A stretch of DNA of 53,974 nucleotides, taken from assembly GCA_021781655.1 (NCBI GenBank), contig JAJXWJ010000016.1, forward strand, positions 1-53,974. The letters run 5' to 3'. This document shows positions 1 to 53,974 of the stretch, piece by piece. Position numbers and translations under genes: made by a program. Origin of the DNA: Bacillota bacterium (GTDB taxonomy: Bacteria; Bacillota; Clostridia; Clostridiales; Clostridiaceae). Within the stretch, counting starts at the first letter, position 1. Each line of letters starts with the position of its first letter. The notes beneath the pieces were generated by a model, which saw nothing but the letters and a program-made list of their open reading frames with translations, made no database searches and was not told where the DNA came from.

Positions 1-980
1 CAATTAAGGATTTAGATTCCAATACAATAGCAGTTATAAGAGTTGTTACATCTTTAGAAGATGTGAATAACCTTATTTTAAAGTATTTATTTTTATCAAT
101 GACTTTATTAATTGTAATTTTAATTTGTATTTTTATATCAAGCACTATTTTAAGTAAAACAATTATTGAACCTGTAAAAGAAGTTAATGATATAGCACGT
201 AAGATGTCAAAAGGGCAATTTAATGAAAGGATAAACAAACATTATAATGATGAAATTGGAGAACTTTCAGATACTTTAAATTATATGGCTTCAGAAATTT
301 TGAAAGCAGAGGAGATGAAAAATGATTTTATATCCTCTGTTTCCCATGAATTAAGGACTCCGCTTACAGCTATAAAAGGGTGGGGAGAAACAATTCTTAC
401 CGGAAGCTTTGAAGATAAAGAAGAAATTAAAAAAGGGTTAAAAGTAATATTAAGAGAAACGGATAGACTAAAAAATATGGTAGATGAACTTTTAGACTTT
501 TCAAAATTAGAAGGCAATACGCTGGTTCTTACTATGGAAAAAACTGATATAAAAGAAGAGATAGAAGAAATATTAAGATTATATGATGGAAGGGCAAAAA
601 AAGAAAGAATTTCTCTTCAGTCAAAATTTACAGAAAATATCCCAGAGGTTTCAGTAGACAGAAATAGATTTAAACAAGTAATTATTAATATTTTAGATAA
701 TGCTATGAAGTTTTCACCGAAAGATTCAAACATACTAATAAATGTTTTTACTTTAGAAAATGAGCTGATTATTGAAATAATAGATAATGGCTATGGAATA
801 GCTAAAGAAGATCTTCCGAAAATTAAGGATAAGTTTTTTAAAGGTAATTCAAAAAAATCCGGTAGTGGCATAGGTCTAGCTGTTTGTGATAAAATTATAA
901 AATTACATGGTGGCAGCTTAGAACTAAAAAGTGAGTTAAATAAAGGAACTAATGTAATAATTAAATTGAGGATAAATTAA
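1..980 (+). CDS. Sensor histidine kinase, 3' part (5' end outside window)
   Basis: Membrane-bound two-component sensor kinase that autophosphorylates on histidine and passes the phosphate to a response regulator, which probably lies upstream of the window. The frame is open from base 3, so the extracytoplasmic sensor domain is cut off by the window edge; a GTG at 63 is an internal codon. Visible in order: a hydrophobic membrane segment (about 75-155), a HAMP linker (about 160-300), the H-box SHELRTPL with the phospho-acceptor histidine at 345-347, an N-box with NILDNA, the G1 box DNGYGI and the G2 box GSGIGLAV. All catalytic boxes are intact. The architecture resembles ResE/PhoR/YycG-type kinases; the signal sensed cannot be told from this part. 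Confidence 0.93.
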   Translation, partial: IKDLDSNTIAVIRVVTSLEDVNNLILKYLFLSMTLLIVILICIFISSTILSKTIIEPVKEVNDIARKMSKGQFNERINKHYNDEIGELSDTLNYMASEILKAEEMKNDFISSVSHELRTPLTAIKGWGETILTGSFEDKEEIKKGLKVILRETDRLKNMVDELLDFSKLEGNTLVLTMEKTDIKEEIEEILRLYDGRAKKERISLQSKFTENIPEVSVDRNRFKQVIINILDNAMKFSPKDSNILINVFTLENELIIEIIDNGYGIAKEDLPKIKDKFFKGNSKKSGSGIGLAVCDKIIKLHGGSLELKSELNKGTNVIIKLRIN

Positions 981-991
981 ATAGGTGAAAG

Positions 992-1031
992 AAAATAATA
1001 GGCTAGCATACTGGTTTATTATTTTTTTTTT
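992..1031 (+). terminator. Rho-independent terminator after the sensor kinase
   Basis: AT-only 9-bp arms (AAAATAATA / TATTATTTT) enclose a 16-base loop and run directly into ten T residues. It begins 12 bases after the kinase stop codon. Confidence 0.6.
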
Positions 1032-1178
1032 GTGAATAACAGAAATCAAACATTTTGTTACCTAATTGTAACTATAAAGTATACTAAATGTAATTAATGA
1101 GTTTAGAAAGTTATGTATAATAATATTACAAAGTGATTTCAAGTTGTTTTTATAAATATGAAAGGAATGAATATTATC

Positions 1179-2273
1179 ATGAAAATAAGGGTAATAACAA
1201 TAGCTTTACTTTTAAGTTTGATAGCTATTTTAGGAGGGTGCAATAAAAGTCAAAGTGTGGTGAATAATAAAGAATACACAAGCTCACCAGTTAAAACTAC
1301 TGCTAATGTAAGTACTAACGAAAACAATTCTGTTACCCAAACTAACAGTTCAACTATTTTGACGATGACTGAATTGTTAAATAAATTGCAAGGTGACTGG
1401 TATAATTTAAATGATGAAAAATCCATTAAAGAAAATGGTGTGCAGCGTTCCATAATGATTGAGAAAAAGGGAAATGATTATACACTAATAGAAACTTTTC
1501 CAGATACAGCACTCTCATACAAAGTAAGCAGTATACAATATCTTGGAAATAATAATTCATATTCAATTATAACTCATAATGGAGACGATAAGAAAAATAT
1601 TGACTTTACATTTAATATAAGCGATGATTTTAAAAGTATAAATATCACTTCTGATTATGATAAAAATGTTAAGTATGTTAAGGCCACTGATGAGACTAAA
1701 CAATATGTACAAATGCTTCAATTATTAGGAACTTATAAGGATGGTCAAGATAAAGAATATGTTTTTAAAGCTGGAGGTATTGCTGCATGGCCAAATAAAA
1801 CATTTAAATTCTCAGTTTCATTCATAGAAAAGCTTTTTCCAAATTCATCACCTTCAAAAGCAGTGTATAATTATATAATAGTAAATGATAATAATGGAAA
1901 AGAGACTATGAGATATCTTTATGAGATTATTGGTAATAAACTTACTATATATAAAACAACATTAGATAAAGAAAATAACTATATAAAGGGTGCGCTGGTT
2001 GTAACTTTAACAAAGTCTAATGGGACAACAGATTTAATTCAAAAGGCAATTGATATTGTAGGTAAAAAATATAATGCAGTTGTAGACTATAAAGTTGAAA
2101 GTGGACAAATGTTTTACAAATCAGATATAGGTGAAATTTCCTTTGATTGCTCAGGTCCAGACAATACAAATAAATATAAAGTTAGTATATTTAAAGAAAG
2201 TAACAGCAGTTCAGATATCTTTAAGGAATTCAATGTAGATGTTATAAGTGGAAGTGTAGAGGAGATTAAATAA
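1179..2273 (+). CDS. Putative lipoprotein of unknown function
   Basis: Predicted secreted, lipid-anchored protein of about 364 residues. The N-terminus has a basic start (MKIR), a hydrophobic stretch and a lipobox ending LGGC, followed by a Ser/Thr/Asn-rich spacer typical of Gram-positive lipoproteins. I chose the ATG at 1179 over the in-frame ATG at 1158 because AAAGGA sits at 1161-1166, upstream of 1179, and because the signal peptide then starts cleanly. The mature part looks like two extracellular beta-rich domains (about residues 65-160 and 170-275) and a C-terminal region of about 80 residues. I do not recognise a family. It is monocistronic and followed by a strong hairpin. Substrate or partner is unknown. 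Confidence 0.8.
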   Translation: MKIRVITIALLLSLIAILGGCNKSQSVVNNKEYTSSPVKTTANVSTNENNSVTQTNSSTILTMTELLNKLQGDWYNLNDEKSIKENGVQRSIMIEKKGNDYTLIETFPDTALSYKVSSIQYLGNNNSYSIITHNGDDKKNIDFTFNISDDFKSINITSDYDKNVKYVKATDETKQYVQMLQLLGTYKDGQDKEYVFKAGGIAAWPNKTFKFSVSFIEKLFPNSSPSKAVYNYIIVNDNNGKETMRYLYEIIGNKLTIYKTTLDKENNYIKGALVVTLTKSNGTTDLIQKAIDIVGKKYNAVVDYKVESGQMFYKSDIGEISFDCSGPDNTNKYKVSIFKESNSSSDIFKEFNVDVISGSVEEIK

Positions 2274-2283
2274 AGTTTTTTAT

Positions 2284-2328
2284 AGGATCATATTGAAGTG
2301 GTGTTCAATGTGGTCCTTAAGTTTTAAA
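2284..2328 (+). terminator. Terminator hairpin after the lipoprotein gene
   Basis: 14-base arms (2284-2297 and 2304-2317) pair completely if two G-U pairs are allowed, with a 6-base GTGGTG loop and a short T-rich tail. It overlaps the apparent start of the following phosphoglycerate-mutase ruin, so that frame has no start of its own. Confidence 0.6.
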
Positions 2329-2553
2329 CCACAACGTTGGGAAAATCACGAGTTTCATGAAGAGGGTGGTGAATCCCTTGCAATGGTTAGGGAAAGAAAT
2401 ATTGCTGCGTTGACAGATATACTCATAGAAAATCAAAATAAGAGTGAGGATACATCCATTGTAATAGGAACTCATGGAACAGCATTAAGTACAATATTAA
2501 ATTACTACGACAGAGAATATAACTGTGATTCGTTTTCAAGAGCAGTATTTTGA
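2323..2553 (+). pseudogene. Histidine phosphatase (phosphoglycerate mutase family) remnant
   Basis: Only the C-terminal half of a histidine-phosphatase superfamily protein survives. Recognisable pieces are EGGESLAMVRERN and the second catalytic-histidine motif IGTHGTALS. The N-terminal RHG motif, which carries the phospho-accepting histidine, is missing, and the end is cut at a TGA (2551-2553) shortly after NYYDREYN, before the usual C-terminal strand. The open frame runs upstream into the lipoprotein terminator with no ribosome binding site. It cannot be catalytically active. It is the first of three adjacent ruins. Confidence 0.75.
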
Positions 2554-2571
2554 TTCACACATTAGAATGAG

Positions 2572-3040
2572 GTGATGATTATGTTATTTGGAATGCCAAC
2601 ATTAATAGAATTATATGGGTTAGAAGAAACCATGGAGTTATGCCTTGAATTAGGGTTGGACTTTGTGGAATTAAATATGAATTTGCCTCAGTATCAGTTA
2701 AATCATCTGGAAAAGATAGAGGAACTGAAGGGATTAAAAGATAAGTATCAATTATTTTATACAATCCATTTAGATGAAAATCTGAATGTGAGTGATTTTA
2801 ATTCACTTGTGGCAAAAGCATATATGGAAACAGTTGAACGAACGATTCAGGTGGCAAAAAAACTGTAGATACCCATTCTTAGGATCACATATGACATTTG
2901 GAACAGGTGAAATTGACATAAATGGGCTGTTAAACTTAGCAAAGCAGCATAACTGTCGGTGTGTAGTAGAAACAAAAACAGTTGACGCCTTAAGAAAATC
3001 CGTATTGTGGTTGGAAACGAATAATTATTTGAAAGGATAA
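2572..3040 (+). pseudogene. Sugar-phosphate isomerase/epimerase (AP endonuclease 2 family) with internal deletion
   Basis: The N-terminal 98 codons (2572-2868) look like the first part of a xylose-isomerase-like TIM barrel (LFGMPTLIEL, LGLDFVELNMN, YTIHLDENLN). The frame then stops at 2868. A second frame, open to 3040, carries the C-terminal part (HMTFGTGEIDINGLL, VVETKTVDALRKS, LETNNYLKG). About half of a normal 260-residue enzyme, including most metal-binding residues, is missing between them, so this is an internal deletion plus frameshift. The start codon and ribosome binding site (GAGGTGATG) are preserved, so a truncated peptide could still be made. Confidence 0.75.
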
Positions 3041-3062
3041 GGATGTAGGAAGGGGATTGCAT

Positions 3063-3425
3063 TGTATAATGTGGTGTTTTGGATATAGATAGTATAACGG
3101 AAATATACCCTGTAATTACGTTCCGAAACATGGAATATTTCCCGAAGAAAAGCAAAAGAAATTGTTTGATAAGTGGGGTGAAAAAGTTAAAGTCATTGCT
3201 GAATATATTAAAACTAACAAGCAGGGTAAAAAAGAAAATAACAACATACTTGCAAACTTACTATTTTCAAATTTAATTTACAACCATTCAGCTAAGAATA
3301 TTGCCAAAATGGATAAGAATTTTTGGGTTGATGAAAAATGTAATAAATGTGGTATATACCAAAAGATTTGTCCTGTTTGCAATATTGATATGAATAGTGG
3401 AAATCCAATATTTCAGATATTTTAA
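3063..3425 (+). pseudogene. EFR1-type flavodoxin-ferredoxin remnant lacking both ends
   Basis: One reading frame (interrupted by a TAG at 3090-3092) encodes the end of a flavodoxin domain (CNYVPKHGIFPEEKQ, KVKVIAEYI) and then the first [4Fe-4S] motif CNKCGIYQKICPVCN. It stops soon after at 3425. The flavin-binding N-terminus, the second cluster motif and the C-terminus are absent. The order flavodoxin then two ferredoxin clusters is that of the EFR1 family. Another EFR1 piece, made of the C-terminal clusters, lies 47 kb away (50598-50918). Confidence 0.7.
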
Positions 3426-3905
3426 AACAGGCTAAGAAATAATAACTCTCCCCATCTAAAACGGTTTTTAATACTAAACGTTATAAATTGAACAACCGAT
3501 TAGATTCATGGGGTACCTTCATCATTATGAGAATTTACAACGTTAAGCATTAAAGTTGCCTAATTTCAGAAGTTTTAAGCCTTTTAGACGTAATTTAATA
3601 ATATATTTCATCAAGTATAACCTAAGACACTATTAGAATATGTTTCACTAAGGTTGTAAAAATGATATATGAAATATTTCAAATACAGATAAATATAAAA
3701 ACAATCAAAAAAGTAGTTTTTAAAAGAGCAAAAATCCATTTTTCTAATCAACGGATTCTTATGATCTTTTTTATATCCAATATATAGAAATATTCAATAT
3801 TCACTGTGAATCATTTTAACGTACTAATTAAAATTTTTAAAGTTTATGATGTTGCGTTTTACGGGTGGTCATGACTTATTGTTATTAAATATTCTATGTA
3901 AAATA

Positions 3906-3934
3906 AACATAAGCAATTAGAATGCTTGTTTTTT
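3906..3934 (+). terminator. Terminator-like hairpin in non-coding DNA
   Basis: Arms AACATAAGCA and TGCTTGTT pair with a single bulged T around a 7-base loop, and the second arm runs into six T residues. No intact gene lies immediately upstream, so it is either the end of a deleted gene or of a non-coding transcript. Confidence 0.5.
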
Positions 3935-4083
3935 CTAGAATTTTAATTATTTATAATTTGAAAATTATTATATATAGTGTAATATATAATATATTGGAGG
4001 AAAATTATAAAATTTTAGGAAATAAATACATAAAGATATTTATATTGGATTTGAAGCGTAATTAAATATTGAAGGTAAGTATT

Positions 4084-4131
4084 AAGCATTCATTTCTTTG
4101 TCTTATTTAATTAAGAAAAGAAGTGATGCTT
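4084..4131. repeat. Imperfect inverted repeat upstream of the DUF4177 gene
   Basis: About 21-base arms, AAGCATTCATTTCTTT... and ...AAGAAGTGATGCTT, pair with a few mismatches around a short AT-rich loop. It ends 39 bases before the DUF4177 start, so it would form either in that gene's leader or as a weak terminator. No strong T-run follows. Confidence 0.45.
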
Positions 4132-4170
4132 TACTATAAAAATAAATGAACATGGAAGGAATGAAGAATT

Positions 4171-4374
4171 ATGCAATATGTAGTTTTACAAGTTATACTA
4201 AAAGAAAAATTTATTGGGACAGGCTCAGGTAATTTGACGGAATTAGAAAATGTTATAAACACGCAGGCTGCGAAAGGTTATAGATTGCATACTATTTCTA
4301 CAGCATCTTCAGGAAGTAAAGGTATGCTTGGAGGAGACAGAATTCAAGCAACACTAGTTTTTGAAAAGTTATAA
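4171..4374 (+). CDS. DUF4177 domain protein
   Basis: Small cytosolic protein of 67 residues spanning a whole DUF4177 domain: a first strand (MQYVVLQVILKEK), a helix around ELENVINTQAAKGYRLHTI and a last strand QATLVFEKL. This alpha/beta family is common in Firmicutes and has no established biochemical role. AAGGA upstream of the ATG supports the start. The gene stands alone between two non-coding stretches; a hairpin 40 bases upstream may belong to its leader. Confidence 0.85.
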   Translation: MQYVVLQVILKEKFIGTGSGNLTELENVINTQAAKGYRLHTISTASSGSKGMLGGDRIQATLVFEKL

Positions 4375-4825
4375 TAAATTTAGAAAGGGGCTTTTGCAAA
4401 ATAATAAAATTGAGAACTAAAAAGCTAACAGGTAAGAGTGAAGAAGTAATAGTGATTGAGAATTTTCCTTCATTTCATTGTAGAGAATCTTTAATTCTAG
4501 TTTTTCTGAAATGAAATTTAATAAAAATTGCCTTAAATAGTAATTCTTACCTTTCTTATAATACTGTGAGAATACATAGTCATTGTGGATATTCATCCCC
4601 AAATCAATATGAGGTAAGTTCGAAAACGAACTGGTAAAATAATACAAAAAATGTTAATGGATTGACTTTTGACAAAAATAGATATAAAAAATTCATGTTA
4701 AACTTGTATTTTTTCTTGACATAGTACCACTTTAAGTATTAAGTTATAATGGATTTAAGCATAATTTTTCAGATCTTGTAAATGTCTGTGAAGTAGATCG
4801 AAGTGCCAACCATATGGGTGATTAT
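4375..4825. other. Intergenic stretch, about 450 bases, with an orphan promoter-like sequence
   Basis: No supported gene. A reverse frame at 4417-4647 has no recognisable similarity and I do not call it. At 4719-4750 there is TTGACA and, 23 bases further on, TATAAT, with a partly symmetric spacer reminiscent of over-long MerR-type promoters. The only downstream plus-strand frame is a few codons ending just before the neighbouring regulator. Confidence 0.4.
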
Positions 4826-5653
4826 TCATAAGTTTATTTTCTGTTTAAGCTTTTCTTTAGTAGAGGGCGAGGCTGTATAAATCATCAATTTCAAATCAGG
4901 ACAATCTGATACCTGCAAATTAACATGTTCAAACTCCAATTCTCCAAGTACAGGGTCATCCCATAATTTGTGACAATCAGTAACTGTTTTAACTTCATAA
5001 CGAGGCCACCAATAGCGAAACAATTCACTTTCCTCTTTAAATTTTTCAATCATTTCCATTAATCTAGAATCCTTAGGATATCTAGCACAGTCAGCTCTAA
5101 ATCTAGCAATCATGATTTTAGCCCTTTCTTCCCAAGCTTGATTTTGTTCTCTTTTTATTGGATTAATTAAAAATTCATAAAATACATTTGGTTTAAGATT
5201 TATGCTGGAAGAGTAAGTAGGGAATTTAAAAATAAATTCAGCAGCACCATTCCATAATAGTACATCCCAGTATTTATCCATTATATATGCTGGGTTAGGA
5301 TCAAGAGCGAAAACTGTTCGTTCTAAGCCTAAACTAATTTCCTTATAAACCGCTGCGCTTTCTATTTCATCAGAGTTAGCTAATAAAAAAAGATATCTGC
5401 GTTCATCATTGGATAATTTTAATGAAGTAGCCAAACTTTCCAATACTTGATGAGAAGGATGTACATCTTTTCCTTGCTCTATAGATGTATACCAAGAAAT
5501 ACCCACATTAGCAAGGTGAGCAACCTCTTCACGGCGAAGACCTGGTGTTCTGCGACGTCCATTTGTAGTTAGGCCAACCTGTTCTGGTGTAAGGCGCTGT
5601 CTTGCTATTCGTAAAAATTCACCTAGTGATTGCTGCATTGTAATATCTTTCAT
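4826..5653 (-). CDS. XRE-type HTH regulator with MmyB-like ligand-binding domain
   Basis: Cytosolic one-component transcription factor of 275 residues. Residues about 10-65 form a Cro/CI helix-turn-helix (LGEFLRIARQRLTPEQVGL, GLRREEVAHLANVGISWYTSIEQG). The rest matches the MmyB-like (PAS-like) ligand-binding domain, with DPNPAYIMDKYWDVLLWN and the C-terminal LGELEFEHVNLQV. I start it at 5653 because GGAGGAAAACAAATG gives an ideal ribosome binding site; the longer frame to 5713 has none. MmyB-like regulators are typically encoded beside an SDR gene, as here (the divergent gene at 5776). A near-perfect inverted repeat in its 5' leader is a likely autoregulatory operator. Ligand unknown, possibly a fatty-acid-like molecule by family precedent. 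Confidence 0.88.
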   Translation of the reverse strand: MKDITMQQSLGEFLRIARQRLTPEQVGLTTNGRRRTPGLRREEVAHLANVGISWYTSIEQGKDVHPSHQVLESLATSLKLSNDERRYLFLLANSDEIESAAVYKEISLGLERTVFALDPNPAYIMDKYWDVLLWNGAAEFIFKFPTYSSSINLKPNVFYEFLINPIKREQNQAWEERAKIMIARFRADCARYPKDSRLMEMIEKFKEESELFRYWWPRYEVKTVTDCHKLWDDPVLGELEFEHVNLQVSDCPDLKLMIYTASPSTKEKLKQKINL

Positions 5654-5668
5654 TTGTTTTCCTCCTCG

Positions 5669-5695
5669 TATCCTAACACTGGTAGTGGTAGGATA
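5669..5695. promoter_or_regulatory. 27-base inverted repeat between the MmyB-type regulator and the SDR gene
   Basis: Arms TATCCTAACACT and AGTGGTAGGATA match at 11 of 12 positions around a 3-base GGT centre. It lies 16 bases upstream of the regulator start and about 80 upstream of the SDR gene, so it suits an operator for both. As RNA it could also form a strong leader hairpin just ahead of the regulator's ribosome binding site. Confidence 0.6.
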
Positions 5696-5775
5696 ACCAC
5701 AATATGGCTCCATTATTTTCTCACTGATATAATTACTAATATAACATAAAAAATTGAAATGGAGTGAATTAATTT

Positions 5776-6630
5776 ATGAAGATATTTGTAACAGGAGCAA
5801 CAGGTAAGGTTGGAAGTCGTTTCGTACCTTATTTACTTAAAGAAGGTCATGAGGTTAGGATTCTTGTGAGAAATGCTGAGAGGGTACTTTCATTAAAAGA
5901 ACAAGGGGTAGAAGTCATCGAAGGTGATCTCTTGGAAAGTGAAAAGCTCACTGAAGTGATTAAGGGTGTGGATGCCGTGGTGCATGTAGCTGCTCAGTTT
6001 CGTGGTGGAGTAAGAGAGGAAGAAGCTAAGGCAATAAATCTAGATGCAACTATTAAACTAGCTGAGAGTGCATTAGAGGCTGGTGTCACAAGATTTATTT
6101 TTACCAGCACTGGTAATGTATACCGTAATATGAAGGTAAACAGACCATGTAAAGAAGATGATATTCTTATGCCAGCAGAGCATATTTATCCCAAAACAAA
6201 AATAGCTGCAGAAAAAGCTCTATTAAAATTACATGGGGAAAAAGGCTTAGATGTTAGAATTATGAGACTTGGATTTATATACGGGGATGGTGATCCTCAC
6301 ATCGAAGAATTTTTGCCTTATATGACAAACTGGAATCCACTTAAAAAAATGTCTATGGTTCATCATTATGATGTTTGTCAAGCTTTACTGCTTGCTGCTA
6401 GTACGCCAGACATTGGCGGCAAAATATATAACGTTGCAGATGATAATATTTTTACTATAGGTGAATTATATAAGTTACAGACAGGAATAGAGCAGTTACC
6501 AATTAGAGATGGATGGTTAATGTCAAACATATGGGAATTAGCATTAGATACTAATAATATTAAAACTGAATTAAATTTTAAACCAAAATATCCTTCTGTT
6601 TATGTTGCTAAACATATGGGATATCTGTAA
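5776..6630 (+). CDS. NAD-dependent epimerase/dehydratase (extended SDR)
   Basis: Cytosolic Rossmann-fold oxidoreductase of 284 residues acting on a nucleotide-sugar-like or small carbonyl substrate. It has the glycine-rich NAD(P) motif TGATGKVG at residues 7-14, an acidic residue in GDLLES near 52, a catalytic Ser/Thr region FTSTGNVYRN and the active-site YxxxK as YPKTK near residue 138. The length fits small epimerase-like SDRs. The start has GGAGTG upstream. It is divergent from the MmyB-type regulator, which probably controls it through the shared intergenic repeat. The substrate cannot be read from sequence. Confidence 0.88.
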   Translation: MKIFVTGATGKVGSRFVPYLLKEGHEVRILVRNAERVLSLKEQGVEVIEGDLLESEKLTEVIKGVDAVVHVAAQFRGGVREEEAKAINLDATIKLAESALEAGVTRFIFTSTGNVYRNMKVNRPCKEDDILMPAEHIYPKTKIAAEKALLKLHGEKGLDVRIMRLGFIYGDGDPHIEEFLPYMTNWNPLKKMSMVHHYDVCQALLLAASTPDIGGKIYNVADDNIFTIGELYKLQTGIEQLPIRDGWLMSNIWELALDTNNIKTELNFKPKYPSVYVAKHMGYL

Positions 6631-6648
6631 TTAAGTATAAGAAAAATA

Positions 6649-6697
6649 TTTTATAGCAGCTAAAAAATATTGACATTATTTTTTAGTTGCTATAAAA
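6649..6697 (+). promoter_or_regulatory. MarR promoter embedded in a 49-base palindrome
   Basis: Two 21-base arms (6649-6669 and 6677-6697) are reverse complements at 20 of 21 positions, separated by TTGACAT. The centre itself supplies the -35 TTGACA (6670-6675), and TAAAAT at 6693-6698 sits 17 bases downstream as -10. A regulator bound to the arms would cover the whole promoter. The TATTTTTTAG core recurs ahead of the efflux gene at 7176-7204. Confidence 0.75.
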
Positions 6698-6715
6698 TAA
6701 TATTGGGTGATATTT

Positions 6716-7159
6716 ATGAATAAACAATTAGAAATTATTGAAAAAGTAGTCCGTTTAGCAAATAAAATAAGTCAAACCAACAAAATACCTAGAGATTATG
6801 GTAGTGGACATATTTTATATCATTCAGAGATTCATACTATTGAGGCTATACATAATCATGAAAATGTAAATGCCAGTGAACTTTCAAAGATATTAGGTAT
6901 TACAAATGGAGCAGTTAATCAAGTAACAAATAAACTTATTAGTAAAGGACTTATAGAACAATATAAATTAAATGATAATAATAAAGAAGTGTTTTACAGA
7001 CTTACTGATTTAGGTGAAAAGGTTAATTTAGGACATAGTGAGTATCATAAAGAGGAGTATGAGGATATAGTACAATATTTGAATAATGCAAATAAAGATC
7101 AAATTAAAGCTGTAAATTCATTTTTAGATAGGTTAATAGAAAAATGGCCCAATAAATAA
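6716..7159 (+). CDS. MarR family transcriptional regulator
   Basis: Dimeric winged-helix repressor of 147 residues that normally releases DNA when it binds a small phenolic or toxic compound. The winged helix spans about residues 45-105 (NASELSKILGITNGAVNQVTNK, LIEQYKLNDNNKEVFYRLTDLG). I start at the ATG at 6716, with GGGTGA six bases upstream, rather than the in-frame GTG at 6707. Its promoter lies inside a long palindrome, so it is very probably autoregulated. The same half-site lies before the downstream DHA2 efflux gene. The inferred circuit is a drug-inducible repressor-pump pair. Confidence 0.9.
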   Translation: MNKQLEIIEKVVRLANKISQTNKIPRDYGSGHILYHSEIHTIEAIHNHENVNASELSKILGITNGAVNQVTNKLISKGLIEQYKLNDNNKEVFYRLTDLGEKVNLGHSEYHKEEYEDIVQYLNNANKDQIKAVNSFLDRLIEKWPNK

Positions 7160-7173
7160 GGGCTCATTTTTTT
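7144..7173 (+). terminator. Probable weak terminator overlapping the MarR stop codon
   Basis: GGCCC and GGGCT pair around AATAAATAA and are followed by seven T residues. The stem is short and overlaps the end of the MarR gene, which would partly separate its transcript from the efflux gene. Confidence 0.45.
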
Positions 7174-7175
7174 GT

Positions 7176-7204
7176 AAATATTTTTTAGTAACTAAAAAAT
7201 ATTT
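7176..7204. promoter_or_regulatory. Perfect 29-base palindrome upstream of the efflux gene
   Basis: Arms AAATATTTTTTAGT and ACTAAAAAATATTT (14 bases each) flank a single A. The TATTTTTTAG core is the one found in the palindrome at 6649-6697, so this is a second predicted MarR operator, 86 bases before the MFS start. Confidence 0.65.
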
Positions 7205-7289
7205 AGTTTAGAAGGAGGTGTGCTTAAGATAATTTGCTTGATACTTTAAATGATTACTATTGAAATAAATTGATAGGAGAAAATGAAGA

Positions 7290-8669
7290 ATGAATAATAA
7301 AAAAATATTAGCTTTTATAGCTATAGTAATTGGTTTTTTTATGACAATGTTAGATACAACAATCGTTAATATTGCCCTTCCTAAAATAACAGAGTATTAT
7401 AATGCAAATATTGAGGCTATTACATGGGTATCAAATGGTTTTAATATAGCTCTTGCAGTAATAATTCTTACAGCATCTAAACTTGGAGATCAGTTTGGTC
7501 GTAAAAAGCTATTTCTTTTTGGATTATTTTTATTTACCCTTACATCATTTTTGGAGGGGTTTTCTAATTCCTTAGTAATGCTTGTAACCTTAAGGGTAAT
7601 ACAAGGTTTATCGGCTGGTATAATGGTACCTTTGACTATTCCATTATCAGTGGATATCTTTTCAGAAGAAAGGTTTGGTGCTATCGTTGGTATATGGGGA
7701 GCTGTTGGAGGCTTTGCTTCAGCTTGTGGACCAGGCCTTGGAGGGCTATTAACAAACGCATTTAGTTGGCAGGCAGTTTTCTTTGTAAACGTGCCTTTTG
7801 GTGTTGTCTCATTTATATTATCTATAGCGTTTTTAAAGGAATCCTTTGATGAAACTGCAACTAAATCCATAGATTTTTTAGGTATAATTACAATTAGTAT
7901 TTCAATGTTAACCCTAATTCTTGGATTAATAGATGCTCCTAATGAAGGCTGGAACTCAAGGAATATTTTAGCTTTATTCACCGTAGCAGTTATTTCACTT
8001 ATTATATTTGTAATTATTGAGTTAAAGGTAAAGGAACCAATGTTACCAATGCAGCTATTAAAATCGAAATATTTTACTGGCGCTTCTATAACTATGATTT
8101 TTATAACAGCTGGAATGATGGCAGGTTCTTTCTTAATTTCCTTCTTTCTAACAAATATTATGAAATTATCAGTTCTAGATTCAGGATTAACAATCATTGC
8201 TATGCCTATTGCAATGATTGTATTATCCCTTATTGCTGGACCTATATCTCATAAGCTTGGGGCTCGTCCGTTTGCAATTTTAGGCATAATACTTGTATCG
8301 CTTTCAGTATATTTATTTGGAACCTTGAATGTTGATTCATCTCGTTTTGATGTAATGTGGAGACTTGTGATTTGTGGAGCTGGAATTGGAATGAGCATAT
8401 CACCTTTGATGGCATCTGCAATTAAAAATGCTCCAAGAGATAAGGTGGGCATTGCATCTGGCATAGCAAATGTTTCACGTACCATTGGCATGGTGCTTGG
8501 TGTTGCGATAATAGCAACTTTGTTAAGCAATAATATGCGTATTTCAGGACTTAGGAATTATGTAAGTTATGATAATACCTTTAAAAGCTTTAGCCTTATA
8601 TTAATATTTGGAGTAATATTTGCAATTTTTGGTGACAAATCTTATAAGAATAAAGATATTCGAATGTAA
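7290..8669 (+). CDS. MFS drug efflux transporter, DHA2 (EmrB/QacA) family
   Basis: Inner-membrane proton-driven multidrug exporter, 459 residues, hydrophobic throughout. Family signatures are visible: motif D1 (LDTTIVNIALP, residues 22-32), motif A (KLGDQFGRKK after TM2) and motif C (GPGLGG in TM5). DHA2 pumps have 14 transmembrane segments; the C-terminus here is slightly shorter than EmrB. AGGAGAAAATGAAGA precedes the ATG. It lies 130 bases after the MarR gene and behind a perfect palindrome matching the MarR operator. Substrates are unknown; lipophilic or cationic drugs are the family norm. Confidence 0.92.
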   Translation: MNNKKILAFIAIVIGFFMTMLDTTIVNIALPKITEYYNANIEAITWVSNGFNIALAVIILTASKLGDQFGRKKLFLFGLFLFTLTSFLEGFSNSLVMLVTLRVIQGLSAGIMVPLTIPLSVDIFSEERFGAIVGIWGAVGGFASACGPGLGGLLTNAFSWQAVFFVNVPFGVVSFILSIAFLKESFDETATKSIDFLGIITISISMLTLILGLIDAPNEGWNSRNILALFTVAVISLIIFVIIELKVKEPMLPMQLLKSKYFTGASITMIFITAGMMAGSFLISFFLTNIMKLSVLDSGLTIIAMPIAMIVLSLIAGPISHKLGARPFAILGIILVSLSVYLFGTLNVDSSRFDVMWRLVICGAGIGMSISPLMASAIKNAPRDKVGIASGIANVSRTIGMVLGVAIIATLLSNNMRISGLRNYVSYDNTFKSFSLILIFGVIFAIFGDKSYKNKDIRM

Positions 8670-9030
8670 TTTAGAACTATTCTAGGTGTAGATAATGGAT
8701 GTTGCATAAAATTTTAAGATTACGAACTAAGAGGCTACTTAAAGTTCATTAGAAAGTGAACTGCAAGGAAATTAAATTGACAATTGATAATTTGTGAGAT
8801 TTTAAATTGCTGGTCTTGTGTTGTTGCCTGCCTAAATTCAGGAGCTAGAATCATTATGATAATATGTCAAAAGAGGTATCTTCAAAACAGGTTGGCTAAA
8901 GTACATCTATATAATTATTTCACTATAACTTGGAAAACAAAACTAACCTGTTAATTCTATATAAAAAACATTAGGTTTATCGTATAATATTTATATAAAG
9001 ACATACCAACTAGATAGGAAGTGAGTTATT
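8670..9030. other. Intergenic stretch upstream of exonuclease III
   Basis: No coding frame supported. AACAGGTTGG (8886-8895) and CTAACCTGTT (8943-8952) form a widely spaced inverted repeat with 9 of 10 matches. TATAAT at 8983-8988 is the likely -10 of the exonuclease gene, without a good -35. Confidence 0.5.
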
Positions 9031-9792
9031 TTGAAATTAATATCATGGAATGTAAATGGAATAAGGGCCTGCACACAAAAAGGCTTTTTAGACTTTTTTA
9101 AAGAAATAGATGCGGATATATTCTGTATACAGGAAAGCAAGCTTCAAGAAGGTCAAATTGATTTAGATACTAAGGGGTATAATCAATATTGGAATTATGC
9201 TGAGAAGAAAGGATATTCCGGAACAGCTATATTTTCAAAGAAAACTCCTTTATCGGTATCATTAGGGATAGGAATAGAAGAACATGATAATGAAGGGAGA
9301 GTTATTACACTAGAATTTGAAAATTTTTATATGGTTACAGTATACACACCTAATTCTCAAAATGAACTAGCACGTTTAGATTATCGTATGAAATGGGAAG
9401 TTGATTTTAAGAATTATTTGAAGAAATTAGAAGAGGTTAAACCAGTAATTGTTTGTGGTGATATGAATGTTGCTCACAAAGAGATTGATTTGAAAAATCC
9501 TAAAACAAATCGTAAAAATGCTGGTTTTACAGATGAGGAAAGAGAAAAATTTAGTGAACTCTTAAACGCAGGCTTTATAGATACATTTAGGTTCTTTTAT
9601 CCAGAAAAAACAGACATATATTCATGGTGGTCTTATAGATTTAGTGCAAGAGCTAAGAATGCAGGCTGGAGAATTGACTACTTTTTAGTTTCAGATAGTT
9701 TAAAAGATAAACTTATAGATGCTAAAATACATACAGAAATCATGGGTTCGGATCACTGCCCGGTAGAACTAGAGATAGATGGTATTAGTTAA
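9031..9792 (+). CDS. xth: Exodeoxyribonuclease III / AP endonuclease
   Basis: Mg-dependent DNA repair enzyme that incises abasic sites and degrades DNA 3' to 5'. The 253 residues are full length. Family motifs are present: WNVNGIRAC at the start, the metal-binding Glu in [19 protein letters not shown] with the catalytic Asp/Asn, WRIDYFLVS and the terminal [11 protein letters not shown] with the catalytic histidine. The start is TTG at 9031, which gives the family's usual MKLISWN N-terminus and has AGGAAGTGAG upstream. It is followed after 32 bases by the AlbA_2-domain ATPase gene, probably co-transcribed. Confidence 0.95.
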
Positions 9793-9824
9793 AATATAAT
9801 TATAATGATTTTGAGGTGCTTCTT

Positions 9825-11258
9825 ATGAGTATTTTAGAAGAAATAAAAAATGGTGAAAGCAGAATACTTGAATTTAAAGAAATTATGCCAGAAAGCTTAA
9901 AAATAATGAAAACTGCTGCAGCATTTTCTAATGGTGCAGGTGGAAAATTAATCATAGGAGTTAAAGACAAAACCTCTGAAATAGTAGGTATATCAAAAAA
10001 TGATGTGGTGGAATTACCAGATAAAATTACAAATATAATTTTTGATGGATGTTTTCCAAACATTATTCCTGAGATATATTCAGAGAATGTTGATGGAAAA
10101 AATATTTTAGTTATTGAATTCTATCCGGGAAATCTTAAACCTTACTATATTAAATCATATGGTAAAGTGAAAGGTAGCTACATAAGAGTTGGAGCAACAA
10201 ATAAACCTGCAGATATTGAGATGATTAATGAATTAGAAAGACAGAGAAGAAATATATCATACGATGAAGAAATTTTATATAACATTGAAAATTTAAACTT
10301 AGGAAATGTAAGAAATAGTTTATCAAATAAAATTGGTAGAAGTATAGAACAAAATGAATTGCTAACATTAAAATTGTTAAAAGAAGAAAATGGGAAAATG
10401 TATCCAACAAGAGGATTCATGCTTTTATTAGGAAACAATATTGACTTTGAATTTGCTAGGATAAAGTGCGCAAGATTTAAGGGTGATGATGTTGAAGAAT
10501 TTATTGATCAAAAAGTTTTTAGTGGGATATTATATGAGCAGGTAGATAATGCAATAAATTTTGCAAAAACACATATTTCAAAAAGTGGAGTAATAAAAGA
10601 TATAAAAAGAGAAGATAATTATGCAATTCCTATTCTAGCTATAAGAGAAGCTATAATTAATGCAGTAGTTCATAGAGATTATAGTATTACTGGTTCTGAT
10701 ATAAAATTTGCTATATTTGATAATCGTGTAGAAATAACATCTCCAGGGGTTTTACCAAAAACTTTAAGCATAAACGATATTAAGTCAGGTAAATCTGAAA
10801 TTAGGAATAAAGTTATTGCAAGAATATTTAGTGAGATTAATTATATAGAGCAATGGGGAACGGGAATTAGGAGAATAATAGCAGAATGTAAAAAAAACAG
10901 TTTGATTGAACCTATATTTGAAGAATCTGGTTTGTTTTTTAAGGTTACTATTTTTAACTTGTCAGATAATAATAAAACGCCGATAAATGACGATAAAATG
11001 CCGATAAGTGACGATAAAACGCCGATAAGTGACGATAAAACAGGAACACATAAGAAAATTAATGAATTTTCAGTGGATGAAAAAAAAGTTATTACATACT
11101 TAAAAGATAATGAATATATTACTAATTCTATTGCTAGAGAGTTAATCGGTAAAAAAGATACTGCAACAAAAAATCTTTTGAATAAACTAGTGAAGAAGGA
11201 GATAATAATTGCTATTGGGGAAAGAAAAAATAGAATTTATAAAATGAACGGAAAATAA
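9825..11258 (+). CDS. AlbA_2 / RecG-like putative DNA-binding ATPase-fold regulator
   Basis: Protein of 477 residues of the family annotated as divergent AAA-4, AlbA_2 or putative RecG-like transcriptional regulator. N-terminal AlbA_2 domain (residues about 1-120: ESRILEFKEIMPES, SNGAGGKLIIGV, YIRVGATNKPA); central GHKL-like C-terminal RecG-type domain (AIREAIINAVVHRDY, FDNRVEITSPG, EQWGTGIRRI); then a low-complexity linker of three 7-residue repeats (KTPISDD); then a winged helix. The start is ATG 9825 with GAGGTG six bases before. It is probably a DNA-binding regulator; no substrate or target is known. A terminator follows. Confidence 0.85.
   Translation: MSILEEIKNGESRILEFKEIMPESLKIMKTAAAFSNGAGGKLIIGVKDKTSEIVGISKNDVVELPDKITNIIFDGCFPNIIPEIYSENVDGKNILVIEFYPGNLKPYYIKSYGKVKGSYIRVGATNKPADIEMINELERQRRNISYDEEILYNIENLNLGNVRNSLSNKIGRSIEQNELLTLKLLKEENGKMYPTRGFMLLLGNNIDFEFARIKCARFKGDDVEEFIDQKVFSGILYEQVDNAINFAKTHISKSGVIKDIKREDNYAIPILAIREAIINAVVHRDYSITGSDIKFAIFDNRVEITSPGVLPKTLSINDIKSGKSEIRNKVIARIFSEINYIEQWGTGIRRIIAECKKNSLIEPIFEESGLFFKVTIFNLSDNNKTPINDDKMPISDDKTPISDDKTGTHKKINEFSVDEKKVITYLKDNEYITNSIARELIGKKDTATKNLLNKLVKKEIIIAIGERKNRIYKMNGK
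10972..11034 (+). repeat. Three in-frame 21-base tandem repeats inside the AlbA_2 gene
   Basis: Three consecutive 21-base units with single-base differences, each coding the 7-residue unit DKTPISD (one copy with M, one with N). A partial fourth begins at 11035. They lengthen a flexible linker between the RecG-like domain and the winged helix. Confidence 0.85.
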
Positions 11259-11289
11259 GGAATTGTTGAATAAGGTATATTCTTTTGAA

Positions 11290-11332
11290 AGTCAGCTTGT
11301 AAAAATATAATGTCTAGCTGACTAATTTTTAT
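11290..11332 (+). terminator. Terminator after the AlbA_2 gene
   Basis: Perfect arms AGTCAGCT and AGCTGACT with an 18-base loop, followed by AATTTTTAT. It ends the presumed xth-AlbA_2 transcript. Confidence 0.65.
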
Positions 11333-11406
11333 ATTTTAGCTTAAAATATGATAAAATTAAGTAATATATAACTTGAGGTGGATTATGAAGGGAGTTATTT
11401 TAGTAA

Positions 11407-12003
11407 ATGATTATTGTTATTTTATCAATTATAATATCTTTTATGTGTGGTTCAATTCCTACAGGATATTTGCTTATTAAAAAGTTGTATGGAATTGATA
11501 TAAGAACTAAAGGCAGCGGCAATATAGGTTCAACAAATGCTAAAAGGATTGAAGGAAGTAAAATATCTGCTATTGTTATGATACTGGACATGCTAAAGGG
11601 ACTATTCCCAGTATTTTTAGGTATGTGTCTGGCAAAGATTACTGAATTGCCATTATCAACGAATGCATATCTTTCTATTATAGCTATGGCCGTAATTTTG
11701 GGACATGATTATACCCCATTCCTTGCGTTTAAAGGAGGAAAAGGTGTAAATACAACTGCTGGTGCATTTTTATTAATTGCTCCAATTCCAACATTAGTTT
11801 CATGTGCAGTTTATATTTCACTTCGATTTTTTACAGGAATAGTTTCAATAAAATCCATGGCAGTGGGTTTAACAATATCTATTATGTGTATCATACTAAA
11901 ATCACCTTTTTCAATTACAATAACCAGTACAGCTGCTTGCATTTTAATGCTCTTTAAGCATAAAGACAATATAGTGAGACTTATACATAATGAAGAAAAA
12001 TAA
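11407..12003 (+). CDS. plsY: Acyl-phosphate:glycerol-3-phosphate acyltransferase
   Basis: Integral membrane enzyme that transfers an acyl group from acyl-phosphate to glycerol 3-phosphate, the first step of phospholipid synthesis. The 198 residues match PlsY: GSIPTGYL, GSGNIGSTNAKR and GHDYTPFLAFKGGKGV are its three conserved cytoplasmic motifs, separated by five hydrophobic segments. The ATG at 11407 is the earliest possible start, because a stop codon precedes it; GAAGGGAG lies a long 13 bases upstream. A better-placed GAGGTG-ATG at 11385 is in another frame and gives only a short peptide. Monocistronic. Confidence 0.92.
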   Translation: MIIVILSIIISFMCGSIPTGYLLIKKLYGIDIRTKGSGNIGSTNAKRIEGSKISAIVMILDMLKGLFPVFLGMCLAKITELPLSTNAYLSIIAMAVILGHDYTPFLAFKGGKGVNTTAGAFLLIAPIPTLVSCAVYISLRFFTGIVSIKSMAVGLTISIMCIILKSPFSITITSTAACILMLFKHKDNIVRLIHNEEK

Positions 12004-12063
12004 AAAAATGATTAAGTATAATTTGCCAGATAGAATTTAACTGAAAAGGATGAGTAGTAAATT

Positions 12064-12534
12064 ATGATAATAAGAGAAATAGAGGAAAAAGATAATGAAC
12101 AAGTAGAAGCATTGATACGAAATTGCTTGATAGAATTTGGAGCAAATAAGCCAGGATGTGCATGGGCTGATCCTAATTTAGGGCGTTTTTATCAGTTATA
12201 TCAAGGTGAAAAGGTTAAATATTGGGTTGCTGAGGAAAAGGGAAAAATTTTAGCTGGATGCGGAATCGGTCCGCTTGAAAAAGCAGAAAACGTATGTGAG
12301 CTGCAAAAGATGTATTCTTATTCTGAAGTAAGAGGTACGGGGATTGCAAAGAAGATGCTTGAGATTGCTTTGGAGTTTGCAAAAAAACATTATGAAAAAT
12401 GCTATTTAGAAACCTTCAGCAATATGACTGCTGCAAATAAATTTTATAAAAAACACGGCTTTACTCAATTAGAAAAGGCATTAGTTGAAACAGAACATTA
12501 TGCCTGTGATGTGTGGTATGAAAAAAAATTATAG
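12064..12534 (+). CDS. GNAT family N-acetyltransferase
   Basis: Cytosolic acetyl-CoA-dependent acetyltransferase of 156 residues. The fold is readable: beta1 IIREIEEKDN, beta4 VCELQKMYSYSEVRGTGIAKKML with the acetyl-CoA pyrophosphate loop (V-RGTGIA), and the C-terminal YLETFSNMTAANKFYKKHGF. The acceptor is unknown. AAGGATGAG lies upstream. It starts 60 bases after plsY and could be co-transcribed with it. A long hairpin ends the unit. Confidence 0.88.
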   Translation: MIIREIEEKDNEQVEALIRNCLIEFGANKPGCAWADPNLGRFYQLYQGEKVKYWVAEEKGKILAGCGIGPLEKAENVCELQKMYSYSEVRGTGIAKKMLEIALEFAKKHYEKCYLETFSNMTAANKFYKKHGFTQLEKALVETEHYACDVWYEKKL

Positions 12535-12549
12535 TAGTAACCCTTGTGT

Positions 12550-12600
12550 AAAATGGTCAATGGATGTAGTATAACTACACTGTCTATTGACCATTTTGGT
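12550..12600. terminator. Strong hairpin terminator after the GNAT gene
   Basis: Perfect 12-base arms AAAATGGTCAAT (12550-12561) and ATTGACCATTTT (12586-12597), with a further 6-bp TGTAGT/ACTACA stem inside. The symmetry would let it act in both directions. Confidence 0.75.
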
Positions 12601-12629
12601 TTATTATAAAACAATAACGGAGGAATAAA

Positions 12630-12722
12630 ATGAATGATAAGTTTTTTAATTTACCTATAGAGAAGCAAAAACAGAGTATTAACGTTGCATTAATTGATGT
12701 TTTTATGTTACCATGCCGGTAA
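12630..12722 (+). pseudogene. TetR regulator remnant, first 30 codons
   Basis: A strong GGAGG precedes an ATG opening a 30-codon frame (MNDKFFNLPIEKQKQ..., INVALIDVF). It reads like the first helix of a TetR/AcrR DNA-binding domain and then stops at 12722, before the helix-turn-helix. It resembles the N-terminus of the intact TetR at 37710. The rest has been deleted, and the fragment runs 15 bases into the end of the convergent DsrE-like gene. Confidence 0.6.
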
Positions 12723-13061
12723 ATATATATATCCATCACCTTGTCTATTTATAAGCTCTAAAGCACCAGTTGGTACAATATCAACAAAAGACATAATATT
12801 TTTTGTGTTTACATTTTGTTCTTTTAGGGAATGATTACATGCAACAAATTTAACGCCTTTTGTAATTAAATTTTTCATTGTTCTAATATCTGAAGCCAAA
12901 ACTTCATTGCAATCAAATCTTTTAACAGCTTCAGAAGTTGCTAAAACCTCAATGTAACATTTTTCAATGTTTTTAGAATCAAACAATAAATTAGTGTCAT
13001 TAAGCATTAATTTCCATTTTTCAAAGTTATCAATATGAAATATAACCTTACTTTCTAGCAT
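12708..13061 (-). CDS. DsrE family protein
   Basis: Small cytosolic protein of 117 residues with the DsrE/DsrF-like fold: MLESKVIFHIDNFEKWKLML, IEVLATSEAVKRF, GVKFVACNHSLKEQN with a conserved-position cysteine, and a C-terminal VDIVPTGALELINRQ. Family members take part in sulfur trafficking or are uncharacterised; a single cysteine (VACNH) stands where sulfur carriers have theirs. I start at the ATG at 13061, with AAAGGGG nine bases before. The gene is convergent with, and overlaps, the TetR stub, which suggests the stub's downstream part was lost right up to this gene. Confidence 0.8.
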   Translation of the reverse strand: MLESKVIFHIDNFEKWKLMLNDTNLLFDSKNIEKCYIEVLATSEAVKRFDCNEVLASDIRTMKNLITKGVKFVACNHSLKEQNVNTKNIMSFVDIVPTGALELINRQGDGYIYLPAW

Positions 13062-13443
13062 CGTAACCGCCCCTTTCATAAATATAATAATATTTTTGAT
13101 AGATTACTCAAAATTAAATTTATTCAAATTTGCAATATCTATATCGATAGTTTAATTATATAACGAAATCAACAAAAAATCTAGCGCTATATTAAAATAT
13201 TATCAAATATTTGCTGAAAAATTTGATATATGAAAACAAATATGTTTTAAATGTATTAAATTATTAAAACTTTACACAGTAGAAGTACAATATATCCATC
13301 CAAAGGTTCGTTGAAACTATTCAGAACTTTTATTTTAATTAGCTATATAATATTAATGTTAAATTCTTGTAAACAAATAATTTAAATTTATTTAAATTAT
13401 TTACAATTAAAACGTAATATTATAAAGAAAAGAGGTAATTTTT
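13062..13443. other. Divergent intergenic region, about 380 bases
   Basis: Very AT-rich; it carries the promoters of the DsrE gene (leftward) and the methyltransferase stub (rightward). I see no reliable -35/-10 pair, palindrome or hidden gene. Confidence 0.5.
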
Positions 13444-13728
13444 ATGAATCATTTAATTAAACAGGTTCAGCTGTACAAATTTTTAGACTATTGTAATGAA
13501 ATTGAATTAGAGAAAAACATTCTAGATTGTGGAGCAGGAGGAGCCAATCCGCCATTGTCAATTTTTTTAGGGGCAGGATACAAAACCTATGGAATTGAAA
13601 TTAGTGAGTCACAAATTAAAAAAGCTAAAAGTTTTTCTGATAAGCATATGCTTGAGCTTAACATTTCAAAAGGCGATATGAGAAAATTACCCTTTCAAGA
13701 TAAATCAATAAGTTATATATATTCCTAG
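13444..13728 (+). pseudogene. Class I SAM-dependent methyltransferase, N-terminal half only
   Basis: 94 codons covering the start of a Rossmann-type methyltransferase: motif I ILDCGAGGANPPLS, motif II YGIEISESQI and KGDMRKLPFQDKSISYIYS. It stops at 13728, exactly where the fourth strand should continue. The SAM-binding half is present but the substrate half is missing. The ribosome binding site (AAGAGGTAATTTTT-ATG) is intact. Downstream, 13762-13893 is open in one frame (for example NSDIIVIVNAIVGDVLKNG) and may be a piece of another lost gene that I cannot name. Confidence 0.75.
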
Positions 13729-13928
13729 TTAAGAAGGGATAACCTAATGTAGAGAGTGTAAAATGTTTGCTATGCACCATGTAAAGTAAAAACATTTTCC
13801 GAAAATGATATTTTTCAGAATTCTGATATTATAGTAATAGTTAATGCAATAGTTGGAGATGTTCTTAAAAATGGATTTGTTTTAATGGGATGAAAATTGA
13901 ACTTAAATATAAAGGGGAAATATATGAT

Positions 13929-14696
13929 ATGTTTGATGTTATTGGATTAGATTTAGATGGAACGCTACTAAAAAATAATAAGACAGTCTCAGATAAAACT
14001 TTAAATACTTTGATAAAATTTGAGAAGTTAGGCAAGCAGATTGTTATTGTAACGGCAAGGCCACCAAGATTAGAGCCAATAAAGCTTCCAGAGGAATTAC
14101 AGCGGGAATTTATGATATATTACAATGGAGCGGAAATCTATCATAATAAAGAAAAGATATTTTGTAAATGTTTATCTTTAGAATCAGCTGACTACATAAA
14201 AAATTTGATAATGGGAGAGTTTGAAAAATGTAAAATAGGTTTTGAAATTAACAATGAATTGTATACTAATTTTAAAGATGATAATGTTTTTGGTACTAAT
14301 AAGTTCATTACTATAGATTTGAAAAGTTTTAAATTACTGTCGCCTACTAAAATATTAATTGATATGAGAAGTATTGATGATGTAGATGCATTTAAACTAA
14401 AATTACCTCAGGATTGCAATATAATAGTAACTGATAACGGAAAATTAGGACAGATTATGGCTAAAGGTGTTAATAAACTAAACGGATTAAGGTGTATCCT
14501 CGATAAACTTGGTGCAAGCCTTGAAAGAGTTGTTTTTTTTGGTGATGACATAAATGATATTGAGTTGTTAAAAGCTTGTGGTACAGGAGTAGCCATGGGA
14601 AATGCAGTAGATGAAGTGAAAAGTATTGCAGATTTTGTTACTACTTCTAATGATGAAGATGGAATTGCTGTTTTCCTAAATAAAGTTAATAAATAA
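13929..14696 (+). CDS. Cof-type HAD-IIB phosphatase
   Basis: Cytosolic Mg-dependent haloacid-dehalogenase phosphatase of 255 residues, acting on a phosphorylated sugar or nucleotide by family precedent. Motif I is DLDGTL (residues 7-12), motif II lies in VTARP, the motif III lysine near GKLGQIMAKGVNK, and motif IV is GDDINDIELL. The C2B cap lies between motifs II and III. The frame is open from an ATG at 13890, but I prefer ATG 13929 (MFDVIGLDLDG), which has GGGG upstream and fits the family length. It stands alone. Confidence 0.9.
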   Translation: MFDVIGLDLDGTLLKNNKTVSDKTLNTLIKFEKLGKQIVIVTARPPRLEPIKLPEELQREFMIYYNGAEIYHNKEKIFCKCLSLESADYIKNLIMGEFEKCKIGFEINNELYTNFKDDNVFGTNKFITIDLKSFKLLSPTKILIDMRSIDDVDAFKLKLPQDCNIIVTDNGKLGQIMAKGVNKLNGLRCILDKLGASLERVVFFGDDINDIELLKACGTGVAMGNAVDEVKSIADFVTTSNDEDGIAVFLNKVNK

Positions 14697-14853
14697 AGTA
14701 GTATATAATGGCTCTAGGTAAAAAGTATTATTAGGTCAATATGCTTTGAATTTTAAAGCAGTAAATATATAATACTCAAACTTCGCAGGATAAAATCAGT
14801 TGCAAATCCTTATATATTAAAGGTTATGTGACTTAAAATAGCAGTAAAATTGT

Positions 14854-14879
14854 AAATTTCACATGGATTGCTGAAATTT
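14854..14879 (-). terminator. Hairpin at the end of gatB
   Basis: Arms AAATTTCA and TGAAATTT with a 10-base loop overlap the gatB stop codon. On the minus strand the stem is followed by ACAATTTTA, a weak T-rich tail. Confidence 0.45.
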
Positions 14880-16296
14880 AAAATTTTCCTATTTCTTTCA
14901 TAATCAATTTATTAACAATTTGAGGATTAGCTTTTCCTTTAGTTTCTTTCATGATAACTCCTACAAGGTAGCCAACAACCTGAGTTTTACCTTTTTTATA
15001 GTCGTCAATAGACTTAGTATTACAAACCAAAACTTTCTTCACTAATTCCAATATAGTCTTTTCATCGCTATTTTGGATTAAGCCTCTTTCTTCGATAATT
15101 GCTTTTGGCGATTTACCTTTCTTAAAAACATCTATGATGATATTTTTACCAATGGCATTAGAAATTGTACCCTCATTTATTAGCATTATCAGTTCAGCTA
15201 ATTGTTCTGGTTTAAAGTTTGCACCTTCATTTTCCTTCAGAAGGCTGGCGATATCACCCATAAGCCAATTTGCAGTAGCTTTAGCATCGCCGCATATTTC
15301 CGTTGTTTTCTCAAAAAAATCTGCAACTGCTATTGAAATGGTTAAAATTTCAGCATCATACTTTGAAAGGTTATACTGTTCTATAAATCTTTTTTTCTTT
15401 TCAGGTGGAAGCTCAGGTATAGTTTTTCGTATTTCTTCTATCCAATCATCATCTATATTTAAAGTTACAAGGTCTCCTTCTGGAAAGTATCTGTAGTCAT
15501 TAGCAAATTCTTTACTTCTCATAACTACAGTATTATTTTTTGTATCATCCCATCTTCGAGTTTCTTGATAAAGTTGTTTTCCTGCTGAAATTTCAGATAT
15601 ATGTCTTTTAATTTCAAAATTAATAGCTTTTTCTAATGCTTTAAAGGAGTTAACATTTTTAATTTCTGTTCTTACTCCGAATTCTTTAGAACCTTTTTCC
15701 ATTACAGAAATATTAGCATCACATCTTAAAGACCCTTCCTCCATTTTACAGTCTGAAATGGATAAAGAGGTAAGAATATTTTTTAAATTTTCAAGAAATA
15801 ATACTGCTTCTTTAGCACTTCTAAGGTCTGGTTTTGTTACTATTTCAATAAGTGGAACTCCGGATCTATTAAAATCTATTAAGGTTTCATGATCAGTATG
15901 CAAAAGCTTTGCGGCATCTTCTTCAATATGTATCCGTTCTATTCTTATTTTCTTTGAGTTTCCGTTGTCTATTTCTATATCTATAAAACCATCTCTGCAT
16001 ACAGGAAGCTCCTGTTGACTTATTTGATAATTTTTAGGGCAGTCAGGATAAAAAATAGTTTTCCTATCCAATCTCCCGTATCTGGTAATAGAACAGTTTA
16101 AAGCAAGTCCAGCTTTTATAGCATATTCTACAACTTTTCTATTAAGCTGTGGTAGTGCTCCTGGAAGTCCCATACAAACAGGGCAGATGTGAGTATTAGG
16201 TTTCCCTCCAAATTCTGATAAACAACCACAAAATATTTTAGTTTTTGTTGCAAGCTCACAGTGAACTTCTAAACCTATAACAACTTCATATTCCAT
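14878..16296 (-). CDS. gatB: Asp/Glu-tRNA amidotransferase subunit B
   Basis: tRNA-binding kinase-like subunit of GatCAB. It phosphorylates Glu-tRNA(Gln) or Asp-tRNA(Asn) and, with ammonia from GatA, makes Gln-tRNA(Gln) or Asn-tRNA(Asn). The 472 residues are full length: cradle domain start YEVVIGLEVHCELATKTK, zinc cysteines in FCGC and CPVCMGLPGALP, KNYQISQ and EEDAAKLLH, and the C-terminal YqeY-like tail ending LIMKEIGKF. AAGGAGGAAAGTTAA precedes the ATG. It is third in the leader-gatC-gatA-gatB unit, 13 bases after gatA. Confidence 0.96.
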   Translation of the reverse strand: MEYEVVIGLEVHCELATKTKIFCGCLSEFGGKPNTHICPVCMGLPGALPQLNRKVVEYAIKAGLALNCSITRYGRLDRKTIFYPDCPKNYQISQQELPVCRDGFIDIEIDNGNSKKIRIERIHIEEDAAKLLHTDHETLIDFNRSGVPLIEIVTKPDLRSAKEAVLFLENLKNILTSLSISDCKMEEGSLRCDANISVMEKGSKEFGVRTEIKNVNSFKALEKAINFEIKRHISEISAGKQLYQETRRWDDTKNNTVVMRSKEFANDYRYFPEGDLVTLNIDDDWIEEIRKTIPELPPEKKKRFIEQYNLSKYDAEILTISIAVADFFEKTTEICGDAKATANWLMGDIASLLKENEGANFKPEQLAELIMLINEGTISNAIGKNIIIDVFKKGKSPKAIIEERGLIQNSDEKTILELVKKVLVCNTKSIDDYKKGKTQVVGYLVGVIMKETKGKANPQIVNKLIMKEIGKF

Positions 16297-16309
16297 TTAA
16301 CTTTCCTCC

Positions 16310-17770
16310 TTAAATGATTTGAGCCGTAAATTTATGCCAATCTGTTGATGACTCATAGCTGTAAGCTAAATTAAACAATGTAGCTTCACTAAAATAGTTT
16401 CCAATAAACTGTAGTCCAACTGGCAGGTTATTTACAAAACCACAGGGTACTGAAATTGCAGGTAACCCTGCTATATTAACTGGTACAGTATATATATCTG
16501 ATAAGTACATTGAAAGAATGTCTTTTGTTTTTTCTCCAAATTTAAAGGCAGGAGTAGGGGAAGTAGGAGAAAGTATAGCATCAAAATCGTTTAAAACCTT
16601 TTGAAAATCTTGTATTATTAAATTTCTAACCTTTAATGATTTTTTATAATAGGCATCATAATATCCAGCTGAAAGTACATATGTTCCAAGCATTATGCGT
16701 CTTTTTACTTCTTTTCCAAAACCTTCGCTACGTGACTTAAAATATAAATCAACTACATCTTCAGTATCTTTTGATCTGTAGCCATACTTTACACCATCAA
16801 ATCTACCGAGATTTGAAGAGGCTTCTGCAGAAGATATGATGTAATATGCAGCAAGAGCATATTGTGTTAGAGGAAGTGAACATTCTTTAACTTCAGCACC
16901 GTTTTCTCGTAATACCTTTATAGCTTTATCAATTGTTTTTCTTACATTATCATTTAGACCTTCACCAAAATATTCAACAGGGATACCTATTTTTTTACCT
17001 TTTATATCTTTTACAAGATTGTTTTTATAAGCTTGTACAGGTATATTTACTGTTGTATAATCTTTATTATCTATACCTGATATATTTTGAGCTAATAGAG
17101 CACAATCTTCTACGTCTCGTCCAATTACACCTACTTGATCTAGCGTTGAGCCAAAAGCTACAACTCCATACCTGGATATTCTTCCATAGGTAGGTTTAAG
17201 TCCTACTACTGAACAAAAGGAAGCTGGTTGACGTACGGAACCGCCTGTTTCTGTTCCAAGAGAAAGTGGAGCTTCAAAGGCAGCTACTGAAGCAGCAGAG
17301 GCACCGGAAGATCCTCCAGGAACATACATTTCATTCCAAGGATTTACGGTCTTTTTAAAGGCGCTATTTTCATTAGAGGAACCCATAGCAAATTCATCCA
17401 TGTTCAGTTTACCCAGTATAATCCCATTATTTTCTTTGATTTTTTTTGTAACCGTTGCATCATAGGGTGATATGTAGCCTTGTAAGATTTTTGATCCGCA
17501 GGTGTTTTGCATTCCTTTAACACTAATATTGTCTTTAACAGCAACGGGAACTCCACCTAAACCTTCTAATATTTCACCTTTTGTAATTTTTTCATCTAAA
17601 GCTTTTGAACTATTTAAAGCTTCCTCTTCTGAAACATGTAGATAAGCACCAATTTTTTCATCAATTTTAGATATATTTCGAATAAAAGCTTTTGTAACTT
17701 CTTCTACCTTAACTTCTTTGTTTTTTATCATGGCTTTTAGTTCATGAGCTTTATATTTATGTAATTCCAT
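16310..17770 (-). CDS. gatA: Asp/Glu-tRNA amidotransferase subunit A (amidase)
   Basis: Amidase-signature enzyme that hydrolyses glutamine and channels ammonia to GatB. The 486 residues carry the Lys-Ser-Ser catalytic triad context: VAVKDNI (Lys near 77), the glycine/serine loop [11 protein letters not shown], and [15 protein letters not shown] with the nucleophilic Ser. The frame is complete and GGAGGATTTTTTA precedes the ATG. It lies between gatC (12 bases) and gatB (13 bases), clearly one operon. Confidence 0.96.
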
Positions 17771-17782
17771 TAAAAAATCCTC

Positions 17783-18070
17783 CTATTCTATAACCGTGGG
17801 AACAGTAACATAATTATTAAATTTATCTAGAGCGTTAGCTAATATTGAATTAAGTTCTATAAATGGTTCCATCTCATCATCTCTAAATTTATTTTCAAGA
17901 TAATAGGGATTTACTATAATGTCTATATTTTCAGTATTTAATTCATTCAGTTTTTCCATGTAACCAAGCACACTATTTAAATCAATTATAAGGTTTTCTT
18001 TTTCTTCATCAGAAAAGTTTAATCTTGCAAGGTTTGCTATATATTCCACATCTTTTTTAAAAATCTCCAT
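17783..18070 (-). CDS. gatC: Asp/Glu-tRNA amidotransferase subunit C
   Basis: Small belt subunit of 95 residues that wraps and stabilises the GatA-GatB interface. The family pattern is clear: VEYIANLARLNFSDEEKENL at the start, a helical middle (LNSVLGYMEKLNELNTENID) and a C-terminal TVPTVIE. I start at ATG 18070, with AAAGGAG seven bases upstream, not at the in-frame TTG at 18076. The stop codon of a 31-codon leader ORF overlaps that ribosome binding site, so gatC translation is probably coupled to the leader. Confidence 0.94.
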   Translation of the reverse strand: MEIFKKDVEYIANLARLNFSDEEKENLIIDLNSVLGYMEKLNELNTENIDIIVNPYYLENKFRDDEMEPFIELNSILANALDKFNNYVTVPTVIE

Positions 18071-18082
18071 AATCAATCTCCT

Positions 18083-18178
18083 TTAAAGTATTATTTTTCT
18101 TTTATCAAATGGTGTATCATATTCAGCCAATACCCCTATAAACTCACTATTTTTTATTTGATAAGTCACTAATTTCAT
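18083..18178 (-). CDS. 31-codon leader ORF upstream of gatC (possible FAH-family N-terminal remnant)
   Basis: Short frame starting MKLVTYQIKNSEFIGVL, with a GGGGGG-type ribosome binding site five bases before its ATG. Its TAA immediately adjoins the AGGAG of gatC, which is the arrangement expected for translational coupling. The first 18 residues look like the start of a fumarylacetoacetate-hydrolase-family enzyme, so it is either a relic of an operon gene removed by an internal deletion or a leader peptide kept for expression. The weak similarity does not decide between the two. Confidence 0.55.
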   Translation of the reverse strand: MKLVTYQIKNSEFIGVLAEYDTPFDKRKIIL

Positions 18179-18204
18179 ATTTACCCCCCAAAATAAGAAT
18201 AATG

Positions 18205-18218
18205 TGATATATATATCA
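18205..18218. promoter_or_regulatory. TetR operator 1 (TGATA-N4-TATCA)
   Basis: Perfect 14-base palindrome TGATATATATATCA. It lies downstream of the leftward -10, inside the leader of the gatCAB transcript, where a bound repressor would block elongation or initiation. It shares its TGATA-N4-TATCA form with operator 2, exactly 60 bases away. Confidence 0.65.
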
Positions 18219-18230
18219 TATTTGTAAAGT

Positions 18231-18259
18231 ATCTTATCACACTAAATTTATCATGTCAA
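18231..18259 (-). promoter_or_regulatory. Promoter of the leader-gatCAB operon
   Basis: On the minus strand TTGACA (complement of 18254-18259), a 17-base spacer and TAAGAT (complement of 18231-18236) form a good sigma-A promoter. Operators 1 and 2 bracket it. Confidence 0.6.
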
Positions 18260-18264
18260 TAATA

Positions 18265-18278
18265 TGATACAAATATCA
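18265..18278. promoter_or_regulatory. TetR operator 2 (TGATA-N4-TATCA)
   Basis: TGATACAAATATCA, a perfect 5-base dyad with the same form as operator 1 (ATGATA/TATCAT with one more base each side). It lies between the two divergent promoters, 6 bases before the tetR -35. Confidence 0.65.
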
Positions 18279-18284
18279 TGTTTA

Positions 18285-18313
18285 TTGACTGAATTATGTT
18301 TCTTCGGTATAAT
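18285..18313 (+). promoter_or_regulatory. tetR promoter
   Basis: TTGACT (18285-18290), 17-base spacer, TATAAT (18308-18313); 35 bases upstream of the TetR start. Confidence 0.65.
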
Positions 18314-18348
18314 AAATTTATTTATAAAATTTAGAAAAGAGGTATATT

Positions 18349-18957
18349 ATGGCAGCTTCAGAAACAAGGGAACCCCGTCAGACTCGGGCAATAGAGAAGA
18401 AAAACAAAATTATAGAGGCTGGCTTCAAGCTATTTTGTGAAAAAGGCTATCATTATACAAATACAAATGAAATTGCTAAGGAGGCTGGAGTATCCACTGG
18501 GATAGTGTATCATTACTTTAAAGATAAGAAAGCAATTCTTTTAGCAACTGTAGGACAGATGGTTCCAAGCTTTGATCATGAAATAATAAATAAGTTATGT
18601 GTATCCAAAGATAGAAGAGAACTTGAAATTTTTTTATCAGAAACCATAGATAGGGATATTGATTTTCATAAGTTATTTAAAGCAGCACATGAGGAATTTC
18701 TAACTATGTGCCACTCTGATCCAGATATAGCGGAATATATGAAGGGGTTTCAAGACAAAGGTTTATCAAGAATTGCAGATACAATAGTATCAAATGGCTC
18801 AACTATTTCAAATCCCTATGAAAAAGTTGACATAATATATCATATGATAGATCAGTACTGTGATGCAGTAGTTTTTAGTAAACGAGAAAAAATAGATTAT
18901 AATATTATGAAAGAACTTTTAATAAAAAATATAATGAATTTGCTATATATAAATTGA
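18349..18957 (+). CDS. TetR/AcrR family regulator divergent from gatCAB
   Basis: Dimeric one-component repressor of 202 residues. The N-terminal helix-turn-helix is clear (IIEAGFKLFCEKGYHYTNTNEIAKEAGVSTGIVYHYFKDKKAIL, residues about 23-68). The ligand-binding half is helical and unassigned. AAGAGGTATATT precedes the ATG. It is transcribed away from gatCAB, and two TGATA-N4-TATCA palindromes lie between them, so it probably controls both itself and the amidotransferase operon. Control of a translation enzyme by a TetR protein is unusual. Confidence 0.9.
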   Translation: MAASETREPRQTRAIEKKNKIIEAGFKLFCEKGYHYTNTNEIAKEAGVSTGIVYHYFKDKKAILLATVGQMVPSFDHEIINKLCVSKDRRELEIFLSETIDRDIDFHKLFKAAHEEFLTMCHSDPDIAEYMKGFQDKGLSRIADTIVSNGSTISNPYEKVDIIYHMIDQYCDAVVFSKREKIDYNIMKELLIKNIMNLLYIN

Positions 18958-19099
18958 GTTATGAAAATAATTAGAGCCGTCTTTACTTTTCAATTTATTA
19001 CTGCAATGATATAATAGTATTAATTATTGTTTACTCGAATAATTTTGATGTTTTTGTTAATAATATAATGATAAAAATATAATTTGGAGCGTGAACCAA

Positions 19100-19432
19100 A
19101 TGGAGAATGACAAAACTTTTGAATTACTTACTAAAATGTATTCAGAAATGAACGGAAAGTTTGATGCAATAAATAATAGGTTTGATAATTTAGAAAATAG
19201 GTTTGATAATTTAGAAAATGAAGTGAAAAAGATTGGTGCTAAAATTGATGGAGAAGTTATTCCAAAGCAGCAGGCATTGTTTGATGGTTATGTAGCAAAC
19301 ACTGAAAAACTTTGTCAGCTAACAGAAACCGTAGAAGAAATGAAAGTTGATATTAATAACATTAGTATAAAAACCTTAAAAAGTGAAAATAACATTATTG
19401 AAATGAAAAAAAATTTTTATAGCAAAGCATAA
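19100..19432 (+). CDS. Coiled-coil protein of unknown function
   Basis: Acidic, hydrophilic protein of 110 residues with no cysteine cluster or membrane segment. Residues about 15-45 carry the heptad-like repeat NRFDNLE twice in identical DNA, followed by NEVKKIGAKID; the C-terminal half (ETVEEMKVDINNISIKTLKSENNIIEM) is also coiled-coil-like. I start at ATG 19100, with GGAG 11 bases upstream; an in-frame GTG at 19091 is too close to that site. Similar short coiled-coil proteins are common in Clostridium and have no known function. A GAAA-tetraloop terminator overlaps its end. Confidence 0.72.
   Translation: MENDKTFELLTKMYSEMNGKFDAINNRFDNLENRFDNLENEVKKIGAKIDGEVIPKQQALFDGYVANTEKLCQLTETVEEMKVDINNISIKTLKSENNIIEMKKNFYSKA
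19175..19216 (+). repeat. Two exact 21-base tandem repeats in the coiled-coil gene
   Basis: The unit beginning AATAGGTTTGATAATTTAG occurs twice without change and encodes NRFDNLE, one coiled-coil heptad. The identity at DNA level points to a recent duplication. Confidence 0.85.
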
Positions 19433-19471
19433 TGCAAAAGTTCATATCGAAAGATATGAGCTTTTTGCATT
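19431..19471 (+). terminator. Terminator with GAAA tetraloop
   Basis: Arms 19431-19448 and 19453-19471 pair with one bulge around a GAAA loop; T-rich bases lie within the second arm. It overlaps the stop codon of the coiled-coil gene. Confidence 0.7.
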
Positions 19472-19569
19472 ATTATATAGTAATTATCTTGCAAAATAAT
19501 TTTATTATAGTTTTTTTTGATATAATAAGATAAATAAGGTAAATGTATTATTATTTTGGAGGATTACAA

Positions 19570-20022
19570 ATGGTAAAGGCTATTCTATTTGACTTTGATG
19601 GTGTACTAACTATAGATGCCACTGGATCACAATCCATTTGCAACTATGTATGTAAGGAAATAAACATGGATATGTTAGAATTGGTAAAAAAAATTAAATG
19701 TAAGGGCTATAAGACAGCAATGGTTACAGATAATAAAGCTGATAGAATTGAAAAAATTACAGAGCACTTTGCTTTTGAAAAAATATTTGATGTCATAGTA
19801 GTTTCAGCTAATATAGGTTCTGGAAAAGATAAGGAAGATATATTTATTAGAACCATGGAAAAGTTAAAGGTAACTGCAGATGAATGTGTTTTTATAGACA
19901 ATCAGCAAAATAATCTATTAATTTCAGAAAAATTAGGAATGAAGGTGATTTTCTATAATCATGAAGAGAAAAATATAGACAGACTTCAAAAACAATTGGT
20001 AAGTTTAGGCTTGAATTTTTAA
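19570..20022 (+). CDS. HAD-family hydrolase lacking its cap domain
   Basis: Haloacid-dehalogenase-like protein of 150 residues. Motif I (LFDFDGVLT, residues 5-13), motif II (AMVTDN), the motif III lysine region (GSGKDKEDIF) and motif IV (CVFIDNQQNN) are all present. Only about 25 residues separate motif I from the second core element (MDMLELVKKIK), where subfamily-I HADs carry a helical cap of some 60 residues. The reading frame is intact, so this is either a natural capless protein or an in-frame deletion; the surrounding decay favours the latter. ATG 19570 has GGAGG upstream. Activity uncertain. Confidence 0.7.
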   Translation: MVKAILFDFDGVLTIDATGSQSICNYVCKEINMDMLELVKKIKCKGYKTAMVTDNKADRIEKITEHFAFEKIFDVIVVSANIGSGKDKEDIFIRTMEKLKVTADECVFIDNQQNNLLISEKLGMKVIFYNHEEKNIDRLQKQLVSLGLNF

Positions 20023-20042
20023 AATAGAATCAAAAAAAAGGA

Positions 20043-20144
20043 AAAGATAAATCGATTTACAGATTTGAATATAAAATTGGTAATGAAATGAAGGAAGGCT
20101 GGGTCAGATTTGGCAGTATATTTGGACCAGATTTGAGAATGTAA
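20043..20144 (+). pseudogene. Short open fragment, unrecognised
   Basis: An open frame with a protein-like composition (YRFEYKIGNEMKEGW, FGSIFGPDLRM) ending at TAA 20142-20144. It has no start codon with a ribosome binding site. It looks like the C-terminal tail of a deleted gene, but I do not recognise the family. Confidence 0.35.
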
Positions 20145-20163
20145 AAATTAATTATTTAACTGA

Positions 20164-20337
20164 AAGGATGGTTTTATCAAGGAAAGACCAGTGTTATTAT
20201 CAACAAAAGCAAATAATGGAACTTATGGAGGGGTTACATATCAAATAGATGGTGAGCTTGTACCAGCATTAACTGTAGAATTAATGCAAGGACAAAAATA
20301 TATTTTGAGCATATACTTTGTTTTGTATGTTTTGTGA
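20164..20337 (+). pseudogene. AIM24 family protein remnant
   Basis: About 45 codons of one frame resemble the N-terminal third of an AIM24 (TIGR00266-like) protein: RPVLLSTKANNGTYGGVTYQIDG then ELVPALTVELMQGQKY. After that the frame goes out of register and ends at TGA 20335-20337. There is no start codon in frame, because a TGA directly precedes it. The rest of the family's beta-barrel is absent. Confidence 0.6.
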
Positions 20338-20462
20338 AAATATAGTATTGTATTTGAATATTAGCAAAAATCATCTATAGTCACACAAATAAAGCGGCTT
20401 ATAGAAAAAGTTATTAGATTTATAGATAGAAATATTTTAAAATACTATGGGGAGATAATTTA

Positions 20463-21191
20463 ATGCTTGGAATAGTTATTTGTGAGGATAATGAAGTTCA
20501 TAGAAACAATTTAAAGCAAATTATAGAAAATACTATTTTACGAGAAGGGCTAGATTTAAATATCCTTTTAAGTACAGGAAAACCAGAAGAACTATTAGAT
20601 TTCTTGAAAAATAACAATACAGTTGGAATTTACTTTTTAGACGTTGATTTGAAATCTAATATAAATGGTGTAAGACTTGGGGAAAAAATTAGAGAAATTG
20701 ATCCTTTAGGATATATAATTTTTACCACCACTCATTTAGAAATGAGTTATTTAGCTTTTAAATATATGGTAGAAGCAATGGATTATATTGATAAAGATGA
20801 AGATAACTATAAAGAAAGAATAAGCAAATGTATTTTAAAGGCGTACAACTCATATTATAAAGAAAAAAATAATGAAGAAGTTATTTCTATTAATTCAGAT
20901 GGAAGAGTTATTAATTTAAAGCCTAGTGATATACTGTTCATAGAGACAACCACTACTGCCCACAAGATAAGAATTCATGAAGAAAATAGACAAATTGAAG
21001 TTTATGCTAATTTGAAGGATATACAAAATAAGCTTCCTGCCAATTATTATAGATGTCATAAATCCTACATTGTTAATAAAAACAAAATAAAAGAAGTAAA
21101 TAAAAAAGAGTATAAAATAACTATGATAAATGAAGAGGAATGCTATGTTTCTATTAGATATCTTAGGGGGCTTTTAAGTGAATCAAGATAA
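20463..21191 (+). CDS. LytTR-family response regulator (AgrA-like)
   Basis: Two-component output protein of 242 residues. The receiver domain (1-125) has the acidic pair E8-D9, the phospho-acceptor D60 in YFLDVDL, a Thr in FTTTHLE and a K in YIDKDEDN. The LytTR DNA-binding domain (about 135-240) has ILFIETTTTAHKIRIH and YRCHKSYIVNKNKIKEV. The layout is that of AgrA/ComE quorum or bacteriocin regulators. GGGGAGATAATTTA precedes the ATG. No sensor kinase or signal-peptide gene lies nearby; the only partner is a small membrane protein whose start overlaps its last 14 bases. Confidence 0.92.
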   Translation: MLGIVICEDNEVHRNNLKQIIENTILREGLDLNILLSTGKPEELLDFLKNNNTVGIYFLDVDLKSNINGVRLGEKIREIDPLGYIIFTTTHLEMSYLAFKYMVEAMDYIDKDEDNYKERISKCILKAYNSYYKEKNNEEVISINSDGRVINLKPSDILFIETTTTAHKIRIHEENRQIEVYANLKDIQNKLPANYYRCHKSYIVNKNKIKEVNKKEYKITMINEEECYVSIRYLRGLLSESR

Positions 21192-21432
21192 ATTATTTTT
21201 AGCCTGGGTATACATTATTATACCTACTTTCATAACTAGTATTATTTGTGGAATTTCATTATTTTTAATTTTTAAAGGCAAGATTAAATTTAAAAATATT
21301 TTTAAGTTTTCTGCTATTTCATTTTTAATAGGATTTGTCATAAGCAGTGGTTCATATATAATAATTCTTCCGATACTAGCTATAGTTACAATTTTTCAAT
21401 TAAGAGGGAAAAATCCTACAGAGATAAGTTAG
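21178..21432 (+). CDS. Small membrane protein overlapping the LytTR regulator
   Basis: 84-residue hydrophobic protein starting at GTG 21178 inside the end of the response regulator gene, with AGGGGG about 8 bases upstream. Two or three transmembrane segments are visible (about residues 8-30, 40-60 and 60-75), followed by a short charged tail. The 14-base overlap means translational coupling. I do not recognise a family. Candidates by context are a signal-export or immunity-type component of a truncated agr-like locus, or a phosphorelay membrane partner; neither is shown by sequence. Confidence 0.7.
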   Translation: MNQDKLFLAWVYIIIPTFITSIICGISLFLIFKGKIKFKNIFKFSAISFLIGFVISSGSYIIILPILAIVTIFQLRGKNPTEIS

Positions 21433-21440
21433 TAAATATA

Positions 21441-21824
21441 ATGAACGATAGCATTTGTCTTCAAAAGAAACAAAATATAAATATTGGAAGCTGTGAACTA
21501 AGTATAAATTCAATGAATGAATCAGCTTTAGTTATTCTTGTTTTCAATACATTTAGCAATTTTGAAAAGGATTATAATCATAATAGATTACTTACAGATA
21601 CGCAGTCTATAGGTGCGGCAATACAAAATTTGATTCTGGCTGCTCAAGAATTTGAACTAGGAACTCTTTGGATTTGTGATATATTCTATTGTAGCAGCGA
21701 AATATGTTCTTGGTTGAATCGAAAGGACGAATTGGTAGCAGCCATTGCTATTGGCTATCCAGATCAATCACCATTTGAAAGGCCGCGAAAGACATTAGTA
21801 GAAGTTACAGAATGGATGTATTAA
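21441..21824 (+). pseudogene. Nitroreductase family remnant without N-terminus
   Basis: The 127 codons correspond to the C-terminal two thirds of an FMN-dependent nitroreductase: SALVILVFNTFSNFE, DTQSIGAAIQNLILAAQEFELGTLWICD and IAIGYPDQSPFERPRK. The N-terminal RRSxR FMN-phosphate motif and first helices are missing, and no ribosome binding site precedes the first ATG. It begins 8 bases after the small membrane protein. Probably inactive. Confidence 0.7.
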
Positions 21825-21902
21825 AACAACTGAATCATGTGATTCTAAAATTTTTTAAGTATCAGAGGTGAGAGGTAAAAAATAAACTAAAAGGAGGAAA
21901 GG

Positions 21903-21979
21903 CTGGTTTCTGAGGCAATTATTGAATAAAGAATAATGTTATATGTGAAAAATCCAGTTATTGTAATTTTAGAAACCAG
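21903..21979. repeat. Widely spaced inverted repeat before the DUF1697 gene
   Basis: CTGGTTTCT (21903-21911) and AGAAACCAG (21971-21979) are exact reverse complements 59 bases apart, ending 14 bases before the DUF1697 start. They could close a leader structure covering that start. Confidence 0.4.
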
Positions 21980-21993
21980 ATAAAATAAACTAA

Positions 21994-22554
21994 ATGAATA
22001 TTTATGTTGCATTATTAAAAGGTATTAATGTAGGTGGGAAAAATATAATTAAAATGGCAGAGCTAAAAAAAGTATTTGAAACAATTGGACTTTATGAGGT
22101 GAAAACATATATTCAAAGCGGTAACGTACTGTTCAAGTCAAATGAGGATGAGGATGCTTTACGAAACAAAATTGAAGATGAGATTGAGGCAGTTTTTGGA
22201 TTTTACGTTGAAGTTGTATTGAGAACAAGGGAAGAATTAGAAAAGATTGTATCGACTTGTCCATTTTCTGATAAAGAAATATTAGAAGCTGAGTCATCAT
22301 CTGAAGCAGAGAGTTTATATGTGGCACTATTAGCTCAGGTTCCTTTAAAGGAAAAAATAGAACTTTTGGATGAGTATAGCAATGAAAGTAATAAATATCG
22401 AATTGTTGGTCGAGATATATTCCTATTATTTAATGATAGTATAAGAAATTCAAAACTTGCTAATAAGCTTCAGAAATTAGATGTAGCGGTTACTGTGCGT
22501 AATTGGAAGACAATGAATAAACTTGTTGCCTTAGCAAGAGATATGGCGATTTAA
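21994..22554 (+). CDS. DUF1697 family protein
   Basis: Cytosolic protein of 186 residues spanning a complete DUF1697 domain: YVALLKGINVGGKNIIKMAELK at the start, YIQSGNVLFKS, CPFSDKEI and a C-terminal TVRNWKTMNKLVALA, which is the family's hallmark. Biochemical role unknown; the family is widespread in soil bacteria and Firmicutes. The ribosome binding site is weak and the leader contains a long-range inverted repeat. Confidence 0.9.
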   Translation: MNIYVALLKGINVGGKNIIKMAELKKVFETIGLYEVKTYIQSGNVLFKSNEDEDALRNKIEDEIEAVFGFYVEVVLRTREELEKIVSTCPFSDKEILEAESSSEAESLYVALLAQVPLKEKIELLDEYSNESNKYRIVGRDIFLLFNDSIRNSKLANKLQKLDVAVTVRNWKTMNKLVALARDMAI

Positions 22555-22570
22555 GTAAATGAATTTGATT

Positions 22571-22843
22571 TTATCTTATAACAAATTCAAAAATTGAGAA
22601 TACCAAAATAAATATCGAAACACATAAACCAGCTATAGCAAGTTTTTTGTTTTTCTTCCAAATCTGAATGGATTGAAATAACAATGACACAGAAATCAAT
22701 GGTCCAAATACATTTGCTCCAGTTTTCTAAATACCTAAAATCTGCGTACATACAAATATTATTATGCTTATAGAGCAAATATTGCTAATTATATACAGCA
22801 CTTTCTCATATGTTTGTTTGTGACGCCATCTACCTCCAATCAT
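22571..22843 (-). pseudogene. Small membrane protein gene with in-frame stop
   Basis: On the minus strand a frame starting MIGGRWRHKQTYEKVLYIIS continues for 91 codons, with one internal TAG about 38 codons in. The second half (NVFGPLISVSLLFQ, AIAGLCVSIFILVFSIFEF) is clearly transmembrane. It resembles the C-terminal part of small multi-pass membrane proteins of the SdpI/DUF1648-like kind, but the match is loose. The stop and the lack of an N-terminus make it a decayed gene. Confidence 0.5.
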
Positions 22844-23005
22844 CCCCTCAGTATGCTAATTCAATAAAGGGAAGTCATCTTTGGCTCTGCAAAAGTAATT
22901 TCAGAAAAAATCATATAAAAAGGAAATCTGATATAACAATAAAAACTATTGTTTATCAGATTTTTTTGATTATATAGTGTTTAAAATAAATGACGAGGCG
23001 ATTTT

Positions 23006-23337
23006 ATGGTAAAGACATATAAAGAAAGATTTATAAAAATAGTTAAAGCAATAAACTCAGATATTTTAAAACAACATGCACAGCTAAAAAAACAAAAAAA
23101 ATTAAACTTTGAGGCTTTTTCCTTTCTAAATAAAGTATATCTGCAAGACTTTTATTCATCGGAAGAACCTATACTTTAGAATGATTACTTAGTATTTGCG
23201 ATAGAAGGTAGCAAAGTAGAAGTTCCAAATTCAGATGAAAATAGAGCAGCTTTTTGCGGCGGGCTTATGACTAAAATGGACGAAGCTAAAAAATTAATAC
23301 ATACTAGCTCTAGAATAGCAAAGTTTATAATAAGAAT
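23006..23337 (+). pseudogene. IS4-like transposase remnant
   Basis: The frame from ATG 23006 (MVKTYKERFIKIVK) has an in-frame TAG at about 23177 and continues with DYLVFAIEGSKVEVPNSDENR. That is the first catalytic-Asp region of IS4-family transposases, where the usual D is replaced by E here. No terminal inverted repeats are visible and the remainder of the DDE domain is missing. It is the only trace of a mobile element in the window. Confidence 0.5.
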
Positions 23338-23520
23338 GTAGGAAAAATGTGGTCTTTACCTGTAGAAGATTTATTTATGGGTTGATAGAGTTCTTTTCAA
23401 GGATAAGGAGAAACTAGCAGGTAATCAAATGATAGTTTTCAGATGCCAAAGTGTAATTAGTAATATTGATAAAATTTATGAATTAAAGTATGAGCTAAAT
23501 ACTTGTTTAAATAGACTATA
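23330..23520 (+). pseudogene. Mixed fragments, including a Y-family polymerase motif
   Basis: In a shifted frame the codons around 23320-23385 read VGKMWSLPVEDLFMG, which resembles the LPVxDLFMVG motif of UmuC/UvrX-type Y-family DNA polymerases. After that, 23386-23520 is open and encodes LAGNQMIVFRCQSVISNIDKIYELKYELN, whose family I cannot name. These are at least two pieces brought together by deletion. Confidence 0.4.
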
Positions 23521-23574
23521 ATAAATATCGGATATTAAGTATATTATGTATGCTTATATTCGATATTTTTTTCA

Positions 23575-24380
23575 AATTCTAATAAAGCTCCTCTAGCAGA
23601 TAGGGTTAGACCGAGGACGCTTTTCTTCCCCACATGGAAAGAGGAAAGATTGTCCTAATTGGTGCAACTACAGAAAATCCTTCTTTTGAAGTTAACTCAG
23701 CCTTATTATCAAGAAGCCGAGTATTTGTACTTCACTCTCTTGAAAAGGATAATATTATTAAGCTTTTAAAAAACGTATTAAAAGACAAAACTGGTTATGG
23801 CCATAGAAATATAGATATTTCTGAGGAGCTACTTAACTTAATAGCCTTGTATTCTAATGGAGATGCTAGAACTGCACTTAATGTTTTGGAAATGGCAGTT
23901 ATGAGTGGGGAAGTAAGAGAAAGAACTACGGTGATAACAAAAAATATTATTGAAGATTGCATTCAGCAAAAGTCACTATTATATGATAATCTTGAAATTA
24001 CAGTTGCAGTTTATAATGCAGTTCATTATCTTGGTATGCCAGAATGTAATATATATTTAACCCAAGCAGTAGCATATCTATCAGTAGATCCTAAATCAAA
24101 TGCACTTTATACCGCTTACGAAAAGGCAAAAATAGATGCTAAAAATACTATTTCAGAAGGAGTTCCTCTTCATCTAAGAAATGCTCCAACTAAGCTTATG
24201 AAAGACTTGAATTATGGCAGTGGATATGAGTATTCTCACAATTTTGAAAATAAAGTAGCGAGCTTGCAATGTCTACCTGATAATCTGAAAGACAGACAAT
24301 ATTACACTCCAACTACCCAAGGTGTTGAAAAAAATATAAAAGAACGATTGGAAACTATTAAAAAGTTGAAGAAAAGATAG
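23575..24380 (+). pseudogene. rarA: Replication-associated recombination protein A with N-terminal deletion
   Basis: RarA/MgsA is a clamp-loader-like AAA+ ATPase that acts at stalled forks. The C-terminal 248 codons are intact (LIGATTENPSFEVNSALLSR with sensor 1, SNGDARTALNVLEMA, YHLGMPECNIYLTQAV, RQYYTPTTQGVEK). Upstream in another frame only the extreme N-terminus survives (NKAPLADRVRPRTL, about 23575-23616). The roughly 100 codons between, which hold Walker A and Walker B, are gone, and the halves are out of frame. The ATG at 23634 gives a product with no ATP-binding site. Probably dead as an ATPase. Confidence 0.8.
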
Positions 24381-24429
24381 TAGCATAATATGGTATAATT
24401 GTGATAATTAGAAGAGGAGGTTATGTATT

Positions 24430-25356
24430 GTGGGTAAAAAAATTCATATAGTTTTTTCTGAAAGTACAGAAGGGACTTTTAAATATGCTATTAGTACAAA
24501 GAAATTTATTAATGGAGATAAAATTATCGCGCTTTATGATAATCTTTCACATGGAACAATATCTGAATTAATAAATTTTGACTATAGATCTGACTGGATA
24601 AAGGAACATAGTGAAAGTGATCATTACCGTTTTATTCCTGTAGAACATTATAAAAAAAATTATGATAAATTTTACAAAGATATTTCTGAGATAGAAGATG
24701 GAGATTATATTTATCTTTGGCAGGGTAATTGTGATAAGGAGATATGTGGTATGCTTTATACCCTATCTTTACTTAAGGATAAAGCAATAAATATTAGTAT
24801 AATAAATGTTTCTGAGACAATTACTGAAAACAGAGAAGATACTATTGTTAATATTATAATGAATTCAGCTTTAGAAATCTTTCCTGAGAAAATAGAAACT
24901 TACTTTAGGTTGGCTAGGAAACTTGATAAAAATAAATATATAGAATTACTATCCCAGTGGAAAGACATACTTAGTGAAAACTCATTACTCCGTAGCTCTG
25001 TAAATGGAAAGATGAAAAATGTAGAAGAAGATTATTTTGACAAAGACATATTAAAATTTACTGATAAGCAATATAAAAAGGCTGCAAGAGTTGCAATGAA
25101 TGTAATTGTACACTCAGAACCTAGAATTACAGATGATCTTGTTTTCTATAGAATAAAAAAGCTTGTGCAATCTGAAAAACTAGGTTTCAAAGGTAACTTT
25201 GGAATTATACCAGAGATGGAGATTTGTTTAACAGAGAAAGGTTTTAATTATTTAGGATCTTTTGAAAAGGCCATTGATTTTTGGAAAGCAAGACAAAGAA
25301 AGAGAAGGCTTGAAAAAATAATAGGAAGGTTAAATTTAAATTTAAAACCAATGTAG
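24430..25356 (+). CDS. DUF1835/DUF3658 domain protein
   Basis: Cytosolic protein of 308 residues. The N-terminal DUF1835 domain spans about residues 1-125 (KKIHIVFSESTEGTFKYAI, ALYDNLSHGTI, YLWQGNCDKEICGM) and the DUF3658-like helical C-terminal domain about 195-300. It starts at GTG 24430 with GAGGAGGTT nine bases upstream. It is followed after 15 bases by a predicted ATPase gene, so the two form a unit. The family occurs widely in Firmicutes without a defined role. Confidence 0.85.
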   Translation: MGKKIHIVFSESTEGTFKYAISTKKFINGDKIIALYDNLSHGTISELINFDYRSDWIKEHSESDHYRFIPVEHYKKNYDKFYKDISEIEDGDYIYLWQGNCDKEICGMLYTLSLLKDKAINISIINVSETITENREDTIVNIIMNSALEIFPEKIETYFRLARKLDKNKYIELLSQWKDILSENSLLRSSVNGKMKNVEEDYFDKDILKFTDKQYKKAARVAMNVIVHSEPRITDDLVFYRIKKLVQSEKLGFKGNFGIIPEMEICLTEKGFNYLGSFEKAIDFWKARQRKRRLEKIIGRLNLNLKPM

Positions 25357-25371
25357 GAGGAAAATTTAGAT

Positions 25372-26112
25372 ATGGGATTATTAGAAAGTAATCAATATTT
25401 GAAAAGTATAGAGCTTAAAAGAGAAAATGTAAAATCTTTTTCAAACTATCCCTTTAGTTTACCAGCGATTAAAAGTTTATCAAATTTACAATTACATCCT
25501 AAGGTGACCTTTATAGTAGGCGAAAATGGTTCTGGTAAGTCAACTATATTGGAAGCAATTGCTACAGCTTATGGATTTAATGCAGAAGGCGGAACTAAGA
25601 ATTTTAATTTTTCTTCAAATGACACTCACTCTGAACTGCAAAACTATATAAAATTAATAAAGGGTGTTAAAAGGCCAAGAGATGGATTCTTTCTTAGGGC
25701 AGAAAGTTTTTATAATTTTGCTACAAATGTTGAAGAATTAGATAGGGAATCACCAGGCATGTTTGCTTCGTATGGTGGAAAATCCTTACATAAACAATCC
25801 CATGGTGAATCATTTTTCTCAGTATTCATGAATAGATTTACAGGATATGGATTATATATACTTGATGAACCAGAAGCTGCTTTATCACCTTCCAGGCAAA
25901 TGTCCTTAATTACAAGAATGCATAAATTAGTTGAAGAAAAATCTCAGTTTATTATTGCAACACATTCACCTATCCTAATGGCTTATCCTGATTCGGTTAT
26001 ATATGAGATTAAAGATGATATTCGAGCTGTTAAGTACGAGGAAACAGAACATTATATAGTAATGAAAAGTTTTTTAAATAACCCAAAAGGTCTTTTAGAT
26101 ATTCTTTTGTGA
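25372..26112 (+). CDS. AAA/ABC-type ATP-binding protein
   Basis: Soluble predicted ATPase of 246 residues in the RecF/SMC-like AAA_21 group, with no membrane segments. Walker A GENGSGKST (about residues 48-56), an ABC-signature-like stretch KQSHGESFFS, Walker B LYILDEPEAALSP and an H-loop ATHSPILMAY are all intact. TAGGAGGAAAATTTAGAT precedes the ATG. It is coupled to the DUF1835 gene. Similar stand-alone ATPases have been placed in stress and defence contexts, but the function here is not known. Confidence 0.88.
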   Translation: MGLLESNQYLKSIELKRENVKSFSNYPFSLPAIKSLSNLQLHPKVTFIVGENGSGKSTILEAIATAYGFNAEGGTKNFNFSSNDTHSELQNYIKLIKGVKRPRDGFFLRAESFYNFATNVEELDRESPGMFASYGGKSLHKQSHGESFFSVFMNRFTGYGLYILDEPEAALSPSRQMSLITRMHKLVEEKSQFIIATHSPILMAYPDSVIYEIKDDIRAVKYEETEHYIVMKSFLNNPKGLLDILL

Positions 26113-26307
26113 AATGTATAGGAAAATGAGGAGAGAATCAATGAAACCTAGACTATAGTAAAATTTTCCGATATAATTAAATAGTCAAATTTTTTAAAAA
26201 TATTTAATTAAAGGGCATTTTATATATGGCGAATATTGGATAATTTGATAACGATTTTTGTAATATTATTGTTTTAAGATTTGATGATTTCATAGGAGGT
26301 GTAATTA

Positions 26308-27360
26308 ATGAAAGGTTTTGGCATGCTGTCCATAAATAAATCTGGATGGATTGAAAAAGAAAAACCGGTTTGCGGACCATTGGACGCAATCGTACATCCA
26401 ACTGTTTTAGCTCCATGTTCCTCTGATACACATGTATTTCATGGAGGTTCAGGCGAAAAATCCAATCTGATTCTTGGTCATGAAGCAGTGGGCAAAATAG
26501 TGGAAGTCGGTAATTTGGTAAATAATTTTAAAGTAGGGGATACTGTTGTAGTACCGTGTACAACGCCCAACTGGCTTTCCAAAAATGTGCAGGGTGAGTA
26601 CAATGCACATGATGAAGGTCTTATGAAAAGTTTTAAATTTCTAGGCTCAAAAGACGGAACTTTCGCTGAGTATTTTCATGTTAATCATGCGGATGCCAAC
26701 TTAGTTCTATTGCCGAAAAATGTTTTGCCTGAGGCTGCTGTAATGACAGTAGATATGATGTCTACAGGGTTTCATGGCGTAGAAAATGCAAATGTTTCTT
26801 TCGGCGACACGGTTGTTGTTATCGGTATAGGACCGGTTGGACTGATGGCAGTTGCCGGTTCAAAGCTCCGCGGTGCTGGAAGGATTATTGCAATCGGAAC
26901 CCGTCCTAATTGTGTTGAGGTGGCAAAGGAATATGGTGCCACAGATATTGTAAGCTACAAAGAGGGTGACATTGTGGAGCAGGTATTAAGCCTAACGAAC
27001 GGTGGTACGGATTCTGTTATTATTGCAGGCGGAAATGCAGGCAGTTTTAAGCAAGCGGTAGACATGACAAAACCCGGCGGATACATATCCAATGTGAACT
27101 TCTTTGATGTATCGGATACCTTGGCGATGCCTGCGTATTCTTGGGGACTTGGCATGGCCAATAAAACTATCCGTGGCGGTTTCTGTCCTGGAGGTGCACG
27201 GAGAATAACAAAAATGCTAAATATGGTTGCTAATAACAGGGTTGATACAACTAAGCTTATTACACATCGATTCTCAGGCTTTGAAAAGATTGAGGATGCT
27301 TTTGAGATAATGGATAAAAAGCCTAGCGATTTAATCAAGCCAGTCGTATTTATAGACTAA
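26308..27360 (+). CDS. NADP-dependent primary-secondary alcohol dehydrogenase
   Basis: Zinc medium-chain dehydrogenase of 350 residues, very like the C. beijerinckii / T. brockii enzyme that interconverts acetone and 2-propanol (or 2-butanone and 2-butanol) with NADP(H). The single catalytic zinc site is conserved: C37 in APCSSDTH (with the Ser-His proton relay), GHEAVG near 58, and Asp near 149 in TVDMMSTGFHG. The Rossmann motif GIGPVGLMA is followed by IGTRPNC, the Gly-Ser/Thr-Arg NADP-phosphate pocket. CATAGGAGGTGTAATTA precedes the ATG. It stands alone, and its base composition is visibly more GC-rich than its neighbours, suggesting acquisition. Confidence 0.9.
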   Translation: MKGFGMLSINKSGWIEKEKPVCGPLDAIVHPTVLAPCSSDTHVFHGGSGEKSNLILGHEAVGKIVEVGNLVNNFKVGDTVVVPCTTPNWLSKNVQGEYNAHDEGLMKSFKFLGSKDGTFAEYFHVNHADANLVLLPKNVLPEAAVMTVDMMSTGFHGVENANVSFGDTVVVIGIGPVGLMAVAGSKLRGAGRIIAIGTRPNCVEVAKEYGATDIVSYKEGDIVEQVLSLTNGGTDSVIIAGGNAGSFKQAVDMTKPGGYISNVNFFDVSDTLAMPAYSWGLGMANKTIRGGFCPGGARRITKMLNMVANNRVDTTKLITHRFSGFEKIEDAFEIMDKKPSDLIKPVVFID

Positions 27361-27430
27361 AGTCAAACAAAATTTACATATGTAGTAATTTAAATTTATA
27401 TAAAATAAGAAAGGTGTGAAAAATATATAC

Positions 27431-28261
27431 ATGAATGATGAAGAATATCTTAAAGCAGTTGAGGAAATATTTGAAGTAATCCCAATGCTATTTAATTGCG
27501 ACGCTGGTTTTTCTATAACTGATCATGAAAAATATACATTAGTTAAGCAACCTGAAACATATAAGGTATCTATCTCTATTGATATGCCCATTGAAAAAGA
27601 GGGGATTGCTGTAGATGCAATGAAAACTAGAAAAAAACAGTCCTATCGATATCCTAAAGAAGCTTTTGGTTTTCCAATTATTGCATATTCCATTCCGTTA
27701 ATCAATCCAAAAACAAATAATGTTGTAGGAACAATAACTTATTCTACTTCCCAAGAAAGAGAAAATGAAGTTATCGAAATGGCAAGTCAATTACAAAACT
27801 TCTCAGACAATTTGGGTGCATCATCAGAAGAGTTGGCAGCTTCAAGTGAGCAATTTTGTAGTAGTAGTCAAAATGTTTTTACTTTAGTTGACAAAACTAA
27901 GGAAGATATTACAAGTATGGATGATGTAATAAGCTACATAAGAAGCATTGCAGATACTACCAACCTATTAGGACTTAATGCTGCCATCGAAGCAGCAAGA
28001 GCAGGTGAACATGGACGAGGATTTTCTGTTGTGGCAGAAGAAATACGAAAGCTTGCTACAAATAGCAAAGAATCAGTTGGACAAATTAATGAAAAATTGG
28101 TAACAATCAAAGAAAATATTAATGCAATCATTGATGTTTTAAATGATTTTTCCAGTATGACTCAATCACAATCAGCTCAAGCTGAGGAAATAGCTTCTGG
28201 GGGACAACAATTAAATAAATTGTCACATTCCCTTTATGATTTATCAAAAAATATATTTTAG
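27431..28261 (+). CDS. Soluble methyl-accepting chemotaxis-type receptor
   Basis: Cytoplasmic chemoreceptor of 276 residues with no transmembrane segment. The N-terminal half (about 1-110) is a small sensory domain ([35 protein letters not shown]) and the C-terminal half is a short MCP signalling hairpin whose tip, [21 protein letters not shown]-, is well conserved and binds CheA/CheW. Such proteins sense intracellular or redox cues. I choose ATG 27431; an in-frame GTG at 27416 has its AAAGG only one base away. There is no neighbouring chemotaxis gene. Confidence 0.88.
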
Positions 28262-28395
28262 CATCATAATTGGTTAGAATTAGTTACTAATAGTTATACC
28301 TTAATATCAAAAGTGAGACAATCCTTTTTGACATGATAAATAAGATAAGGAAGGAATAAAATCTGTGAGAAAACTAAACAGATGATAAAATTACA

Positions 28396-29385
28396 ATGAA
28401 AAAATTAAATGATTATTTATACAGAGGAGATACTGTTCTTAAAATAATACATATGTATGCTGAGGATTTAAAACAGGCAGCAAAAGAAACAAATAATGAA
28501 ATAGATCTTTTGCACGGTGATTTTCTGCTTCAAATTGCAGAACTTTTACAGCACAATCAATTTTTAACTTCACAATCTCAGCGAATTCGTGAGTTTTATA
28601 AATATATGGCAGATAAATATCCTTTTCTTGCATTTACCTTTAAGGGTAGAATTAAATCTTTAGTACGTGCAGAGGCAAAATTTAATGGATACATTGTAGA
28701 ACATATTTACGAGTACTACATAAAACATGGAAATTACCCATCTATTCATGAACTCAAAAATAATTTAAACTGCTTTAGGGATCTTATTGCTTACAGAATT
28801 GTGATTTCTCTTCCCAAATGTCATTTAAAAGAGGGTGCGATTTCTTCTGAGGAAGAAGTTAAGTATTTATATGATATTGCTAACAATTTACTCGGTTTCT
28901 TGGAGGAGCGTGGATTTACAGCAGAACCGGCTCCAGCTACTAGTAAAGAGAAATTATCGTTGTTAAAAGATGAGGTTCAGCCATACTATAGAGATTATGT
29001 TATGAATCCAGAGCTTAGCGGCTACCGTTCGCTCCATATAACTTTTTATGATAACATTGCAAAATGTTATGTGGAGGTACAGATTCGCACAAAAGAAATG
29101 GACGATTTCGCTGAAATTGGCCCTGCTAATCATTTAGGTTATGAAAAAAAGCAAGAAAGTGAAAGAGCTAAAAGAGATGCCATTCCTAAAGGAGAAAATG
29201 TTTATTTTGATGATGCTTATGAGAGAGGGATCATGCTTCAGCAGCTTAAATTATCAGAATTAGATGTAAATATGTTCTCTGCAGTGGACAATTCACTTAT
29301 AAACGATGGATGTGGACTGTATAGAGGAAGACTAATTCTTCCCTACGAGCATTTGTCAAGATTTCAGAATGACATTATTGATTGA
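28396..29385 (+). CDS. RelA/SpoT-domain (p)ppGpp synthetase-like protein
   Basis: Protein of 329 residues with a RelA/SpoT nucleotidyltransferase domain and no HD hydrolase, TGS or ACT domain. Visible motifs are FTFKGRIKS near residue 80, FRDLIAYRIVI, SGYRSLHITF and VEVQIRTKEMDDFAEIGPANHLGYE. These belong to the ATP-binding and acceptor parts of the synthetase fold. It is longer than the usual small alarmone synthetases (about 210-260), with extra N- and C-terminal segments. The ribosome binding site is weak; a tiny 6-codon ORF with GGAAGG lies just upstream. A perfect terminator hairpin follows. Confidence 0.82.
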   Translation: MKKLNDYLYRGDTVLKIIHMYAEDLKQAAKETNNEIDLLHGDFLLQIAELLQHNQFLTSQSQRIREFYKYMADKYPFLAFTFKGRIKSLVRAEAKFNGYIVEHIYEYYIKHGNYPSIHELKNNLNCFRDLIAYRIVISLPKCHLKEGAISSEEEVKYLYDIANNLLGFLEERGFTAEPAPATSKEKLSLLKDEVQPYYRDYVMNPELSGYRSLHITFYDNIAKCYVEVQIRTKEMDDFAEIGPANHLGYEKKQESERAKRDAIPKGENVYFDDAYERGIMLQQLKLSELDVNMFSAVDNSLINDGCGLYRGRLILPYEHLSRFQNDIID

Positions 29386-29397
29386 TAAGATACAATA

Positions 29398-29430
29398 GCT
29401 GTGGCATAATTTGCCACAGCCTTAATTTTT
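29398..29430. terminator. Bidirectional terminator
   Basis: Perfect 9-bp stem GCTGTGGCA/TGCCACAGC with a 5-base TAATT loop and a T-run on the plus side. It lies between the convergent RelA/SpoT-like and DsbA genes. Confidence 0.8.
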
Positions 29431-30155
29431 TATATATTGCATTTTCCGTCAGAACAGCTTTCAGAGTTACTATCTTCATTTTCTCTATTCTTTGCTAAAA
29501 ATTCAAAAGATGGCGATGAAAGCTCGTCCTTTTGTACTTTTCTAAGAACATCTAAAAATGTTTCAGATGGCTGAGCACCAGTTAAGGCATATTTGTTATT
29601 AAATACAAAGTAAGGAACTGAGTTGATTTTTAACCTTGCTGCAGCATCTTCATCTTTTCTAACCTCAGAAGAATACTCTTCCGATTCTAAAATTTTTAAA
29701 GCTTTAGAAGCATCCAAACCAACTTCAGCTGCAAGACTAGAAAGAGTTTTAAAATCTGATAAATTTAATCCATCTTCGAAGAAAGCCTTGAAAAGTCTAT
29801 CTGATAATTCAATTGATTTGCCTTCATTTTTTGCATAATGAGCTAATCTATGAGCATCAAAGCTGTTTGTTGGAATTACTTTATCAAAATCATAGTTTAT
29901 ACCAATTTCTTTACCTTGTGAGGTGATTTGATTATTAAATTCTTTAGCTTTTTCAACAGGAATACTAAATTTTTTTGCAATAAGCTCATGATTATTTTCA
30001 GAATAATTCTTTTTGGCAGAAGGATCAAGCTCAAAGCTTCTAAAAATTACTTCAACTTCATCTTTATGTTCAAAATTATCTAATGCAATTTCTAATTTTC
30101 TTTTGCCCAAATAGCAAAACGGACAAAGGAAATCAGACCATATTTCTATTTTCAT
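29430..30155 (-). CDS. DsbA-family (FrnE-like) oxidoreductase
   Basis: Thioredoxin-fold protein of 241 residues, without a signal peptide and hence cytosolic. The active-site dithiol is CPFC (in SDFLCPFCYLGKRKLE, residues 13-16). A helical insertion follows, and the cis-proline loop is NSVPYFVFNNK. The C-terminus ends with a small cysteine pair (SCSDGKC). The family includes FrnE and 2-hydroxychromene-2-carboxylate isomerase relatives that act as thiol-disulfide isomerases under oxidative stress. I start at ATG 30155, with AAAGGTG eight bases before. Single gene. Confidence 0.9.
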   Translation of the reverse strand: MKIEIWSDFLCPFCYLGKRKLEIALDNFEHKDEVEVIFRSFELDPSAKKNYSENNHELIAKKFSIPVEKAKEFNNQITSQGKEIGINYDFDKVIPTNSFDAHRLAHYAKNEGKSIELSDRLFKAFFEDGLNLSDFKTLSSLAAEVGLDASKALKILESEEYSSEVRKDEDAAARLKINSVPYFVFNNKYALTGAQPSETFLDVLRKVQKDELSSPSFEFLAKNRENEDSNSESCSDGKCNI

Positions 30156-30266
30156 ATTGTTCACACCTTTCAGAGATTATATAATAGTAGTTAAACCTTC
30201 TATTGAATATAGTATAGAACTATAAACTTAAATTATCAAGTGACAAAATATACTTAATGATAATTA

Positions 30267-32258
30267 TTATTCAATCTTGAAGTCTTCTTGCTTTGATAAC
30301 ATGTACTTAGTTGTATCATTTAATTTTAAAGAAGTGTCAGCAACCTTGTTGGATAAATTCGTCATTTCACTAGCTGAAGCGGTTATTTCCTCAGAGGATG
30401 CTGATATTTCTTCTGCAATTGCAGACAAGCCTTCTATTTTAGATAGGATATCATCTTTCTCCTTATTAACTTCTGTTACTGAAAAATTAATGGTTTGTAT
30501 TTTAGGATTAACAATGTTTATAGCCTCTAAAATCTTTTCAAAGGATTTTATAGTTTCATCTATTATTTTACCTTGATTTGAAAGCTCCTTACCCATATCA
30601 CTTGTGTTATAAGATACTGTATCTGCACTCTTGGATATCTCATAAACCAATTTACTTATGTGTTCTGAAGACTGTTTAGTTTGTTCAGAAAGCTCCCTGA
30701 CCTCATTTGCAACCACTGTAAAGCCTTTTCCAGCTTCTCCAGCTCTAGCTGCCTCAATTGATGCATTTAATGCCAAAAGATTAGTCTGATCGGCTATGGA
30801 GTTTATGATGTTTGTTATATTATTTACCTCTTTAATATTGGAATTAAACAATTCAATCTCAGAAGAAAGCTTTTTGAAAGCATCACTAAGTCCAATAACC
30901 GCAGTCATTAAAAGCTTCATGTTATTGCCGCTGTCAGAAGCCAATACACTCATTTGAGAAGTGTTTGTATCCACATCTTCAATATTGTTTGCAATTTTTT
31001 TCAGATTATCGCTGAAACCATTTAATAAATATGTTATTTGAACTAAATCGTTAGCCTCTGAGTTGACTCCACTTGCTACATCTTGAATAGAGTCGGCCAC
31101 AGTAGCTGAGGAAGAAGCCATTTCTTGAGCTATGGTTGAAAGTTCTTCAGAACCATTTTCAACTTCTACAGCTGTTTCTTTTGAAGATTTAAGCATGCCC
31201 TTTATTGAATTTTGCATTACATTCATGGAATTAGCCATTTGCCCCATTTCATCTTTCTGTTCTAAATACTTTTCAGGTATTTGATATGTAAAATCACCAG
31301 TAGATAATTTATTAAGAATTCTAGAAGAATTTCTAATGTTTCTAGATAATCTATCAGCTATGAAATAAACTATTAACAAGCTTATTATTAAAAATATGAC
31401 AGAGTATAAAGCTATAGAAACTTTTAGACCATCAAGTTCAGATAAAAGTTCACTTTTTTGTTGAATTACAACTATGGACCAATTTTCTTTTTTTACGGGA
31501 GCATATCCTCCATAGGATTCTGTGCCGCCAAAAACATAATCGCTAAGTCCTGTTTGTCCTGCAATCATCTTTCTTTGCATATCAGCAATCTGTTTAAGGC
31601 TTGGATTTTTTTCCGATTCTTTTATAGAATTATATTGATTTAATGGCATGCTTTTATCCATATAAGCTATGCTTACACTTTTGCTGTTTATCATATAAGC
31701 GCTACCCGTTTTACCAAAGGCAATTTTTTTTATCATTTCGCTTAACTCTAAGCCATCTCTTACAGAAACTAGAACTCCCACAGTGGAGCCATTACTTTTT
31801 ACTGGAACTGAATAAGTCATGGTCATAGCGGTTTTACTGCTATTTACAACTGGATCTGCTACATAGCTTTCTCCAGCCATAGATTTTTTGAAGTAATCTG
31901 TATTTTTTATATTTTCGGTAGTACCATCTGTATAGGTTATGTTTCCTTCACTATCAGCAAAACCCATTTTTAAGCTACCATTTCTTTTGACTTCATTTTG
32001 CATTATAGCCATCTGTTTTTCATCTGGACTTCCAGATAAATTTTCAGCCATTATTTGTAAAGAATTTAAATGATCGTCCAAGGTTTCTTGAACGGTATTT
32101 GCTGCTTGAGCTGCTATTTCTGGGAAAGTTTTTGAAATATTAGACACAAGCGCATTTGAAGCATTTATGTAAGAAATTATACCTAGTCCCGCACTTACTA
32201 CAACTAATATTAAGCCTATCCAAACAATAAGCTTTGTTTTTATACTTTTGTTAATCAT
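30267..32258 (-). CDS. Methyl-accepting chemotaxis protein with dCache sensor
   Basis: Transmembrane chemoreceptor of 663 residues. TM1 spans about residues 10-30; an extracellular double Cache domain about 35-275 ([43 protein letters not shown]), which usually binds amino acids or carboxylates; TM2 about 282-302; HAMP about 305-355; and the MCP signalling domain after that, with tip [20 protein letters not shown]. Every part is intact. AGGAGTTGAGGAT precedes the ATG. It is the second gene of a two-gene unit behind a MarR regulator, with a gap of 22 bases. No che genes lie nearby. Confidence 0.93.
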
Positions 32259-32280
32259 ATCCTCAACTCCTATTATTAGC

Positions 32281-32742
32281 TTACTTGTGCTTATTTAATT
32301 CGCGCATTTTTATAAATGTAGTTTGAATTTTAGTGAAAGAAGAAATTAATTCCTCTATTTCAATATCAGAAAGAACACTTAATCTTTTCCAAAAATCATT
32401 TTGAGAGGCATAAATAACCTTTGTAATATACTCAATGCCTTTTTGAGATAAAGTTAAATATATAATTCTCTTATCTTGCTGATCCTGTTTTTTAACAATA
32501 TAATCCATGCTGTATAAACAATTTATACCTCTGGACATATTAGAAATTGGTATTTTCATCATTTTACTTAATTTTGATGGGGTAATCCTTCCTTCCATAT
32601 GTACTATATTTAATATCTTTGAAAGCTGAGGAGTAATTGCATCATTAGTAAGGTCTGGTGAAAAATTAATAAATTCGCTAGTAAAAATCGTATTAAAATT
32701 AAGCATTAATAATATTAAACTTTCATATTTTTCCTTGCTCAT
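32281..32742 (-). CDS. MarR family regulator preceding a chemoreceptor
   Basis: Winged-helix regulator of 153 residues ([40 protein letters not shown], then a wing and YLTLSQKG). AGGAGGACGGT precedes the ATG. It is co-directional with the MCP gene 22 bases downstream, and a near-perfect inverted repeat overlaps its promoter, so it probably controls itself and the receptor. Pairing of a MarR protein and an MCP in one operon is uncommon. Confidence 0.9.
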
Positions 32743-32800
32743 ACCGTCCTCCTTTTTCTAAAAAGATTATTAATTAACAATCATTATTATTATAATAACA

Positions 32801-32826
32801 AAATACTTATCATTTGACAAGTATTT
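32801..32826 (-). promoter_or_regulatory. Operator over the marR-mcp promoter
   Basis: AAATACTTATC and GACAAGTATTT match at 10 of 11 positions around ATTT. On the minus strand the repeat contains TTGTCA as -35, and TATTAT or TATAAT lies about 17-20 bases further on. A MarR dimer here would occlude the polymerase. Confidence 0.55.
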
Positions 32827-32960
32827 TTGATGAATAAGTTTAATGAAGTTGTACTTTAAGTGTTGCTTGGAAGTTATTGCATCGTATAATGAAGGGTTAA
32901 TCTATTAGTAAATTTGACTTAAAAAAAATGATGTGATATTATAATAAATAATTGAATACA

Positions 32961-33078
32961 CATCTTCAGAGCAGGGTGAAATTCCCTACTGGTGGTATAG
33001 CCCACGAGCGGAGCGAAAGCAATGCAAGATTCGGTGAAATTCCGAGGCCGACAGTATAGTCTGGATGAAAGAAGATAT
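32961..33078 (+). ncRNA. FMN riboswitch (RFN element)
   Basis: The conserved RFN core is present in order: CATCTTCAGAGCAGGGTG, AAATTCCCTACTGGTGGT, AGCCCACGAGC, a variable arm, GATTCGGTGAAATTCCG, AGGCCGACAGT and GTCTGGATGAAAGAAGAT. The first and last bases (CATCTTC / GAAGATA) pair to close P1. It is followed after about 40 bases by a terminator and then ribD. FMN binding is expected to stop transcription of the riboflavin operon. Confidence 0.96.
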
Positions 33079-33117
33079 TAGTTTGACACAATTATTGTGT
33101 TTTCTCTTGATATTTTG

Positions 33118-33150
33118 CTCTGGAATGATTTTATCATTTCAGAGTTTTTT
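33118..33150 (+). terminator. FMN-controlled terminator
   Basis: Arms CTCTGGAATGA and TCATTTCAGAG (10 of 11) with a TTTTA loop and six T residues. It lies between the riboswitch and ribD, so it is the expression platform. Confidence 0.85.
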
Positions 33151-33237
33151 ATTGTAAGAAAATGTTTTTAATTGCTGTTGCCTTATATTGCTTTGGATAT
33201 GTTTATTCAAGGCAATTTTTTATTATAGGAGGAAATT

Positions 33238-34341
33238 ATGGATGATGAATTGTATATGGAACATGCATTAAAACTTGCAGTTAAAGGAATTGGCAATGTA
33301 AATCCAAATCCTTTAGTTGGTTCAGTTATTGTAAAAGATGGCAAAATCATTGGAGAAGGCTACCATAAGAAATATGGAGATCTACATGCAGAACGAAATG
33401 CACTTGCAAATTGCATAGTATCTCCATATGGAGCTACTATGTATGTCACTTTAGAGCCTTGTTGCCATTATGGTAAAACACCACCTTGCACAAAAGCTAT
33501 CATAGAAAATAGGATTTCAAAGGTTGTTGTTGGAACATTAGATCCAAACGAAAAAATCATTGGGAAAGGTGTTGAAATCCTTAGAAAAGCAGGCATTGAA
33601 GTTGTTGTAGGTGTGTTGGAAGAAAAATGTAAAACTATCAATGAAGTTTTTTTTCACTACATTACTAAAAAAACTCCCTATGTTGTGATGAAGTATGCTA
33701 TGACAATGGATGGGAAAATATCAACTGTAACAGGTGAATCAAAATGGATTACAGGAGAAAAAGCAAGAAAAAAAGTACATCAAGACCGTACCCGTTATAC
33801 AGCTATTATGGTTGGAATCGGAACAGTTTTAGCTGATAATCCTATGCTTGATAGCCACAGTGAAAATGGGAAAAATCCTATTCGCATTATTTGTGACAGT
33901 AATTTACGGACACCTATTGAAAGTAATGTGGTTAAGACTGCTAAATTCATAAGGACAATTATTGTGACAACCAATACTGATATAAATACTCAAAAAGCAT
34001 ATGTTGATAATAATTGTGAGGTACTAGTTATTCCTCCAAAAGACAAAGTAATAGACTTGCAAAAGTTAATGGTAAAATTAGGTGAAATGAGTATTGATAG
34101 CATTTTACTTGAAGGTGGAAGTGCACTAAATTTTTCGGCTTTAGAAAGTGGAATTGTACATAAAGTGCAATGCTATATTGCCCCTAAGTTATTTGGTGGA
34201 GGTATTTCTAAATCTCCAGTAGGTGGAAAGGGTTTTTCAGAGATTTCAAATGTGCTAAAGCTTAAAAATAGTATAATTACTCAAATTGATCAGGATATTT
34301 TGATTGAAAGTGAGGTGGACTATAGTTGTTTACAGGAATAA
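33238..34341 (+). CDS. ribD: Bifunctional riboflavin deaminase/reductase
   Basis: Carries out the second and third steps of riboflavin synthesis: deamination of the diaminopyrimidine ribosyl phosphate, then NADPH reduction of the ribosyl group. The N-terminal zinc deaminase has H50-A-E and PCCHYGKTPPC (Cys75/76 and Cys84). The C-terminal reductase begins around YVVMKYAMTMDGKIS, with SKWITGE, NPMLD and LLEGGSALN. The 367 residues are full length. TAGGAGGAAATT precedes the ATG. First gene of the riboswitch-controlled operon; its end overlaps ribE by 16 bases. Confidence 0.96.
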   Translation: MDDELYMEHALKLAVKGIGNVNPNPLVGSVIVKDGKIIGEGYHKKYGDLHAERNALANCIVSPYGATMYVTLEPCCHYGKTPPCTKAIIENRISKVVVGTLDPNEKIIGKGVEILRKAGIEVVVGVLEEKCKTINEVFFHYITKKTPYVVMKYAMTMDGKISTVTGESKWITGEKARKKVHQDRTRYTAIMVGIGTVLADNPMLDSHSENGKNPIRIICDSNLRTPIESNVVKTAKFIRTIIVTTNTDINTQKAYVDNNCEVLVIPPKDKVIDLQKLMVKLGEMSIDSILLEGGSALNFSALESGIVHKVQCYIAPKLFGGGISKSPVGGKGFSEISNVLKLKNSIITQIDQDILIESEVDYSCLQE

Positions 34342-34955
34342 TTGAAGAAATGGGTGAAGTTAAAGCAATAAAAAAAGGCGAAAAATCAGCTTCGTTAAGC
34401 ATTGCTGGAAATCTGATTTTTTCTGATTTAAAGCTTGGTGACAGTGTGGCTACAAATGGGGTTTGCCTAACGGTAACTTCAATCAATGGAAATGTTTTTA
34501 CAGCTGATGTGATGAATGAAACTCTAACTCGTTCCTCTATTGGAGAATTGAAAACTGGAAGCAATGTTAATTTAGAGCGTGCTATGGGGGAGAATGGAAG
34601 GTTTGGTGGGCATATTGTTTCAGGACATATTGATGGTACTGGAAAAATATTAGCCATAAAAAAAGAGGATATTGCAATTTGGTATACTGTAAAAACTGAT
34701 AGTAAAATAATGAGATATATCATTGAAAAAGGTTCAATTGCTATAGATGGCATTAGTTTAACAGTTGCTAAAGTTGAACGAGATAATTTTTCAGTTTCCA
34801 TTATTCCACATACTGCAAAAGAAACTGTCCTATGGGAAAAGAAAATAGGTTCTATTGTAAACTTGGAAAATGATATTGTTGGTAAATATATTGAAAAATT
34901 AATGACATCACAAAAAGGAATTTCAAAAGATTTTTTACTTGAAAATGGATTTTAG
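34326..34955 (+). CDS. ribE: Riboflavin synthase alpha chain
   Basis: Dismutates two 6,7-dimethyl-8-ribityllumazine molecules to riboflavin. The 209 residues show the family's internal duplication: [10 protein letters not shown] / [11 protein letters not shown] in the first barrel and [13 protein letters not shown] / [12 protein letters not shown] in the second. It starts at TTG 34326 with GAGGTGG seven bases upstream, overlapping ribD, so translation is coupled. Confidence 0.96.
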
Positions 34956-34966
34956 GAGGTTATGAA

Positions 34967-36169
34967 ATGTTTAAATTTAATACAGTTCCAGAAGCACTTG
35001 AAGCGCTAAAAAATGGCGAGATTATATTGGTTACTGATGATGAAAATAGAGAAAATGAAGGTGATTTTATTTGTGCAGCTCAGTTTGCAACTACCGATAA
35101 TATTAACTTTATGGCAATTCACGGTAAAGGTCTAATTTGTATGCCAATGAACAAAGAAATATGTACAAGATTGCAATTACCTCAGATGGTAACAGAAAAT
35201 ACAGATAACCATGAAACAGCTTTTACAGTTTCTATTGATTATGCAGACACTAAAACAGGTATATCAGCGGCAGAAAGAAGTATTACAGCACTTAAAGTTG
35301 TGGATGAAAATGCCAAACCTGAAGACTTTCGTAGACCTGGTCATATGTTCCCGCTCCTTGCAAAAAAGAATGGTGTCCTTGAAAGAAATGGACATACAGA
35401 AGCAACAGTTGATTTGATGAAACTTGCAGGCCTGAAGGAATGTGGTCTTTGCTGTGAAATTATGGCTGATGATGGCACTATGATGAGAACTCCTCAGCTA
35501 ATTGAAATTGCAAAGAAGTGGAATATGAAATTTATTACAATAGAAGCTTTGCAAGATTATAGAAAGAAGTTTGACAAACTTGTAAATTTAGTTGCAAGTC
35601 CTATTTTACCAACGGAATTTGGAAAATTTAGAGCTTATGGTTATGAAAATATTGTTAACGGAGAACACCATGTTGCATTGGTTATGGGGGATATTGGAGA
35701 GGGAGAAAATGTATTGTGCCGAGTTCACTCTGAATGCTTGACTGGTGATGTTTTTCATTCTTCAAAATGTGATTGTGGTAAACAGCTTGAAAATGCTATG
35801 AAAAAAATAGCAAAGGAAGGTAGAGGGATTTTGCTATATATGCGTCAAGAAGGTAGAGGAATAGGGCTTTTAAATAAACTGAAGGCTTATGAGTTACAAA
35901 GTCAAGGAATGGATACAGTTGAAGCAAATATTGCATTAGGATTTGATGAAGATTTGCGTGAGTATTATATTGGTTCACAAATTTTGCGTGATTTAGGTGT
36001 AAAAACACTTCGACTTATGACTAACAATCCTGATAAGGTTTATCAAATTTCGGACTATGGTATTGAAATAGTGGAAAGAGTTCCTATTGAAATTGATGCA
36101 ACAGATTTTGATAAAGCATATTTAAAAACAAAGCAAGTAAAAATGGGTCATTACTTAAATATTAAATAA
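34967..36169 (+). CDS. ribBA: Bifunctional DHBP synthase / GTP cyclohydrolase II
   Basis: Supplies both riboflavin precursors. The N-terminal domain (about 1-200) makes 3,4-dihydroxy-2-butanone 4-phosphate ([36 protein letters not shown]); the C-terminal domain (about 205-400) opens GTP, with zinc cysteines in [20 protein letters not shown] and the loop [16 protein letters not shown]. 400 residues, complete. AGGAGGTTATGAA precedes the ATG; 11 bases after ribE. Confidence 0.97.
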
Positions 36170-36189
36170 TCTAAAGGAGATAGTATATT

Positions 36190-36681
36190 ATGAAAACTTA
36201 TGAAGGTAAACTTGTATTAAAAAACATTAAGGTAGGTATCATCGTAGCTAGATTTAATGAATTTATTACATCAAAATTATTAAATGGTGCTGTAGATGCT
36301 TTGATTCGTCACGATGTAGACCAGAGCGATATTGAAGTGGCTTGGGTTCCAGGTGCATTTGAGATACCTCTTATTGCTTCTAAAATGGCTAAAAGTGGTA
36401 AATATGATGCTGTAATTTGTTTAGGAGCGGTAATTCGTGGTAGTACTACTCATTATGATTATGTTTGTAGTGAAGTGTCAAAGGGAATTGCAAATGTTTC
36501 TTTGAATAGCGATATTCCTGTTATGTTTGGTGTCCTTACTACAGAAAATATTGAACAAGCAATTGAAAGAGCTGGCACAAAAGCAGGCAACAAAGGCTAC
36601 GATTGTGCAGTTGGTGCAATTGAAATGGTAAACTTAATTCGTGAAATTGAAATGCCTTTATTGTCACAAAACCATTTTTGA
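36190..36681 (+). CDS. ribH: 6,7-Dimethyl-8-ribityllumazine synthase
   Basis: Condenses DHBP with the pyrimidinedione; the icosahedral beta subunit of riboflavin synthase. The 163 residues have [33 protein letters not shown] and [23 protein letters not shown]. The normal body ends at [10 protein letters not shown]; the last residues (PLLSQNHF) look non-native and coincide with the junction to an ABC-permease remnant that starts inside the gene's end. Function is probably kept, because the C-terminal helix is variable. AAGGAGATAGTATATT precedes the ATG. Confidence 0.95.
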
Positions 36682-36850
36682 TACATGGATAGTAAGCATA
36701 GCAAATATTACTTTTAAGGTTTATGTTTCCATGCTCTCCTATATAATTGCGGCGATTATTACACTGATTTTTGCTTTGTTGGTAAACAAAGTCACAAATA
36801 AAGGATTGAGGAAAATTAACATGGTGGAAGCATTAAAGAGCGTAGAATAA
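36663..36850 (+). pseudogene. FtsX/MacB-type ABC permease, C-terminal remnant
   Basis: About 60 codons of one frame encode the last transmembrane helix and tail of an FtsX-like permease (YIIAAIITLIFALLVNKVTN, GLRKINMVEALKSVE). The tail MVEALKS-E is a hallmark of this family. Everything upstream is missing and the fragment abuts, and overlaps in another frame, the end of ribH. A deletion probably fused ribH to it. Confidence 0.7.
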
Positions 36851-36891
36851 TTGGCAACATACGAATTTGTAGGTAAGATGCAGAATAAAAT

Positions 36892-36931
36892 GAAAGCTGT
36901 AGTTGTCATTTGGCAATTGCAGCTTTCTTTT
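36892..36931 (+). terminator. Terminator of the rib operon
   Basis: Stem GAAAGCTG/CAGCTTTC, extended by further pairs inside, followed by TTTTC. It ends the transcript after the permease remnant. Confidence 0.7.
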
Positions 36932-36974
36932 CATTGTACAAAATTTACGTACTATCCATAAAGTATTTGGTAAA

Positions 36975-37553
36975 TTATAAGTCTAATAAATTAAAATCGA
37001 TTTCTAAATCATCATAAATGCTAACCTTAATTTTATCTTTAAAGGTATAGCTTTCAGGTGCTTCGTATTGATTATTTTCAGCAAGTACATAAACTAATAC
37101 AGTTTTTCTAATAGGATTAACAATCCAATATTCACGAACTTTAAATTGTTCATAAAGATTAAGCTTTCTAACATAGTCACTAGAAGGATTAAAAGGTGAT
37201 ACTACTTCAATAATCATATCTGGCGAACCAGTACAACCTTTTTCGGTAAGTTTATTTTTATCACATATTACTGAAATGTCTGGTTGAACTATATTTTTGC
37301 TGTTAATATTCTCTTCAGCATCATTTTTTAATATTACGTCAAAAGGAGCACTATAAATCTTGCATGGTCCATTGTTAGATTCTATATATTGTCGTATCTT
37401 AAATAAAAGTTCTGTAATAATTTCTTGATGAATCCTTGATGGAGCAGGAGACATATTATAAATATGACCTTCAATAATTTCAATACGTTCACCTTCAGGA
37501 TAAGCTAAGTAGTCAACATAGGTGTAGATTTTACTTTCAGCAGTATTCGACAT
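36975..37553 (-). CDS. Uma2 family (DUF820) putative nuclease-fold protein
   Basis: Protein of 192 residues with the PD-(D/E)xK-like Uma2 fold: ERIEIIEGHIYNMSPAPSRIHQEI, VQPDISVICDK, PDMIIEVVSPFNPSSD and YWIVNPIRKTVLVYVL. The catalytic-type residues (the D of QPD and the E of IIEVVSP) are kept. Uma2 proteins are abundant in cyanobacteria and occur singly in Clostridium; no firm function is known. AGGGAGGTCCATCATA precedes the ATG. It stands alone, convergent with the rib operon. Confidence 0.88.
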   Translation of the reverse strand: MSNTAESKIYTYVDYLAYPEGERIEIIEGHIYNMSPAPSRIHQEIITELLFKIRQYIESNNGPCKIYSAPFDVILKNDAEENINSKNIVQPDISVICDKNKLTEKGCTGSPDMIIEVVSPFNPSSDYVRKLNLYEQFKVREYWIVNPIRKTVLVYVLAENNQYEAPESYTFKDKIKVSIYDDLEIDFNLLDL

Positions 37554-37647
37554 TATGATGGACCTCCCTTATTAAAACCTTTCTTGTGTATATTATTTCA
37601 TATGAACTAATACCTGTCAAAATAAAATTTTTAATCTGCCTTTACAA

Positions 37648-37692
37648 AATTGGTCAGTCACAGTAACATTTAATAATACTAACCAAATCGGT
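37648..37692 (+). promoter_or_regulatory. Operator/promoter of TetR-hydrolase unit
   Basis: AATTGGTCAGT (37648-37658) and ACTAACCAAAT (37678-37688) form an inverted repeat (9 of 11). ACCAAATCGGT follows as a second, shorter dyad. TTTACA (37641-37646) and TAACAT (37664-37669), 17 bases apart, are the probable promoter under it. Confidence 0.45.
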
Positions 37693-37709
37693 CAAGAAGG
37701 TGTTCCAAA

Positions 37710-38315
37710 ATGAATTCGGGTTTTTTGAAATTATCAGAAGATAGAAGAAATCAAATCATAAATGCAGGATTTAAAATTTTTGCACAAAATCCATATAAAA
37801 AAGCTCCAGTAGCTGAAATAGCAAAGGAAGCAGGAATTTCTAAAGCGCTTCTTTTTTATCATTTTAAAAACAAAAAGGAGCTATACATGTTTCTTTGGGA
37901 AAAAGCAATTGAATTAACAACCAAAGAAATAACAGAGCAAAATATTTTAGGTACAAAGGATTTTTTTGAGATGATGAAGCGTTCGCTAAAGGGAAAATGC
38001 AATTTAACTAGAATGTATCCATATGCCAGTGAATTTTCTCTAAGGGCATATTATGAAGAAAATCCTGAAATACGGCAAGAAATTCAAAATAATTTTCGTG
38101 AAATTAGTGAAGAAAGTGAGAAAAAGGTATTTGAAATAATGGATACTACTACTTTGAGAGATGATATTAATCTTCATGAAATGTATCGCGAAATGATTTG
38201 GGCAGCTGATGGTTATATGCATAACGTTATGCTGCAAGGAAATATTGATGCAGACAAAATCGAATCTGATTTTAATAAGTTAATTGCATTGTGGAAAAAA
38301 GTTTATGAGAAATAA
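37710..38315 (+). CDS. TetR/AcrR family regulator
   Basis: One-component repressor of 201 residues. DNA-binding domain about residues 10-58 (QIINAGFKIFAQNPYKKAPVAEIAKEAGISKALLFYHFKNKKEL), then a helical ligand domain with a Trp-rich end (MIWAADGYMHNVM). AGAAGGTGTTCCAAA precedes the ATG. It is directly followed (14 bases) by an alpha/beta-hydrolase gene and a second one, which it probably controls. Confidence 0.9.
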   Translation: MNSGFLKLSEDRRNQIINAGFKIFAQNPYKKAPVAEIAKEAGISKALLFYHFKNKKELYMFLWEKAIELTTKEITEQNILGTKDFFEMMKRSLKGKCNLTRMYPYASEFSLRAYYEENPEIRQEIQNNFREISEESEKKVFEIMDTTTLRDDINLHEMYREMIWAADGYMHNVMLQGNIDADKIESDFNKLIALWKKVYEK

Positions 38316-38329
38316 AGTGAGGGATATAT

Positions 38330-39133
38330 ATGAAAATGGAACATAAAAATATTGAATCAAAAAACGGTATTGTACATTACTTTATCGCTCGAAATGAAAA
38401 TAAAAATGCAAGGTGGATAGTTTTTACACATGGATTAACTGCTGATCATTCCATGTTTGAAAAACAAGTTGAATATTTTGCAGCAAACTATTCAGTAATT
38501 ACTTGGGATGTTCCATTACATGGTTTATCAAGACCATATGGCTATTTTTCATATAAAAATACAGCCATAGAGCTAAAGAGTATTTTGGAAAATGAAAAGG
38601 TTGAAAAAGTAGTTTTAGTTGGAATGTCGATGGGAGGATATCCTAGTCAAGAGTTTGCTAGTATGTATTTAGGCATGGTTGAAGGCTTTATAGCTTTAGA
38701 TACAACACCTTTTGGAGTAAGTTACTATTCTAAATCAGATTTGTGGTGGTTAAAAAAAGTGGCACCAATGGCTAAATGGTTTCCTGGTAATTTGCTTCAA
38801 AAAAGTATGGCTAAATCCGTTTCAAAAACAAAATATTCATATAATAAGATGCTGGAAATGTTATCTAGGCATACAAAAGATGAAATAATAGAGCAAATTG
38901 ATCTAGCTTATGGGGTATTTGCTAAGGAAAATAAAGAAGTAAACTTCGAATTTCCTGTACTTCTTTTAGTTGGAGATAGCGATACTACTGGAAAAGTAAA
39001 ATTTTATAATGAAAAATGGGCCGAAAAAACAGGATATCCTTTGCACCTTATTAAAGATGCTGCTCATTTTTCAAATGGGGACAATCCTCAGCAGGTTAAT
39101 ATGGAAATAGAAGCATTTATGAAAAGCTTGTAA
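38330..39133 (+). CDS. Alpha/beta hydrolase
   Basis: Cytosolic serine hydrolase of 267 residues. Oxyanion-hole motif FTHGLTADHS, nucleophile elbow GMSMGGYPS (Ser near residue 103), Asp in VGDSDTTGK and His in DAAHFSNGDNP complete the triad. The substrate is an ester or similar, undetermined. GTGAGGGATATAT precedes the ATG. Second gene of the TetR unit. Confidence 0.88.
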   Translation: MKMEHKNIESKNGIVHYFIARNENKNARWIVFTHGLTADHSMFEKQVEYFAANYSVITWDVPLHGLSRPYGYFSYKNTAIELKSILENEKVEKVVLVGMSMGGYPSQEFASMYLGMVEGFIALDTTPFGVSYYSKSDLWWLKKVAPMAKWFPGNLLQKSMAKSVSKTKYSYNKMLEMLSRHTKDEIIEQIDLAYGVFAKENKEVNFEFPVLLLVGDSDTTGKVKFYNEKWAEKTGYPLHLIKDAAHFSNGDNPQQVNMEIEAFMKSL

Positions 39134-39177
39134 AGTTCAATGGAGAGAATAATGAAATAATAAGGAGTTGCTAAGAT

Positions 39178-39924
39178 ATGATTTTCAAAGAAACAAATAA
39201 TAAAGATCTTCCAATAATTATTTTGCTTCACGGAGGAGGATTATCAAATTGGGCATTAGAAAACATTGTTAAAGAACTTAAAACTGAATTTCATGTAGTA
39301 ACTCCTATTATCGATGGACACGGAGAAGATGGACATGAACAGTTTGTAACTATTTCAGATTCAGCACAGAAATTATTAACTTATATAGACGAGCATTGTA
39401 ATGGGAAAGTATATGCAATTGCCGGATTATCAATAGGTGCACAAATAGTAACAGAGGTTTTATCCATGAGGGAAGACATTGCAGATTATGCGATTATAGA
39501 GAGTGCTTTGGTATACTCTATTAAAGGGATAGAAGCAATTACCAAGCCTTTATTTAACCTTAGTTATGGTTTGATAAAAAAAAGATGGTTTGCAAAAATA
39601 CAGGCAAAGGAACTTTGTATTTCAAATGATATGTTTGAATACTACTATGAGGATAGTTTAAAAATGACAAAGCAATCCTTAATTAATATTACTATAAGCA
39701 ATGGAAATTACAATTTGAAAAGTTCCATCAAAAACACAAAGTCTAAAGTACTGGTCATTGTTGGAGATAAAGAAAGAAACATCATGAAAAAATCAGCTAA
39801 AAGGCTAAATGAGGAAATTTCAGGAAGCAGAATGTATATTGCTAAAAATATGAAACATGGTGAATTAAGTATGAGGTATCCTGAAAAATATATTGAGATA
39901 ATGAATAATCTTTTCGAACAATAG
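39178..39924 (+). CDS. Alpha/beta hydrolase
   Basis: Serine hydrolase-fold protein of 248 residues. HGGG oxyanion motif at residues 18-21, elbow GLSIGAQIV, Asp/Glu in VGDKERN and a C-terminal His in MKHGELSMRYP. It differs clearly in sequence from its upstream neighbour, so it is not a recent duplicate. AAGGAGTTGCTAAGAT precedes the ATG. 44 bases after the first hydrolase and probably co-transcribed. Confidence 0.87.
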   Translation: MIFKETNNKDLPIIILLHGGGLSNWALENIVKELKTEFHVVTPIIDGHGEDGHEQFVTISDSAQKLLTYIDEHCNGKVYAIAGLSIGAQIVTEVLSMREDIADYAIIESALVYSIKGIEAITKPLFNLSYGLIKKRWFAKIQAKELCISNDMFEYYYEDSLKMTKQSLINITISNGNYNLKSSIKNTKSKVLVIVGDKERNIMKKSAKRLNEEISGSRMYIAKNMKHGELSMRYPEKYIEIMNNLFEQ

Positions 39925-40020
39925 AGGGATTTTTTAATATTGGAATCCTAATAAGTTAATAATATAATATAAGTACACTTGCTGTTTGAGAAATAAATAA
40001 AAAATTTGGAGGTTGATTTG

Positions 40021-40770
40021 ATGAATATAAAATTTGATCCAAAGAACAATATTATTAAACTTTGTATGATTGGTATGGGCTTAAATGATAGCGGAAAGGT
40101 AGAAGAAGCAAAGGCAATGTTTCAAAAAGCCTTTGAGGAAGCAGCAGATGACTATGAAAAATTTATTGCAGCTTATCATTTAGCTAAGCAGCAAGAAAAT
40201 ATAACAGAAAAGTTAAGATTAATGGAGATATCATTAAAGTGTGCACTAAATATAAATGATGATAACGTAAAGAGTGCATACCCAAACCTTTATGAAAACA
40301 TAGCTAAATGCTACGAAGAACTTAATGATTTTGATAATGCAAAAAGAAATTATGAGTTAGCTGAAGCAAATAAAGGTGCACCTTCTGATAAAGGTCCCTT
40401 TTATCATGGTACTAAAGTAGCTTTAAAGGTAGGGGATTTACTAACAGCTGGTGGAGTATCAAATTATAAAGAAGAGCTTAAAATGAACCACATATATTTT
40501 ACTGCAAACCTAAATGGAGCAGCACTTGCAGCGGCATTAGCAAAAGGAGAAGGGATGGAGCACGTTTATATAATTGAACCAACTGGTGAATTTGAAAACG
40601 ATCCAAATGTTACTGATAAAAAATTTCCAGGAAATTTAACTCGTTCTTATCGTTCAACGGAGCCTTTAAAGATTGTTGGAGAGGCAACAGATTGGATTAA
40701 GCTGTCAACTACTGAGAAAAGCAAATGGCAGGATAACATAGCAAAAAGTAAAGGTGAAATTATTAATTAA
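40021..40770 (+). CDS. arr: Rifamycin ADP-ribosyltransferase with N-terminal TPR-like domain
   Basis: The C-terminal 120 residues are an Arr domain (GPFYHGTKVALKVGDLL, HIYFTANLNGAALAAALAKGEG, HVYIIEPTGEFENDPNVTD, FPGNLTRSYRSTEPL, IVGEATDW). Arr enzymes transfer ADP-ribose from NAD to the ansa-chain hydroxyl of rifamycins and so inactivate them. Preceding it (about residues 10-125) is a helical TPR-like region (AKAMFQKAFEEAADDYEKFIAAYHLAKQQ, LYENIAKCYEELNDF, AKRNYELAEANKG). Classical Arr is only about 140 residues, so this is a fusion form. Start ATG 40021, with TTGGAGG eight bases before; the TTG at 40006 is that site itself. Chromosomal, no mobile element nearby. Confidence 0.88.
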   Translation: MNIKFDPKNNIIKLCMIGMGLNDSGKVEEAKAMFQKAFEEAADDYEKFIAAYHLAKQQENITEKLRLMEISLKCALNINDDNVKSAYPNLYENIAKCYEELNDFDNAKRNYELAEANKGAPSDKGPFYHGTKVALKVGDLLTAGGVSNYKEELKMNHIYFTANLNGAALAAALAKGEGMEHVYIIEPTGEFENDPNVTDKKFPGNLTRSYRSTEPLKIVGEATDWIKLSTTEKSKWQDNIAKSKGEIIN

Positions 40771-40905
40771 ATATATTATTGTGGATTCAATCCAAAATTT
40801 GAGTGCTCATATGCTTTTAGTTACAATTCATGTAACTTGAAACTTCAAGCTAAAAATGTTATACTTAAAAAAATACTAAAGAATACAGTACGAGAGGTGA
40901 TAATT

Positions 40906-41487
40906 TTGGATAGGATCTCCTTAGATAAAGAAGTTATACTAAATGCAACAGAGGAAGTTATTCGTCGCTATGGACCAGAAAAAGCAAACATCTCTGATGT
41001 AGCAAAATTATTAAAGGTTAGCCATGCCGCTCTTTATAGATATTTTAATGGAAAAAATGACCTTTGGAATGCGGTTACAGAAAGATGGCTTTCAAATTTG
41101 CATGCTTCATCAATTGACATTTTAAAAGAAGATAATTCTGCAGATATTAAGCTTTTTCATTTACTTGAAGACTTCGCAGAAGCAAAACGTTTAAGTGCAG
41201 TTAATGATCCCGAGATGTTTGGTAGCTATCTTAAACTTGCACAAAATTCAATGGACATAATAGAAAAAAGCATAGAAGAGGGCATTAATAGTATCAAAAA
41301 TATTATTGAACAAGGAATTGCAGAAGGCATATTCTTTGAAGACTTTCCATATCAAGCAGCTAGAGCTGTGTATCTTGCCACCAGCGTTTTTATCCACCCC
41401 AACTCCTTTAATGATCCAAACAGGAAACAAAACATAGAAGCTGTTATAAATCTTCTAATAAGAGGACTTAAAAATCCTAAAAAATAA
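40906..41487 (+). CDS. TetR family regulator
   Basis: One-component regulator of 193 residues with helix-turn-helix EVILNATEEVIRRYGPEKANISDVAKLLKVSHAALYRYFNGKNDLW (residues about 8-55) and a helical C-terminal domain (FFEDFPYQAARAVYLATSVFIHP). It starts at TTG 40906 with GAGAGGTGA seven bases before; the frame is open to 40837 but without a ribosome binding site. It lies after arr and before the SDR gene with TTGTAA repeats; its target is not obvious. A terminator follows. Confidence 0.88.
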   Translation: MDRISLDKEVILNATEEVIRRYGPEKANISDVAKLLKVSHAALYRYFNGKNDLWNAVTERWLSNLHASSIDILKEDNSADIKLFHLLEDFAEAKRLSAVNDPEMFGSYLKLAQNSMDIIEKSIEEGINSIKNIIEQGIAEGIFFEDFPYQAARAVYLATSVFIHPNSFNDPNRKQNIEAVINLLIRGLKNPKK

Positions 41488-41494
41488 TAAAATG

Positions 41495-41535
41495 CTCTTA
41501 ATTTTCCTAATAGAAATATTAAGAGTTTTATTTTT
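41495..41535 (+). terminator. Terminator after the TetR gene
   Basis: CTCTTAAT (41495-41502) and ATTAAGAG (41518-41525) pair exactly and are followed by TTTTATTTTT. Confidence 0.75.
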
Positions 41536-41566
41536 ATCGTTAAATCATAAGTAGAATAAATAAAAA

Positions 41567-41654
41567 AAATTACAAGTTACATATTTTATATATTGTAATT
41601 TATAATGGAATGTAGTAAAATGAACTTAGAGTTACAAATAATAAACATTGTAAC
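41567..41654. promoter_or_regulatory. Two TTACAA/TTGTAA inverted repeats before the SDR gene
   Basis: AAATTACAA (41567-41575) with TTGTAATTT (41593-41601), and GTTACAA (41631-41637) with TTGTAAC (41648-41654). Both are exact. The same ATTACAA/TTGTAAT element overlaps the rrf2/nitroreductase promoters at 43069-43089, so these are predicted Rrf2-regulator sites. Confidence 0.55.
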
Positions 41655-41694
41655 ATGTAAAAATATTTCCATACTATTAAAGGAGGATTTTATT

Positions 41695-42525
41695 ATGCGT
41701 ATTTTTGTAACAGGAGCAACAGGTTATATAGGTTCTGAGGTTGTTCGTGAATTAATCGATGCTGGACATAATGTAATTGGTTTAACACGTTCAGACAAGG
41801 GTGCAGAAAAATTAAAGAAAGCTGGAGCGGAGGTTCACCTAGGTACACTTAATGATCTAGATAGTATTAGAAGTGGTGCTTCACTTGCAGATGGGGTCAT
41901 TCATATGGCATTTAACCACGACTTCTCTGATTTTCAAGGTTCACTTAATACAGATTTAAAAGTAATAGAAACTATAGGTGAAGTGCTTGAGGGTACAGGT
42001 AAGGCATTTTTGAGTATAGCTCATGCAAACGGTGCTGCTTCTGATAATGCCACTTTGGAGCTTGCAAACCGTGGAGTACGTGCTTCAGTGGCATCACTTT
42101 CACCTTCTGTTCATGGGGATGGTGATAAAGGATTTATTCCAATACTTATAAATATTGCAAGAGAAAAAGGATTTTCTGCATACGTAGGAGATGGCTCTAA
42201 CCGATGGCCTGCTGTGCATCGTAAAGATGTAGCAACACTTTTACGTTTGGCAATTGAAGCTGCCCCTGCAGGATCAAGGTTAGATGGAGTTGGAGATGAG
42301 GGGATACCTTTTCTAAATATAGCTAATGTTATTGGGCGCCATCTGAACCTACCAGTAGTAAGTATTACCAAAGAAAAAGCAGAGGCTCACTTCGGTTTTC
42401 TAGGTTCTTTAGTAGCTCTTGATATGCCAAGATCAAGCGTAAAAACCCAACAACTATTAAACTGGAAGCCAGAACATCCTACATTGATTGAAGATTTAGA
42501 AAATGGAGATTACTTCGAAAAATAA
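41695..42525 (+). CDS. SDR family oxidoreductase (atypical, NmrA/epimerase-like)
   Basis: Cytosolic NAD(P)-binding Rossmann protein of 276 residues. TGATGYIGSEVV glycine-rich motif at the N-terminus, GLTRSDKGAEKLKKAGAEV (cofactor specificity strand), VHLGTLNDLDSI, MAFNHDF, and a C-terminal substrate part (PAVHRKDVATLLRLA). It lacks the standard YxxxK, as many extended or atypical SDRs do. I start at ATG 41695 with AAAGGAGGATTTTATT; the longer frame has no ribosome binding site. Probably part of the Rrf2-controlled redox group. Confidence 0.88.
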   Translation: MRIFVTGATGYIGSEVVRELIDAGHNVIGLTRSDKGAEKLKKAGAEVHLGTLNDLDSIRSGASLADGVIHMAFNHDFSDFQGSLNTDLKVIETIGEVLEGTGKAFLSIAHANGAASDNATLELANRGVRASVASLSPSVHGDGDKGFIPILINIAREKGFSAYVGDGSNRWPAVHRKDVATLLRLAIEAAPAGSRLDGVGDEGIPFLNIANVIGRHLNLPVVSITKEKAEAHFGFLGSLVALDMPRSSVKTQQLLNWKPEHPTLIEDLENGDYFEK

Positions 42526-42546
42526 AAAATTCACGGCATGAAAAAA

Positions 42547-42586
42547 TACCCATTAAGATATACATAAATTGTTATCTTAATGGGTA
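42547..42586. terminator. Bidirectional terminator between SDR and rrf2
   Basis: Perfect 14-bp stem TACCCATTAAGATA/TATCTTAATGGGTA with a 12-base loop; A-rich before and T-rich after. It overlaps the last codons of the convergent rrf2 gene. Confidence 0.75.
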
Positions 42587-43020
42587 CAGTTTATCTCCGT
42601 ATTTGCTCTTATTTCCTCTATTAATTTACCTAAAGTTACCTTGGAAAGTTCAGTTTTCATGGCATTCACAGCATCGTCAAAGTGATTTAGTAGTAAGCTT
42701 CTGATATTACTGCCAACAGGACATTTTCCGGAGGTGTGTGGGTGTATTTTAAAAATCTCATCGGTTTCATCAGTTTCGATGATGATGTATATATCCCAGA
42801 GAGATATTTTATCAATAGGTTTTGCAAGAGAAGTTCCACCGGTGCCTGTCTTAATATCTAGAAGGCCAGCTTTTTTTAGCTTGGTAAAAATATTCCTTAT
42901 AATAACTGCATTGCAACCTGCACTCTCGGCTACCATGCTACTGGTAATTCTTTTTTCAGGAAAATTTGCAATCATGAGTAGAGCATGAACGGCAATAGGG
43001 AATTGTGTACTGACACGCAT
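42577..43020 (-). CDS. Rrf2 family transcriptional regulator
   Basis: Winged-helix regulator of 147 residues: MRVSTQFPIAVHALLMIANF (typical Rrf2 start), ITSSMVAESAGCNAVIIRNIFTKLKKAGLL helix-turn-helix, GTGGTSLAKPIDKISLWDIY wing. The cysteine set (one in SAGCNAV, one in GKCPVG, one near the C-terminus) differs from the three clustered Cys of IscR/NsrR, so it is more like YwnA-type Rrf2 proteins. It may sense thiol oxidation, but this is inference. It is divergent from a nitroreductase gene, with a shared dyad between their promoters. Confidence 0.9.
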   Translation of the reverse strand: MRVSTQFPIAVHALLMIANFPEKRITSSMVAESAGCNAVIIRNIFTKLKKAGLLDIKTGTGGTSLAKPIDKISLWDIYIIIETDETDEIFKIHPHTSGKCPVGSNIRSLLLNHFDDAVNAMKTELSKVTLGKLIEEIRANTEINCTH

Positions 43021-43068
43021 GGCTAATCACCTCAAATCTATTGTATGCTTTTTGAACTTAAAAGTCAA

Positions 43069-43106
43069 TTGTAATAGTTGACATTACAAACGCTTAGTGA
43101 TATTAT
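43069..43106. promoter_or_regulatory. Divergent rrf2/nitroreductase promoters with ATTACAA dyad
   Basis: TTGTAAT (43069-43075) and ATTACAA (43083-43089) form an exact dyad with a 7-base spacer. The rightward promoter is TTGACA (43078-43083), 17 bases, TATTAT (43101-43106). The leftward promoter has TTGACT, 17 bases, TACAAT just beyond the dyad. A further ATTACAA half-site lies at 43121-43127 next to the ribosome binding site. Confidence 0.7.
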
Positions 43107-43142
43107 ATGTAACATAAACCATTACAAAAGGAGTGTGTTCTT

Positions 43143-43667
43143 ATGGAATTAACAAAAGTCATTGCAAAGAGAAAGTCAGTTAGAGCTTATAAACCGGATG
43201 CTGTTTCAGAAGAAACTTTAAATGCTATTCTTGCAGCAGGATGTGCTGCACCAGTTGGTATGGCAAAGTATGATACTTTGCATTTCACTGTAATAGAGAA
43301 TAAAGAAATATTAGGAAGAATTTCAAATACGATAAAGCAAATGATGAAACGTGAAGGCGATGCAATTTACGCAGCACCTACATTAGTTATAATTTCATCA
43401 AAGGAGCCAATGGCACCAGGAATTGATTACACAAACGCAGCATGTATTGCTGAAAACATGATGCTAACTGCAACAGATGCAAATGTTGGAAGTGTGCTTA
43501 TTTGGGGTCCTGCTATGGCTATTGAAGCTGACAGCAGCTTGAAGGAAGCCATTGCTATACCTGAAGGCTATAAGCCATTATTTAGTGTAGCCTTTGGATA
43601 TCCAGCAAAAGATGATGACAAAGAAAAAGAGCTTAAAGTTAAAATCACAATGAATGTTGTAAAATAA
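43143..43667 (+). CDS. Nitroreductase family protein
   Basis: FMN-dependent NAD(P)H oxidoreductase of 174 residues. N-terminal KRKSVRAYKPDAVSEETLNAIL supplies the FMN phosphate site; the middle IYAAPTLVIISS and AACIAENMMLTATDANVGSVLIW and the C-terminal SVAFGYPAKDDD fit the family. Such enzymes reduce nitro compounds, quinones or flavins. Its promoter is overlapped by the Rrf2 dyad, and AAAGGAGTG precedes the ATG. Likely a stress-induced detoxification enzyme. Confidence 0.92.
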   Translation: MELTKVIAKRKSVRAYKPDAVSEETLNAILAAGCAAPVGMAKYDTLHFTVIENKEILGRISNTIKQMMKREGDAIYAAPTLVIISSKEPMAPGIDYTNAACIAENMMLTATDANVGSVLIWGPAMAIEADSSLKEAIAIPEGYKPLFSVAFGYPAKDDDKEKELKVKITMNVVK

Positions 43668-43772
43668 TTTATAAATCACTATAGTTTATTGTAAAGATAC
43701 TTCTTAGTAGTTTATAATTTTAAGTAACAATGGCAACAAGCAAATTTATCTTTTACATAAACTGCTATTCAC

Positions 43773-43814
43773 TAAATCCAGTAGTTAAACCTATAAGGCT
43801 TTCTACTGGATTTA
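43773..43814 (+). terminator. Terminator after nitroreductase
   Basis: Exact 12-base arms TAAATCCAGTAG / CTACTGGATTTA with an 18-base loop. The T-tail is only moderate (ATTTATG). Confidence 0.55.
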
Positions 43815-43889
43815 ATTTATGAAAAATATTTTTCTTGAAATAAACCTAGTTAAAATTTTAAAATCTTTGTTGGTGTAATATGATAACCT

Positions 43890-43910
43890 ACTTACTTTTA
43901 TTGAGTAAGT
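43890..43910 (+). promoter_or_regulatory. Candidate HxlR operator
   Basis: ACTTACT and AGTAAGT, exact arms, 7-base spacer; 31 bases before the hxlR-type gene. A related ACTTAC-N5-GTAACT lies before the next nitroreductase at 44410-44426. Confidence 0.5.
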
Positions 43911-43941
43911 GTGGTAAAATATAAATAGGTGGTGATTTGAT

Positions 43942-44250
43942 ATGGAAAAGTATCATATGTGCCCAAAGTTTGAAAATGCATTTGAACTACTCGGTAAAAG
44001 ATGGACTGGATTAATTATAAGAACTTTACTAAGTGGGCAAAAGCGGTTTTCCGATATAGCGGATGCAATACCAAATATGAGTGCTCGTATGCTTACAGAA
44101 AGATTTAAGGAATTGGAGAAGGAAGGAATTATTAGTAGAAAGGTTTATCCTGAAACCCCTGTGCGAATTGAGTATGAACTTACAGAAAAAGGCATTGAAC
44201 TTGAAGCTGTTATGGATGAAATTCAAAAGTGGGCAGAAAAATGGAACTAA
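43942..44250 (+). CDS. HxlR family transcriptional regulator
   Basis: Small winged-helix regulator of 102 residues: MCPKFENAFELLGKRWTGLIIRTLLSG, FSDIADAIPNMSARMLTERFKELEKEGII and RIEYELTEKG. The conserved N-terminal Cys (residue 7, preceding the winged helix) is the residue that senses electrophiles or oxidants in YodB/HypR-type HxlR proteins. Those regulators control nitroreductases and quinone-detoxifying enzymes, matching the nitroreductase and pirin downstream. AGGTGGTGATTTGAT precedes the ATG. Confidence 0.92.
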   Translation: MEKYHMCPKFENAFELLGKRWTGLIIRTLLSGQKRFSDIADAIPNMSARMLTERFKELEKEGIISRKVYPETPVRIEYELTEKGIELEAVMDEIQKWAEKWN

Positions 44251-44273
44251 ATAATATTTTGCAGACAGCTTAA

Positions 44274-44312
44274 GGAAGAATCTCCGGTTAATACTAGGGA
44301 TTCTTCCTATTT
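44274..44312 (+). terminator. Terminator after the HxlR gene
   Basis: GGAAGAATC (44274-44282) and GATTCTTCC (44299-44307) with a 16-base loop, then TATTTTAAT. Confidence 0.65.
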
Positions 44313-44368
44313 TAATATATAAAAAAATAAAACTTCACTGGAAGCTAAAAAAAAATTTAAAAAAACTA

Positions 44369-44426
44369 TTGACTGATTGCTTTTAAAATGCAATAATTAA
44401 TTTAATGAAACTTACATAAAGTAACT
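44369..44426 (+). promoter_or_regulatory. Promoter and possible HxlR site before the CinD-like nitroreductase
   Basis: TTGACT (44369-44374), 17 bases, AATAAT (44392-44397); about 13 bases downstream ACTTAC-N5-GTAACT (44410-44426) resembles the dyad before the HxlR gene. The leader to the gene is about 120 bases and otherwise empty. Confidence 0.45.
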
Positions 44427-44536
44427 TGATATATATAATAATTTAAGTAAATAAAAGTAATGACTAAATTGTAGTTTTAAAATGAGGTTACTATTAAGTT
44501 TTAAATTAAAATAAATTAAATTTTGGAGGTAATTTT

Positions 44537-45136
44537 ATGTCAAAAGATTTTTATACTGCTATAGCAGACAGACGTACATTTTATGGAATAAGTAAGGAGA
44601 CTGTAGTATCCGATGATAGAATTAAAGAAATTATAGAACATGCAGTGAAATATACACCATCAGCTTTTAATTCACAAAGTACAAGAGTAGTTTTATTATT
44701 AGGAAATGAGCACGATAAACTATGGGATATTACAAAGGAAGCATTGAAAAAGGTTGTACCTGCTGAACAATTCAGTTCAACTGAAGATAAGATTAATTCC
44801 TTTAAGAATGGATATGGGACAGTATTATTTTATGATGATTATAGTATAGTTGAAGGACTACAACAACAATTTGCACTTTATAAAGATAATTTCCCAGTTT
44901 GGTCTCAGCAAACAAATGGTATGCATCAATATGCTATTTGGACTGCTTTAGAAATTGAAGGATTTGGTGCATCACTTCAGCATTATGGTGAACTTATTGA
45001 AAATGATGTAAAGAAAGAATGGAAAATACCTGATAGCTGGAAACTTATTGGACAAATGCCATTTGGTAAGCCAACAGCTGAACCTGACGAAAAAAAGTTC
45101 CAACCGTTGGAAGCTCGAATTAAGGTATTTAAGTAA
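44537..45136 (+). CDS. Nitroreductase family protein (CinD/Frm2-like)
   Basis: Flavin oxidoreductase of 199 residues of the CinD/Hbn1/Frm2 branch: DFYTAIADRRTFYGISKETVVSDDRI at the start, YTPSAFNSQSTRVVLLLG, TVLFYDDYSIVEGLQQQF, GMHQYAIWTALEIEGFGASLQHYGELI and LIGQMPFGKPTAEPDEK. These patterns are diagnostic. Members reduce 4-nitroquinoline oxide and protect against copper or oxidative stress in Lactococcus (CinD). TTGGAGGTAATTTT precedes the ATG. It is followed after 24 bases by pirin. Confidence 0.93.
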   Translation: MSKDFYTAIADRRTFYGISKETVVSDDRIKEIIEHAVKYTPSAFNSQSTRVVLLLGNEHDKLWDITKEALKKVVPAEQFSSTEDKINSFKNGYGTVLFYDDYSIVEGLQQQFALYKDNFPVWSQQTNGMHQYAIWTALEIEGFGASLQHYGELIENDVKKEWKIPDSWKLIGQMPFGKPTAEPDEKKFQPLEARIKVFK

Positions 45137-45160
45137 AGTATCAAGAAAAGAGGTTTTAAA

Positions 45161-46180
45161 ATGGTTAAGAGAAAAATAATTGAGATAAATAAATTAGGCA
45201 CTCCTTGGGAAGTTTACGATCCTTTCTTATTTTGTATGCATCATAAGGATGATTATCCAAAGGGAAATAAAGATATGGGGCCTGACGCTTCATTAGCAGG
45301 GAGAATTATTGGTAATGATTTTCGAAATGTAGATGGCTGGAATATGTATCATGGTGATACTATTCCGGGATTTCCTCAGCATCCACATCGAGGCTTTGAA
45401 ACGGTAACTACGGTGCTTAAGGGTTACGTTGACCATGCGGATTCAGCTGGTGCTACAGGCCGTTATGGAGCTGGTGACGTGCAATGGTTAACAGCAGGCG
45501 GTGGTGCAAACCATACGGAAATGTTTCCTTTAATTAACACTGAAAAGGAAAATCCATTAGAATTATTTCAAATATGGCTAAATCTTCCTAAAAAAGATAA
45601 ATTCGTAGAGCCCCATTATAAAATGCTTTGGTCAGAAGATATACCTGTTATTGAGTCAAAAGATTCTAATGGTAACACAAGTACCATTAGGCTTATTGCA
45701 GGATCTTATAAGGGTACTAAAAGTTTGGCAGCATCCCCAAATTCCTGGGCAAGTGATGAAAATAATCATGTAGGAATATGGCATATCCATATGGAACCAA
45801 ATGCTGTTATTGAGCTTCCTGAGGTTTCTGCTACATTAAACAGAACACTTTATATTTATTCAGGTGAAAATATAATAATCGATGAAACTAAAGTTAATAT
45901 AAATCATTCTGTAAGGCTTACAGGAGATGAAATCATAGAAGTTAAGAATGGTTTAACTGAAAGCGAACTTTTACTATTAGAAGGTGAACCTATTGGAGAA
46001 CCAGTAGTAAGCTATGGCCCTTTTGTTATGACAACAGAAAAAGAGATTAGAGAAGCTTTCGAGGATTATAATAATACTGGTTTCGGAGGCTGGCCTTGGG
46101 GACGTGAAGATTTTGTTCATCCTAGAGAAAAGGGTAGATTTGCTAAATATCCAGATGGTACAGTTGAAGAAAGAGATTGA
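45161..46180 (+). CDS. Pirin family protein
   Basis: Bicupin metal-binding protein of 339 residues. The N-terminal cupin carries the ligands PQHPHRGFETVT and GGGANHTEMFP (His, His, His/Glu). The second cupin is around GEPIGEPVVSYGPFVM, and the C-terminal end FGGWPWGREDFVHPREKGRF is characteristic of this pirin subgroup. Bacterial pirins can act as quercetinases or redox sensors. AAGAGGTTTTAAA precedes the ATG. Probably co-transcribed with the CinD-like gene. Confidence 0.92.
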   Translation: MVKRKIIEINKLGTPWEVYDPFLFCMHHKDDYPKGNKDMGPDASLAGRIIGNDFRNVDGWNMYHGDTIPGFPQHPHRGFETVTTVLKGYVDHADSAGATGRYGAGDVQWLTAGGGANHTEMFPLINTEKENPLELFQIWLNLPKKDKFVEPHYKMLWSEDIPVIESKDSNGNTSTIRLIAGSYKGTKSLAASPNSWASDENNHVGIWHIHMEPNAVIELPEVSATLNRTLYIYSGENIIIDETKVNINHSVRLTGDEIIEVKNGLTESELLLLEGEPIGEPVVSYGPFVMTTEKEIREAFEDYNNTGFGGWPWGREDFVHPREKGRFAKYPDGTVEERD

Positions 46181-46218
46181 GCCTTAGTGCTTCTATAAAA
46201 AAGCGGCTAAGCAGTGAA

Positions 46219-46253
46219 CATCCACAGATTTGTGTAAATCAAATCTGTGGATG
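46219..46253. terminator. Perfect hairpin after pirin
   Basis: 14-bp exact stem CATCCACAGATTTG/CAAATCTGTGGATG with a 7-base loop. A T-run follows only some 15 bases later. It lies between the convergent pirin and LysR genes and may serve both. Confidence 0.6.
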
Positions 46254-46312
46254 ATATTAAATCTGACTTTTTCTAACACTTCGCTCATTTTACTATAAAA
46301 ATTTTTATTCCT

Positions 46313-47194
46313 TCATTCCGTATTGTATTTTTTGTAGGGTGTATTAAGTTCAATAAGTTCCATAAATTTTGAAAGGGAATTAGTCTTCAAGGAATCCTTT
46401 CGTCTTATAAAAAAGGCTCTTGTTACATTATATTTGTTAGGAATAACAAATGATTTAATAAGTCCTTTTTTCTTATATTCTTTTATAGATGATTCTGGAA
46501 CGAAAGACGCTCCAAGGTCAGCCATTACCCCTTCGATAATAGAATTTAAATCATTAAATTCCATATATCTTATATTATATATGCCCTTTGACTTAAGCCA
46601 ATCTTCCAGTTGAATTCTATTAGGACAACCTTTCGTATTCATTAAAAAAGGCATGTTACATATATCTTCTATATCCGTATACATTGGATGTGAAATCAAC
46701 ACCAATTTCTCTTGAAAAACAAGTTCTTTTTCAATATTATCATCATTAATCCACAGCGTTTTTACAAAGGCTCCATCCAATTGGAAATGCTTTATTTTAT
46801 TAATAAGTTCGTAGGATTGATCTGTTACAAGTGATAAATCTACTTTTGGATAAGTCTTATGATATTTTGCTAAAAGGTCAGGAAGACGAATAGATGACAT
46901 GTTACTACTTACACCAATTGCTAAAGAACCTGAGGTATCAGTGGAATCTTTTATAGCTTTATCTGCTTCATCTAATAAATATATTATTTTTTCAGCATAA
47001 GAAAGAAGTCTTTCGCCAGTTGGAGTTAAAAGCATACCACGTTGTCTATAAAACAATTGGGTATTTAATTCGGCTTCTAATTGCTGAATTCTTGCTGTAA
47101 TGTTGGATTGAACATAGCCTAAAGCTTGTGCTGCCTTAGTTATGCTTCCTTTTTGGGCAACGACTCTAAAAATTTTAAGTTCATTACTTTCCAT
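46313..47194 (-). CDS. LysR family regulator
   Basis: Tetrameric LysR-type activator/repressor of 293 residues. Winged HTH at residues 1-60 (ELKIFRVVAQKGSITKAAQALGYVQSNITARIQQLEAELNTQLFYRQ), then a periplasmic-binding-like effector domain (SLAIGVSSNMSSIRLPDLL, DGAFVKTLW, GVMADLGASFVPESSI). It is divergent from a DHA2 efflux gene, which it probably controls; the short dyad AATCACT-AAA-AGTGATT lies in its leader. Confidence 0.92.
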   Translation of the reverse strand: MESNELKIFRVVAQKGSITKAAQALGYVQSNITARIQQLEAELNTQLFYRQRGMLLTPTGERLLSYAEKIIYLLDEADKAIKDSTDTSGSLAIGVSSNMSSIRLPDLLAKYHKTYPKVDLSLVTDQSYELINKIKHFQLDGAFVKTLWINDDNIEKELVFQEKLVLISHPMYTDIEDICNMPFLMNTKGCPNRIQLEDWLKSKGIYNIRYMEFNDLNSIIEGVMADLGASFVPESSIKEYKKKGLIKSFVIPNKYNVTRAFFIRRKDSLKTNSLSKFMELIELNTPYKKYNTE

Positions 47195-47211
47195 TTTTAC
47201 ACCACACTTTA

Positions 47212-47228
47212 AATCACTAAAAGTGATT
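47212..47228. promoter_or_regulatory. Dyad in the LysR leader
   Basis: AATCACT and AGTGATT, exact arms with AAA between; 18-34 bases upstream of the LysR start. A second exact palindrome, ACATAGCTATGT, lies at 47307-47318 near the MFS side. Both are candidate LysR autoregulatory or target sites. Confidence 0.45.
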
Positions 47229-47365
47229 CTTAAATTCTAATATAATCATTTTACATGATATATATTTTTTTGTAAACTATATTTAGCAAATTAAATTATT
47301 TTCATGACATAGCTATGTAGTTTTATTTGCACTATAAATTTAAATTAATTTACAAAGGAGAATAT

Positions 47366-48790
47366 ATGAAAAATTTAAAGTCCCATAAGTGGAGTATTTT
47401 ATTAGTTGTTACATTAGTTTCGTTTATTACAAATTTAGATTCAACAATAATAATTATTGGTTTGCCTAAGATGATGGAGGGGTTAAGTATTTCAGTAACA
47501 TCTGCATTATGGATAATAACAGGATATATTATTGCAAGTACAGTATTAATATTGCCTGCTGGTAAGTGGGCAGATAGGGTTGGAACAAAAGGTATTTTTA
47601 TTTTAGGACTTATAATTTTTGGAGTTGGTACAATACTTTGTGGAATTGCATCTTCAGGATTGACAATAAATATATTTAGGGTTATTCAAGGAATTGGTGC
47701 TGCTTTAGCATTGGCAACTTCAACTCCAACTATTGTAAAAGTTTTTCCTACTAATCAGCTTGGATTAGCTTTAAGTATAAATGCTACTTCTTGGGTTGTT
47801 GGTGCCATAATAGGACCAGTAGTTGGTGGCGTTTTGATAACTATTTTTGGGTGGCGTTCGATTTTTTTTGTAACTGTACCATTTGTTTTTATTTGCATAA
47901 TAGGAGCTTTTTTAATAATGGAAGATACAAGTGCTTCTATTGAAAAGAAAAATAAAAATGATTGGGTTGGAATATTAACTTTTACATTAGGGTTAATAGT
48001 TACTATGATAGTAATTTCAGAAGGGCAAGCTTTAGGGTGGACATCTTTTATAATAATAATGCTGATAATATTTTCTGTTATATTATGGACTATATTTATT
48101 TTTACAGAAATACGTGTTGAAGACCCACTTTTTAATTTAAATTTATTATCATATAAAAATTATTCTGTTGGACTTGGAATAACTTTAACATATTGTATTG
48201 CATATTTTTCATTACCTTTATTATTAAGTATATATTTACAAAGCGCCTTGCACTTAACCATTGCCTTTTCAGGACTATTAATGATTTCATTATCTGTGCC
48301 ACAACTTATTTTAGGTCCTTTTGCAGGAAGAATTGTAGACCATATTGGAGCAATTAAAATTCTTTGTGTGGGAATTATATTTTTAATTGCAGGCACCTTT
48401 ATGCTTGGAAGTTTAGGGGCAAAGCTATCTATATCATCGATAATAATACCTTTAATATTGATATCCATAGCTAATAGTTTTTCTTGGCCATCATTATCAA
48501 AAACTGTATTGTCCGCAGTGCCAAAAGAACAAAGTGGTTCAGCATCAGGAATGCAGTACACCATAATGAATGTAGGTAAAGCACTTAGTCAGACCTTTGC
48601 AATATTAACTATAGAAGTAAGCATACCAGCCGATGCCGTTTCTAAAGCGATAATGGGAATAGGAAACTTAAATAGTATAAACATAAATGGTAATTTAGTT
48701 AGTTCCATTACTTTTAGTTTTAGGTTTTTTGTTGCTTTCTTTGTAATTGCATTTGTGCTAAGCTTAAATCTTTTCCGTTCTAACAAATAA
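47366..48790 (+). CDS. MFS drug efflux transporter, DHA2 family
   Basis: Inner-membrane exporter of 474 residues with about 14 hydrophobic segments. NLDSTIIIIGLP (motif D1), GKWADRVGTKG (motif A) and GAIIGPVVGG (motif C) are present. It differs from the DHA2 pump at 7290 and is not a duplicate. I start at ATG 47366 with AAAGGAGAATAT; the frame from 47327 lacks a ribosome binding site. Divergent from, and probably activated by, the neighbouring LysR protein. Convergent with the LysE gene downstream. Confidence 0.92.
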   Translation: MKNLKSHKWSILLVVTLVSFITNLDSTIIIIGLPKMMEGLSISVTSALWIITGYIIASTVLILPAGKWADRVGTKGIFILGLIIFGVGTILCGIASSGLTINIFRVIQGIGAALALATSTPTIVKVFPTNQLGLALSINATSWVVGAIIGPVVGGVLITIFGWRSIFFVTVPFVFICIIGAFLIMEDTSASIEKKNKNDWVGILTFTLGLIVTMIVISEGQALGWTSFIIIMLIIFSVILWTIFIFTEIRVEDPLFNLNLLSYKNYSVGLGITLTYCIAYFSLPLLLSIYLQSALHLTIAFSGLLMISLSVPQLILGPFAGRIVDHIGAIKILCVGIIFLIAGTFMLGSLGAKLSISSIIIPLILISIANSFSWPSLSKTVLSAVPKEQSGSASGMQYTIMNVGKALSQTFAILTIEVSIPADAVSKAIMGIGNLNSININGNLVSSITFSFRFFVAFFVIAFVLSLNLFRSNK

Positions 48791-48817
48791 AATTGAATAT
48801 GAGTTGTTTAAAATAAA

Positions 48818-49399
48818 TTATAATAAAAGTGAGATAGCACAGTATACAAGCAATAAAGCCATAACGATATTTAGTTGTTTACGATATTTATTAAATAGCT
48901 TTTCAAAAGCAGCTCCGAAAAATGCCCAGCAAATACATCCTGATGTACCTATAAGAGATAACAGCAGTGCGAAAAGTTGTATCATAAGTGCTCCATGATA
49001 ATTGGGCAAAATATATGATGACATTGCAGTAATTCCATAAAGAATAATTTTTACATTAACAAATTGTAGGAGCATTCCTGACAAAAATGAGTTTGTCTCA
49101 GTGCGCCTGCTTTTCTTTTTACTCTTTTTGTCTGTCCAGATTGTCCAAGCTAACCATAAAATATATGCTGCACCAAGCCATACCATGACAGGTCTAAGCT
49201 TAGGAATAAATTCATAAAGCAAGGATGTAAAAGTAGCACAAGCGGTCATAACGATTATAAAGCCTGAAAAAATACCTAAAAGAAAAGGTATTGAACGCTT
49301 AAAACCATCTCGGCTACCATTAGTCATGGCCATAATATTGTTAGGACCAGGTGTATAAGCTGTTAAAAATGTGTAAGAAAAAAAAGATGAAAAATACAT
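48818..49399 (-). CDS. LysE/RhtB family exporter
   Basis: Membrane amino-acid exporter-type protein of 193 residues and about six transmembrane segments. It contains the family motif TPGPNNIMAMTNGSRDGFKRSIPFLLG- near the N-terminus (TPGPN at residues 16-20) and hydrophobic helices thereafter. Members export lysine, threonine, homoserine or cysteine-pathway compounds; the substrate is not predictable. GGAGGTTGAAGC precedes the ATG. It is divergent from a LysR gene at 49586, the usual partnership. Confidence 0.92.
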   Translation of the reverse strand: MYFSSFFSYTFLTAYTPGPNNIMAMTNGSRDGFKRSIPFLLGIFSGFIIVMTACATFTSLLYEFIPKLRPVMVWLGAAYILWLAWTIWTDKKSKKKSRRTETNSFLSGMLLQFVNVKIILYGITAMSSYILPNYHGALMIQLFALLLSLIGTSGCICWAFFGAAFEKLFNKYRKQLNIVMALLLVYCAISLLL

Positions 49400-49529
49400 G
49401 CTTCAACCTCCTAAAAGTTAATGTTGGTTAATAATAAGCTAAGCAACCTTAATTAAATGTATTTTTGTTGAAGCTAAGTTGCAAATTTATTATCTAGGTG
49501 TTATCATATCATGGTAAATTAATTCATAC

Positions 49530-49560
49530 AATTTGAAGTATTTGAATATACAATTCAAAA
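49530..49560. promoter_or_regulatory. Candidate LysR site between lysE-type and lysR genes
   Basis: The sequence around TTGAATATACAATTCAA is an inverted repeat (TTGAA...TTCAA) preceded by a similar ATTTGAAGT half. It lies about 25-50 bases before the LysR start and between the divergent genes, where LysR proteins bind. Confidence 0.45.
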
Positions 49561-49585
49561 TTATTGAAATAATAGAGGTGAAAAC

Positions 49586-50470
49586 ATGGATCTTAAATAC
49601 TTATATACCTTCAAGTCCATTGTTGATGAAGGCAATTTTACTAAGGCTGCAAGAAAATTAAATTATACACAATCAACAATTACATTTCAGGTTGGACAGC
49701 TTGAAGAGGAGTTATCAGCACAATTGTTTGAAAAAGTAGGTCGCAAAATGGTTTTAACGAAGGCTGGTCAACAGCTAGTACCATATGTTGAAGAGGTACT
49801 TTCATCCGTTAGTAAACTTAGGCAATTTGAAAGTGATATAACAGAGTGCCAAGGTGAGTTAATCATTGGAGTAGCGGAAACACAGCTCTGCTATAAGCTA
49901 CCTAATATTTTGAAGAGTTTTCATGATTTAGCACCAAAAGCCCGTCTTTTCATAAAGTCTATGAATTGTTATGAAATACGTGATGGACTTATTAATGGAA
50001 CCTTAGATCTTGGGATTTTTTATGAAGAGGTAGGTGGTATAGGGTCTAGGCTAACAACCTATGATTTTGGAGAATATCCTTTGGCATTGGTAGCTTCCCC
50101 GGAAATTAAAAGAAACTATTGGGATTTTATTTCAAAAGATCAACGAATTCCAATACCTTTTATAATTAACGAAAAAGAGTGCATATTTAGACAAATATTT
50201 GAAAGATATCTAAGTGAAAATTCAATTATTCTTGATCATACAATCGAATTATGGAGTATACCTACAATCAAAAACATGGTTAAAAGTAATGTAGGAATAT
50301 CCTTTTTGCCCAAATTTACAGTGCAGGAAGAGTTAAATAATGGAGAGCTAGTTGAATTAGAGATAAAAATATCCGATGGTAGTATATCAGCTATATGTGC
50401 CCATCATGAAAATAAATGGATTAGTCCACTAATGCAGGCATTTATTGAATTGTGCATAAGTAATAATTAA
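49586..50470 (+). CDS. LysR family regulator
   Basis: LysR-type regulator of 294 residues. N-terminal winged HTH (LYTFKSIVDEGNFTKAARKLNYTQSTITFQVGQLEEELSAQLFEKVG) and effector domain (ELIIGVAETQLCYKLPNILKSF, GTLDLGIFYEEV, MVKSNVGISFLP). It is only distantly similar to the LysR at 46313. GAGGTGAAAAC precedes the ATG. It probably controls the divergent LysE-type exporter in response to an amino acid or analogue. Confidence 0.92.
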   Translation: MDLKYLYTFKSIVDEGNFTKAARKLNYTQSTITFQVGQLEEELSAQLFEKVGRKMVLTKAGQQLVPYVEEVLSSVSKLRQFESDITECQGELIIGVAETQLCYKLPNILKSFHDLAPKARLFIKSMNCYEIRDGLINGTLDLGIFYEEVGGIGSRLTTYDFGEYPLALVASPEIKRNYWDFISKDQRIPIPFIINEKECIFRQIFERYLSENSIILDHTIELWSIPTIKNMVKSNVGISFLPKFTVQEELNNGELVELEIKISDGSISAICAHHENKWISPLMQAFIELCISNN

Positions 50471-50475
50471 TGCAT

Positions 50476-50498
50476 ATTTTCAATAAAATATTGAAAAT
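50476..50498 (+). terminator. AT-rich terminator after LysR
   Basis: ATTTTCAATA and TATTGAAAAT, exact 10-bp arms, AAA loop, then TTATTA. Confidence 0.5.
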
Positions 50499-50597
50499 TT
50501 ATTACACACAGCATATAGTTTAATTAAAACATTAATAAACCATTTCTGCCATTTTCTCATCACTCTCTTTCTTACCACTTTTACACCATATTAATGG

Positions 50598-50918
50598 TAC
50601 ATTAAAAAGTATGGAGCTGTAATGAGATTCATTGGAGTTGCTGTCGATAAATTAATTCCATATCCCAATGGCAATGAATTTGAAAAAAATTTCAGTGTGG
50701 AAAGTAATTGTATTGGGTGTGGAATATGTGAGAAGGTTTGCCCAGTAAATAATATTGAAATAGACCAAAAGCCTTCTTTCAATGGTAACTGTCAGCAGTG
50801 CTTAGCCTGCGCTAACCATTGCCCTCAAAAAGCTATACGTCTGAAAACCGAAAAAAGTAAAGTTAGATATATTAACAAGAATGTTACTCTAAAAGAGATA
50901 ATAACTGCGAACAATTAA
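50598..50918 (+). pseudogene. EFR1-type ferredoxin, C-terminal part with two [4Fe-4S] clusters
   Basis: The frame from ATG 50622 (or open from 50595) encodes 98 residues with CIGCGICEKVCPVNN and CQQCLACANHCPQKAI, the two complete cluster motifs of EFR1 (flavodoxin-ferredoxin) proteins. The flavodoxin domain that should precede them is absent. The fragment has GGAG before the ATG, so it may still be made as a small ferredoxin-like protein. I call it a remnant because of the family comparison and its neighbourhood; a functional two-cluster ferredoxin remains possible. Confidence 0.6.
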
Positions 50919-50982
50919 TCTGTTTTAGGAAGATAATAAACGTTTAATTATAATGTAACGTTGTTTTGGTTATAGGTGCATC

Positions 50983-51319
50983 ATGAACAAATTCCTACTT
51001 AATATTGAAGTGTATTTTAGTATCCCTCAGACTTATTTGGTCTGGGGGATACTTGCTTATGAGCAGGTTTTCTTAAGGCTGTTCACTTTTGGAATCCTTG
51101 CCTTTAGGCAAGACTGGCTTAGGTCAGTTTCTCTCACAGAATTCCTTCACAGTGTACATTATCCATGTGCCGGTTATCGTTTTTATTATTCCGCTATTGT
51201 CTGGCCTTCAGATTGCTGGACAGCTGAAGTTCTTACTTGCGGGTGTGGTATGTCTACCCATATGCTTTTGCTTAGCTTGGCTTATACGGAAGATACCATA
51301 TGTAAAGAAAATAGTTTAA
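50983..51319 (+). pseudogene. Acyltransferase 3 family (OafA-like) remnant
   Basis: Two overlapping frames hold pieces of a membrane O-acyltransferase: LFTFGILAFRQDWLR in one frame, then, after a shift near 51120, LGQFLSQNSFTVYIIHVPVIVFI and FLLAGVVCLPICFCLAWLIRKIPYVKKIV in another. These represent the last two or three transmembrane helices of a protein of about 350 residues. An internal deletion and frameshift are present. A 14-base stem hairpin lies in it at 51019-51053. Confidence 0.65.
51019..51053. repeat. 14-bp hairpin inside the acyltransferase remnant
   Basis: AGTATCCCTCAGAC and GTCTGGGGGATACT pair over 14 bases (one G-U) around TTATTTG. There is no T-run on the plus strand. It resembles a terminator whose tail was lost, or an inserted palindromic element. 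Confidence 0.55.
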
Positions 51320-51331
51320 AAAGTGTCGAAA

Positions 51332-51526
51332 ATGACGAAATTATCAATAATTTTTTTAGTAGTTTCAATTACAGCATTAATAGCTTTTATTATTGGTTTA
51401 TTTAATCCAAGTCGTGCGATATTTTGGTCAAAAAATACAAACAAAATTCAGTTGGTTATTTATCTTGTTGTCTTTGCTTTGTTTGGGGTTATATGGATTG
51501 AACTTCGTTTTCATCTATTTTTATAG
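51332..51526 (+). CDS. Small membrane protein, hypothetical
   Basis: 64 residues with two hydrophobic segments (about 5-25 and 40-60) separated by a charged loop (FNPSRAIFWSKNTNK). It begins 12 bases after the acyltransferase remnant, and the ribosome binding site is poor. The frame also opens at GTG 51323. I do not recognise a family. Composition is protein-like, so it may be a real small gene, but it could also be a fragment. Confidence 0.45.
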   Translation: MTKLSIIFLVVSITALIAFIIGLFNPSRAIFWSKNTNKIQLVIYLVVFALFGVIWIELRFHLFL

Positions 51527-51668
51527 TTAGATGTAAGTTTACTTTGTAAAGCAACAAGATCAACATTTGTAATTCAATAAATTATACTAGAGATTAAAAT
51601 AGTGGAATACAAGGTTAAAATATAATTTAATAAATCTTAAGAAATTTATAAATATTTATTTATAAAAT

Positions 51669-51716
51669 GCCTATCCTATTTTGGTACAATGAAGCTATCC
51701 AATGGGGTAGGCTTTT
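51669..51716 (+). terminator. Long hairpin terminator/attenuator
   Basis: GCCTATCCTATTTTGG and CCAATGGGGTAGGC pair almost fully (G-U pairs and a TT bulge) around a 14-base loop, then TTTT. It lies just before AAAGGAGG and the 12-codon ORF, so it could terminate the upstream transcript or regulate the next. Confidence 0.55.
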
Positions 51717-51740
51717 AAAATTTTAAAGGAGGCTTATTTT

Positions 51741-51779
51741 ATGTTGAAAAAAGATATTTTTTATTTCTACGAATATTAA
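51741..51779 (+). pseudogene. 12-codon DUF4492-like N-terminal stub
   Basis: AAAGGAGG precedes ATG 51741, which opens MLKKDIFYFYEY and stops at 51777-51779. This resembles the first residues of DUF4492 proteins (LLKRIFYFYYDGF). Everything downstream has gone. The strong translation signal without a gene is the main evidence. Confidence 0.35.
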
Positions 51780-51812
51780 AAAATATAACCAAAAGAATAG
51801 GAGATTAGAAAA

Positions 51813-52376
51813 ATGATAAAATCCAATGAAGAAAATAATGAAGAAACTCAAAAAAGAATTAGCAGAGATTATGTGGAAAAAATATTAGCTAGAGTGCTCT
51901 TAGTTTTATATTTAGTGCTACTAATATGGTTAGTGTTGTTCAAATTACAATTTAATATTTTGTCAGTATTCAATTATAATCATAGAAGCCTCAACTTAAA
52001 TCCCTTTAATGCTCCATTAAAAACAAATGGAAGAATAAATTTCGGTGAGATGATAGATAATGTTATAATTTTTATTCCGTTTGGTTTGTTTTTTAGTGTT
52101 AACTTTAAAAAAGCTAGATTTTTACCTAAGCTAGCAATAATATTTGGTTTTAGTATAGTCTGCGAATTAATTCAATATATTTTCGCTATTGGAGCAACGG
52201 ACATTTTAGATGTAATAACAAATACACTGGGAGGTTTTCTTGGACTAGAATTATATAATTTGCTTAATAAATTTGTTAATAATAAAAAATTAGATAGAGT
52301 TATTATTTTTGTTGGTATACTGCTTTTACTAATATTGATTTATTACCGTGTCCATGTACTGAGGCTAAGATATTAA
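51813..52376 (+). CDS. VanZ family membrane protein
   Basis: Membrane protein of 187 residues with four hydrophobic segments and the VanZ signatures NPFNAPLK, MIDNVIIFIPFGLFF and CELIQYIFAIGATDILDVITNTLGGFLG. VanZ itself contributes to teicoplanin resistance; most homologues have an undefined envelope role. The charged N-terminus (about 20 residues) is cytosolic. AATAGGAGATTAGAAAA precedes the ATG. It stands alone. Confidence 0.92.
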   Translation: MIKSNEENNEETQKRISRDYVEKILARVLLVLYLVLLIWLVLFKLQFNILSVFNYNHRSLNLNPFNAPLKTNGRINFGEMIDNVIIFIPFGLFFSVNFKKARFLPKLAIIFGFSIVCELIQYIFAIGATDILDVITNTLGGFLGLELYNLLNKFVNNKKLDRVIIFVGILLLLILIYYRVHVLRLRY

Positions 52377-52397
52377 TAAAAATGCTAAGAAGGGTTT

Positions 52398-52433
52398 GCA
52401 AATGTTACCGATAAAAAGATGAAAAACATTTGC
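52398..52433. repeat. Inverted repeat after VanZ
   Basis: GCAAATGTT (52398-52406) and AACATTTGC (52425-52433) are exact reverse complements 18 bases apart. No T-run follows, so it is at best a weak terminator. Confidence 0.35.
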
Positions 52434-52451
52434 TAGAAAATATCAATGCCG

Positions 52452-52648
52452 ATGAATTGTCCAGCGAAATTTAAATGTACTGGCCCAATGCCAGGAGCTT
52501 TGCAGTCTGTGAATACTCAAATTTTCAATGAGTGGCTACCAGGGAATCATATTATGATATAAGTTCTGGAATAAATATTGAGTGGTATACAATGTGAGAT
52601 TGCAATGCTTATGATTACGAGAGTGAAATTTGGATTCCTGTAAATTAG
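52452..52648 (+). pseudogene. GyrI-like/AraC effector-binding domain remnant
   Basis: One frame reads CPAKFKCTGPMPGALQSVNTQIFNEWLPGN; a shifted frame continues SSGINIEWYTM, has a TGA, and resumes AYDYESEIWIPVN. Together these form the last half of the GyrI-like effector-binding domain found in AraC/MerR-type regulators (GPMPxALQ, EIWIPV). A frameshift and an in-frame stop are present, and the DNA-binding part is missing. Confidence 0.65.
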
Positions 52649-52655
52649 AAGTAGT

Positions 52656-52694
52656 AAAAAGTCTGGAGGAAATCGTTATTCCTCCAGACTTTTT
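52656..52694. terminator. Bidirectional terminator
   Basis: Perfect 16-bp stem AAAAAGTCTGGAGGAA/TTCCTCCAGACTTTTT with a 7-base loop. It has a poly-T tail on both strands and separates the AraC-type remnant from the DUF6512 gene. Confidence 0.9.
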
Positions 52695-52710
52695 AAAAAA
52701 ATTCATAAGA

Positions 52711-53259
52711 TTAATCTGTTCCATATTTACCTGTTGTGCTATCTTTAAAAATAGGTAGATGTGGTGGATAAAAAGTAAATAATGTAAAAATGGAAATAGA
52801 CAGTGCAAATATAATTATTGAAAATACAAAGTTGATACCTGAAGAATAAATATAAAAATGAAGACCTAGTAATTGACCAAATAAAAGGGCTATAAATAAT
52901 AACATAATATCAATAACTAATGATTCCACTCCAAAAGCTTCTGTATAAAAATAAAATAGCAAAGGTATTGTTATTAATGCCGTGAGGAGAGATACCAAAG
53001 CACCAGTAAACCATTTGTTTATATCAATATTATTTATTTCTCCAACTGCAAAATAATAAATAGTCCACCATAATATTATGGGCCAAAGGACCAACTTTAA
53101 GTGTTCCCATACACTTTCATTTACTGGTGCTATTATGCCGATTAGTATATTATCGCCGGAAAAATTGTATAAGAAGTGTAAAAAAGAACCGATTAAAAAG
53201 AGAATTGGAATTCCAGCTATAATCCATATTTCTGGAGAAGTTAATGTTTTAAAGTCCAT
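52711..53259 (-). CDS. DUF6512-like integral membrane protein
   Basis: Membrane protein of 182 residues with about five transmembrane segments. The conserved stretch PVNESVWEHLKLVLWP, the earlier GSFLHFLYNFSG and the C-terminal FYPPHLPIFKDSTTGKYG match the DUF6512 family, whose function is unknown. I start at the ATG at 53259, with AGAGG five bases before. The frame runs open to 53964, but that extension covers other genes and has no ribosome binding site. Separated from the ABC-exporter remnant by about 110 bases. Confidence 0.82.
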   Translation of the reverse strand: MDFKTLTSPEIWIIAGIPILFLIGSFLHFLYNFSGDNILIGIIAPVNESVWEHLKLVLWPIILWWTIYYFAVGEINNIDINKWFTGALVSLLTALITIPLLFYFYTEAFGVESLVIDIMLLFIALLFGQLLGLHFYIYSSGINFVFSIIIFALSISIFTLFTFYPPHLPIFKDSTTGKYGTD

Positions 53260-53371
53260 AAAAACCTCTTTAAAAATTAATTCATAAATATATATGATAA
53301 AATTTACAATCTTATGAAGGTGCTGTTGACTTAAAGATTGGACTTGAAATTTTAAAGGGTGAGCACCTAAT

Positions 53372-53640
53372 GTAAAAGGTGATGTTGAATTTAAAAATGT
53401 ACATTCACATTTCAGTACGGTTTTACAAAACACATGGCTTTTTGAAGGAACCAGAAGAGGAAATATTATATAGCAAAAAAGGAGTAAACAGAAGAAGTAA
53501 TAAAAGTTGCTCACAACTATAGCAAGGTCAATGATACAAAATGCACCATTATTGATACTTGATGAGAATGCAAGTTCTGTAGATACACGTATGGAACGTA
53601 TAGTACAGAACACTATGGACAAGTTAACAGTTGGAAGAAA
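53372..53640 (+). pseudogene. ABC exporter nucleotide-binding domain, multiply deleted remnant
   Basis: Pieces of a MsbA/LmrA-type exporter ATPase in three frames: VKGDVEFKNVH (start of the NBD), VLQNTWLFEGT (after the Q-loop), a short EEVIKVAHNYS, and TIARSMIQNAPLLILDENASSVDTRMERIVQ (after the signature, with Walker B and D-loop). Walker A and the LSGGQ signature are absent. The order is correct but at least three segments have been lost, with frame changes at the joints. After about 53640 the reading frame continues with unrelated sequence. Confidence 0.7.
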
Positions 53641-53754
53641 TTCTTTCAATATCAATATATTTTTGCTATGCTTAAATAGCATGAAATTTGCTTTATTATC
53701 GGATAAAAAGGGAATATAATAAAAGTAATTAATTTTTAACATTAGGAGAAATTT

Positions 53755-53974
53755 ATGAATATAGGTAATCTTTTTTTTCACATTCATTACTGTAATATGA
53801 GACAATTTGATAAAGCTATGAAATATGAATTTAAAACTAAAAGAACGCTTAAACATCATGAAATTGGATTTATTATTGGAGCAAAAGGAAACATAATAAT
53901 TGAAAATAAGAAGTACAAAATTAATGAAGGAACACTGTTTTATATAAGTCCGAATGTACCACATTTTACAGAAT
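53755..53974 (+). CDS. AraC-type regulator, N-terminal cupin part (3' end outside window)
   Basis: AGGAG six bases before ATG 53755 opens a frame (MNIGNLFFHIHYCNMRQFD) that runs off the window. Residues about 35-73 look like the arabinose-binding-like cupin (GFIIGAKGNIIIENKKYKI, NEGTLFYISPNVPHFTE), the usual N-terminal sensor of AraC/XylS regulators. The DNA-binding half is not in the window, so the call rests on the cupin pattern alone. Confidence 0.65.
   Translation, partial: MNIGNLFFHIHYCNMRQFDKAMKYEFKTKRTLKHHEIGFIIGAKGNIIIENKKYKINEGTLFYISPNVPHFTE

Follow-up and report, generated by a model that had tools for sequence, protein, structure and literature searches.

The amidotransferase GatCAB is usually regarded as a housekeeping enzyme, and ligand-responsive control of its genes would be surprising. 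In the stretch of clostridial DNA analysed here (53,974 nucleotides, referred to as a whole as the window), a gatCAB operon stands divergent to a tetR gene, and the question is whether the regulator governs the operon and, if so, what a regulated copy of GatCAB might be for. The initial annotation proposed TetR control through paired operators and suggested a second, conditional copy of the enzyme. Our preferred reading, to which a probability of roughly 0.6 is assigned, is that tetR-gatCAB is an accessory cassette under TetR repression that moves horizontally.

Genes of the tetR-gatCAB locus

Profile searches bore out the product calls made in the initial annotation, with the TetR_N domain recognised by Pfam in the regulator, and gatC, gatA and gatB all full length and above their curated NCBIfam cut-offs (Table 1). 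The AF2 model of TetR (mean pLDDT 88, pTM 0.78) comprises nine helices in the all-helical TetR fold, and a Foldseek search of the PDB with this model returned TetR-type regulators, with TM values (query) of 0.39-0.76 among the 50 matches listed. The PDB sequence and Foldseek searches gave general TetR matches, FadR and QacR included, from which no ligand could be read.

The Lys/Ser/Ser motifs of GatA (K79, S154 and S178 by position) and the cysteine motifs of GatB (CGC and CPVC) are intact, and we take these to be the triad and the zinc cysteines of the respective proteins. The predicted product is an intact clade-I GatCAB, which would amidate Glu-tRNA(Gln) and/or Asp-tRNA(Asn). Of the columns on which the other 14 clade-I copies agree, the window GatB departs from 19, more than any other copy does. 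No riboswitch was found in the gatCAB leader, and no T-box in the window, at the Rfam gathering score. Two further features of the window are an FMN riboswitch above the Rfam threshold at 32958-33080, and an inverted repeat of 19 nt with 89% complementarity, possibly a terminator, which lies at the gatB end (14843-14890).

Table 1. Features of the tetR-gatCAB locus, with positions in the window.
Feature	Positions	Strand	Description
gatB	14878..16296	-	NF004012 673.4 bits, TIGR00133 574 bits, both above cut-off
gatA	16310..17770	-	TIGR00132 628.7 bits (cut-off 481.1)
gatC	17783..18070	-	TIGR00135 90.3 bits (cut-off 47.1); ATG start, alternative TTG at 18076
31-codon ORF, probable N-terminal remnant of an FAH-family hydrolase	18083..18178	-	Directly before gatC; protein-level alignment
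Operator-like dyad 1	18205..18218		12 bp beyond the gatCAB -10; 10/10 half-site columns invariant in 5 genomes
gatCAB promoter-like site	18231..18259	-	TTGACA-17-TAAGAT with TG; between the dyads
Operator-like dyad 2	18265..18278		Between the two -35 boxes; 7/10 half-site columns invariant in 5 genomes
tetR promoter-like site	18285..18313	+	TTGACT-17-TATAAT, 11/12 matches; starts 6 bp past dyad 2
tetR	18349..18957	+	202 aa; Pfam TetR_N 60.7 bits (cut-off 24)

Candidate operators between tetR and gatC

The intergenic region contains two perfect TGATA-N4-TATCA dyads, TGATATATATATCA (dyad 1) and TGATACAAATATCA (dyad 2), 60 bp apart. As initially described, they bracket the gatCAB promoter-like site and dyad 2 adjoins the tetR promoter, and the arrangement is beyond chance. 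Indeed, these are the only perfect sites of this form in the 54-kb window, and none of 100 shuffles of the window held two; when the 278-bp tetR-gatC intergenic region was subjected to 20000 dinucleotide shuffles, at least one site appeared in 66 and two in none. Under a looser criterion that accepts any 5-N4-5 dyad occurring twice with the same arms, 54 of 5000 shuffles of this region qualified. The promoter scan was permissive, with 25 sites found against 15.2 expected.

The bare motif is not enriched genome-wide (15 perfect sites versus 17 for a reversed control pattern), and the ATR..TRT flanks common to both window dyads are absent from all 13 other genomic sites. On these two counts a genome-wide TetR regulon was rejected. 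In terms of outward base pairs of the flanks, each window dyad has 4/8, and one other genomic site (L142) has 5/8. Since the motif itself stands at the genomic background, the signal rests on the pairing of the dyads and on their conservation.

A search of 206 family genomes identified four others whose TetR is 59-66% identical, namely G148, G149, C. akagii DSM 12554 (G147) and G023, and the HTH region is nearly identical among the five proteins. Thus, five genomes encode this TetR at a level of at least 59% identity. Three of them have the tetR-gatCAB arrangement, with tetR adjoining intact gatCAB in G148 and G149 as in the window, whereas in C. akagii the gat genes near tetR survive as remnants. 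The tetR of G023, together with its dyads, adjoins a gene for a methyl-accepting chemotaxis protein, with no gatCAB beside it, indicating that tetR is not tied to gatCAB.

Both dyads are retained in all four relatives. Dyad 1 is kept in 5/5 aligned upstream regions without a change in its half-sites, and dyad 2 is kept with changes, being perfect in the window and C. akagii and imperfect in G148, G149 and G023; set against the remaining intergenic columns, of which 38/226 are invariant, conservation is significant for dyad 1 (Fisher p 5e-8) and dyad 2 (p 5e-4). The dyads are separated by 63 bp in the four relatives versus 60 bp in the window. A TTGAC(T/C)-17-TATAAT tetR promoter-like site is present in all five regions, and five of the six columns of the gatCAB -10 are invariant across the five genomes. 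TGTCAA, the reverse of TTGACA, likewise occurs in 5/5 regions, the window copy lying 3 bp nearer to dyad 2, with 0/6 columns aligned.

Sequence and conservation together support the paired dyads as candidate palindromic operators at the tetR and gatCAB promoters. It is conceivable that TetR acts on its own gene or on remote genes only, and that the nearness of gatCAB is accidental, as might be supposed from the location of dyad 2 beside the tetR promoter and from the retention of TetR and both dyads in G023 without an adjoining gatCAB. However, dyad 1, which is the better conserved of the two, is on the gatCAB side and just past the promoter -10, and we consider this explanation very improbable.

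Other gatCAB copies, GlnRS and AsnRS

The window genome was searched for another gatCAB, and one was found, in a T-box-aspS2-gatCAB operon. The genome accordingly has two gatB genes, the tetR-linked gene and one on contig C101 behind a T-box, detected at the Rfam gathering score, and an aspS-type gene; with an assembly of 168 contigs and 97.7% completeness, further gatCAB may have been missed. The tetR-linked GatB belongs to a different clade from the T-box-aspS2-linked GatB and is the only clade-I copy found in this genome. In relatives, clade-I gatCAB is located behind pcrA-ligA (L108, L111, L114 and L116; the pcrA-ligA names were checked with profiles for L108, L111 and the window-genome locus). 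The window-genome pcrA-ligA locus, which is on a different contig from the tetR-linked gatCAB, has no gatCAB between a small membrane ORF and a convergent ORF, these being 58% and 49% identical, respectively, to their counterparts at the G148 site. The LigA encoded there (L128 3448-5439, contig C152) is only 42% identical to that of G148, whereas the adjacent PcrA is much closer (pN 0.14 versus 0.41 for LigA), and the window-genome ligA looks like an in-place replacement where gatCAB is missing.

In both G148 and G149, gatB is present three times, as a tetR-linked, a ligA-linked and an aspS2-linked gene, and the T-box that precedes the last of these reached the Rfam score in G149 but not in G148. 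The window genome also has GlnRS, in two pieces at separate contig ends with about 40 residues in common, and hence very likely a single gene. GlnRS scored above cut-off in none of the eight other genomes searched, and AsnRS did so in 9/9, window genome included. Among the 206 family genomes, with clade I cut at 580 bits, a value chosen after the scores were seen, 17 have both clade-I GatB and GlnRS, 37 clade I only, 138 GlnRS only and 14 neither; the two avoid each other (Fisher p 1.4e-16, relatedness ignored). Ten genomes of genus g21 (G124, G126, G127, G129, G130 and G132-G136) combine GlnRS with clade-I GatB, an apparent redundancy.

Because the ligA site is without gatCAB, and GlnRS and AsnRS are present, the tetR-linked copy looks conditional. 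The initial suggestion of a second, conditional copy therefore stands in part. Another gatCAB does exist and the idea of conditional use is strengthened, but the other copy is not plain housekeeping and the ligA-linked one is missing from its usual site; "simply a second copy" has given way to a T-box copy alongside the one clade-I copy that was found. A more ordinary role can be envisaged, in which the tetR-linked copy replaced the ligA-linked gatCAB and is now needed to repair Glu-tRNA(Gln) made by a still non-discriminating GluRS, with TetR only tuning its supply. The fact that no other clade-I gatCAB was found, the vacant ligA site and the coexistence of GlnRS with clade-I GatB in 17 of the 206 family genomes are what would be expected in this case. 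The window genome, however, has GlnRS and AsnRS, the ligA-linked copy persists alongside the tetR-linked one in G148 and G149, and dN/dS exceeds that of the ligA-linked copies (see below), such that we regard this role as improbable.

Phylogeny, divergence and selection

Trees were built from 20 of 122 GatB places, and neither the trees nor the divergence counts included the gat remnants of C. akagii. In a concatenated GatA and GatB tree (IQ-TREE), the three tetR-linked copies form one clade (support 100/99) among the clade-I copies of genus g24. AU tests rejected trees in which genus g24 was held together without the window copy (p 0.0006), and also those in which the g24 ligA-linked copies were held together without the tetR-linked ones (p 0.018). 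GatA alone agrees with the tetR-linked grouping (FastTree 0.98), whereas in the tree of GatB alone the window copy falls close to the clade-I base, weakly supported (0.55), and apart from the other linked copies. Long branches lead to the window copy (0.27) and to L124.

Synonymous differences between G148 and G149 amount to 0.11-0.29 for tetR and gatCAB versus 0.39-0.61 for seven other genes, and those between the window and G148 to 0.47-0.51 for GatC, GatA and GatB versus 0.62-0.74 for the other seven; for the PcrA of G149 the comparison was confined to a shorter stretch, owing to an intein. This intein interrupts pcrA at L111 38-2509 (Pfam Intein_splicing 36.0 bits, cut-off 35.8). TetR of G149 and C. 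akagii differs by 0.24, compared with 0.56-0.75 for the seven other genes in the same pair, whereas the window TetR, at 0.58 (G148), 0.63 (G149) and 0.66 (C. akagii), is scarcely, if at all, below the others. The window and G149 are similar in DNA from the end of gatB to the end of tetR (14877-18058 and 18326-18941), and the neighbours on either side differ. The tetR-linked gat genes are under purifying selection (dN/dS of 0.12-0.27), looser than that on the ligA-linked copies of G148 and G149 (0.06-0.09).

The clade of linked copies and the lowered synonymous divergence suggest horizontal spread, and the simplest reading is that a tetR-gatCAB unit has been transferred, most clearly among G148, G149 and C. 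akagii. Alternatively, the lowered synonymous divergence could reflect gene conversion or other differences in rate. That the unit appears to be a horizontally moving cassette is a finding beyond those of the initial annotation, which also made no mention of the 31-codon hydrolase remnant before gatC or of further genomes carrying the unit. A tblastn search for relatives of TetR in 72,556 plasmid records found none at E 1e-15, and none was found in viral contigs; GatB had matches in 49 plasmid records, all of less than 60% identity.

Neighbouring genes and probable hydrolase remnants

At the C. akagii locus, tetR is accompanied by a gene for an FAH-family hydrolase (Pfam FAA_hydrolase, 217.9 bits) and one for a putative alpha/beta hydrolase, whose likeness to that family is sub-threshold (21.5 versus a Pfam cut-off of 26.3 bits), and then by remnants of gatC and gatB. 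The gatC-gatB remnant behind the hydrolase genes (L113 8984-9632) has collapsed, with no gatA match in between. The 31-codon ORF of the window matches residues 1-17 of the FAH protein of C. akagii, a score that none of 2000 shuffles equalled; at the DNA level the alignment with the FAH gene spans only 19 bp, and the ORF has no Pfam or NCBIfam match. Its comparison with the C terminus of the C. akagii alpha/beta hydrolase was discarded as no better than shuffles, 331 of 500 of which reached the same score. The DNA of G149 still shows the ribosome-binding region and the beginning of the FAH gene, with an early stop, and G148 has no clear FAH remnant. An FAH gene was probably once promoter-proximal and was later lost.

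This history invites the alternative that the TetR module governed hydrolase genes, and that their deletion left gatCAB first behind the promoter, with its regulation incidental. The FAH remnants of the window (protein level) and G149 (DNA level) would accord with such a capture, as would the intact FAH and putative alpha/beta hydrolase genes that C. akagii keeps between promoter and gat remnants, and the chemotaxis gene adjoining tetR in G023. Conversely, gatC, gatA and gatB are open and under purifying selection in three genomes, where they are linked to tetR in different neighbourhoods, and both dyads have been kept. We therefore judge incidental regulation to be unlikely, albeit the most serious of the alternatives to a regulated accessory cassette.

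Neighbours were inspected for part of the TetR and GatB matches, comprising 30 TetR loci (1.5-kb flanks), another 33 and 20 further regions. At 49 loci with distant TetR relatives (L020-L069 without L045, not all of them independent and many with short flanks), identity is mostly 30-48%, rising to 60-68% in two short fragments. Of these 49 loci, 17, L020 itself included, have within the stretch inspected a MacB-type ABC ATPase at least 55% identical to that of L020. G148 (L107 11375-12876) and C. akagii (L113 7463-8965) share a membrane-protein ORF next to the gatB end, and the opposite orientation of the cassette beside this ORF suggests either inversion or repeated insertion at one site.

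A model for tetR-gatCAB

In the cassette model, a TetR dimer would most likely bind both dyads. Its presence on dyad 1 would block gatCAB transcription just past the start, at initiation or early elongation, and at dyad 2, between the divergent -35 boxes, it would restrain both gatCAB and tetR itself. Release of TetR by a small molecule would complete a system of autoregulated, ligand-relieved repression. The cassette would have moved between clostridia, in an earlier form bearing hydrolase genes between promoter and gatC. Its GatCAB is a third copy in two relatives and, in the window genome, the only clade-I copy found, beside GlnRS, AsnRS and T-box-aspS2-gatCAB. Judging by the ancestral hydrolases, and by the transporter genes that neighbour tetR in some of the more distant relatives, the small molecule that would act as ligand may be foreign or catabolic. 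Drug or amino-acid stress, offered in the initial annotation as an example, is a guess as to the trigger.

A bolder version, which we regard as doubtful, is that of an inducible spare-target module. Here, TetR would sense a natural inhibitor or toxic analogue and induce a GatCAB that is resistant or that restores correct Gln/Asn charging, ancestrally together with hydrolases that degrade the compound, and the module would spread by virtue of protecting clostridia. If the cassette model is correct, bacteria can switch on the indirect Gln/Asn route for a reason, despite possessing GlnRS and AsnRS, and the TetR ligand would reveal the reason for a regulated, travelling GatCAB.

Comparison with known systems

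No report of TetR control of gatCAB was found in the open-access literature, subscription journals being mostly outside the scope of the search, and open-access work on clostridial gatCAB redundancy did not reveal the tetR-gatCAB arrangement either. T-box-regulated genes for tRNA-dependent amidation have reportedly been described in Clostridium acetobutylicum. These resemble the present case in being redundant, conditionally expressed clostridial gatCAB, and the other gatCAB of the window genome has both a T-box and an aspS-type gene. The window copy differs in that it has no Rfam T-box and no aspS2, belongs to another GatB clade, and is accompanied by TetR and dyads. The clostridial pcrA-ligA-gatCAB locus likewise encodes a clade-I GatCAB, but the window cassette is at a different site, has its own regulator and a higher dN/dS, and shows lower synonymous divergence between G148 and G149.

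Mupirocin-resistant IleRS is a horizontally acquired spare tRNA-charging enzyme. The likeness lies in a spare translation enzyme that moves between species, with the difference that no GatCAB inhibitor is linked to the window locus. In Mycobacterium smegmatis, mistranslation and rifampicin tolerance both change when GatCAB is mutated (PMC7541841). As regards regulation, the locus is similar to those of QacR, AcrR and Bacillus FadR in its TetR fold, divergent gene and palindromic sites, putative here, at two promoters. Unlike in those systems, however, the neighbouring operon encodes a tRNA-amidating enzyme.
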